This document shows positions 1 to 35,814 of a DNA stretch of 35,814 nt, one piece after another; within the stretch, counting starts at the first letter, position 1; each line of letters starts with the position of its first letter. Location of the stretch: the IMG/VR virus record IMGVR_UViG_3300048591_000615, positions 1 to 35,814 of that record. One strand, 5' to 3'. A model generated the notes under the pieces. That model saw nothing but the letters and a program-made list of their open reading frames with translations, made no database searches and had not been told where the DNA came from. This DNA is from a virus. The translations under genes were made by a program, and so were the position numbers.

Positions 1-127
1 CATCAGGCGGTGAGGCCCGGTAGTCAAGACGCGCCCATTTAAGGGTAGCGACAGATTAAGCGCCCTTCACGGTTGCTCTTCACTGGCTGCGACTTACTAC
101 CAGCCACGCCCTAAGAGGTGGCGACTG
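1..127. repeat. Terminal direct repeat, left copy
   Basis: These 127 bases are identical to 35688-35814. They lie wholly in non-coding DNA, in the leader of the major capsid gene read on the minus strand across the junction. The length equals a common largest assembly k-mer, so this is most likely the overlap of a circular contig. A short packaged terminal redundancy is the alternative. Confidence 0.95.
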
Positions 128-179
128 GTTTATGTGTTTGGATATTTCAAGACTGCCACTTGCTTAAATTGTTTGCAAG
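1..179 (-). other. Leader of the capsid gene, part 1 (non-coding)
   Basis: Together with 35554-35687 this forms a gap of about 313 bp between the HTH protein gene and the major capsid gene. Small inverted repeats are visible: TGGCTG/CAGCCA at 84-89 and 101-106, and ACTTGC/GCAAGT at 158-180 just after the upstream stop codon. No convincing sigma-70 promoter or intrinsic terminator was found. It could be an untranslated leader or carry a phage-specific promoter. Confidence 0.5.
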
Positions 180-500
180 TCAGTCGAGTTTGATCTTGAT
201 GCGATTAACGCCCTTATCCTCGGTCAATCCGATCTGGGTCTTTAGCAGAAAGATCACCATGGTCGGATTTTTATCGACCGTAGCCATGTCGAAAGCCGTT
301 TGCAGCAGCTTCCCCCGGGCTGTGGCCTTACTTTTTAATAACCTATCAGCGAGGTCTGGAAACTCATTGAGCCGTCGAAACAAAGTTGCCTGTGGCACCC
401 CGATTAACTTGGCAGACAGCTCGGTCGGAACACCTTGAGCAGCACACCTTTCAAGGGTCTCAACCTGCCAATCCTCCAGTGGTTTTGTCTTACCCGCCAA
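180..500 (-). CDS. Small HTH phage protein (possible packaging or DNA-binding role)
   Basis: 106 aa. Residues about 12-55 resemble a resolvase/terminase-type helix-turn-helix (AKLIGVPQATLFRRLNEFP). The C-terminal part carries the NPTMVIFLLKTQIGLTED motif, which recurs, as I recall it, in small HTH proteins of many phages, some annotated near packaging genes. Its start overlaps the end of the upstream gene by 11 bp, so it belongs to the late operon. The next gene downstream across the map junction is the major capsid. A small terminase role is possible, but the gene directly before terL (19635-19880) is a rival candidate. Function is not established. Confidence 0.7.
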   Translation of the reverse strand: MAGKTKPLEDWQVETLERCAAQGVPTELSAKLIGVPQATLFRRLNEFPDLADRLLKSKATARGKLLQTAFDMATVDKNPTMVIFLLKTQIGLTEDKGVNRIKIKLD

Positions 501-1134
501 TCATCACCTTACTCACAGTGATTGAGTCCGATGTGCTTGAGTCAACCGCCATGCGCACAAGCGGGTAAAGTGGAAGCTGAGCCACGTCGGTTCCATCGGA
601 GTACACCATGCGAATCTCGTAGTTAGCTTTTGAAAACGTTTGGGTTCCGGTTCCCACTGCTGAGATGTCAACAGCAGTCCCAGCGTAGGCATCGGCCTGA
701 CTGGCTGCGAGCTTGAATGAGTTGGCATCGACTTTGATGAACCAATAGGTCGTGCCATCTGTCAAACCGGTTGGGGCTGCGGTGCCTGCTTTGAAAATCA
801 GAGCGTCCCCGGTGGCAAAGCCGTGGGAAGTCTTCGTGATTACGTCGGTTGTCGCGTTGATGTCGGTGGCAGAGGCGACGGTGGTCGATGCCGCGACGTT
901 GACGGTTCCCTCTGTGCCAACGTCAAACCAGGAAGCCCCGGCGTCCGGGCTGTGTTGAAGCTTGAGGTTTAAGGCTGCGCTTGAGCGAGTGACGGCCGAC
1001 AAAACAGTCATGACCTTGATGTTTTTTTGCTGTTCTTCGCTGATTTGTGTTGGCAGGCTGACTGCGGCTGCTGTTTTGGAAGCGCCAACGGTGACACCCG
1101 ACGGCGAGGAAACGCGGTTTTTCATCTCAAGCAT
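490..1134 (-). CDS. Phage structural protein with a beta-rich ligand-type domain
   Basis: 214 aa. Residues about 95-165 contain the pattern HGFATGDALIFKAG ... GLTDGTTYWFIKVDANSFKL, a domain widely repeated in phage head and tail structural proteins. The N-terminal third (QHSPDAGASWFDVG) looks like a beta-sandwich. It overlaps the genes on both sides (8 bp upstream, 11 bp downstream), consistent with translational coupling in the late operon. A minor head or tail component is the most likely role. It is not a recognisable capsid or portal. Confidence 0.7.
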   Translation of the reverse strand: MLEMKNRVSSPSGVTVGASKTAAAVSLPTQISEEQQKNIKVMTVLSAVTRSSAALNLKLQHSPDAGASWFDVGTEGTVNVAASTTVASATDINATTDVITKTSHGFATGDALIFKAGTAAPTGLTDGTTYWFIKVDANSFKLAASQADAYAGTAVDISAVGTGTQTFSKANYEIRMVYSDGTDVAQLPLYPLVRMAVDSSTSDSITVSKVMIGG

Positions 1135-1345
1135 GATTGATCCTCTTAATGTGTTCGATTTTCTTTTTTATGCGACGTGCTACCCCGTGGAGGTAGTGAT
1201 TTCTCTCTAACTCAGGCCAACGCTTTACCACGTCTTTGGGCAAAGCCTCTTTGATGGCCATCCCGTTGTAGGTTGCTACGGCAAAGAACTTAGCCCCGAT
1301 TTGCTCAATCCGAACATCGTCAATGATCGGCTTCGCCTTATCCAA
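1127..1345 (-). CDS. Small basic protein of the late operon, unknown
   Basis: 72 aa, beginning ATG at 1345 with its end overlapping the next gene by 8 bp. The C-terminal third is strongly basic (ARRIKKKIEHIKRI) and could bind nucleic acid or an acidic partner. No family is recognised. It lies between two other short genes at the promoter-proximal end of the late operon, in the place where head-morphogenesis or regulatory genes often lie. Confidence 0.55.
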   Translation of the reverse strand: MDKAKPIIDDVRIEQIGAKFFAVATYNGMAIKEALPKDVVKRWPELERNHYLHGVARRIKKKIEHIKRINHA

Positions 1346-1571
1346 GGGTGTCCCTTCCCTGCGGGGCTATTGGGTTTTGTCTATGGTTGTTTGGTTCGTT
1401 ATAAGCAAAACCTATAACGCCTGCAAGGTCAAGTTTTGAGCAGCCGGATGCCTTGGCTCGCTTGATAGCTTGCTCTTCAAATTTGATGATGTTGAGTAGT
1501 GCGTGCCAGTGCCCGGCTTCGATGGCTGACCGGAAACGGGACAACGCGCCGCTCGGTAGCCTTGTGCTCAT
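1338..1571 (-). CDS. First gene of the late operon, unknown
   Basis: 77 aa. The stop overlaps the next gene's start by 8 bp. The middle is helical (HWHALLNIIKFEEQAIKRAKASG) and the tail is polar, rich in Asn, Gln and Pro. No family is recognised. The ribosome binding site is weak (AAAAG just before the ATG). It is the first minus-strand gene after the att region, so the late promoter should lie in 1572-1720 or, in a prophage, in flanking host DNA. Confidence 0.45.
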   Translation of the reverse strand: MSTRLPSGALSRFRSAIEAGHWHALLNIIKFEEQAIKRAKASGCSKLDLAGVIGFAYNEPNNHRQNPIAPQGRDTLG

Positions 1572-1661
1572 CTTTTAATCATGGCCCATTTTCAGGCTGA
1601 TTTCAAACGTGATGACTTTTGATCAAGGCCGGTGTGATTTTCTTTACGCCCGGTAGCACTC

Positions 1662-1683
1662 TGTGACTTTTGGTGTGACTTTT
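1662..1683 (+). repeat. int: Candidate integrase arm-type sites, left pair
   Basis: Two perfect copies of TGTGACTTTT in the same orientation at 1662-1671 and 1674-1683, with a degenerate copy (GATGACTTTT) at 1611-1620. They lie 44 bp left of the att core. A second pair lies to the right of the core at 1914-1932. Paired direct repeats on both sides of a core, with the integrase gene beside them, match the arm-site layout of lambda-type attP regions. Confidence 0.7.
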
Positions 1684-1726
1684 ATGAGAAATTGAAACCG
1701 GATAGCGACTTAAGTCGTTGATTTTA

Positions 1727-1776
1727 TGGCGCGTCCTGAGAGATTCGAACTCCCGACCTCTTGGTTCGAAGCCAAA
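1727..1776 (-). other. attP core: 3' half of a tRNA-Arg(UCG)
   Basis: Read on the minus strand this is a tRNA 3' half: anticodon loop CTTCGAA (anticodon UCG), 3' anticodon stem, five-base variable loop, T arm with TTCGAAT loop, 3' acceptor strand AGGACGC, discriminator G and encoded CCA (TGG at 1727-1729). There is no D arm or 5' acceptor strand, so it is not a working tRNA. Identity ends around the anticodon stem. This is the standard form of an attP that restores the 3' end of the host tRNA gene on integration. Confidence 0.9.
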
Positions 1777-1784
1777 AATCGAAC

Positions 1785-1793
1785 TTATCCACA
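1785..1793 (+). promoter_or_regulatory. Perfect DnaA box next to the att core
   Basis: TTATCCACA, the consensus DnaA box, 9 bp from the att core and upstream of int. Two more perfect copies lie at 10123-10131 and 12245-12253, all non-coding and on the same strand. Confidence 0.6.
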
Positions 1794-1866
1794 GGCTACC
1801 ACCTTCTATACTGTATTCCCATGAAACCCTTGAATAACGGCCTTTTCGGGGCTTTTTTGCCGTTTT

Positions 1867-1897
1867 TTGCTTTTCAAGATCATACCAGTTCTATACC
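1867..1897 (+). promoter_or_regulatory. int: Candidate integrase promoter
   Basis: A TATACC -10 element at 1892-1897 with a weak upstream -35 (TTGCTT at 1867-1872, or GCTTTT at 1869-1874). The 21 bases at 1876-1896 match 12108-12128 at all but one position. That second copy is also a promoter-like site with TATACT, so the two may share a regulator. Confidence 0.5.
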
Positions 1898-1913
1898 TTC
1901 CATTTCGCGTTCG

Positions 1914-1932
1914 TGTGACTTTTGTGACTTTT
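1914..1932 (+). repeat. int: Candidate integrase arm-type sites, right pair
   Basis: Two perfect TGTGACTTTT copies at 1914-1923 and 1923-1932, overlapping by one T, in the same orientation as the pair at 1662-1683. They sit directly before the GGGAGG ribosome binding site and GTG start of int. Integrase bound here could repress its own transcription or translation. Confidence 0.65.
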
Positions 1933-1943
1933 TGGGAGGCCTT

Positions 1944-3110
1944 GTGAGCATCGCATTGACCAAAAAATTCCTCGATGAAATGGCATTTCCAAAATCTGGC
2001 CAAGCCGTCCACTGGGACACCAAAATAGCCCGCTTTGGGGTCAAGGTCTCCCACCTTGGAACTATCAGCTTTATCCTGGATTACACCGTACGCGGCAAGC
2101 GGTCTCGGACTGTAATTGGCCGCTATGGGGACATTACCCTAAACGAGGCACGTCAAAGGGCCCTTGAATGGCAAAGGTCGAAAGAGGCCGGGAACCTCAA
2201 ACCAAGCACCCCAAAGACCGCAGGCCTTTCCTTCGAGTCGATGTGTGACATTTACTGGGAGCGCTACGGCCAGAGAAAGAAATCTGGATACTCCGACGCC
2301 TGCCGGATCCGAAAATACCTGAAGCCTGCTTTTGGAGACACGCCGCTGGTCTCTCTTAGCAGGGCCCAGGTTGCCACGTTTCACCATGAACTGGGAAAGA
2401 CCAGACCCTATGAGGCCAATCGCAACGTGGAACTCATCGGCCGCATTATAGAACTCGCCAAGTCCTGGGGTTTTTATCCGGAAGAGCAGCCGAGCCCTAC
2501 AAAGAGAATTGAAGCTTTCCCGGAGATCAAGCGGGAGCGGTTTGTCACCGTCGAAGAGATGCCCCGACTGGTGGCTGCGATTGACGAGGAGGAGACCCCT
2601 TACGTTAAAGCTTTGATTTGGATGTACCTGCTGTTGGGGCTTAGAAAGAATGAGCTACTGCGCCTGAAGTGGTCAGATATCGACATGAAGGCCAAAACAA
2701 TAACCATAGCGGAGCCCAAGGGCAGACATGGCACGAAATCGCATGTATTGCCGCTTCCCAAAGCCGTATCAGACCTTTTAAAGAAAGTGCCGAAGGTTGT
2801 CGGAAATCCGTACATGTTCCCTGGCTTTTATCGTGGGACGCATTTGACGGTTATTGATAGGCCGTGGCGTCGTATTCGGGCCAAGGCAGGGCTTGAAGAT
2901 GTGCGCATCCATGATTTGCGTCGAACGCTTGGAAGCTGGATGGCTCAGAGTGGAGTGCCAATCAATATCATCGGCAAGATCTTAAACCACAGCCAGCTTC
3001 AAACGACTCAGATTTATGCGCGTCTTTCGACTGAGCCTCTGCGCGAAGTAATGGACGAACATGCGGAGCGGGTACTCAGGAGCGTGAAAAAGGGACAGCC
3101 TTTAGCTTGA
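1944..3110 (+). CDS. int: Tyrosine recombinase (phage integrase)
   Basis: 388 aa from GTG at 1944, chosen because GGGAGG lies 4 bp upstream and because the arm-binding domain begins here. The open frame extends further upstream through att DNA without a good ribosome site. The N-terminal DUF4102-like arm-binding domain (about 1-80) is followed by a SAM-like core-binding domain (about 95-185) and the catalytic domain. The catalytic set is visible: Arg in GLRKNELLRLKWSDI (about 234), Lys in GRHGTKSH (about 265), HDLRR (about 323-327), His in LNHS (about 349) and the nucleophile Tyr in TQIYARL (about 358). It catalyses integration between the attP core and a host tRNA-Arg gene. The 3' end overlaps the convergent excisionase-like gene by 35 bp. 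Confidence 0.95.
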   Translation: MSIALTKKFLDEMAFPKSGQAVHWDTKIARFGVKVSHLGTISFILDYTVRGKRSRTVIGRYGDITLNEARQRALEWQRSKEAGNLKPSTPKTAGLSFESMCDIYWERYGQRKKSGYSDACRIRKYLKPAFGDTPLVSLSRAQVATFHHELGKTRPYEANRNVELIGRIIELAKSWGFYPEEQPSPTKRIEAFPEIKRERFVTVEEMPRLVAAIDEEETPYVKALIWMYLLLGLRKNELLRLKWSDIDMKAKTITIAEPKGRHGTKSHVLPLPKAVSDLLKKVPKVVGNPYMFPGFYRGTHLTVIDRPWRRIRAKAGLEDVRIHDLRRTLGSWMAQSGVPINIIGKILNHSQLQTTQIYARLSTEPLREVMDEHAERVLRSVKKGQPLA

Positions 3111-3363
3111 CGGTTTCATGCGAGGTTGAGCGGTATGCCCTTTTTTTAACCCAGTCAACCAAGGCCCGCCTGGTGTAGCCACACTTTTTGGGTGAAATCC
3201 TGACAAATTCCGGCCCGCCTCCGGTTGACCTGAGCTTTGACAGATAACGCTGAGTAGTTCCGAGAAACTTGGCCGCGTCGATTGTCAGCAGCAAAGCATC
3301 TGGGTCTTCGAGAAATTCAATTGGCACATCCGGGATCAACTTTCCGTTTTCATCGCGTCTCAT
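3076..3363 (-). CDS. Excisionase-like HTH protein
   Basis: 95 aa. The middle (LLTIDAAKFLGTTQRYLSKL ... GGGPEFVRI ... YTRRALVDWV) is a MerR/AlpA-type winged helix-turn-helix (HTH_17 style), as found in excisionases and AlpA regulators. An AAAGGAG ribosome site precedes the ATG. It is the last gene of the leftward early operon and converges on int with a 35-bp overlap, a typical xis position. Its likely role is directing excision and bending att DNA. A regulator of int is the alternative. Confidence 0.75.
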   Translation of the reverse strand: MRRDENGKLIPDVPIEFLEDPDALLLTIDAAKFLGTTQRYLSKLRSTGGGPEFVRISPKKCGYTRRALVDWVKKRAYRSTSHETVKLKAVPFSRS

Positions 3364-3441
3364 CTCAAGCTCCTTTCATAATTTCCGATTCAGTTAATGT
3401 ACCCGGCACTCTTTCGCTCCTTGACGCCTACCTTTCAAAGT

Positions 3442-3747
3442 TCACAGCCCGCTCACCGGGATCAGGGGCGGGTTATTTCTATCTGCTGATAGCTCTCGCC
3501 TTTTCCACCTCCTGTCACGTCTTTTATCTGGCTTAGGAATTTTGTGCTTATTTGAACCGCAGCACTCCCAGTCGCACCATACCTCACCATATCCCCAAGG
3601 CAAGCTGTGGTGTCCTACTGCTTTTGAAAAACGTACTGGCTTCGCGCAAGCGTAGCAGCGGTACACTTTGCATATCATCTTAGCTGTGTCGTGTTGCTCG
3701 CTCCCTCGCGGGAGCCACTCAGCAAGCTGAACGGGGTATATGCTCAT
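3442..3747 (-). CDS. Small zinc-binding early protein
   Basis: 101 aa. Two cysteine pairs frame a zinc-ribbon-like core: CYAC at about 31-34 and CDWECC at about 58-63, separated by an aromatic and Gly-rich stretch (HHSLPWGYGEVWCDWECC). A basic tail follows (KPDKRRDRRWKRR). Small phage proteins of this shape are common but uncharacterised. It lies in the promoter-distal part of the early operon. Nucleic-acid binding is inferred only from the zinc motif and basic tail. Confidence 0.6.
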   Translation of the reverse strand: MSIYPVQLAEWLPRGSEQHDTAKMICKVYRCYACAKPVRFSKAVGHHSLPWGYGEVWCDWECCGSNKHKIPKPDKRRDRRWKRRELSADRNNPPLIPVSGL

Positions 3748-3815
3748 TTCACCCTTTCGCGGGGCCGACCGGGGTCAAACGCCTCCTTTCGGAACTAACC
3801 CGGCCAGCCCTCTAC

Positions 3816-4082
3816 TCACGGCTCGCGAACCGTGGGCAGTTCGTTGTTTTTTATAGTGCCGTGGTACTTAAGCCATCCAACAATTGCACGCTCGTCTAAA
3901 AAATATGGCCAGTAGATCCCATCAACCATAGTCAGCGGGGACTCCCACCGATACACGTTAAAGGTTATGGCATCTGGATGCTCTTTTTTATTTAAGCATG
4001 GCGTACCTACCCTGTGAAAATGAAGGCAATCGCCTCCATGTCTGACAAGTCTTGGTCTTAGCCAATCAAATATATTCACCAA
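3816..4082 (-). CDS. Small early protein, unknown
   Basis: 88 aa, rich in Trp, Tyr and His (FDWLRPRLVRHGG, YRWESPLTMVDGIYWPYF). No family is recognised. The start overlaps the upstream gene by 7 bp. An inverted repeat (CACGG/CCGTG flanking TCGCGA) lies at its 3' end near 3817-3834. The gene belongs to a cluster of short, tightly packed ORFs whose products often act on host functions in other phages, but that role is not visible here. Confidence 0.55.
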   Translation of the reverse strand: MVNIFDWLRPRLVRHGGDCLHFHRVGTPCLNKKEHPDAITFNVYRWESPLTMVDGIYWPYFLDERAIVGWLKYHGTIKNNELPTVREP

Positions 4083-4291
4083 TCACCTTCAGTATGAGCC
4101 ACAAGCCAGCGGGCAGTGTCTTCGTCTGTACTAAAACAGTTAATATCACAGAAGAAATCTTCCATTCCTTTTGGCTTGAATGGAACGTTACCTATGCCGG
4201 AAAACCAATAGTATAGTAAATCTTGACCGTTTGCCTTCACCGCCTCAAAAACTGTATGCGGCGTCCAGCCGTTTATGCAGCGGTGTTTCAT
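4076..4291 (-). CDS. Small early protein, unknown
   Basis: 71 aa. The start ATG overlaps the stop of the upstream gene as ATGA (4288-4291), indicating coupled translation. The sequence is acidic toward the C-terminus with a helical DEDTARWLVAHTEG segment. The same type of sentence (FDLDTARAWF) occurs in its upstream neighbour, so the two genes may be distant duplicates. No known family is recognised. Confidence 0.5.
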   Translation of the reverse strand: MKHRCINGWTPHTVFEAVKANGQDLLYYWFSGIGNVPFKPKGMEDFFCDINCFSTDEDTARWLVAHTEGDW

Positions 4292-4541
4292 TCCACAATC
4301 CTCTCTTTCTCAATCGCCCAATGAGCATGATCCCATCCAGCCATGATCGCAGAACAGAACCAAGCCCTAGCGGTATCAAGATCAAAGTCAGGGAACTTTT
4401 TGATAAACTCTCGCGCCCATCGCCATCGCTGATTTTTATTTATGATTGTCTCGCCACAAAGAGCGGTAGTTCTGTCACTCCAATGCGTCATTGCGTACCA
4501 GCCAGCATATTTATGAATGTAAAATTTGCCGGGTTCGAGGT

Positions 4542-4545
<4 letters not shown>
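4288..4545 (-). CDS. Small early protein, unknown; intact copy of a duplicated start
   Basis: 85 aa, Trp-rich (AGWYAMTHWSD, RWRWAREF, AGWDHAHWAIEKE). The start overlaps the stop of the Gly-rich repeat ORF as ATGA. The first ten residues (MNLEPGKFYI) and the underlying DNA recur at 5036-5064, where a copy of the gene start is cut off after 14 codons. The DTARAWF segment resembles DTARWLV in the next gene. Function unknown. Confidence 0.55.
4517..4545. repeat. 29-bp direct repeat, copy A, bounding a two-gene cassette
   Basis: Matches 5036-5064 at 28 of 29 positions, including 23 consecutive identical bases. On the minus strand both copies encode the start of a protein (M-K/N-LEPGKFYI). The repeats lie 519 bp apart and enclose the genes at 4715-5023 and 4542-4727. 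Confidence 0.9.
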
Positions 4546-4714
<169 letters not shown>

Positions 4715-4727
<13 letters not shown>

Positions 4728-5023
4728 ACAGGCACCGCCTTGATTGATTTCTCTGCTTTAGCAGTGCAGTCCAAAATTTCTATAATCTCTGTCAGCTCAA
4801 CACGGTCAACTTCGCATGGAAATTTACACTCAGCGGGATTGCTTGTGCCTTCCATCGCCAGCTGACTTAATGAAGCCGCGCCAGCCCACCTCCAAAGTCT
4901 TCGAGCATTTTTCAAAACCCCTTCTTTGCCCTTGCGAGAAACAAACTCACCAGCAAAAACACCGGCTGAGTAAGTCCGAAAAATCACGTAACGCTTCTTT
5001 GTTTTCTTCACTGCTTTTTTCAT
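4715..5023 (-). CDS. DUF6948-like phage protein
   Basis: 102 aa. The pattern YVIFRTYSAGVFAGEF ... KNARRLWRWAGAASLSQLA ... FPCEVDRVELTEIIEIL resembles, from memory, the DUF6948 family found in many phages of diverse bacteria. The function of that family is not known to me. The N-terminus is lysine-rich. Its ATG overlaps the stop of the 14-codon remnant as ATGA. It forms the first gene of the cassette between the 29-bp direct repeats, followed by the Gly-rich repeat ORF. Confidence 0.7.
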
Positions 5024-5064
5024 TTGAAATTCCTTATGTAAAATTTGCCGGGTTCGAGTTTCAT
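5020..5064 (-). pseudogene. Truncated copy of the start of the 4288-4545 gene
   Basis: A 14-codon ORF beginning MKLEPGKFYI, against MNLEPGKFYI in the intact gene, then diverging and stopping as ATGA over the start of the DUF6948-like gene. It is best read as the leftover 5' end of a gene split or duplicated when the cassette arrived. It may still serve as a coupling leader for the next gene. Confidence 0.65.
5036..5064. repeat. 29-bp direct repeat, copy B, bounding a two-gene cassette
   Basis: Partner of 4517-4545, with one mismatch (T at 5059 against G at 4540). Recombination between copies would remove exactly 519 bp and leave one intact start for the 85-aa gene. Confidence 0.9.
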
Positions 5065-5067
5065 GCT

Positions 5068-5235
5068 TTACTCCGATGCAATCAAGTTAAGCGCAGCCCT
5101 TGCCGCTTCTAAAATACCTTCGCAATATTCAGCATAATTTTTATCCTCTTCATTCTTTCTGACTTCCAAAATAATGCTTCTTAAAACTTGTCTTGCGTGT
5201 CTGAAATCTGAAACTGTTTTGTTAGAATCGTTCAT
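5068..5235 (-). CDS. Small helical early protein, unknown
   Basis: 55 aa, ATG at 5235 overlapping the upstream stop as ATGA, ending TAA at 5068-5070, three bases before the remnant start. The composition is charged and helical (RQVLRSIILEVRKNEEDK ... CEGILEAARAALNLI). No family is recognised. Packing in the coupled chain is the main support. Confidence 0.45.
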   Translation of the reverse strand: MNDSNKTVSDFRHARQVLRSIILEVRKNEEDKNYAEYCEGILEAARAALNLIASE

Positions 5236-5303
5236 AAGCCCTCCAAAAGTTCTAAAAGCCTAGCACCCTGCACATACGACAATAGAAGTTCTTCGATTTT
5301 CAT
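5232..5303 (-). CDS. 23-residue micro-ORF in the coupled chain
   Basis: 23 aa, amphipathic and leucine-rich (MKIEELLLSYVQGARLLELL). It starts at 5303 in an ATGA overlap with the upstream stop and ends in an ATGA overlap with the next start, so it fills the gap between two genes exactly. It could be a peptide in its own right or a coupling spacer. Confidence 0.35.
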   Translation of the reverse strand: MKIEELLLSYVQGARLLELLEGL

Positions 5304-5434
5304 TTGGTTTCCTCTGTGCAGTTTATCTTTCTGCAAATCATGTGAACATCTGCAGCAGTTAGGGCCTGTGCAATTGCGCTTAAAACAAGGTAAACAGCCA
5401 GCACAGCTATAACGGTTCTTGTCTCATTACTCAT
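5300..5434 (-). CDS. 44-residue membrane peptide
   Basis: 44 aa. Short polar N-terminus, one hydrophobic segment (about 8-25, VIAVLAVYLVLSAIAQAL), then a tail with two cysteines (CRKINC). ATGA overlaps at both ends tie it to the coupled chain. A single-pass inner-membrane or secreted-signal form is possible. No family recognised. Confidence 0.5.
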   Translation of the reverse strand: MSNETRTVIAVLAVYLVLSAIAQALTAADVHMICRKINCTEETK

Positions 5435-5784
5435 TTCATCTCCTCCAGTTTCGCGGTTAAGGCTGCGAGTGCTGCTTTGTATCTTTCAAGAGGTGGGCAT
5501 GGCCGAAAAGCCGTGTGTTGGTCTTCTTTTCTGTGGTGAAAGTTATAGCAGGTAAGGCTGTTAGCTATTTCCTCCGCACGCGTCGCCACATCCAAAAGCT
5601 CCTCGGCGCAATTGTTGAGAGCGACGATAGATTGAGCGTCTACTATTTTAATCTCACTAGCGATCACATCAGGCTCACCAAACTCGTTTTTTGGCCCTAA
5701 CGAATAAAGACCTAGTTGCATTGAAAATGCGTATCCGCCCTGCGTTCTCTTTGCCAGCAGCTCGCGTAGTTCTGTTAGGGTCAT
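5431..5784 (-). CDS. Ead/Ea22-like early protein
   Basis: 117 aa. The start MTLTELRELLAKRTQGGYAF and the later AQSIVALNNCAEELLDVAT ... YKAALAALTAKLEE match the general plan of small early phage proteins (Ead/Ea22 type): an N-terminal LRELL helix, a substrate-like middle, an asparagine-containing helix, and a C-terminal helix. GGAGA lies 5 bp before the ATG. Their function is unknown. It heads the run of coupled micro-ORFs downstream. Confidence 0.6.
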   Translation of the reverse strand: MTLTELRELLAKRTQGGYAFSMQLGLYSLGPKNEFGEPDVIASEIKIVDAQSIVALNNCAEELLDVATRAEEIANSLTCYNFHHRKEDQHTAFRPCPPLERYKAALAALTAKLEEMK

Positions 5785-5822
5785 TTTATCTCCACTAAAT
5801 CTGCAAAGTCGAAACCTCTTAA

Positions 5823-6035
5823 TTATCTCGGATTCACTCGTGCCCGAAGCCGCTCTGCCTCAATGTGGACTCGTAGGACATCCACGATGCGACTCGCGCA
5901 GTTGCAGGCCGCGTTAACGGTGTCTGGTGTCACATTCTTTTCTGTGACTGACTCCATTAGCCCTTGAAGGGTGGTCACAACTTTCTTTGTGGAATAGATT
6001 TCCTCGACTCCGGCCCTTTGTACTTCTTTTGACAT
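5823..6035 (-). CDS. Small early protein, unknown
   Basis: 70 aa, starting immediately after the stop of the HTH protein gene (6036). The C-terminal half (TPDTVNAACNCASRIVDVLRVHIEAERLR) is a two-helix segment common to small phage proteins that often sit beside replication or HTH genes. No role can be assigned. Confidence 0.55.
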   Translation of the reverse strand: MSKEVQRAGVEEIYSTKKVVTTLQGLMESVTEKNVTPDTVNAACNCASRIVDVLRVHIEAERLRARVNPR

Positions 6036-6797
6036 TCAAACCTCCGTGGCTAGTGACGCGACTCGAAACGCTGTTTCATAAAGGCTTTTGCATCCGTGTA
6101 CTTCCATTTGAAAGCTTGCCATTGCCTCAATTCCGGCGATGACCGTCGGTTTTAGGCTTAACTTTCTTTTTTTAATGACTGCTGCCATCACGACCCAGGG
6201 GACAAGCTTTGGTCTGCAATTACCTCTAGAGCCAGGAGCACCAGCTGAAGTCTTCACAGAGTCAAGGGTTTCCCCGATAAGCTGCTCGGCGAGCATTAGC
6301 GGTAGGCCGTTGATGTAGCGAGTCGACGACGACATGCGCGACATGACTTCTTTGACAGCGTGATGAGTCCCACGGTTTAGTTTTTTTGCGATCCAGCCGC
6401 GCTCTTGCAAACCGGAGTATTGGAGTAGGGTGATTAGCTCTTCGGCGCTCCATGTGTCACGGCGACGCTTGTCCTTGGTTTTGTACCTACTTGGATTCAC
6501 CTTTATTGCTCGAAGCAGGGCCGAGCGCACCTGGCTTGTTTTTAATCCAGTTTCCTCTGCAACTTCAGCGGCTGTTCTTGTTTTGTAGAGGTCATAAATT
6601 TCTTCAATTCTGTGGTAGTACCCGCCTTTTCTCTTAAAGTAGTTTTTTTGACTGGATAGTCCAAGTTTTCTGCATTGGACTGCGATTGAGCCTCTAGGCC
6701 GATCAAGGTGTTTGGCAATTTCATGGTAAAGCATACCCTTGCGAATCATCGCTTTTATCTGCGTATTTTCCTGTTTTGTGAAGTTTCTTCTATTCAC
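6036..6797 (-). CDS. Multi-HTH DNA-binding protein
   Basis: 253 aa with at least three helix-turn-helix-like segments: residues about 5-45 (NTQIKAMIRKGMLYHEIAKHL), about 60-95 (TAAEVAEETGLKTSQVRSAL) and a homeodomain/Myb-like segment about 113-155 (TWSAEELITLLQYSGLQERG, then IAKKLNRGTHHAVKEVMSRM). The first two resemble Myb/GcrA-like and sigma-region-4-like folds. The ATG overlaps the stop of the sigma-factor gene as ATGA, so the two are co-made. Likely a transcription regulator; a replication-initiator role cannot be excluded because the phage has no other candidate. Confidence 0.65.
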   Translation of the reverse strand: MNRRNFTKQENTQIKAMIRKGMLYHEIAKHLDRPRGSIAVQCRKLGLSSQKNYFKRKGGYYHRIEEIYDLYKTRTAAEVAEETGLKTSQVRSALLRAIKVNPSRYKTKDKRRRDTWSAEELITLLQYSGLQERGWIAKKLNRGTHHAVKEVMSRMSSSTRYINGLPLMLAEQLIGETLDSVKTSAGAPGSRGNCRPKLVPWVVMAAVIKKRKLSLKPTVIAGIEAMASFQMEVHGCKSLYETAFRVASLATEV

Positions 6798-7360
6798 AGT
6801 TCAATCCAATTTATTCGCACGCTGTTTCTTTCTTCGTCTTCTAGATAGTCTTCTAGGCAGGTGCCTAAAATGGCCCCATCCGCCATTTTCTTTCTAACGG
6901 CCGCCACCACCTGAGAAGCCCTTGATTCGCTAAACCCAAATTGCTCTCCCGTTTCGTTCAGGTTGAGCCCATCGATCAGATACGCTGACGCTACTTCTCT
7001 TTGGAGTTCTGTAACTCCTCTTGCATAACGAAAATCAGCTGGTTCAGGTTTTGGATCTCGTCCAATAGCGTCGAAAGCGTCCATTGCGTTATCGTCGCCC
7101 AGTCTCTCACTTGCTTCGTAGACGCAAATTGAATTGTACGACTTGCCTGGTCTACTCCGACTGCCGCGTACCCCTGTGCGACCATAGACCTTGCGTAAAT
7201 AGTCGATAAGCATGTACTTAAGCTTCGTGGTTCTTCCCTCCCAAAGTCTGATGACCGCCTCCTGGGCAAAATCCTCAGCGTCGTCGGCGTGTCCGGCTCT
7301 GATGGCACAATGCGCAGCTTTTGCTCGGTATCGTCTGTAGGTGTCGTCATCGATTTTCAT
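6794..7360 (-). CDS. Phage sigma-70-family factor (regions 2 and 4)
   Basis: 188 aa. Residues about 8-60 fit sigma region 2 (DDAEDFAQEAVIRLWEGR, then KYMLIDYLRKVYGRTG for 2.3/2.4). Residues about 115-157 fit region 4, with the recognition helix in LNETGEQFGFSESRASQVV, close in style to FliA-type sigma factors. Region 1 and a clear region 3 are absent, giving an ECF-like size. It would redirect host RNA polymerase, most plausibly to the phage late operon. It is in the middle of the early operon, the expected timing, and is coupled to a multi-HTH protein that may modulate it. Confidence 0.75.
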   Translation of the reverse strand: MKIDDDTYRRYRAKAAHCAIRAGHADDAEDFAQEAVIRLWEGRTTKLKYMLIDYLRKVYGRTGVRGSRSRPGKSYNSICVYEASERLGDDNAMDAFDAIGRDPKPEPADFRYARGVTELQREVASAYLIDGLNLNETGEQFGFSESRASQVVAAVRKKMADGAILGTCLEDYLEDEERNSVRINWIEL

Positions 7361-7363
7361 CCC

Positions 7364-7597
7364 TCACTTGCTCAACTCCCTCACCGCTTTAATCACCCAG
7401 GACTGCGTTTCCGGCTTCATTCCTGATTGTAGGGCCCTGTTTAAGTGCTCCAGGGCGACTGAGACATTAGTACTTTCTCGAAACGGTTTGGCATAAAGCT
7501 CGGCACCGCGCAAATGCTTCACCGAATCCGGCATACCCCGACGCTCTTCTGCTGCAGCGTCACAACCTGTTTCAATGCCTGTGTGGTGTACCGTCAT
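7364..7597 (-). CDS. Small early protein, unknown
   Basis: 77 aa from ATG at 7597, preferred over a start at 7645 because AGAAGGAAA precedes it and the ATG overlaps the stop of the membrane peptide gene as ATGA. The helical C-terminus reads SVALEHLNRALQSGMKP ... VIKAVREL. No family recognised. It ends three bases before the sigma-factor gene. Confidence 0.5.
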   Translation of the reverse strand: MTVHHTGIETGCDAAAEERRGMPDSVKHLRGAELYAKPFRESTNVSVALEHLNRALQSGMKPETQSWVIKAVRELSK

Positions 7598-7701
7598 AGT
7601 TTCCTTCTGACCTCGTAAAACATGACCACAAATAGTGGCAAGCAAACGACTAAGGCCATCGCCCTGATAATGGTGTCAGCAATCTGTCTGGCTTTTTTCA
7701 T
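7594..7701 (-). CDS. 35-residue membrane peptide
   Basis: 35 aa from ATG at 7701, with TGAGG upstream. Basic N-terminus, one membrane segment (about 12-29, IIRAMALVVCLPLFVVMF) and basic C-terminus (YEVRRKL). The stop overlaps the next start as ATGA. A longer frame to 7782 exists but overlaps the zinc-ribbon gene. Possible inner-membrane effector; function unknown. Confidence 0.5.
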   Translation of the reverse strand: MKKARQIADTIIRAMALVVCLPLFVVMFYEVRRKL

Positions 7702-7708
7702 TGTTGCC

Positions 7709-7921
7709 TCAGTAGTAGTGGACGCTTTTAACCAGCTGTCGAGTGCCGTCTCTTCTAGTCCGCCATTTAAGCTTGTATTCAAAAACCACGCGTTCGCCCG
7801 TGCTCTGGATACATTCTGGGCACCTGATTACGCTGATCTCATCTTTGTATTTTCCAGGAGGGCCAACGTAGTAGCGGTTGCACCCGCAGCAATAACAATT
7901 TTCAACCAGCTTAAAAGTCAC
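7709..7921 (-). CDS. Zinc-ribbon early protein
   Basis: 70 aa, GTG start at 7921 in a GTGA overlap with the upstream stop. A zinc-ribbon is visible: CYCCGC at about 9-14 and CPEC at about 34-37, then a basic beta-like tail (YKLKWRTRRDGTRQLVK). Likely a small nucleic-acid- or protein-binding early protein; no named family. Confidence 0.55.
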   Translation of the reverse strand: MTFKLVENCYCCGCNRYYVGPPGKYKDEISVIRCPECIQSTGERVVFEYKLKWRTRRDGTRQLVKSVHYY

Positions 7922-8280
7922 TTGATGCCCCTCCTGCCTTCAAAAAGATGTGCTTTGCCGCCGCCTTGCTCGAAGATTGAATCGAATATTTCTTTTTCGG
8001 CTCCCCTGAGTTTTGTGATCTCACTGTCTAGCTCGATTATTTGCTGCGAAAGTCGCGACCACGTCATGTTGTCATCGACCCATTGGCGACGGCGCTCTTG
8101 AATGGCTTCGCGTCTTTTCATAAATTCGCGCATCAAGGTGCCGACGATTTCTTCGGGTCTGGCTTTGAGCCGAGAGATCGCGGAAAAAAGGATTTCGGTG
8201 CGCTCGATTTCGTAGTCTTCTGGCGTGAGTCCCGTTTCTACCGATGTTGTCTCAACTGTTTCAGAAGCTTTTTGTTGCAT
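7918..8280 (-). CDS. Coiled-coil early protein, unknown
   Basis: 120 aa, ATG at 8280 preceded by GAGAGGTGA. Charged and helical throughout (REFMKRREAIQERRRQWVDD, QQIIELDSEITKLRGAEKEI), consistent with a coiled coil. It lies between recT and small zinc proteins in the early operon. No catalytic motif is seen. Confidence 0.6.
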   Translation of the reverse strand: MQQKASETVETTSVETGLTPEDYEIERTEILFSAISRLKARPEEIVGTLMREFMKRREAIQERRRQWVDDNMTWSRLSQQIIELDSEITKLRGAEKEIFDSIFEQGGGKAHLFEGRRGIK

Positions 8281-8325
8281 AGCGTCACCTCTCTGAGTGT
8301 TCGATTGCGCCTGAGCATCAGCGAT

Positions 8326-8451
8326 CTAATCCAGGCGAGTAAAATTGGACAAAGGCGCATGTTTAACCCTCTTTAGGCCTCGGCCCCGGGGCTGGTCTGT
8401 CGCCATGCCCGAGGCTATGAGGTTTGTCAGGATTCCGGCCTTACCTGACAT
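8326..8451 (-). CDS. Possible 41-residue ORF after recT
   Basis: 41 aa from ATG at 8451, 9 bp after the recT stop, basic in its second half (RGRGLKRVKH). There is no good ribosome binding site. It fills most of an otherwise empty 180-bp gap between recT and the coiled-coil gene, which is its main support. Confidence 0.3.
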   Translation of the reverse strand: MSGKAGILTNLIASGMATDQPRGRGLKRVKHAPLSNFTRLD

Positions 8452-8460
8452 GGCACGGCG

Positions 8461-9435
8461 CTAGAAGGGTATTGCTACGTCTTCCGGCATACTGGTGGGG
8501 ATTACGGCTCCACCAGAGTCTAAATTGGCGCTTTCAAACTGAACTTGACGAGAAAATAGAGTCACCATGTTGATGAACTCTTTGGCCATGGCGCTTACAG
8601 TCTTGCCCTCTTTTTTGGCGCTGTTATAAAGCCAATCAGCGTAACTTTTAAGATCATCAAGCTGGCAATCGATTACCTTTTTACCCTTTAGCTTTTTGCC
8701 GAAAGGCACGGTGTAATTCATCAAGTGCTCAAGCTCATCGGGGTTCAGGCCGCTTACCTGGTTGTGAGGCACTTCCATTTGAACATCGACGAAAGAAGGC
8801 TCTGCGTCGATAACCGGAGCTTTAGCTTTTGCCGGGGCTGCCCCCGTTGTAGCTGCGAAAGTTTTTACTACCGGAACATCGATGATCTCACCTTGCTCAT
8901 TTACCGAAACATCCGGATCAAGCTCTTCAGGTGTGTAGCTGACACCCTGCAAAGCATCAGGGAAAAGAGCGCGGGCCATCTCGCTGATGCACCGGCTTCT
9001 GAGCATCGCTCTGGAAAACTTCTTCCAGTTGTCTTTGCCGGTAAGGTCGGCCTTTCTCGCGTCGTCCATTGTCCAGGTAACAATAAAAGGCTTCCCACCT
9101 GGTCGCGTGGCTTCAATCGTCACCGCTTCGTTTTCGTAACGCGGGTAGTTGATGATTGCCCCGGGCGCGTGCTTGTAAATCATGCCGAGCATCGATTCTG
9201 CGCTCATACAGGGCTTGCCTTGAATGATGTAGATGTGAGCAAAAGCCAGCATCATAGGCATTCCAAGCTCTCTGCCCTTTAGTGCGATTGCTATGGCTTG
9301 CTCTGGGGTTCGGATTGTAGACGGCAAAAAACCAGACTTTACCAGCACGCTGCACTGCGTGAGCATCTGCTGCCACTCTGAGGCCGACGGCATAAGCGCA
9401 ATGGCTTGATTTTCGATTCTTGCTAGTTGGTTCAT
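8461..9435 (-). CDS. recT: RecT-family single-strand annealing protein
   Basis: 324 aa. Residues about 30-90 hold the RecT/Bet family signature: SGFLPSTIRTPEQAIAIALK, then GRELGMPMMLAFAHIYIIQG and KPCMSAESML. The C-terminal part (after about 195) is a lower-complexity Ala/Pro linker and a short helical domain. It anneals complementary single strands for recombination and end joining. It starts two bases after the Gp157-like gene. No RecE or Exo partner nuclease is visible in the early operon. A RusA resolvase is encoded elsewhere. Confidence 0.88.
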   Translation of the reverse strand: MNQLARIENQAIALMPSASEWQQMLTQCSVLVKSGFLPSTIRTPEQAIAIALKGRELGMPMMLAFAHIYIIQGKPCMSAESMLGMIYKHAPGAIINYPRYENEAVTIEATRPGGKPFIVTWTMDDARKADLTGKDNWKKFSRAMLRSRCISEMARALFPDALQGVSYTPEELDPDVSVNEQGEIIDVPVVKTFAATTGAAPAKAKAPVIDAEPSFVDVQMEVPHNQVSGLNPDELEHLMNYTVPFGKKLKGKKVIDCQLDDLKSYADWLYNSAKKEGKTVSAMAKEFINMVTLFSRQVQFESANLDSGGAVIPTSMPEDVAIPF

Positions 9436-9437
9436 GC

Positions 9438-9989
9438 TTAGGCCTTTTTGATTTTAAATTGCGGGTTAAAGTTTTCTTTCAGCGATGCACAAGAAAGCGG
9501 GAATGTTCCAGTCTTCAGCGCCGCCTTGATTTCTGTCTTTTTCCACGAGTAGCTGCGCTTTTCGGTGACGTACTCGGGAGCTTGCTCAAAGTCTTCTGGT
9601 GAAGGCTCGCGCTTTAAAACAGTTTCCTCTGAGCGCCTGAGGCTGATTTGGAATTCGGTGCCTGGAAGCTTCTCAAAGCCACCGGAGCGCATGGTAAACG
9701 AGATGTAGTCCAGGAACCCGGCGAGCTGCCTTTCGAGCGTCCTGGCCGCCTCAGCGTGTTGCTTGGCGTATTCCCGGTGCCTCTTTACTCGGTCTTCAAT
9801 CTCGTCAACAAAGTGCGAGCAGTTATCGACCTTGTTTCTGAGCACGACGCCAAGCTGCGAGTGCTGCTCTGGAGTGAGCGAGTAGTTGCCCTCGTCAACC
9901 GCCGTGAGAATTGTCACGAGGTCGAGAAGACGCATTTCGGTTGAGATCTCGGGGAGTGCTGTAGTGATTTCTAGTGATTCTGTTTGCAT
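9438..9989 (-). CDS. Gp157-like phage protein
   Basis: 183 aa. Long helical middle (about 55-90, KVDNCSHFVDEIEDRVKRHR) followed by KLPGTEFQISLRRSEE and the EYVTEKRSYSWKKTEIKAAL block. This is the plan of the siphovirus Gp157 family (PF05565), usually next to single-strand annealing proteins. Members were named from streptococcal phage work; the biochemical role is unclear. It is the first gene of the leftward early operon, with AAAGGA upstream of the ATG. Confidence 0.8.
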   Translation of the reverse strand: MQTESLEITTALPEISTEMRLLDLVTILTAVDEGNYSLTPEQHSQLGVVLRNKVDNCSHFVDEIEDRVKRHREYAKQHAEAARTLERQLAGFLDYISFTMRSGGFEKLPGTEFQISLRRSEETVLKREPSPEDFEQAPEYVTEKRSYSWKKTEIKAALKTGTFPLSCASLKENFNPQFKIKKA

Positions 9990-10043
9990 AGGCCGTAATC
10001 CTTTGTCCTGATGGTTTGACTTTGATATCCGTGTTTGTTAGAA

Positions 10044-10082
10044 GCGGGCTGAGCACATTTGTCTAAAATTTACTCAGCCCGC
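10044..10082. promoter_or_regulatory. Perfect stem-loop in the early leader
   Basis: GCGGGCTGAG at 10044-10053 pairs with CTCAGCCCGC at 10073-10082 around a 19-nt A/T-rich loop. There is no T run on either side, so it is not a simple terminator. It would form in the leader RNA about 55 bases before the Gp157-like gene, and could act as an attenuator, antitermination element or replication structure. Confidence 0.65.
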
Positions 10083-10122
10083 CCGGTCACGCCATCTCCA
10101 GATAGCGATAGTTCCCTTAAAG

Positions 10123-10142
10123 TTATCCACATGCCCATGTGG
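10123..10142 (+). promoter_or_regulatory. DnaA box fused to a 7-bp inverted repeat
   Basis: TTATCCACA at 10123-10131 is a perfect DnaA box. CCACATG at 10127-10133 and CATGTGG at 10136-10142 form a perfect inverted repeat that overlaps it, followed by TTTTT. It may be an operator, a DnaA-responsive switch or, on the plus strand, a weak terminator. Confidence 0.55.
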
Positions 10143-10235
10143 TTTTTCGAAGCTTTGTAAGCACTGCGCGCCAACGCATTTAGCTTACATCATCAACCAC
10201 GGTGCTCATTTCTTGAGCAAACCGGATACGCCCCT

Positions 10236-10264
10236 TTTTTAAACAAATACTTAGATTACGTCAA
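10236..10264 (-). promoter_or_regulatory. Candidate leftward early promoter
   Basis: On the minus strand TTGACG (10264-10259), 17-bp spacer, TAAAAA (10241-10236). The -35 is a five-of-six match to consensus. It would give a leader of about 240 bases to the early operon and overlaps the inverted repeat half-site at 10249-10255. Confidence 0.5.
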
Positions 10265-10316
10265 TCAAAAAGATTAGCATATTCTAAGTTACTAAAATTG
10301 TTGGACTGAATTGCGA

Positions 10317-10322
10317 TATAAT
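10317..10322 (+). promoter_or_regulatory. Consensus -10 box before the repressor gene
   Basis: TATAAT at 10317-10322 with no good -35. Transcription would begin near 10329, very close to the AGAGGTG and the start codon, so the repressor message may be nearly leaderless. A weak -35 fits a promoter that needs activation, possibly by the repressor itself. Confidence 0.5.
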
Positions 10323-10341
10323 AAAGAGGTGATGCACACCC

Positions 10342-10677
10342 ATGGGGAAAGCGATGTCGATTGCGGCAAACATTCTTGGAAAAAACATAGCGGCGTGGCG
10401 GGACAAAAGCGGACTTACTCAGGTTGCCTTTGCAACCATGATGGGAGTAGCCCCGAGCGCGGTCGCGCACTGGGAGACCGGGCGTTCAATGCCTGGAGGC
10501 GATTTATTAGACCTTTTGTGTCAAACCATGGGCGTAACCCACGCCGAACTTTTGTCAAACTCTGGGTTTGAATTTAAACCGATATCAGCGCCTGTACGCG
10601 AAGTTTCCGTTGCTGAGGCGTTGAGAGTTGTGAATAGAAACATCTCAAAGCTCGTCATCAAAAAGAAATCGAAATAG
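10342..10677 (+). CDS. XRE-family repressor
   Basis: 111 aa. Residues about 8-66 form a lambda-Cro/XRE helix-turn-helix (NIAAWRDKSGLTQVAFATMM, then GVAPSAVAHWETGRSMPGGD). The rest is a short basic tail with no LexA-like Ser/Lys autoprotease domain, so it is not obviously inducible by RecA cleavage. An in-frame ATG at 10354 is an alternative start. It faces the early operon across the control region, the standard place for the lysogeny repressor. Confidence 0.85.
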   Translation: MGKAMSIAANILGKNIAAWRDKSGLTQVAFATMMGVAPSAVAHWETGRSMPGGDLLDLLCQTMGVTHAELLSNSGFEFKPISAPVREVSVAEALRVVNRNISKLVIKKKSK

Positions 10678-10823
10678 CTGCCTTTGTAATATTCTCATTA
10701 GAACGACGCATTACGAATAGGGATAACTGCCTATAAGTAGTGGGTTTATCCCGTCTCACTTATTCTGTGGAAGTGAAATTAGGTAAGTTTGCCCATTTAG
10801 CCCCACTATTTAATTCCCGATCA

Positions 10824-10847
10824 GGTCTCCAAACAGCCATGGAGACC
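10824..10847 (+). promoter_or_regulatory. Hairpin covering the ribosome binding site of the lipoprotein gene
   Basis: GGTCTCCA (10824-10831) and TGGAGACC (10840-10847) form a perfect 8-bp stem with an 8-nt loop. The GGAG of the ribosome binding site (10841-10844) is in the 3' arm, five bases before the ATG region. Folding would block translation. The same palindrome could be a DNA operator instead. Confidence 0.7.
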
Positions 10848-10851
10848 AACC

Positions 10852-11700
10852 ATGTTTTCGAAGTTGCCGGCGGCTTTTGCTTTGGTGTTTTTGTCTGCAT
10901 GTGGTGCCAGCAAAGACGACACCAACGTACCTGATGTTGACAGAATTTTCGATGACGCTCCGAAGCAGAGCCTCACCACGCTAAAGACCAATTTCTGGGC
11001 CACAACCCAGGAGGAAGCGGTTGGCAGAATCAAAGCTATGTTTGGGATCGGTGCCGCGCTTGCGGAGAATTGCCGCGATACGGCGATTAACGTCAAACCG
11101 ATTTCCGAGGTTGGCGTCAGATACCAGATCTCAAAAAGAGTCGCCGATTTCACCGACTGTTGGAAGTCTTTGGACTCAAATGTTATGGCCGTCAAGCTCA
11201 CCGGCTGGAGTGGAGTCACTTGTGCGATGGGAGAGCTTAAAGGGAAAGTTGGCGACCCCCTTGAAGAGTGCCCCGTCATTTTTTCCAGCTCCGAGCTTCA
11301 TTTTACCGAGGTTGAAACCAAAGCCCGTTACACTGACGAAGCAGGCGGCTACCCTTTCACGTTAAAGACAACCACATTCTCTGGGAACACCACTGGCGGC
11401 CCCTGCACGTGGACCTCCAATCCAGACCGCTCAGAGTCATTAAATTGCGCTCATAAAGTGACATCGGTAATGGTCTCCGAAGAGCCGGGAGGCATTGTCA
11501 CCATGAAAAACGAAATTGTCTCAACAGAAGAATGGACCGATATGACGAGAACTGTCATCGGCGACGTTGATTCGTTTAAATCGAGTTTTCGTCTTAACAA
11601 CTGGTCCGGGACGGTCAAAATTTCTTCCTGGGAGACGGGATTAAGCTGGACAATTAGCGACGGAACAAACTCATTTGATGGCAATGCGCCTCTGCCATAA
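10852..11700 (+). CDS. Predicted lipoprotein, possible lysogenic conversion factor
   Basis: 282 aa. A signal peptide ends in a lipobox (LVFLSAC, Cys about 17), then a polar linker and a mixed alpha/beta body with several later cysteines (about 81, 103, 124 and 142) that could form disulfides. The residues after Cys17 are Gly-Ala, not Asp, so outer-membrane sorting would be expected in a Gram-negative host. It stands alone on the plus strand between the repressor and accessory genes, typical of prophage-expressed morons. Superinfection exclusion or altered cell surface is an inference. No family is recognised. Confidence 0.8.
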   Translation: MFSKLPAAFALVFLSACGASKDDTNVPDVDRIFDDAPKQSLTTLKTNFWATTQEEAVGRIKAMFGIGAALAENCRDTAINVKPISEVGVRYQISKRVADFTDCWKSLDSNVMAVKLTGWSGVTCAMGELKGKVGDPLEECPVIFSSSELHFTEVETKARYTDEAGGYPFTLKTTTFSGNTTGGPCTWTSNPDRSESLNCAHKVTSVMVSEEPGGIVTMKNEIVSTEEWTDMTRTVIGDVDSFKSSFRLNNWSGTVKISSWETGLSWTISDGTNSFDGNAPLP

Positions 11701-11720
11701 CGCTAAGACGGATCTCTTCA

Positions 11721-11742
11721 TTAAGGCCACAGGAGACGTTCC
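11721..11742 (+). repeat. 22-bp direct repeat, copy 1
   Basis: TTAAGGCCACAGGAGA-CGTTCC, repeated at 11765-11786 with one change (C to T). Both encode K-A-T-G-D-V-P, but the copies are 44 bp apart and therefore in different frames. This suggests a decayed repeat-containing coding region. Confidence 0.8.
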
Positions 11743-11764
11743 TTGTATCCGTACTCCGTGCTTT

Positions 11765-11786
11765 TTAAGGCCACAGGAGATGTTCC
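11765..11786 (+). repeat. 22-bp direct repeat, copy 2
   Basis: Second copy of the 11721-11742 repeat. Here the frame continues for about 40 codons to a stop near 11870, and AGGAGA of the first copy could serve a TTG start at 11743, but the evidence for a real gene is thin. Confidence 0.8.
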
Positions 11787-12100
11787 GTATTTCGTATTTG
11801 TATTCAAACTCCGAAACACCGATCTAAATTCCCAACAACAAAGTTGTCAGTCTACCTGGTGCATTTAATCCACAACGAACGTAGTTCGTATACAAACGGC
11901 TTATGTGTCCTAACGAAGCGAAGCGAAGTGGGTACATAAACGTGGACAAGCGAAGCGCGTCAGCAGGTCGCTGCCGCTAGGCATAACGCGTACATCAGCA
12001 AAGTAAAAAAAGCCTGTCAATGAGAAAATTTTCGCGTTTTGTCTAGTTTTTTGACATAGCTACTTCTCGTCATACCAAGATGATACATCTACGACACCTT

Positions 12101-12129
12101 TTGGCCAAAGATCATACCTGTTCTATACT
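12101..12129 (+). promoter_or_regulatory. Candidate promoter for the accessory genes
   Basis: TTGGCC (12101-12106), 17-bp spacer, TATACT (12124-12129). Positions 12108-12128 match 1876-1896, upstream of int, at 20 of 21 bases. It would give a leader of about 235 bases to the gene at 12369, unless a short RNA is made. Confidence 0.55.
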
Positions 12130-12244
12130 TGAGCAAAATCCCGACAATAAATATTTATTTTCACTCCGCCCGCAAAAATGCTTTGACTATCTCAAGCAAA
12201 TAGGCAGGGCTAGGGTGGTGCCGGATTGGCATGGATCAAAAATG

Positions 12245-12253
12245 TTATCCACA
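12245..12253 (+). promoter_or_regulatory. Perfect DnaA box
   Basis: TTATCCACA in non-coding DNA before the accessory gene pair. A TATAAA box follows at 12281-12286. Confidence 0.55.
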
Positions 12254-12368
12254 TCTCAAATTCACTTTGTTTTGATACGCTATAAATTACGGCCACTTAC
12301 TGAAGGCTCTTTAGAATCTGATGAATCTTGCCGATATAACTGGTATAGGCGGGTTTGAGAGAGGGAGT

Positions 12369-12581
12369 ATGGGCAAGCTCATTAAAAAACAATTCAAGCT
12401 GTTTCTGCTCGGGATGGGCAGCACCTTTGATTTGTTCGGCTCCCTCCCAACAAGACACCCACCAAGAATGAGGCCGAGAAGGCCCAATGAAGCTATTCGC
12501 GACCATTGGAGAGCTGTAGGGCGCGACCTCAATACTGGCATTCGCCGGTTTGAAAAAGAACTTAGTATTTCAAATGAGTAA
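12369..12581 (+). CDS. Small accessory protein paired with DUF2335 gene
   Basis: 70 aa from ATG at 12369, chosen because GGGAG lies just upstream; an earlier in-frame ATG at 12321 lacks one. The shape is a basic head, FLLGMGSTFDLFG, a proline/arginine stretch, and a closing RDHWRAVGRDLNTGI helix. Small proteins of this form are, as I recall, common next to DUF2335 genes in prophages. The stop overlaps the DUF2335 start. Possibly membrane-associated; function unknown. Confidence 0.65.
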   Translation: MGKLIKKQFKLFLLGMGSTFDLFGSLPTRHPPRMRPRRPNEAIRDHWRAVGRDLNTGIRRFEKELSISNE

Positions 12582-13038
12582 AAAGTCACGGCATAAGGCT
12601 GCGAGGCGCAAGCAAATGTCGTCACTCCAGTCCAGAGGAGCTTTGGCTCCGCCGCAAACGAGCGCATTGATCGCACAACGCAACACATCGATTTATGCCG
12701 GTCCGCTGCCTCATCCTGACATAATAGCTGGTTTCGAGTCCATCCAACCCGGGGCAGCGGATAGAATTATTTCCATGGCGGAAAATGAGGCCAAGCAGCG
12801 CCATCAGATAGAAACCAAAGAACAAGAACGAATAGTCAGCATTTCGACCACCGAGAATAAGCGAGTTCTGCGCGGCCAGATTTTCTCGTTTTCAATTGTT
12901 GTGATCGGCTTTGGTGGCGGCATTTTCCTCATCGCCATCGGGCGCGACACAGCCGGATTTACCTCATTGGTTTCTGCGTTGGCAACATTGGTTACTGCGT
13001 TTATCATCGGGAAAGTCGCAGGCAATAAATCCTCGTAA
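12574..13038 (+). CDS. DUF2335-like membrane protein
   Basis: 154 aa from ATG at 12574. Basic N-terminus, then the family-like block GPLPHPDIIAGFESIQPGAA, a helical ENEAKQRHQIE segment and two C-terminal membrane segments (about 107-124 and 128-146 region, FSIVVIGFGGGIFLIAIG and VSALATLVTAFIIGKV). DUF2335 proteins are common in temperate phages and genomic islands. Roles in exclusion or membrane sensing are guesses. Overlap with the 70-aa gene implies joint expression. Confidence 0.78.
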   Translation: MSKKSRHKAARRKQMSSLQSRGALAPPQTSALIAQRNTSIYAGPLPHPDIIAGFESIQPGAADRIISMAENEAKQRHQIETKEQERIVSISTTENKRVLRGQIFSFSIVVIGFGGGIFLIAIGRDTAGFTSLVSALATLVTAFIIGKVAGNKSS

Positions 13039-13096
13039 TTGCATCTAATACCCAGTTAATCTTTGACAGCCGTAACCACCCTGACATTCTGAATGG

Positions 13097-13483
13097 ATGA
13101 TTCGAAATATCGTCATCCCGCTCGACCCCTTTGCTAAAGGCCGCCCCCGCTTTGGCAAGGGGTTTACCTACACTCCGGCGAAAACCAGAAAGCAGGAGCG
13201 CGATTTAATCGCTCAGATTCGACTTCGCTGGCAGGATGAACCCTGGACGGGAGCGCTTGCTGTCGCGGTGCGTTTCACGGTGAAAAGACCGAAGAGCGTG
13301 AAGGTGAAAAAAAGGCCGTGGCCCGCGGTAAAGCCGGATGTCGATAACATGGTCAAGAGCCTCTTTGACTGCTCCAATGGAATCATCTGGGACGACGATG
13401 CCCAGGTTGTCAGCCTCAACGCAGAAAAGACTTACGGCAAGGACGGGGAGATTTGGCTTTGTGTGGCGCGGTATGAGGGCTAG
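13097..13483 (+). CDS. rusA: RusA-family Holliday junction resolvase
   Basis: 128 aa. The family marks are visible: KGRPRF near the N-terminus, YTPAKTR, the acidic KPDVDNMVKSLFDCSNG and WDDDAQVVSLNAEKTYG. The aspartates at about 80, 82 and 100-102 correspond to the metal-binding site. It resolves branched DNA during replication, recombination or before packaging. Its position on the plus strand among lysogeny-side genes, away from recT, is unusual. A strong intrinsic terminator follows. Confidence 0.88.
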   Translation: MIRNIVIPLDPFAKGRPRFGKGFTYTPAKTRKQERDLIAQIRLRWQDEPWTGALAVAVRFTVKRPKSVKVKKRPWPAVKPDVDNMVKSLFDCSNGIIWDDDAQVVSLNAEKTYGKDGEIWLCVARYEG

Positions 13484-13539
13484 ATGTCACTTCATGACAT
13501 AGTCAATCACGTTTAAAACTGTTTCTCTCCTTGATACAG

Positions 13540-13567
13540 CCGCAGCTTGGGGATTCTCAGGCTGCGG
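13540..13567 (+). terminator. Intrinsic terminator after rusA
   Basis: CCGCAGCTTG (13540-13549) pairs with CAGGCTGCGG (13558-13567) in a 10-bp stem with one G-U pair and an 8-nt loop, followed by TTATTCTTAAG. It separates rusA from the toxin-antitoxin pair. Confidence 0.75.
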
Positions 13568-13575
13568 TTATTCTT

Positions 13576-13603
13576 AAGTATTTCAGCTTGTTATAAAATA
13601 CTT
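13576..13603 (+). promoter_or_regulatory. Promoter with palindromic operator before the toxin gene
   Basis: AAGTATTT (13576-13583) and AAATACTT (13596-13603) form a perfect 8-bp inverted repeat around TATAAA (13592-13597), with TTATTC 18 bp upstream as -35. This is the expected form of an operator for self-regulation by an antitoxin. Confidence 0.65.
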
Positions 13604-13678
13604 CATTTTTATCTCATTTAAATGCTAAAGTTATTCCTGCAAGTGCCGATAAGTCTTTTATCAGGGGGGCGCGGCACG

Positions 13679-13933
13679 ATGTACAAGGTGACGATTTCAA
13701 AACAAGCGGTGAAGCAGTTCAGCAAAATCGCTACGGCTTATCAGGGTGCGATTCGGGAAGCGATTGACGGACTAGCGGAAGACCCACGGCCAGATGGCTG
13801 TAAAAAAATGAAGGGATGCGACGAGACGTATCGAATCAAAGTCGGGAAGAAGTATCGAGTGATTTACATAATTGACGATGGTGCTCTATTGGTCGAGGTG
13901 ATTGAAGCCGGAACCAGGGGCAGCGTCTACTAA
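13679..13933 (+). CDS. RelE/ParE-family toxin
   Basis: 84 aa from ATG at 13679, with GGGGGG upstream; an earlier in-frame start would lie in the control region. The pattern MYKVTISKQAVKQFSKI ... YRIKVGKKYRVIYIIDDG ... VEVIEAGTRGSVY is that of RelE/ParE toxins: N-terminal helices, then a beta-sheet with the basic K-x-x-YRVIY core. RelE types cut mRNA at the ribosome and ParE types poison gyrase; the sequence does not decide between them. The toxin gene precedes the antitoxin gene, the less common order. Confidence 0.85.
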   Translation: MYKVTISKQAVKQFSKIATAYQGAIREAIDGLAEDPRPDGCKKMKGCDETYRIKVGKKYRVIYIIDDGALLVEVIEAGTRGSVY

Positions 13934-13945
13934 GTGAGGTGAAAG

Positions 13946-14242
13946 ATGGGACGGCCAAAAATGAACGAAGCAAAAAAGAAAATTTCTCTCAATGTGTCGC
14001 TCAGTCCTCAGATCATGGAAGTTCTGAATCGCGTTGAAAACAAGTCCAGCATGGTTGACCGTTGCGTCGGAATCGCCAGCGGTGTCAGCGAAGTTTTCAA
14101 GGCTTTACGCGATAAGACCATGACCCTTGAAGACGCGCTGGAAGAGCTTGAGGACTTTGCGAGTATTTACGAGGCGCAATTCGAAGAAAGCTTTCCCATT
14201 GCGATCCTCGAAAAGCGGGATATCCGCAAAACCGGGAGTTAA
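13946..14242 (+). CDS. Ribbon-helix-helix antitoxin partner
   Basis: 98 aa, 12 bp after the toxin, with GAGGTGA before the ATG. Residues about 11-40 (KKISLNVSLSPQIMEVLNRV, then ENKSSMVDRC) look like a CopG/ribbon-helix-helix DNA-binding domain. The acidic C-terminal half (LEDALEELEDFASIYEAQFEE) would wrap the toxin. It probably binds the palindrome at 13576-13603 for autoregulation. The pair may stabilise the prophage or limit other phages. Confidence 0.72.
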   Translation: MGRPKMNEAKKKISLNVSLSPQIMEVLNRVENKSSMVDRCVGIASGVSEVFKALRDKTMTLEDALEELEDFASIYEAQFEESFPIAILEKRDIRKTGS

Positions 14243-14249
14243 GAAACAC

Positions 14250-14289
14250 CCGCCCCCTGATGCCCAGGTTGCAAGCCTGGAGAGGGCGG
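14250..14289. terminator. Bidirectional terminator between convergent operons
   Basis: Outer stem CCGCCC (14250-14255)/GGGCGG (14284-14289) and inner stem CCAGG (14264-14268)/CCTGG (14276-14280) form a long interrupted hairpin between the antitoxin gene and the end of the late operon. Short T-rich tracts follow on both strands. Confidence 0.6.
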
Positions 14290-14349
14290 CTCGCTTGTTT
14301 AAGGCGACGGCTGGAAACTGGAGGGTAGCGCTGCGCTAGCTACATTGTA

Positions 14350-14841
14350 CTACCCGGCGTTGGTAAACTGAAAATGCTGAGGGTCTTTTCTCTTCCAATC
14401 TCCGCCCCAGACCCACCCGTGATCTCTCCAGACACCAACAAACTCATCCGACCAGGTAGACTCACTGCCTAAAGGCATCGCAGAAGCGTTAAAATCAAGC
14501 GCTATTGCGTAAGAGTGCAGGGAAGGCTTGGAGGTGCTGCCCCTCTGGTAACGAGGATTAAAACAGCCGTCAAACGTCTTTAACTCAGAGTGCAGGCCAG
14601 CCTTAATCAAAGCTCTAAAGGTGTCGTTAAGTGGAGCCACGATGTCGGAATTTACAAAAAGAGTCGTCATCGAACGGCCATTGATCGAGTTGGTCAAAGC
14701 AAGCTCTTTCGGTAACGCCAAAGGCACCAAAAACTTAAAACCCATCGGCCACTCCAAGCGACCTGAGCGAGTGACTTCGATTTTACCGTACCGCTGCACG
14801 AGATCGTCTAAAGTCTTAGCCTGCCAATAGGGGGTTTTCAT
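14350..14841 (-). CDS. Endolysin, M15-type peptidase
   Basis: 163 aa. Zinc-peptidase M15 (D-Ala-D-Ala carboxypeptidase / L-Ala-D-Glu endopeptidase) motifs are present: SLHSYAIALDFN with His109 and Asp116, then WGGDW and DPQHFQF with His156. It cuts peptidoglycan cross-links to release virions. It has no signal peptide, so it needs a holin. The ATG overlaps the upstream stop as ATGA. It is the last gene of the late operon. Confidence 0.88.
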   Translation of the reverse strand: MKTPYWQAKTLDDLVQRYGKIEVTRSGRLEWPMGFKFLVPLALPKELALTNSINGRSMTTLFVNSDIVAPLNDTFRALIKAGLHSELKTFDGCFNPRYQRGSTSKPSLHSYAIALDFNASAMPLGSESTWSDEFVGVWRDHGWVWGGDWKRKDPQHFQFTNAG

Positions 14842-15014
14842 TTCTCAGGCACCCCTTCCCAAGCCTGGCGAAAGGCCTCAGCAACCGCATCATCAAACTT
14901 GTTTTCTGTGTGGGAACTCCACTCTTTAAGGCCAGCGATGATCACATTGGCAAAAAACTTTGCCCCGAGCTTTCCGACAAGACTCCAAAAGATCCCCATG
15001 AGCGCTACTTGCAT
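14838..15014 (-). CDS. Small lysis-cassette protein
   Basis: 58 aa from ATG at 15014, with AAAGGGGA upstream. A hydrophobic/amphipathic N-terminal segment (about 3-28, VALMGIFWSLVGKLG and FFANVIIAGL) is followed by a charged helix. Its stop overlaps the endolysin start as ATGA. Position and shape suggest a holin-like or endolysin-accessory protein. Not identified by family. Confidence 0.6.
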   Translation of the reverse strand: MQVALMGIFWSLVGKLGAKFFANVIIAGLKEWSSHTENKFDDAVAEAFRQAWEGVPEK

Positions 15015-15204
15015 GTGTTCCCCTTTGCTCTAAAGCCCTGATTTTTGAAAAAGCACGATTTAAATCTGTGCGAAGCTTCAAAAGCCATCGAGCAGCCCAA
15101 ACTCCACTCGACAGCAATGAGCCCGCCAGCAATAGCAAAACGCCAGCCACTACCTGCTTTGCGACCTCATCCAAGGCCAGCCTTCTTTCGCGCCATCCGG
15201 GCAA
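14926..15204 (-). CDS. Membrane protein of the lysis cassette (holin or i-spanin-like)
   Basis: 92 aa. One membrane segment (about 18-38, VVAGVLLLLAGSLLSSGVWA) then a basic coiled-coil-like stretch (RTDLNRAFSKIRALEQRG). It overlaps the scaffold gene by 38 bp and the 58-aa gene by 89 bp. An N-in, single-pass form with periplasmic coiled coil would suit an inner spanin. A holin is the alternative. Start choice is uncertain; an in-frame TTG near residue 11 is possible. Confidence 0.55.
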   Translation of the reverse strand: MPGWRERRLALDEVAKQVVAGVLLLLAGSLLSSGVWAARWLLKLRTDLNRAFSKIRALEQRGTHASSAHGDLLESCRKARGKVFCQCDHRWP

Positions 15205-16069
15205 GCTCAGCCGGGCTGATAAAAACCCTTTCCTCTCTGCTGCTCGGGGCCTGAGTAATCGGGGTCTGAGGTCTGTGCCGCATCGGGTTTTTGATCTGGC
15301 TTAGGTCGTATTCCCTAATCTTCGCCACAATGTCATCACCGAGATACTTCACCAGCTGCTCGCCAGTCATCGCCGGAAGGTAGCTTTTCACCGGGGCGTT
15401 GTAGCGCTCCATAGCCGAGGCCACCAACTCATCGGTAGAAGGCTCGTAACCATGAGTCCGGTAGCTGTCGAGAATGTTGGCCATCAAAGCCACCGTCGTC
15501 GCGTCTTTAGGAAGGTTGGAGGTTTCGATGGCCTTAGAAATCATGTTGGAATAATGGGTTTTGTATTGCTCTACTTTTTGAGCAACCTCGGCCTCCTTTT
15601 CCTGCTGTGCTCTGGTCTTTTTCTCGTTCTCGTATTCCTCAACCTTTCTTTCCACTTCCTCCAGCTTCAATTGCTCCGGGCTTTTCTTGGAGTTTTGAAT
15701 CTTCTCCCAGATAAGCTGCTCGGCAAACTCGTGCAGTCCCTCGGCACCCATGGTCTGCTCTAAAAGGCGACGGTCTCGCGACTGCAACGCATCGATGATT
15801 TGCTTGGCCTGCGTCACCTGCTGGGCTGCCTCATTGCGCATCCGGCTGGCCTCTTCAAAACGACGCTCCGCAGCTGCCCGCTTTTGAAGCTCCCTTTTGG
15901 CCTCGCTGTATTTCATCTTGCGCTCAACCCCATCGACAATGAAGACATCTTCAAAGTCAGACACCCCGGAGCCTTCCGACTTGGCAGGGGCTTCGGCAGG
16001 AGATGCCGATGATGGTGTTTGCGTGGTCTGTGGGGCGGGTGCTGCCGCCGTCGCTGTCATCTCGCTCAT
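15167..16069 (-). CDS. Scaffolding protein
   Basis: 300 aa. Ala/Pro/Ser-rich N-terminus, then EDVFIVDGVERKMKYSEAKR and a long charged coiled coil (about 60-185), ending in a basic ARMARKKAGLG tail. This is the plan of P22/podovirus scaffolds: coiled-coil body with a basic C-terminal capsid-binding end. It directs procapsid assembly and would leave before maturation. It follows portal through an ATGA overlap but is about 15-20 kb of map distance from the major capsid gene, an unusual split. Confidence 0.75.
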   Translation of the reverse strand: MSEMTATAAAPAPQTTQTPSSASPAEAPAKSEGSGVSDFEDVFIVDGVERKMKYSEAKRELQKRAAAERRFEEASRMRNEAAQQVTQAKQIIDALQSRDRRLLEQTMGAEGLHEFAEQLIWEKIQNSKKSPEQLKLEEVERKVEEYENEKKTRAQQEKEAEVAQKVEQYKTHYSNMISKAIETSNLPKDATTVALMANILDSYRTHGYEPSTDELVASAMERYNAPVKSYLPAMTGEQLVKYLGDDIVAKIREYDLSQIKNPMRHRPQTPITQAPSSREERVFISPAELARMARKKAGLG

Positions 16070-18144
16070 AGTTGACCTCCAGAAGTAAATTCAACATCCC
16101 CGGCATTCACCGGTGAAAACTTTTCACCCGTTAATGGATTGGTAGGCATCGACGGCATAAACGGCATGGCCTCTTGCAACCCTTCGGCTCCCGCAGCAGC
16201 TTGCATCTGGCCTTCAGCTGGTGCCCCTGGAGGCTGCATTGGCCCCCCCTGTGGAGGCTGGCCCTGTGGCCCACCTGGAGGCATCATCTGCGCCGACTGC
16301 GGCATAGGCTCGCCTAGAAGCATCAAAAGATCTGGGTTGCTGACCGCCAAAGTCTTCCATTTGTCTAAATGGTCTTGGATATGCGCCAAAGCAACCTGCA
16401 CGATTTGCGGGTTTTCTCGCGCCTCTGGCGAATCAAGCAAAGTTAAATGCTCAGGGATATGTTTTGAGTGGCGATCTGTGACCAAGGCCTGCGGGCTCGT
16501 GCCCTCGCGCATTTTCTCGTTTTCTGTCCTGATGTTTAAAATCTGACTCATCGGAGCTTCTGTCATCGTGTCAAGCTGGCCCGTTTTCACCATGGAAAGG
16601 TATTGGTCAGCATTCACCGAGCCGTGCTGAAGCAAATTATCTGCAAGCGTCATCTTGCCCGAGGTCGTCTTGGAGATGGCAGAAATGCGCTTCACCCGAA
16701 CCTTAGTGATCCGGCTGATGTCGCTTCCTTTAAATTGCTTCAGATAAGAGCGATTGGCTTTGCCGGTGATTTGCGCGATCCTGGGCGTGGTCGCATAGTC
16801 TTGCAAAATCTGAATCGTGCCGGTGCCTGCGTCTTCATTGAAAAACTCCCATTCTCTCTGAAAGCCGGAAGCAAACTGAATGGCCTGGGAAGCAAGAAGA
16901 GCCATGGCAGCACCCGAGGCACCCTGAAGCTGGCCCTGTGGGTTGCCGCGAACAACAGAATTGAGCCCCGAAATCTGCTCGGCAAACTGCACCAGCTGAT
17001 TAACCCAGTTAAAGATCTCAGGAGCGGTCTGGGTGAGTTGAATCGGGATGGGTGGGCCAACCTTGGGGTCGAATTCAACCGAAGCCAAGCCGTCAGCAAG
17101 CTGCTTATAGCTGATGTCATGACCCTTCGGCATACCGATCAGTTGCGTGCCGAAAGCCACCTGATTGGACAAAATCGTGCTCGCTAAAACGTTTATCCCG
17201 TCTTGAATGCCCATGATGTCAAAGCCCGGCGTGTAGCCGTAAGGCGTGCCCTCGATGTTGTAAGGTTGGAAGGTAAAAACCGGAGCCTTGCGATATGGCA
17301 GGGGCCCGTCATAGATCACATCGCCACCCGGTAAAATCGTAACCATACGCCCCTCGGGCACGGCCGGGGTTTTCTCGTGGTAAAAATCCCAGACCGGGAT
17401 CAAGTCGTTTTCGTCTTCTTTGTTTGCACTAAAAGTGTACTTTTCAATCTCTGCCGATTTGCGGCTTACCTTTTCAATTTCGTCGGCAAGCTCTGGGAGC
17501 TGAGCCACCAGGTCATAGCGGTTTTCCTGACGCTTGACGATTTTCCAGTGAGTCTCCTGGCTGGTTGAGTCGGGATCTAACACCACCTCAAGCGGAGTTT
17601 TGCCGGAAAGACGTAAATCACCCTCATACACCGGAAGTCCGGTTTGATTGTCTACACCGTATTTTCTACCTGCCTGCACGTCCCACTCTTGGAGCAAATA
17701 GCCGGTGCCTAGATATAGGGAATACTCCCCGCAGCGCACCAGATGCCGCTCCATTCTTTTCTCGGTCTGGTAGTTTTCTAAAAGCCCCTCAGCCAGAATC
17801 GACTGCGCCTGGGATTCTGAGTCGGTGTTTTCAGCCATCGCCTCATATGCAGCGCGGTCGGAGGTCATCAGCACCAAAAGATGCTGCAAAAGATTACGGT
17901 ACTGATTGATGTTGATGTTGAAGCGCTCGCCCTGCTCGCCGCCTCTGGTGATGGCTCCAGACCGGAAATTTAGTCCCGTCGAGTTTTCCCGCTGATTCAT
18001 GCCGTAGTACATGGCGTGGCTTTTTTTCAGCAGCCCGAAATATCCAGAATCGTCGATCATGCGAAAGTACCGCTGCACCTTCGCATAAATTTCTTTGCCA
18101 ATCTCATCAGCTGGCTTTAGTGCAAAATACTCGTTTAAGCTCAT
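16066..18144 (-). CDS. Portal protein
   Basis: 692 aa, in the size range of P22-type portals (about 700). Landmarks are ERFNININQYRNLLQHLLVL near 75-95, the ASGAAMALLASQAIQFASGF helix near 415-435, and a Pro/Gln/Met-rich C-terminus (MMPPGGPQGQPPQGGPMQPP) like portal barrels of podoviruses. The dodecameric ring forms the head entry for DNA and the tail attachment site. It lies directly after terL. Confidence 0.88.
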   Translation of the reverse strand: MSLNEYFALKPADEIGKEIYAKVQRYFRMIDDSGYFGLLKKSHAMYYGMNQRENSTGLNFRSGAITRGGEQGERFNININQYRNLLQHLLVLMTSDRAAYEAMAENTDSESQAQSILAEGLLENYQTEKRMERHLVRCGEYSLYLGTGYLLQEWDVQAGRKYGVDNQTGLPVYEGDLRLSGKTPLEVVLDPDSTSQETHWKIVKRQENRYDLVAQLPELADEIEKVSRKSAEIEKYTFSANKEDENDLIPVWDFYHEKTPAVPEGRMVTILPGGDVIYDGPLPYRKAPVFTFQPYNIEGTPYGYTPGFDIMGIQDGINVLASTILSNQVAFGTQLIGMPKGHDISYKQLADGLASVEFDPKVGPPIPIQLTQTAPEIFNWVNQLVQFAEQISGLNSVVRGNPQGQLQGASGAAMALLASQAIQFASGFQREWEFFNEDAGTGTIQILQDYATTPRIAQITGKANRSYLKQFKGSDISRITKVRVKRISAISKTTSGKMTLADNLLQHGSVNADQYLSMVKTGQLDTMTEAPMSQILNIRTENEKMREGTSPQALVTDRHSKHIPEHLTLLDSPEARENPQIVQVALAHIQDHLDKWKTLAVSNPDLLMLLGEPMPQSAQMMPPGGPQGQPPQGGPMQPPGAPAEGQMQAAAGAEGLQEAMPFMPSMPTNPLTGEKFSPVNAGDVEFTSGGQL

Positions 18145-18160
18145 TTTGGGCCCTCCTGGC

Positions 18161-19624
18161 CTACCGGTTGAAAATCTTCCTTAAAGAATCCGCTCCGGTT
18201 TGCCGTCCATGGCGTGCCGAAACGTAATGGTTAAATGTTGCCCCGTAGTTTTCCGGCCACGGGTTCGCGCTTCTGTTGATGTGACGCAGGAAATAAATCA
18301 AGGCAGCGAGCAAATCGTAATGTCCGTGATTCTCCGTGCGAGCAAAGGCCCGGCGTTGCCGGTTCCACACCGCATACCGACACTGCGCAATCGTGTTCAC
18401 ACAACGCGGCTGAATGACCAGCTTGTCTTGGGTAATATCGACCCGGACGGTGTTCACCTGGGCCTCGATCTCATCCTTGGTCACCTGCTGGACTATAAGG
18501 CCATGCTCGCCAAGCTCGTTAAGCACAATAAGATCGCCATCAGCAAAACGCAGATAAGTTTTAACCTCACCCCAAAGCTCTCTTTCTTTTGCCAGCACAA
18601 GCTCAGAGAACTTTTTGGCGTTCATCTCCTGACGACGAAAATCAACCAGCAATTCATCCTGAACCACCGCCTTGGCGTTCAGAAAATCCCAGTACCCAAA
18701 GATAACCCCGGTAAAATCAATAAAGCCGGTGTCTATGAACACGTAAGGGAAATAAAACTCCGGGAGCTTCCACTCTTTGACGATTCTCTCGGCTCTTGAA
18801 TCGGTAAACTCCGGCAGCACCGCCCAGTTTTCGTCGATAACAATTTCGGCCTCGAACTCACGCCTAAACGTAGTGGACTTTTCCAAAATCAGAGCCTTGC
18901 CCCACGCAACATCACGTCGCCTGGCTGGGCTGTTCTCCTGGCTAAAGCGCTCCCAATCGACAACGCAGCCCGAGGCATCGGCAAACTCTAAAATCTCTTT
19001 GATTGTGATGCGGTCATTTTCCCAAATGGTCTTATGCACCGCCAGACCGTTGGCCTCACACTCCATGAGCATTTCGGTGTAATAATGATCCGGCGACGAT
19101 GGCGGTGTTCCAGAGCCCACCATGAAGCCGTCGTCATACATCAAAGTCGGCAGCATGATGTCATTGACCAGATAACGCAGGTCGGAAATTACCCCGATTT
19201 CATCAAGCAACGCGTACTTTGCCCGGATACCCCGAAACTTCTCCGCGTGATTGTTTTCCGCAGCGCCAAGCAAAATCTTTGCGCTCCCGGCAAAAGTGAA
19301 AGTGCCATCCTGGGAGTTAAAACGCGGCCGAAGCTGCTTTGGACAATCAGCAGCGAGAGAGCCCATGATCGGAATCACCACAGTCTTCAGGTGTTTTATT
19401 GTCGGTGCCACGTAAGGAATTAAAATCCCGGGCTCGACAATGCAACGCTCCGAAGCAAATGTCAGAAAGCTATGAGTCTTGCCAAATCTCCTGGAGGTTC
19501 TGACAAAACCCTTTTTGTGTCGGCTTTTACGGATTTTTTCGAATAGAGAATAGATAGGCTGCTGGCTCTCGCTCAGCTTCCAACTTAAATTACCCCGCCG
19601 CCAAAGCTCGTGCCTGGCGCTCAT
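18161..19624 (-). CDS. terL: Terminase large subunit
   Basis: 487 aa from ATG at 19624, 10 bp after the upstream stop; a TTG-started extension to 19663 would overlap that gene. ATPase motifs: Walker A TSRRFGKT (about 43-50) and Walker B YALLDEIG (about 137-144, Asp-Glu). Nuclease motifs: VFIDTGF (Asp about 298) and HGHYDLLAAL (Asp about 437). It cuts and pumps DNA into the procapsid. It is followed by portal and scaffold. Confidence 0.92.
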   Translation of the reverse strand: MSARHELWRRGNLSWKLSESQQPIYSLFEKIRKSRHKKGFVRTSRRFGKTHSFLTFASERCIVEPGILIPYVAPTIKHLKTVVIPIMGSLAADCPKQLRPRFNSQDGTFTFAGSAKILLGAAENNHAEKFRGIRAKYALLDEIGVISDLRYLVNDIMLPTLMYDDGFMVGSGTPPSSPDHYYTEMLMECEANGLAVHKTIWENDRITIKEILEFADASGCVVDWERFSQENSPARRRDVAWGKALILEKSTTFRREFEAEIVIDENWAVLPEFTDSRAERIVKEWKLPEFYFPYVFIDTGFIDFTGVIFGYWDFLNAKAVVQDELLVDFRRQEMNAKKFSELVLAKERELWGEVKTYLRFADGDLIVLNELGEHGLIVQQVTKDEIEAQVNTVRVDITQDKLVIQPRCVNTIAQCRYAVWNRQRRAFARTENHGHYDLLAALIYFLRHINRSANPWPENYGATFNHYVSARHGRQTGADSLRKIFNR

Positions 19625-19634
19625 CGGGTCTATT

Positions 19635-19880
19635 TTAAGCGCTGCTCCCAACAGATGCCCCAACGGCTGCGAGTAGTTCCTTGTCGTTGGCTTTTCTTGC
19701 TAATGGGTCTTCTGGCGTAATGTCAGGGATGCCTTCAAGGTTTCTGACGATCCGGCTGCATTGCTCGGCTGCGGCTAAAACACTGGCAAGCTGGTCAATC
19801 GTAAGCTCTTGGCCACGCAACGCCTGGAGCTTTGCAGAAACCCGGTCAACAAACTCTTTCAGGTCTTCTTTAGCTGCCAT
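19635..19880 (-). CDS. Candidate small terminase subunit
   Basis: 81 aa, helical (KEDLKEFVDRVSAKLQALRG, TIDQLASVLAAAEQCSRIV). Its size and position directly before terL, after a membrane protein gene, mirror the T7 order 17.5-18-19, where gene 18 is the small terminase. No HTH is obvious. The 106-aa HTH protein at 180-500 is a competing candidate. Confidence 0.5.
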   Translation of the reverse strand: MAAKEDLKEFVDRVSAKLQALRGQELTIDQLASVLAAAEQCSRIVRNLEGIPDITPEDPLARKANDKELLAAVGASVGSSA

Positions 19881-20166
19881 GGCGAGTCATCCCCAGCCGA
19901 AGGTCGATCACCCCAAGCTTGTCTTTGAACTCAGATTGAGAAGCACGAAGCCCGGCTAGCTCATCCTTAAGCACTTTAATCTCATCGTGAGACCCGGGAT
20001 CTCGCACCTTGCGAGCCGAAACGGCAAGGCCCGCAAGAAACACAAAAAATGCTACGTCCTGATTAGAAATCTCTGGCGATAAAAGAACCCACGACCGCGA
20101 CAAAGCAAAAAGAAGGCAACAAGCCTCAAAAGCCGTCGTATTTTGGAACATCTTTCGAAGTGTCAT
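19870..20166 (-). CDS. Small membrane protein, holin-like
   Basis: 98 aa. Two hydrophobic segments (about 13-30, FEACCLLFALSRSWVLL, and about 36-52, NQDVAFFVFLAGLAVSA) followed by a charged coiled-coil tail (DEIKVLKDELAGLRASQ). A holin fits the position before the terminase genes, as in T7. Whether this or the proteins near the endolysin form the hole is open. Confidence 0.55.
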   Translation of the reverse strand: MTLRKMFQNTTAFEACCLLFALSRSWVLLSPEISNQDVAFFVFLAGLAVSARKVRDPGSHDEIKVLKDELAGLRASQSEFKDKLGVIDLRLGMTRHGS

Positions 20167-20371
20167 TTGCTGCCTGCTCAGTAATTTGGTGCTCTAAGTC
20201 AGAAAGGATGATGCCCTGAAGCTCTTCTTTAGACTTCTGCACCAGGCTTATGCCGCTTTGACTTGCTTGATAGGTCAGGAGACTGAACCCGCCTTCTTTT
20301 CCCTTTACCACCCGAAACACCTTGAACGGTTGCGCCGGATTTACCGATTTTGACGAGTCCTTTTTCGACAT
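20126..20371 (-). CDS. Small late protein, unknown
   Basis: 81 aa. Basic, Ser-rich head, then FKVFRVVKGKEGGFSLLTYQ, which looks like a short beta unit, and an acidic helical tail. It overlaps the gene before it by 143 bp in another frame and the one after by 41 bp. No family is recognised. Confidence 0.45.
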   Translation of the reverse strand: MSKKDSSKSVNPAQPFKVFRVVKGKEGGFSLLTYQASQSGISLVQKSKEELQGIILSDLEHQITEQAANDTSKDVPKYDGF

Positions 20372-20588
20372 CAGTGCTCCGCTCTTCGATCAGTTGAATA
20401 TGGTTGTCCATGGCAGCCACCAGGCTGTTGAGATAGGTGATTGCTTTGTTCATGTTGGTCAAAAACTCAGCGGTGCCTTGGAAGTGGCCGTGATTGAACA
20501 CCCAAAAGACGCAATCCAAGGCCTCACGCCCAGATTTCATGGTTTCTAAAGCGTTCTGCTCATGCGATTTCTGCAATTGAGCCTCCAT
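20229..20588 (-). CDS. Small helical late protein, unknown
   Basis: 119 aa. Residues 1-75 are helical (QNALETMKSGREALDCVFWV, AEFLTNMNKAITYLNSLVAA); the tail is basic (GKGKRRRVQSP, KSKRHKPG). An in-frame TTG at codon 5 has GGAGG ahead of it and may be the true start. The long overlap with the 81-aa frame means that one C-terminus or the other may be shorter than shown, or the overlap is real. Confidence 0.5.
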   Translation of the reverse strand: MEAQLQKSHEQNALETMKSGREALDCVFWVFNHGHFQGTAEFLTNMNKAITYLNSLVAAMDNHIQLIEERSTDVEKGLVKIGKSGATVQGVSGGKGKRRRVQSPDLSSKSKRHKPGAEV

Positions 20589-20614
20589 AGGTTTTAACTA
20601 TTGAATGTGCTCAA

Positions 20615-20644
20615 AGTATCTACAGAAGCTATGGGTGCTGTCAA
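20615..20644 (-). promoter_or_regulatory. Candidate internal promoter before the packaging genes
   Basis: On the minus strand TTGACA (20644-20639), 18-bp spacer, GATACT (20620-20615), in the only sizeable gap between the ejection genes and the terminase block. It could let host polymerase transcribe terminase, portal, scaffold and lysis genes. Confidence 0.5.
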
Positions 20645-20645
20645 G

Positions 20646-22481
20646 TCACTTGGGCTGAAACAGCTTGCGATATTCCGGATCTTTCTGCCAAAGCATGTGA
20701 TGGGTCACGGCTACGCCGTTGTCGCCCCTTTCAGCTGCCTTTTGCATCATGGTTGCGTATACCCCCAGTTTCTCCGGGGTTTCTTGCAACATCTTGCCGA
20801 CCGATTGCGGCTCCGGCTGGTTGCCTTTGGCGTAAACGTCGCCGATTTCTTCGATCAAGCCGCGCTCATTGAGTTTTTGAATGTATCCGGGATCTTTTTG
20901 CAAAACGAGGTTGGTTGCCGTCAAGGCCGCTGGGCCCCTTTGCGCCGCCTGCGTGAGAATCTGAGCATATTCGCCGAACAACTCGGGAGTTTGAGAAAGG
21001 ACTTTGGAAAGTTTGTCAGCGGTCACGGCCGTTGCTGCGTTGCCGTATTCGCGACCGATCTTGTTTGCGACACCAAGGGCAATACCTTTTGGCCCCATCG
21101 TGGCAAAGCCAGCTGCGCCAAAGATCGAATCTTTAAGGCCGAGGGTTTGATTTTTCGCCTCACGCTTGGCGAGAATGCGGGCGTATTTTTCCGCATCTGC
21201 CAGGTTGCCGTAGCTCTTTTTTAGGGAACCGTATTGGCCAGCAAGGTCTGCACCGACCTCCTGGGCCTCTTTTAAGACGCTGCCTCCGGGCCCGGGCATG
21301 GTCACGCTTTGCACCGGCCCCGATCCGGTTTGAGCCATCTGGTTTTCAGCAGCATCGGCGACCTGACCAAAGCGGCTGATCGCGTCATCCATTTCGCCAC
21401 CGATAGTCTGCTTTACCGTGTTGATTGCGTCCTTTCCAAGGGTCATGCCTTGCGGGCTACCCATCGACCACTTGTAATTGTTTTTGAGCTTTTGCGCAGC
21501 CGAGAGAGTCATGTCACCCATCTCGATGTATTTGGCTGCCATGTCCTGCATCCTGGAGACCACGCCCTCATTGCCTGGCATGTTGATGTCATCGGCGTAT
21601 TGCAAAAGCTTATGACCAATGCTTTCGCCGCTGACTATCTTTGCCCCAGTTGAGTCGATTTGCTTAAAGAGGTCATCGATCTCATTCCATGCTGCCTTGC
21701 GGATTTTAGAGACCTCTTTACCGATCTCTGAGGCACGGCTGCCGAACGTCACAGCTTCTCGGTCTAAAAGCTCGCGGCCTATTTTGTTTATGGATCCCTT
21801 TTGCATGGCTTCGTCATAGGCTTTGTCTATGCCCCCGGCCACAGCCTTAAATGCCCGCTTTTCTGCTACGTCATTGAGCCAGTCGGGAAGTTGCCTGGCT
21901 TTGTCAATGGCAGCAGGCAGCACCTTTTGTGCCACCACCTGACCGGCTGCACCAAAGCCCGCACCAACGCCAACATCTCTAGCAAATTGCCCCGCCTGGT
22001 TTGCTGACGTAAGAGGACTAGCCTCGGAAGACCCAGCGCCCTGGACACCGCCCATGGTGGCAGCTTTTGCAACGTTAACCCCAAGCCCCGCACCTTTCGC
22101 TGGTGCAAGGGCAGCCATACCGGGGGCAAGAGCCGTAGCCACGCCACCGGCTACCTGGGAGACTCCGTAAGTCCACGGGTTATCTTGCCGAGCCTTGGCA
22201 TCTAACTCTCGCATGTGTGGCAAATAGCTTTGATAGGCGTCTTTAAAGTCGATATCTCCACGCAGCCCCAATGCTGCCTTGGTTACGTCTATACCAGCGC
22301 CCAGCCCGGCAGCCATCTCATCGCCCCAACCCATCGTGATGCCTTGGCCAGCACCAGCAAGGGCTGATTCGGCACCAGAGGTCTTAGGTGCAGGACGCGG
22401 CTCATCTGGCTCGGCCAGGTAAGCATCTGGGTCAAAGCCGCCAGTGTCAGCAAGGTACTTGTCTGGATCGAAAGTGCTCAT
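20646..22481 (-). CDS. Large ejection/internal virion protein
   Basis: About 611 aa; ATG at 22481, with an overlapping GTG at 22484 as alternative. The N-terminus has a tandem FDPD-x-YLA repeat (FDPDKYLADTGGFDPDAYLA), then long Ala/Gly-rich, amphipathic helical stretches. The central GAGFGAAGQVV and GAAGFATMGPKGIALGVANK segments look membrane-active. Such proteins travel with the DNA through the cell envelope (compare P22 gp16/gp20). It is the fourth of four adjacent ejection-type genes. Confidence 0.65.
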   Translation of the reverse strand: MSTFDPDKYLADTGGFDPDAYLAEPDEPRPAPKTSGAESALAGAGQGITMGWGDEMAAGLGAGIDVTKAALGLRGDIDFKDAYQSYLPHMRELDAKARQDNPWTYGVSQVAGGVATALAPGMAALAPAKGAGLGVNVAKAATMGGVQGAGSSEASPLTSANQAGQFARDVGVGAGFGAAGQVVAQKVLPAAIDKARQLPDWLNDVAEKRAFKAVAGGIDKAYDEAMQKGSINKIGRELLDREAVTFGSRASEIGKEVSKIRKAAWNEIDDLFKQIDSTGAKIVSGESIGHKLLQYADDINMPGNEGVVSRMQDMAAKYIEMGDMTLSAAQKLKNNYKWSMGSPQGMTLGKDAINTVKQTIGGEMDDAISRFGQVADAAENQMAQTGSGPVQSVTMPGPGGSVLKEAQEVGADLAGQYGSLKKSYGNLADAEKYARILAKREAKNQTLGLKDSIFGAAGFATMGPKGIALGVANKIGREYGNAATAVTADKLSKVLSQTPELFGEYAQILTQAAQRGPAALTATNLVLQKDPGYIQKLNERGLIEEIGDVYAKGNQPEPQSVGKMLQETPEKLGVYATMMQKAAERGDNGVAVTHHMLWQKDPEYRKLFQPK

Positions 22482-23545
22482 CACAAGACGCCTTTCTTTT
22501 GCAACTTTTCAAGGATGCCCTGAGCCTTCGGATCGTTTGGATTTTGCTTGGCCCAGTTGTAAGCGTCGATGTCTTGCGGTGAAGGCATCTTTTTCGGCCC
22601 AGCAAATGCGGTGCCGTCGCTTTTACCAGCAGGGAGCGCCACTTTTTTCTCGGTCTCAGATAAACGGCCCATAGCTTCATTGGTGTCAAAGCCAAGGTTT
22701 TGAATCCGTTGGCTCATCAAGGTTTCCATTTCGGCGAGCTTTTTGCGCTGAATCTCGGCGCTGTCGGTTGGCCCTGGTGCCATAGCCCTAAACCGCTTGG
22801 CCTCATCGTCATTGATTGCACCCCCGGACTGCATCCGGCCTATGGCCTCTTCCCACTGTGTCCTGGAAAGCGTGTAATCGTTATCGCCTAGAATGCTGAA
22901 GGTGTTTTGATTTTTGTTCAAAAGCGCATCGGCCATGCTTTTTACAGAGCGCAACGCCATAGTGCTGTTGTCAAAGCGACCACGTTGATCTGCACTTAAT
23001 GCCTTGATGCGCTCTTCATAGGTTTGCGGCACATTGGTTTTGCCCTTTGCCACAGCCAGAGGATCGCTTGACGATTGAAGCGGGCCTTTACCCTCGACAT
23101 AGCGACCTGTTCTGACGTTGCCCTCGCTATCGACGTATTCATAGGGTCTTTCGGCTGCGATCTTGGTGTCTTTTTGCCCCAGCTTCGCAAGCTCCAGAGC
23201 ATGAGAACGGTCGTCCTTGCTCTTTTGATAGGCCAGGGATTCATCTCCCGCCTTTTTCTTTTGCAGATACTCGGCGACGGCCATCTTTCTAGCCTCGCCA
23301 GCCGATCTCCTGTCCATGCCTGCCTTAAAATCACTGGCAGCGTTGGCGTCCATTTGGTCATAGAAAGAGTTGTCGGCTTTGATGCCTCCCAGGGCCGCAC
23401 CGATTGTGTTACCGGCACGGCCAAGACCGGCAGCAAGGCGAGCCTGCCGCTGGCTTTCTTTCAAAGCCTCAATCGATTCGGAGTCGTCGGGCTGATTAAA
23501 CTTGGCAGCCAAATAGCTTTCAATTTCATCGTAATTTACTGGCAT
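22481..23545 (-). CDS. Ejection/internal virion protein
   Basis: 354 aa, highly charged and helical with several KxxxDE-type coiled segments (YQKSKDDRSHALELAKLGQK) and a Gln/Lys-rich N-terminal region. The GLGRAGNTIGAALGG segment near 40-55 resembles Gly-zipper motifs of DNA-injection proteins. It sits between two other ejection candidates and ends in an overlap with the 611-aa gene. Confidence 0.6.
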   Translation of the reverse strand: MPVNYDEIESYLAAKFNQPDDSESIEALKESQRQARLAAGLGRAGNTIGAALGGIKADNSFYDQMDANAASDFKAGMDRRSAGEARKMAVAEYLQKKKAGDESLAYQKSKDDRSHALELAKLGQKDTKIAAERPYEYVDSEGNVRTGRYVEGKGPLQSSSDPLAVAKGKTNVPQTYEERIKALSADQRGRFDNSTMALRSVKSMADALLNKNQNTFSILGDNDYTLSRTQWEEAIGRMQSGGAINDDEAKRFRAMAPGPTDSAEIQRKKLAEMETLMSQRIQNLGFDTNEAMGRLSETEKKVALPAGKSDGTAFAGPKKMPSPQDIDAYNWAKQNPNDPKAQGILEKLQKKGVL

Positions 23546-23555
23546 TGGTGCCTCC

Positions 23556-24542
23556 TTATTTGCTGTATTGCCCGTATGCTGACATGCCTTGGCCTATCCC
23601 TTGGCCTATCCCGGCATAGGTTTGACGTGTTGACGTCGCCCGGTTGCCGTAGGCTTGAGAAGCTGCCCCGTAACCGGAAGCTATACCCCCAGCCTTTTTA
23701 AGCTTGTCATCGAAGGCCATGCCTTTAAGGTCGTTACCGTATTGAGCTATCCCGGTGTTGGTGTCTACTTGCTTATTGCCGATGTCTACGTTGGCATTTG
23801 CGATGCCCTGACGGGCGGTATTGCCAGCCATTCCAGCTTGGTTGACCGCGCCCCAATTCTGATTTCTTACGTCTTGAGTGTTGGCTGCGTTAAACTTGCT
23901 GATCGCATCCTTTGCCTGAGCTATCTGGGACTGCTCGCCGAAGTCCTGGCCTCTGATGCTTCCTGCCAAAGATCCTGATTGCATCATCGCATCCAAAGCC
24001 CGCTGCTGGGCCATGGCCTCGACGTTTAAAGCCTCCTGGTTGGCTCTGTCGGCCGCTGATTGCTGATTGGACAAAGAGGCAGCAAGCTCTAAGCCGCTAC
24101 CCGCAACGCCACGTTGCCGCATGTTTTGCATGATGGCTTCGCGGTTGCCCCTTTCCTGTTGGTTGACTCCAGTCTGCATCTGAGCCAGGCGAGCCCGGTC
24201 TATGGCAGTCATGCCACCTTGCGAGCTTACGTCTTGAAGCTGCTGCAAAGCCTGCATCTGTGCCGCTCTGGTCACAGGGTCAAGAGCAATACCCTCCATA
24301 GCCGATGGCCCGAGATTTACCGCTTCAAGCGTGGTCGGGGTGTAATCGCCGAGGTAGCTGTATTGGCCGTAGCTGACCGGGTTGATGGTGTCATATTCGG
24401 GAGTTTGAAGGTTGCCATATAGTCCCGCGATTTTTCCGGCGTTGGCGACAGATTTTCTGGAGTCCTCGGCAGAGGCTTCCATTCCCAAATACCCGCCAAG
24501 GATTGGCGCAAGTGCGCCTGCGGCCATTGCTGCTCCAGACAT
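23556..24542 (-). CDS. Ejection/DNA-injection protein
   Basis: 328 aa. A hydrophobic Ala/Gly-rich head (AAMAAGALAPILGGYLG) is followed by Gln/Asn-rich helices (QGGMTAIDRARLAQMQTGVN) and a Gly/Tyr-rich tail (GIGQGIGQGMSAYGQYSK). This is the pattern of P22-type gp7/gp20 ejection proteins and related podovirus internal proteins. It is packed between two similar low-complexity virion proteins. Confidence 0.65.
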   Translation of the reverse strand: MSGAAMAAGALAPILGGYLGMEASAEDSRKSVANAGKIAGLYGNLQTPEYDTINPVSYGQYSYLGDYTPTTLEAVNLGPSAMEGIALDPVTRAAQMQALQQLQDVSSQGGMTAIDRARLAQMQTGVNQQERGNREAIMQNMRQRGVAGSGLELAASLSNQQSAADRANQEALNVEAMAQQRALDAMMQSGSLAGSIRGQDFGEQSQIAQAKDAISKFNAANTQDVRNQNWGAVNQAGMAGNTARQGIANANVDIGNKQVDTNTGIAQYGNDLKGMAFDDKLKKAGGIASGYGAASQAYGNRATSTRQTYAGIGQGIGQGMSAYGQYSK

Positions 24543-24545
24543 TTG

Positions 24546-25862
24546 TTATCTCCTCATCATTTGAAGAAGTTTTGCGCGGGCTTTTTCTGCTTGGTACTGC
24601 CTGATCTTTTCCGCTTCCGCAGCCTGAACCGCTGCCTTTGTTGCTGCGTTGTTTTGTGCGTTAACTTCCTGTTTTGACCCATCGGCCTTGGTTTCAACCG
24701 TTTGAACCGGAGGCGTCTTCGCAGCAAGATCTCGCTTATAAGCCTCTGCGTTGAAGCTATAGGGAGAAGCTATCGGTTGCGTCGATTGCGTGACAAAATC
24801 AGCGCCCGCACCACCGAGAGATTGCAACGCCTGAAGTCGTGCTAAATCGTCGCTTGTGGTCACGTCAGCCATCTGCAAATTAGCGCCTTTGGTTACGTAT
24901 TTTTGCAGGTTGCCAGACTCTAAAGGGTTGAGAGTGCCGAACCGGGACGGGTCAAGGCCCTGCTGACGCGCCCAAGCGTTGAGGCCGTCTTGCTCCATGC
25001 CGTTTCCGAGCATCCCTAGTTTGTCGTATTCCCAGTTTCTTGCGTCTTGGGCGGTTTTTAGTTTGCCTTCGAGAGCACTTTTTATCCCGCCAATGGCCTC
25101 ATCTCTCGCACCAGTCAAAGCCAGCGCACGGTCGGTGTAACCTTGCTGTTTGGCTTTTGCCGTCTCCGTTGCTTTGCTTTCAGCCTCTCCCAAAATTGAA
25201 GAAAGCTTGCCGTATTTTGCCGAGTCAGCCTGACCCTTTGCCACAGCTGCCTGATCGCCCGACAAAAGAGCCTGGTCAAGGCCGACCATGCCCTTGGCGT
25301 ATTGCGGCCGCGCAAAAGCCTCAGTTAGAAGGGTTTTTCTGCCGCCTGCGTCACCCCAGGAGTTGGCCATGGTTTCGGCTATTTTCACCTGCCCGGCTGC
25401 GTCTCCATAGCCTTTGATCTCGGCCAGAGTTTTTGGCCCGCCATAGGTGGCGTTTACCATGGAGCTATAGTCTTGTGCGTTGACCTTGGTGGGATCCGCC
25501 TTGAGTTGGTTGATCACGCCCGAGGCGTCCGCTGCGCCACCGGAGGTCGCCGCGCTGTCAAACTCACTCTTTGCCTTTGTTACCCCTGCGGTTCCGCTGC
25601 TGGCCGAGTCTTCGATTTTGTTGCTCACGCCCTGAGCCATGCCCGCAGTCTGGTCTTTGTTGGCATCCAGATAACGCTGCAAGTTGACGTAACCAGTCGA
25701 GGTCGGCCGGTTTGCCTGAGTCGAGTTAGAGGCAGAGGCCCCAGTCGAGCCAGAGCCCCCGCCAATAAGCCCAGACCCCGAGCTTAGCTGTGCTCCCCCT
25801 GCACCAGCCGAGCCCTGGCCTTGTGCTTCCTTGTCTTTTTCCGACTCCATTAAGTACGCCAT
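24546..25862 (-). CDS. Ala/Gly-rich internal virion protein
   Basis: 438 aa. A Gly/Ser-rich head (SGSGLIGGGSGSTGASASNS) is followed by alanine-rich helices and a final MRR-type basic tail (EKARAKLLQMMRR). The composition resembles the neighbouring ejection proteins. It probably enters the head with them. No domain is recognised. Confidence 0.55.
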   Translation of the reverse strand: MAYLMESEKDKEAQGQGSAGAGGAQLSSGSGLIGGGSGSTGASASNSTQANRPTSTGYVNLQRYLDANKDQTAGMAQGVSNKIEDSASSGTAGVTKAKSEFDSAATSGGAADASGVINQLKADPTKVNAQDYSSMVNATYGGPKTLAEIKGYGDAAGQVKIAETMANSWGDAGGRKTLLTEAFARPQYAKGMVGLDQALLSGDQAAVAKGQADSAKYGKLSSILGEAESKATETAKAKQQGYTDRALALTGARDEAIGGIKSALEGKLKTAQDARNWEYDKLGMLGNGMEQDGLNAWARQQGLDPSRFGTLNPLESGNLQKYVTKGANLQMADVTTSDDLARLQALQSLGGAGADFVTQSTQPIASPYSFNAEAYKRDLAAKTPPVQTVETKADGSKQEVNAQNNAATKAAVQAAEAEKIRQYQAEKARAKLLQMMRR

Positions 25863-25872
25863 GGCATTCCTC

Positions 25873-26262
25873 TTATGCTGTTAAAGCGATTACCGTTAAT
25901 TTGTAGCGCTCGCCCGCTGTCAGCCCGGTGATTTGATTCAAGGTGACTGCGGTGCCATCGAAAGTCCAATTTGCCCATACGGCTGCGGTTGGCTGAGCGC
26001 CATAGGAAACGACGCCAGTCACCCAAACATGCTCAGGCCGACTCGGAGAGTTCCAGGCAAATGACACCGAGCCCGAGGCCGAGTAAACAAAGTCAATCGT
26101 CTTACTTTGCCCGGAAAGGTTGTCGCCAACCGTAATCCCTTTGTTTAAAGCCTGGTACACCGAGCGCATAAAGCTGTTGATTGGGCTTAAAAGCTTTTCA
26201 ATCCAACCCTGATCCGGGAAGTCTTCCTTTTTGATCTGGTTAATCGCTGGCAGTTTTGCCAT
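25873..26262 (-). CDS. Small tail protein
   Basis: 129 aa. A helical N-terminus (LLSPINSFMRSVYQALNKG) is followed by a beta domain starting ITVGDNLSGQSKTIDFVY and ending ITGLTAGERYKLTVIAL. This arrangement is seen in small tail proteins of podoviruses. Its ATG shares the A of the upstream stop (TAATG at 26262). It could sit at the tail hub or tip. Confidence 0.6.
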   Translation of the reverse strand: MAKLPAINQIKKEDFPDQGWIEKLLSPINSFMRSVYQALNKGITVGDNLSGQSKTIDFVYSASGSVSFAWNSPSRPEHVWVTGVVSYGAQPTAAVWANWTFDGTAVTLNQITGLTAGERYKLTVIALTA

Positions 26263-28754
26263 TAGACACCAAACCTTTCGCTCATGACGTTAAAGATCAG
26301 GCTTACGCCCTCCATTTGAAAGTCACTGAAAGCGATCCGGTGGTTGAATCGGAAAGAAAGATGAGACGCCCGGGCTTTTTCCATGGGCACAAAAGTCCGC
26401 TTCGGGCTTCTGCCAATCATGCCGCCCCATGGCGCTCCGCCCCAGGTAGAAAACCCAAAATTGCCAAAGCCAGGGCCAGAGATCTCAACCTCTTCGACAG
26501 AGCGTGACTCGTCCGAGTAAAAGCCAAAGGTCGAGAAAAGCCTAAACCCCTTTTTAAAGAGCACGGCGATCTCTTGGAAATGTTTCGCGACCCCTGGATT
26601 TTCTCCGGTCATCGGCACCCATTCGACCGTCGCATTGATGCCCCCGTAAACATCAGCAGAGCCAGCCGACAAATTGCCTTTGAAGAACATGACGCATGTG
26701 CCCGCGATCACGTCGATTGATCTCACCACAGCATAGGAAGTGGCTGATTGATAAATTACGTCACCGACCGTCAACATGTCGGAATTGGTAAGCGTAAGGG
26801 TCAGCCCATCGGTTGAAACATCGGTGAGCGTGGTCTCGGTGAGAAAATCACCGTAGTCAGAAGCCGTCTTAGACTTTCGCTCAACCAATAAATACTCTGA
26901 GTTATCGTCGCCCAGATACATAATGTCGGTGCTTGGACGGACAAAGCCGCAGCGAGAATCAAGACCATCCCAGGTCGTCCAGGCGTTGGTGAATGTGTTG
27001 TAAACGTAAAATTTTGTCGCGTTGGTGTCGCCTGCGTTTTGAATCAGACCGAGAATGTATTTTCTTTCCGACTCGTACCCAACAGCAAAGCTGTATTGAG
27101 AAAGGGCCGAAAGGCTCACACCGAAAAGCTCCACAATGTCGGATTCTATCGGACGGCTCACCACAGAAAGGCCGGTTTCAGAGCAAGACACGACACCCTG
27201 ATCAGACAGGAAGTAAATCGAGTTGTTGAGCTTTTGCGCCGTGTTCGGGCCAATGAGCCGCGCGGTGCCGTCGAAAAGCTCGATGCGAAAGCTGCCAGCG
27301 TCTTCACCAGTAAGCCTATAAACACCGTCGTTTTTGAAGATAAAAAGCGAATCTCTTAGCTCGATGATCCGCAAAATTGCCTGGTCAGCTGACCCCACCC
27401 GAAAAATGTTCACCAGGGGCACCGCTTCCGGCTGCTGCGGTTTAGAAAAGGCTAGGCCGTTAATGTATTCGTCATTAGCGCTAGAAATCGACGCGCCAGA
27501 GGTCGGAAGTTGTGGCTGCCATGGCTGCGATGTGCTGGCTGGTGTCCACGTGGCAGCGTAGCTTGCGCCACCCACAGAGCGGGATTCAATCTGGAGCTTT
27601 CCCGGGGTGTCGTTTTCGCCGGAGATGTAAAAAGCATAAATCGCGTTGGCCCCGGTGTTGCTCGCGCTTTTATTGATCACCGAACAAAGCTCAATCGCCG
27701 TATCTGCGATATTCTGAGAGACCGACCCAGCGGTAAACCGCTTAACCTGGTTTGAGCCAACCGAGGTAGCAGCCTTAAAGGTGTAGGTAACGCCGTTAAG
27801 GGTCAAAGCGTCGTCGGCATCAGGCACAGCAATCAAGGTCAGCTTTAGCCGGTGCTTGTTTTTGATGTTGGCGTAAAAAAGGTGATTTTTAAAGACCTCG
27901 ACATCTTTGGCAAAGGGTGGGGTGTCGTTTGCTGCGACAATAGTTTCCTGGCTTGGCGAGGTGTATAGGGTGGCTCCTGCCAGATCGTCGTCGGTGACAT
28001 CGGTAAGGCTAATGGCCTTGGCTGTAATTTGGGCACTGGTCGGATTGCTCTCATAGACCAAAAACATCTCATCCGACGGCGTGTCAGAAGTAGTCTGCGC
28101 CGACCTGTAAACCTGGAAAAGCCAAGAAGTGGTGACGCCATCTGGTATTCCAAAATCAAGTGCGACGTTTCTGGTTGCTGCCCCGCCTGCGGTGTTTTTC
28201 ACAATGGCCCGCTGCGACGGTGCCCCGAGAATCAAATTTTTGTTGGCATCTTCGTAACCCCACACAATGCGGTAAGCCACCGAGTAAGTGTCGGCTAGAA
28301 AGCCGCTGGAGCCAGTAATTGCCCCGCTGATGTAGGTGCCCTTGTATGCACCTGAGTCTTTGACCGTGCCCGTCGGGCTGTCGAGTTTTTTTACACCAGC
28401 TGAAGTCGTAAAATAAAAGTTTTGATTGGCCTCAGCAGCCCTGACCGGAGTCGAGCTATCTGGAGGGCTGAAAGTGCCGGAGTAGTCCGACCAGGCTGAG
28501 CCGGTGTCTCTCGCCAAAGAAGCCGCCCCGTAGTGGGCGATTAAAGTGTCGCGGTATTCAAAAAACTTATTCGCGCGGTCAGTGCTTGATGCAAAGCCAT
28601 AGCTGCCACGGCCAAAACCTCGACGCGGCTCGGCTACAGATTCTCTGTCGATGTTGACGTTGTTGGCAATAGCCAGAGCGCCTTCAGGAACCTCTGAGAA
28701 CTCGTTAGGATGGGTGTAGAGCCCTTTGATTTTTAAAGCGAGCTTTTGACTCAC
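26262..28754 (-). CDS. Tail tube/nozzle protein
   Basis: 830 aa, GTG start overlapping the adaptor gene's stop. The N-terminus (GLYTHPNEFSEVPEGALAIA, then NNVNIDRESVAEPRRGF) and the repeated strand pairs (ELRDSLFIFKNDGVYRLTGE, YFLSDQGVVSC) match the beta-propeller plan of P22 gp10/T7 gp12-like nozzle proteins. An inserted domain (about 305-400, ALTLNGVTYTFKAATS) resembles part of the decoration-like protein at 33688-34224. It forms the tail stem below the adaptor. Confidence 0.75.
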   Translation of the reverse strand: MSQKLALKIKGLYTHPNEFSEVPEGALAIANNVNIDRESVAEPRRGFGRGSYGFASSTDRANKFFEYRDTLIAHYGAASLARDTGSAWSDYSGTFSPPDSSTPVRAAEANQNFYFTTSAGVKKLDSPTGTVKDSGAYKGTYISGAITGSSGFLADTYSVAYRIVWGYEDANKNLILGAPSQRAIVKNTAGGAATRNVALDFGIPDGVTTSWLFQVYRSAQTTSDTPSDEMFLVYESNPTSAQITAKAISLTDVTDDDLAGATLYTSPSQETIVAANDTPPFAKDVEVFKNHLFYANIKNKHRLKLTLIAVPDADDALTLNGVTYTFKAATSVGSNQVKRFTAGSVSQNIADTAIELCSVINKSASNTGANAIYAFYISGENDTPGKLQIESRSVGGASYAATWTPASTSQPWQPQLPTSGASISSANDEYINGLAFSKPQQPEAVPLVNIFRVGSADQAILRIIELRDSLFIFKNDGVYRLTGEDAGSFRIELFDGTARLIGPNTAQKLNNSIYFLSDQGVVSCSETGLSVVSRPIESDIVELFGVSLSALSQYSFAVGYESERKYILGLIQNAGDTNATKFYVYNTFTNAWTTWDGLDSRCGFVRPSTDIMYLGDDNSEYLLVERKSKTASDYGDFLTETTLTDVSTDGLTLTLTNSDMLTVGDVIYQSATSYAVVRSIDVIAGTCVMFFKGNLSAGSADVYGGINATVEWVPMTGENPGVAKHFQEIAVLFKKGFRLFSTFGFYSDESRSVEEVEISGPGFGNFGFSTWGGAPWGGMIGRSPKRTFVPMEKARASHLSFRFNHRIAFSDFQMEGVSLIFNVMSERFGV

Positions 28755-29635
28755 CAGGAACCCCTTCCGGCAAAGGCTACGATCTTTTTAGCTTCACCCT
28801 TAACGCGCGGAGAAATGAGCTTGAACATCCCTTCAATGATTTCTTGATAGGTTTCCATCGACGCTTTGCGCTGATCCCAATAGCCACCCGATTCATTGAT
28901 TTGCACAACGCAGCGCTGCGCAAGGGCTGGCATGAGATCATCGGGAAGCTGTGGGACTGGTGAAAGAAATTGCGGTGCAAGCCAGTCACCCGCTGCGAGG
29001 CCAGAAGGCAAGCTATGAAAGGTAATGTGTCCACCGGAGATCCCTGAGATTGTATGGTCTATGCCGACATATTCATGGCCGCCTTCGCCCGCGATGAAGT
29101 CGAGCTTTTGGCTGGCTAAAACCGCGTCAGTGATGCTTGCCTCGGCCACTACGATTGTGTTGGTTGAAGTGTCTACCGAGCTTATGACGTTGGCAGATGT
29201 CGTTTCGCACAGATCGCCGGGTCTGATCATAAACGACTGACGCAAGTAGCCGTTGGCCTTTGGGTTGACCAAAATGATTTTGTTCCAACGCAGATAAAAC
29301 ATCATCTGTCCGGAGCCGCTGCCTTGTTTTTGCTCCTCGCTGAGTCGAGGCACCGAGCAGATCTGTCCGGAGCCATCGACCCATTCAACATCTCGCAGTC
29401 CCATGCCGACGGCTCTGCGGTGAATATCAAACTCTGTGGTCACGCCATCAAGCGCGGTGTCAGAATAGGTAACGAAGTATTCCTCTCTGACAGAACTCAT
29501 CAGCGGGACGATGTGAAGCCGCATCACGTCGGTAGCAAGGCTTAAAAGCTTGGGCACCGTCCAGTTATTTTGGCTGGTCGGAATCGTACCCCGGCTTTTG
29601 ATGTCTGTTATCAGGTCGGCTGTGCTGTAGCCCAT
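28751..29635 (-). CDS. Head-tail adaptor / tail tube A-like protein
   Basis: 294 aa. Helical start (ADLITDIKSRGTIP ... VPKLLSLATDVMRLHIVPLM), a beta-rich middle, and a C-terminal helix (DQRKASMETYQEIIEGMFKL, ISPRVKGEAKKIV). This layout resembles adaptors of the P22 gp4/T7 gp11 type. It lies immediately before the nozzle gene with a 4-bp overlap, the usual order. Confidence 0.65.
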   Translation of the reverse strand: MGYSTADLITDIKSRGTIPTSQNNWTVPKLLSLATDVMRLHIVPLMSSVREEYFVTYSDTALDGVTTEFDIHRRAVGMGLRDVEWVDGSGQICSVPRLSEEQKQGSGSGQMMFYLRWNKIILVNPKANGYLRQSFMIRPGDLCETTSANVISSVDTSTNTIVVAEASITDAVLASQKLDFIAGEGGHEYVGIDHTISGISGGHITFHSLPSGLAAGDWLAPQFLSPVPQLPDDLMPALAQRCVVQINESGGYWDQRKASMETYQEIIEGMFKLISPRVKGEAKKIVAFAGRGSW

Positions 29636-29659
29636 ATCGAGCCCCCAAGGGTCAACGGT

Positions 29660-29848
29660 TTAGAAGCAATGGCCACAAGCTGGGCACTTTTGCTCTTCTG
29701 CCTCGGCTTCCGGCTCTTCTGCGTCCTCAACCGGTTCTGCTTCAATAACCAATGCGCCCTCGGCTTTTTTCTTCGGGCTCACCATTTTCTTTTTCGCCAT
29801 GTTTAAAATCTCTGCCAACACCTGGCCTTTGATTGCTGAATCGTCCAT
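29660..29848 (-). CDS. Small acidic late protein with CxxC end
   Basis: 62 aa. Starts DDSAIKGQVLAEILNMAKKK, has a Lys-rich then Glu/Ala-rich linker and ends CPACGHCF, a possible zinc knuckle. Similar small proteins lie before tail genes in other podoviruses, as I recall. Role unknown. Confidence 0.6.
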   Translation of the reverse strand: MDDSAIKGQVLAEILNMAKKKMVSPKKKAEGALVIEAEPVEDAEEPEAEAEEQKCPACGHCF

Positions 29849-29858
29849 TGCTGTCCCC

Positions 29859-30794
29859 TTAAAGGTTTAAAATGACCCATGCTGCGAACACAAAATCGGT
29901 GCCGTCGTGCTCTCTAAAGTCTTCGCCCGGACAAGGTGCCCAGTCGTTTAGATTTTGCTGATCTCTTGAATGCAGGTAGCTGGTGCAGTGCTCAGAGTGA
30001 TTGTTGGGCAGCCTGTCGTCCGGGAAATGAGGCGAGTCGAGCAAAATATCGACCGCCCTGGAGCCCCCAGCAAACCTCTCGTAAGAAGCGACGTAAAGAG
30101 CGTTGTCGGGCTGCCTCTCAGCTTGAGACTTAAGGCTTGAAAGCTCACCGTTGGAGATTGCGCCCCTGACGCGGTGCTGCAATAAAATCTTAAGCACCTG
30201 CAAATGCGCCTGGTAGCCGGTAAGCGTGCCCACGGCATCGGCGCTGCCATCTTGTAGCATCAAAGCGCCACCGTTTAGCTTGTGGTTTAAAGCCTCAAGC
30301 AAAAAGATAAGCTCAGGGGTCAGCACCGTGCGACTTAAGACTGTTGCCGCGTCTTTGCCTTCTCCCATTTGCCAGTTGTGAGCCTTGCCGTAGGCCACAG
30401 TTTCCGCCACGTCCTGGGCTTTGTTGTAGGAAAGCTGGTAATGCCAGAGGCCGAGAAACATGTCTTTCGATATTGTGGAAGCAGAGCCGTTGGGTGTCCC
30501 GTTTACGAAGCAGTCCCTTTGCGGGTTTCGGTGCCACTTTCCGGGAAGTTCAGGTTCTTCCCAGCTTGTAAGGTCGACCTCATCGCAGGCTGTAGAATAA
30601 AGCGCGGTAAAAAGTAAACTATCACACCTGTCGTCCATGAAACCCTTGTCTGCAAGCACTTTCGCACCCATGTGACAATATAGCGACTTCTTTGCCCGCA
30701 GCTCATCCAAACGTGGCGACTCACTCCCGCTTGAGGTCACTGTGCGACCGCAGGAGGTGAGGATAAGCAGTAATGTTAGAGCCAGAAAGTTCAT
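29859..30794 (-). CDS. Predicted lipoprotein in the late operon
   Basis: 311 aa. Signal peptide with lipobox (LLLILTSC, Cys about 15). The body is helical with conserved-looking aromatic and Cys residues: CDSLLFTALYSTACDEVDLT, GKWHRNPQRDC, STISKDMFLGLWHYQL, NWQMGEG, and a C-terminal HSEHCTSYLHSR. The KWHR/SxxDM/LW pattern recalls all-helical toroid glycan-active proteins, but this is a weak guess. It lies between the tail fibre and adaptor genes, so it is made late. It could be a virion enzyme, an exclusion factor or a receptor-masking lipoprotein. Confidence 0.75.
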   Translation of the reverse strand: MNFLALTLLLILTSCGRTVTSSGSESPRLDELRAKKSLYCHMGAKVLADKGFMDDRCDSLLFTALYSTACDEVDLTSWEEPELPGKWHRNPQRDCFVNGTPNGSASTISKDMFLGLWHYQLSYNKAQDVAETVAYGKAHNWQMGEGKDAATVLSRTVLTPELIFLLEALNHKLNGGALMLQDGSADAVGTLTGYQAHLQVLKILLQHRVRGAISNGELSSLKSQAERQPDNALYVASYERFAGGSRAVDILLDSPHFPDDRLPNNHSEHCTSYLHSRDQQNLNDWAPCPGEDFREHDGTDFVFAAWVILNL

Positions 30795-30803
30795 GGGTGT
30801 TCC

Positions 30804-33671
30804 TTATGCGATTAGAACGGCTGAAATAAAGGCAGAGCAGTTTGATGTGGAGCCAATCGGATTTGACTTTACTTGCACTGTCTTGTCGGCATCGCCCGAT
30901 GTAATCACGACCACCCGTGGTGGGAATGTCAGCGATGTGCCCATGCGGGCTCCTGATGCACCGTCATCGTATGTCTGAAGAAGGGTGTCACCGAGTACGT
31001 TGGAAAATGAGCCTTTAACAAACAGCTTTGCCCTTCCCCCGTAGACTCCTGTGTTTCCGTCACTATAGAGAGTTGCGCTGACAAGCCAGATGCCGACCGT
31101 AAGAGTACGAGTAGCAACGGTTGTGTCACTTCCCGTTGAGCAGGACGTGGGGCCGGAAGAAGTTGTTAAAGATTCCCCCACATACCCAGCCGGAACCGCC
31201 GCGCCATCTGTGCGACCTTTGAGACCGTTTGCAGACACTAGACCGCTGGAGATACCAGGCACCACTTCGCCGAAACCAATCACCTGCCCATCGACAGACA
31301 CTCTTTTAATTGAGATACGGGTGTCAGCCGCGCCTCCGGAAATGGAGTACGTGCCGACTCCCGATGCGAAAACTCTAACATCCAGCGTGTCACCGGCTGC
31401 AAGTTTCACTGTTGCTGAGCCGGAATAGGAAATATCTACAGCTGATCCTCTGGCTGTAGGATCGTCTATAAACCGCGTAAGCTCGCTTCCGTTCTTGTAA
31501 AGTGAAACCAATGCGCGACTAAAACTTGTCCCGGTTACTAGATGGACTGTTGTCTCTACTTGATAATATCCGGCATTTACCGCTGTAAAGGTGTTTGCAG
31601 AGAACCTTCCAGCGGAATCTGCTGTCTCAGTGTCAAACTGCACGACATTAAAGACAGCAAGTGCCTGCCCAGAGTCGGTCGCTGAGTTGTGAGCGATCAC
31701 AATTTCTTGACTATCGGCTTGAGCCAGGCTCACATTGCCGCTGCCATCCCACTGATCGACTTCGATACCGGTAGCGTGGAAAAATGTAGCATTAGTGCTG
31801 CCAAACACAGAATTGCCAGCTAATGCGATGTAAGGATATTGCGCTGCTGTGAAATCATCGCTGCCATAAAGCAGATACCCGCCAGCCCCGGCTGTTGAAT
31901 TGAGGAATAGCGTCCCTGCTTTTCTTGCTGAAGCACTATTAATGCCCCTAAACCAACGGCCCTTGATAACGGTATTGCTAGTGCCGCCGCTCGCTGTAAG
32001 GCCACTTGGTAAATATAGCCTCGCCTCTGACCCTGTTGTCGAGCCTGTGTCAAAACGCCCTTGTATCTCTATGGTTGAGCCAACACGCCTCCAATATGCA
32101 ACCACATCGCTAATGGTGCCAAAGCCTTGTGTAGTCGGCGTATAACTCTGCCAAGCCGAAACCACCGCCCCCTGCGGCTGAATGCCTGGCCCTACAATCA
32201 CGCTAGTCACGTTTAGCACCGCCGCATTCCCTCCTGCATTCACAGGGCGGGAGAAGCGAAGCGTGTAGCTCGAAGAACTGTCAGCGTCGAAAGTCGTGGT
32301 GAATTTGCCGGTAGCGTTGGGCAGATAGGTGACACCGCTGGAGTCAGTAGACAGAGGCATCCTGGTTGAGCCCGAGTAAACAGAAACCGTCCACTCACTT
32401 GCAATGAAGTTGGTGCCCGGCCTCATGTAGATGTCGATCTTATGCTTACGGTTTTTTAAAGCCTCTCCGGGAGTTAACGTTGTCGCAAGGTAGTGCGAAG
32501 CCTCGGCTCCTGCTGTTATGGCAGAGGTAAGCTTTAAAGCCGTGCTGATTTGATTCTCAAGTGGCAAGTCACCGCTGGTTGTAGTGCGTGCAACAGTCGG
32601 CCCGTTTGCACCCGTCGTGCTCCAGCCGGTTACGTCCGACGCGCCCGATGGGTTCGTGACCATGTTTAACTCGCCAGAGCCGCCTGCGCCACCGTCAGAC
32701 CAAGCTGGAGCACCTGACACAACAGTCATAACTTGCCCGTCAACTCCAATAGGTAAACGAGCGGGAACACCCGAGGCTCTAGTAATGAGGTCGCCGTTTG
32801 TGGTCATCGGCGAAAGTGCCGCAAAGCCAGCGTTAGCCGTGGTTTGCCCCGTACCGCCACGAGTGACAGCCAGGCTTGCCTCGCTTGAGAGGTTTCCAGA
32901 GCCGTCGTTTATCAGCACATGGTCAGCTGTGCCTGAAGCAACCTTAGAGCGAGCAATAGCCGCCCCGGATGCTATGTCGGCGTTGACGATACTCGTGGCC
33001 AAATTGAGCTTTGAATAGGCGATTGCAGCTGAGCCGCTGATGTCCGCGTTCACAATGCTCGTGGCAAGGTTTAACTTGCTGTAAGCGATGGCCGCGCTGG
33101 CTCCCACGTCCGCGTTGACAATAGAGCCCGACAGATTGAGCTTTGAATACGCAATCGCTGCGCCCGTCGCGATGTCTGCGTTGACCACAGACCCGGCAAG
33201 ATTCAGCTTGCTGTAGGCAATCGCTGCTGAAGCATCGACGTTTGCATTGGAGATCTTGCCAAACTCGTAGGCGGTGCCTCCGGTATTCATTTTCAATACA
33301 GCATCGGCAGCACCGAGCGCCAAAGTCAGCAGAGGATTGCCACCAAACTCAAGCTGGTCAGAGGCATTCACCTTGAAAGACAAATCGGCAGACCCCGCAG
33401 CATTACGCCATGCCACGGCCTCATCGTTTCCAAGGCGAACAACCCCAGAGGCCGCTGGCGTAGCAGCCTGAGACTTGTAATAAAGCGTTTTAAGGCCCGC
33501 AACTCCGCCGAAGTTCACCTCGGCAGACAGCGAGAAAGAGCCCCCAGTCTTTTGGAGCATGTACTGGGTTACCGCCTGAGCCCAAGCGGTCGCCGCTGGC
33601 CCCCATCCGGATTCTTCACCGTCCTGGGGGTAGTTATACGTGACGCCATTAACGACTAGGGGCGTGGTCAT
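30804..33671 (-). CDS. Tail fibre / receptor-binding protein
   Basis: 955 aa. N-terminal virion-anchor-like segment (NGVTYNYPQDGEESGWGPAA), five about 21-residue repeats with core AAIAYSKLNL (about 144-243), a VTRGGTGQTTANAGFAAL knob, a carbohydrate-binding-like region (about 335-490), a beta domain (about 505-560), a C1q/TNF-like jelly-roll (about 675-795) and a second C-terminal beta domain with two cysteines. It should form a trimer that finds the host surface. It ends 9 bp before the lipoprotein gene. Confidence 0.85.
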   Translation of the reverse strand: MTTPLVVNGVTYNYPQDGEESGWGPAATAWAQAVTQYMLQKTGGSFSLSAEVNFGGVAGLKTLYYKSQAATPAASGVVRLGNDEAVAWRNAAGSADLSFKVNASDQLEFGGNPLLTLALGAADAVLKMNTGGTAYEFGKISNANVDASAAIAYSKLNLAGSVVNADIATGAAIAYSKLNLSGSIVNADVGASAAIAYSKLNLATSIVNADISGSAAIAYSKLNLATSIVNADIASGAAIARSKVASGTADHVLINDGSGNLSSEASLAVTRGGTGQTTANAGFAALSPMTTNGDLITRASGVPARLPIGVDGQVMTVVSGAPAWSDGGAGGSGELNMVTNPSGASDVTGWSTTGANGPTVARTTTSGDLPLENQISTALKLTSAITAGAEASHYLATTLTPGEALKNRKHKIDIYMRPGTNFIASEWTVSVYSGSTRMPLSTDSSGVTYLPNATGKFTTTFDADSSSSYTLRFSRPVNAGGNAAVLNVTSVIVGPGIQPQGAVVSAWQSYTPTTQGFGTISDVVAYWRRVGSTIEIQGRFDTGSTTGSEARLYLPSGLTASGGTSNTVIKGRWFRGINSASARKAGTLFLNSTAGAGGYLLYGSDDFTAAQYPYIALAGNSVFGSTNATFFHATGIEVDQWDGSGNVSLAQADSQEIVIAHNSATDSGQALAVFNVVQFDTETADSAGRFSANTFTAVNAGYYQVETTVHLVTGTSFSRALVSLYKNGSELTRFIDDPTARGSAVDISYSGSATVKLAAGDTLDVRVFASGVGTYSISGGAADTRISIKRVSVDGQVIGFGEVVPGISSGLVSANGLKGRTDGAAVPAGYVGESLTTSSGPTSCSTGSDTTVATRTLTVGIWLVSATLYSDGNTGVYGGRAKLFVKGSFSNVLGDTLLQTYDDGASGARMGTSLTFPPRVVVITSGDADKTVQVKSNPIGSTSNCSAFISAVLIA
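32945..33242 (-). repeat. Tandem shaft repeats in the tail fibre
   Basis: Five copies of a unit of about 63 bp encoding variants of VNADI-x-x-AAIAYSKLNL-x-x-SI. The last copy is diverged (AAIARSKV). The DNA copies differ at many silent sites, so they are old repeats held by protein selection. Confidence 0.85.
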
Positions 33672-33687
33672 GATGTACCTCTAAGGA

Positions 33688-34224
33688 TTAAGCGATGCCG
33701 AAAGAATAGGTCTTCGTCGTGCCGTCAGAGCCGCCAGAAAACTGGGTCAGTCCGAAGGCTGTGCCGTCAGAGGTTGAGAGCACAATCAAATTGCCCTCAG
33801 CGCCTTCATGGATCGCCGTCAGTGAGACCGTGCCGGTTGCTGCCACAGCCGTCACCTGGCTTGAAAGCGTGGTGTTGGCGTTGATGCAATCTGCCAAATT
33901 CTCAGCCGTGGTCGCTGCGTCGGTTTCTTTGTTGAATTGCGTGGTTCCGTTGGCGCCACTTGCCTTCGCCGTCAGCGTCACACCGCCAATGGTCACGGTG
34001 TCGTCGGCATCGACGTTGGCATAGGTGACTGCGATGGCTGCCGATGCTGCTGCGACGGCTCCCATAGCGACCTCTACCTTGCCATCGACTGCCCCGGAGG
34101 CAATCGCATCGAGAAGGGTTGAAAGTGCCTGGACGCCCTCGTGCTTTCCAGTCTTGTTAAGGCGTGCGATCAGCGAAGCCGATGGCTCAGCCGATGTGAT
34201 TGTTACTACTGCTGTGGATGCCAT
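33688..34224 (-). CDS. Decoration-like head protein
   Basis: 178 aa. The C-terminal part (about 75-165) has the pattern DTVTIGGVTLTAKASGANGT ... AENLADCINANTTLSSQVTA ... GAEGNLIVLSTSDGT, a domain frequent in phage structural proteins, often next to the major capsid. The N-terminus (ITSAEPSASLIARLNKTGKH) is helical. Likely a capsid-decorating or minor head protein. A stem-loop separates it from the capsid gene. Confidence 0.65.
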   Translation of the reverse strand: MASTAVVTITSAEPSASLIARLNKTGKHEGVQALSTLLDAIASGAVDGKVEVAMGAVAAASAAIAVTYANVDADDTVTIGGVTLTAKASGANGTTQFNKETDAATTAENLADCINANTTLSSQVTAVAATGTVSLTAIHEGAEGNLIVLSTSDGTAFGLTQFSGGSDGTTKTYSFGIA

Positions 34225-34261
34225 GGCTATTCTCCAATTAAATGAAAATTAAAAGGCTCCG

Positions 34262-34281
34262 GGAGGCTCCGAAGAGCCCCC
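34262..34281 (-). terminator. UUCG stem-loop after the major capsid gene
   Basis: On the minus strand GGGGGCTC (34281-34274), loop TTCG, GAGCCTCC (34269-34262): 8 bp with one G-U pair. A second GGAGCC next to TTTTAATTTT can pair with the same 5' arm, so two alternative hairpins exist. A partial terminator after the capsid gene is likely, as in T7 after gene 10. Confidence 0.65.
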
Positions 34282-34302
34282 AAGAGCGCTGAAGGTCGCA
34301 AA

Positions 34303-35553
34303 CTAAGCAGAAACGATGTCAGACCAGTAAATGAGTTGAGCTGGCTTCTGACAGTAAAGCGTGAACTCAGAGCGGCAGCGCAGCTCAAAGCCAGACTTGT
34401 CTGGGATGTGCAGGAACACGCGTCCCATGTCCTGGCCTTCAAGCTGGAAGGTCGTATCGGTTGCTCCGATGCGCTTCATGCTGGAGGTCGGAACACCGAA
34501 GGCGTCGCCGTTTTTCACAAAGATGTGAGGCACGACTTTGATCACCCCGTTTTGGCTCGCAAACTCAAGGTACTGGTAGCCGTTTTTAGCGGTCTTCGAC
34601 TCGCCGCCGTGACGCTTCAAGGACGCCTGGTCGGAGTTCAAGCCACCGAAGGCCTGGGTGCCCACGAGTACCGAAATCTCCTCATCGAGACCGCGTCCTG
34701 CTGCTTTGCCCACGCCGCCGAGGATCTTGGCGAGGGTCAAGGCTGCGTTGGAAGCCGAGGAGCTCACGCCTTTCCACAGGTTGTAGGTTCCTGCGTTGAT
34801 GTTGAAGATGGTGCTGGTTGCCGTGGCGATTTTTTTCAGGCCAGGTGCTTCTTTGAAGGAGCCGGATCCGGAGTTTGCGCCACGGAAATAAAGCTCATAG
34901 CCCCCGATGATGTTGCCGAGGTCGGTCGCGTCACCGGAAACCGAAAGCTTCATGTTGTCGAAATCGACGGCCGTGATGGTCACAGCTGAGGTTGTGTTCA
35001 CCTTGCTTGTGCCGTTAAACACGTCAACCTTGGCATTTTCCATGCCTGCCCAGATGCCGTCAGCCCATGAAGCCGTGGTCATCGTCCAGACACGAGTCGT
35101 GCTGGAACCGGAGACCGCGCTAATGGTTCCGATGCCTGACTGGCCGTAGATCATTCCAAGCTCTTGGCGCTTGGTGATCGATTCCATCATGTTGCCGACG
35201 ATCAGGCTCGACCAGGAAGCAAAGGCTTGCTTGGACGATTGCATCTTGTCAGCCACGTTGTAGCTGATCTGGGTGCGCAGAAGCATGCCATGCCCGTCAA
35301 CTTGCGCCTCTTTATAGACCGCAGCTTGTGCGTCTTCGAGGGTATCGACTCCGTAGTTGGAGCCGAGATAGGTGACGCCGTGCTCTTGGGTCAGGGCGAC
35401 TGGCTCGACGTATTTGTCTCCGACTTTCTCGGAGTCATCGAAAGGGACTTCGCGCAACAGAATGCGCGACTTTGGAATGACGTTGTTAACGGAAGAGCCG
35501 TATGTCTCTTTCCATGTTGCGTCGAGGGTGGTTTGGGTGTTTGGAACTGCCAT
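34303..35553 (-). CDS. Major capsid protein
   Basis: 416 aa, the usual size for HK97-fold podovirus capsids. The N-terminal arm (KSRILLREVPFDDSEKVGDK, then YVEPVALTQEHGVTYLG) is followed by a long helix region (ISYNVADKMQSSKQAFASWS), an inserted beta domain (about 165-245) and the P-domain-like end with ISVLVGTQAFGGLNS and LHIPDKSGFELRCRSEFTLY. GGAG precedes the ATG by 9 bp. A terminator-like stem follows, and the next gene is decoration-like. It assembles with the scaffold encoded at 15167-16069. Confidence 0.85.
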   Translation of the reverse strand: MAVPNTQTTLDATWKETYGSSVNNVIPKSRILLREVPFDDSEKVGDKYVEPVALTQEHGVTYLGSNYGVDTLEDAQAAVYKEAQVDGHGMLLRTQISYNVADKMQSSKQAFASWSSLIVGNMMESITKRQELGMIYGQSGIGTISAVSGSSTTRVWTMTTASWADGIWAGMENAKVDVFNGTSKVNTTSAVTITAVDFDNMKLSVSGDATDLGNIIGGYELYFRGANSGSGSFKEAPGLKKIATATSTIFNINAGTYNLWKGVSSSASNAALTLAKILGGVGKAAGRGLDEEISVLVGTQAFGGLNSDQASLKRHGGESKTAKNGYQYLEFASQNGVIKVVPHIFVKNGDAFGVPTSSMKRIGATDTTFQLEGQDMGRVFLHIPDKSGFELRCRSEFTLYCQKPAQLIYWSDIVSA

Positions 35554-35687
35554 GATTTCTCACTCCATGAGATAAGGCCTCGCTACAAAGCGAAGGCGTG
35601 ATGATTGAATTGAAAACGCTTGGTAAACGCTCAATGCAGCATCAGGAGTGGCTTTAGGATTGATCTGGGTGGCTTTGAAAAACGAGA
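35554..35687 (-). other. Leader of the capsid gene, part 2 (non-coding)
   Basis: Continues into the terminal repeat and on to position 179 in the circular form. It contains the capsid ribosome binding site region. I see no promoter match and no ORF with support. Confidence 0.5.
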
Positions 35688-35814
35688 CATCAGGCGGTGA
35701 GGCCCGGTAGTCAAGACGCGCCCATTTAAGGGTAGCGACAGATTAAGCGCCCTTCACGGTTGCTCTTCACTGGCTGCGACTTACTACCAGCCACGCCCTA
35801 AGAGGTGGCGACTG
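35688..35814. repeat. Terminal direct repeat, right copy
   Basis: Identical to 1-127. See the left copy. It marks closure of a circular unit of about 35,687 bp. Confidence 0.95.

Follow-up and report, generated by a model that had tools for sequence, protein, structure and literature searches.

A divergent phage sigma factor subfamily with a shortened region 2 and a multi-HTH partner gene

A two-domain sigma factor in the early operon of a temperate phage

The gene at 6794-7360(-) in this virus raises the question of whether a temperate phage can use a small sigma factor of its own for late transcription, as an earlier note on the same DNA had proposed. The window, by which we mean the whole stretch analysed, is a 35,814-bp viral record from IMG/VR. 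Its first 127 bp (1-127) are identical to its last 127 bp (35688-35814), and we therefore treat it as a complete genome of approximately 35.7 kb. Direct terminal repeats of 127 bp were also seen in three relatives (G001, G003 and G008) and one of 123 bp in a more distant phage, G071; they probably arose as k-mer overlaps when circular or permuted genomes were assembled.

The description of the phage as temperate is borne out by an integrase gene (1761-3110, +; family match), an attP-like region (1606-1943) and an Xre-type repressor-like gene (10342-10677, +). The attP-like region contains the 3' part of a tRNA-Arg (approximately 1727-1771), on both sides of which lie GTGTGACTTTT repeats of the arm-type integrase site kind; an exact search for a host tRNA attB gave no match. 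Divergent from the repressor-like gene, a leftward early operon runs from 9989 down to 3076. It is headed by genes for a RecT annealing protein and a Gp157/Gam-like protein (8461-9989, -), contains the sigma gene, and ends with an AlpA/excisionase-like HTH_17 ORF (3076-3363, -; weak match, E = 0.02). The structural block is also leftward, and its terminase, portal and major head protein were recognised. Portal and tail profiles identified 97 viral loci as structural relatives, and a Silvanigrella phage is related at 21-28% identity; a tblastn search of plasmids with the tail protein gave no match.

The 188-aa product of 6794-7360(-), which begins at an ATG, is, as judged from its sequence, a divergent two-domain sigma factor that combines an ECF-like region 2 with a FliA/WhiG-type region 4. 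It matched TIGR02937 (sigma-70 superfamily) with E = 1.2e-8 and 34.8 bits, short of the cut-off of 42.9 bits. It also matched PHROG 1740 (sigma factor) at 3.8e-7, an ECF-type family that E. coli SigE matches at 1e-41. Pfam matches to region 4 (1.7e-4) and region 2 (PF04542, 2.3e-3) were both below the curated cut-offs. Region 2 (approximately residues 5-60) is weak when scored alone, is shortened between regions 2.2 and 2.4, and carries a core-binding-type region 2.2 motif, DDAEDFAQE. A linker (61-113) with a region-3.2-like stretch leads to region 4 (114-162), whose HTH is supported by TIGR02937, PF04545 and PDB structures of FliA and WhiG, and a C-terminal tail ending in WIEL follows. Directly upstream of the gene lies a 93-aa ORF (7364..7645, -); with 3 bp between its stop and the sigma start, translation of the two is probably coupled.

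Comparison with known groups placed the two domains differently. Region 4 scored z = 6.1 against FliA but 0.4 against SigE, and region 2 was closest to SigE (z = 5.0). The likeness to FliA and WhiG (sigma28, group 3) is in region 4, particularly LNLxExG...SESRxSQ. In contrast to those proteins, the window sigma has a region 2.2-2.4 that is approximately 13-15 residues shorter and falls far below the family cut-offs (TIGR02479, 17.6 bits against 189.6). It also lacks domain 3: 59 residues separate LIDYLRK from VTELQRE, compared with approximately 100 in E. coli FliA, which is too short for that domain and leaves sigma-2 and sigma-4 only. ECF factors (group 4; E. coli SigE and FecI) are similar in size, two-domain plan and the DDAEDFAQE-type region 2.2, but differ in that the window protein has a FliA-type region 4, no L3/2.3 segment and no adjoining ECF-type anti-sigma gene. 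The HMM searches thus recovered the anatomy that the earlier note had read from the letters, namely recognisable regions 2 and 4, a FliA-like region 4 helix, no region 1 and no clear region 3. Structure prediction points the same way: Foldseek with the single-sequence AlphaFold model of the sigma, a poor one (pLDDT 45), returned mostly sigma factors (SigL, BldN, WhiG, SigW, SigE and others; best E 0.039), and the model of the neighbouring HTH protein gave no sigma-dominated list. Both models were made without an alignment (pLDDT 45 and 51, respectively) and provide weak support.

A subfamily that shares a shortened region 2

Direct tblastn searches for homologues of the sigma and its HTH neighbour in annotated phages, and peptide-pattern scans of viral and genome contigs, gave no match because the subfamily is too divergent for these methods. 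Similarly, neither gene had a match at 1e-4 across 19 relatives that are nearly whole and two parts of a further one, in which structural genes and few others match the window. A family search among the structural relatives recovered a 152-aa homologue in G066 that has the same short connection between regions 2.2 and 2.4 as the window. A degenerate-codon scan for this connection motif across 2.9 million viral contigs yielded five stretches, G066 included, all of which encode homologues of the whole sigma protein. Together with the window, these stretches (G066, G068, G069, G070 and G071) define a subfamily of six members, most of them on metagenomic contigs. A leave-one-out profile built from the five homologues identified the window sigma ORF at E = 2.7e-29 and no other window ORF, so the sigma signal is more than chance. 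Profile-profile comparison (hhalign) with E. coli SigE, FecI and FliA gave 97% probability, and the best PDB matches of the profile were FliA and WhiG (2e-8 to 5e-6). TIGR02937 was matched by every member and FliA/WhiG by five. These data establish the window sigma as part of a subfamily that has no family entry of its own among the libraries searched.

In all six members, 23-25 residues separate the aspartate of region 2.2 from that of region 2.4, compared with 35-38 in SigE, FecI, FliA and the small sigma of a structural relative, G011. Approximately 12 residues are therefore missing from each member, and a DF.Q-type region 2.2 motif is present in five of the six (DFAS in G068). Sigma factors use the L3 loop, together with the aromatic part of region 2.3, to capture the -10 element and melt it; from the alignment, we infer that the missing piece corresponds to these parts.

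Two structural relatives encode other small sigma-like proteins, of 175 aa (G011, L100 1435-1962) and 169 aa (G036, L101 1477-1986). Neither shows likeness to region 4 of the window sigma, and that of G011 has normal 2.2-2.4 spacing, which rules both out as subfamily members. This phage group has probably acquired small sigmas on more than one occasion.

A cassette with optional parts and a multi-HTH partner

The gene that follows the sigma, 6036..6797(-), starts with a GTG and overlaps the sigma stop by 4 bp (GTGA), an overlap that the earlier note had already read from the sequence. Its 253-aa product is a DNA-binding protein whose three HTH-like segments, also reported before, were recovered as HMM matches and model helices at approximately residues 3-48, 59-99 and 113-157, with good confidence for the first unit only. 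A third gene, 5823..6035(-), begins directly at the HTH stop with no gap and encodes a 70-aa protein with the motif VTPDTVNAACNCAxRIxDxLRxH; we call proteins of this kind, of about 75 aa, p75. Farther along is a gene for a 102-aa DUF6948 protein (4715..5023, -), beside which lies a low-complexity, Gly/Asn/Ser-rich ORF (4511-4747); a similar ORF follows DUF6948 in G071 (L172:1418-1744).

The order sigma - HTH - p75 is kept in three phages. The genome of G071 is complete, with a terminal repeat of 123 bp, and its structural genes make it a distant cousin of the window (portal 28%, E = 6e-76). It has the same order as the window, with a 16-bp overlap between sigma and HTH, a 4-bp overlap between HTH and a 76-aa gene, and a downstream DUF6948 homologue that is 67% identical. 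In G069, the portal and the gpA terminase are of the lambda family and nothing structural matches the window; the gene order is RusA - sigma (4-bp overlap) - HTH - p75-like - ... - TerL - portal. The 70-76-aa proteins of these three phages are 52-57% identical, and homology between the HTH proteins of the window and G069 extends from end to end (E = 1e-35); the HTH protein of G071 shows a clear relationship at its ends only. The other members are less complete: G070 has the sigma and p75 with no recognised HTH gene, and G066 and G068 have only the sigma, with neither p75 nor a recognisable HTH partner beside it. In G071, G069 and G070, a homologue of the 70-aa gene stands after the sigma, with the HTH gene in between if there is one. 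The gene set is thus a cassette, with optional parts, found across different phage types.

The earlier note had suggested that the second protein is either a partner or an anti-sigma. The first proposal is supported by the overlapping gene order kept in three phages that belong to two unrelated structural types. An anti-sigma role of the HTH protein towards the sigma beside it is very improbable: adjacent, overlapping genes are indeed typical of many sigma/anti-sigma pairs, but the protein carries three DNA-binding HTH units, is homologous to tandem-HTH DNA-binding proteins and gave no match to an anti-sigma domain. The genes next to the window sigma encode HTH, p75 and DUF6948 proteins, with no membrane or zinc anti-sigma among them. 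Instead, the protein resembles T5 D5 (255 aa) in its tandem HTHs, matching phrog_323 at 6e-16 over these units alone. Direct BLASTP with D5 gave E = 0.001 over only 97 aa, an alignment that leaves out the C-terminal domain shared with G069. The T5 record states that D5 is needed for late transcription. The PHROG is not specific: two D5-like matches examined in relatives, in G043 (L109/L153) and G023 (L111), were both HTH-HNH endonucleases, and since PHROG 323, labelled 'D5-like transcriptional regulator', also matches such enzymes, the label is no proof of D5 function.

Candidate targets and proposed mode of action

In lambdoid phages, Q usually occupies the place that follows RusA and precedes the genes for lysis and terminase. 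The G069 cassette lies directly after RusA and upstream of the terminase, in this Q slot, and those of the window and G071 lie within an early operon. Because of the G069 position, control of late genes by the sigma cassette is plausible. The resemblance to lambda Q is one of position; the window sigma is, by sequence, an initiation factor, with no Q homology seen. The sequences show the sigma homology, domain anatomy, common deletion, conserved cassette, gene overlap, early-operon positions and the Q-slot position in G069; core binding, dependence on the partner, the target promoters and late timing are the inferred elements of a model in which this phage sigma subfamily, made early with an HTH partner, recruits host core RNA polymerase and switches on later, most likely late, genes. 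We put the probability of this reading at roughly 55%. The sigma, made from the early operon together with its multi-HTH partner, would bind host core RNA polymerase through the conserved region 2.2 (DDFAQE type), and its FliA/WhiG-type region 4 would contact a -35-like element. As all members lack the segment of approximately 12 residues for capturing and melting the -10 element, the sigma would probably depend on the HTH partner, bound beside the promoter, to start transcription. The pair would then turn on a later set of phage genes, most likely the late genes, in a role like that of the antiterminator Q in lambda or Xpf in PBSX.

Both lytic and temperate phages are known to encode sigma factors (PMC9429907, PMC2716549). 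Xpf of the Bacillus subtilis prophage PBSX is a small sigma-2/sigma-4 (Group IV) protein linked to prophage induction (PMC10141391, PMC9836290). The design is thus only partly the unusual one that the earlier note had supposed, as this sigma-like positive control factor is a precedent and, like the window sigma, a small prophage-encoded sigma-2/sigma-4 protein. The window sigma differs from Xpf in its shortened region 2.2-2.4 and the multi-HTH gene alongside, and PRK06930 ('positive control sigma-like factor', Xpf) was matched by one of the six members (5e-4), with the window protein not reaching E ≤ 0.01. What is new is a subfamily with a constant 2.2-2.4 deletion, a conserved HTH partner and a Q-slot position in an unrelated phage. 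Ordinary homology searches had missed it, and it offers a testable candidate for late-gene activation in phages with no recognisable Q or T7-type polymerase. More speculatively, the cassette could be a mobile two-protein initiation switch, in which a sigma without its melting segment works only with a co-translated multi-HTH partner and takes the place of Q-type antitermination in switching on late genes in otherwise unrelated temperate phages. No sigma was detectable in three complete close relatives (G001, G003 and G008); the cassette is thus one solution among several and is not fixed in this phage group.

The probable start of the window's late block lies in 1572-1760 or 35554-179. Bipartite and local-alignment searches upstream of the late operons of the window, G071 and G069 produced no acceptable common late promoter; the best pairwise motif was shared by G071 and G069, is absent from the window and lies inside an ORF on the G069 side. 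Searches for ECF promoter consensus sequences (SigE, FecI) gave no convincing site. We found a sigma70-like promoter, TTGACA-18-GATACT (10/12 match), at 20644-20615 in a 57-bp gap (20589-20645, -) upstream of gene 20229-20588, which belongs to the part of the late region with terminase and portal. This site, the failure to find a common late promoter, the sigma-less close relatives, the three members with no recognisable HTH partner, the weak score of region 2 and the poor structure models all weigh against the proposed model.

The sigma70-like promoter would be a possible target if the protein were a sigma-derived activator or co-activator that does not initiate by itself, having kept core binding and DNA contact and lost the melting segment, and that modifies the sigma70 holoenzyme or blocks host sigmas. 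The deletion in all six members is in keeping with this idea, but the protein retains region 4, the linker and DDFAQE together, as true sigma factors do, and we regard the idea as improbable. A uniform deletion in a part of sigma thought necessary for promoter opening has been retained in six divergent copies. Should the protein still initiate, it would show which sigma parts are dispensable given a DNA-bound partner; if not, a sigma has been turned into a co-activator.

A sigma28 (FliA)-type site, TAAAGTTA-N11-GCCGATAA, is present at 13626-13652(+), approximately 27 bp before the ATG of a ParE-like toxin gene, and matches the E. coli-type consensus TAAAGTTT-N11-GCCGATAA at 15 of 16 positions. 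G024 has a site of the same type, TAAAGTTA-N12-GCCGATAA, at L135 1334-1361 (-), 49 bp before a small-gene operon. These two were the perfect (12/12) sites in upstream regions; permuted motifs averaged 0.02, and none of 150 reached two. The window site and the FliA-type region 4 are consistent with a sigma that reads sigma28-type promoters and acts on host or accessory (moron) genes, changing lysogen physiology, instead of on the phage late operon; Bacillus phage sigmas do redirect host programmes (PMC2716549, PMC9429907). However, G024 shows no sigma, although its contig may be incomplete, and so host FliA is the simpler reader of such sites, with the phage sigma still a candidate through its region 4. 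The early-operon and Q-slot positions of the cassette also favour phage control, and action on host or accessory genes seems to us unlikely. The toxin gene itself (13622-13933, +; ParE/RelE-like, PF05016, 2.5e-8) likely starts near 13680, and the 98-aa gene that follows it (13946-14242, +) may encode its antitoxin.
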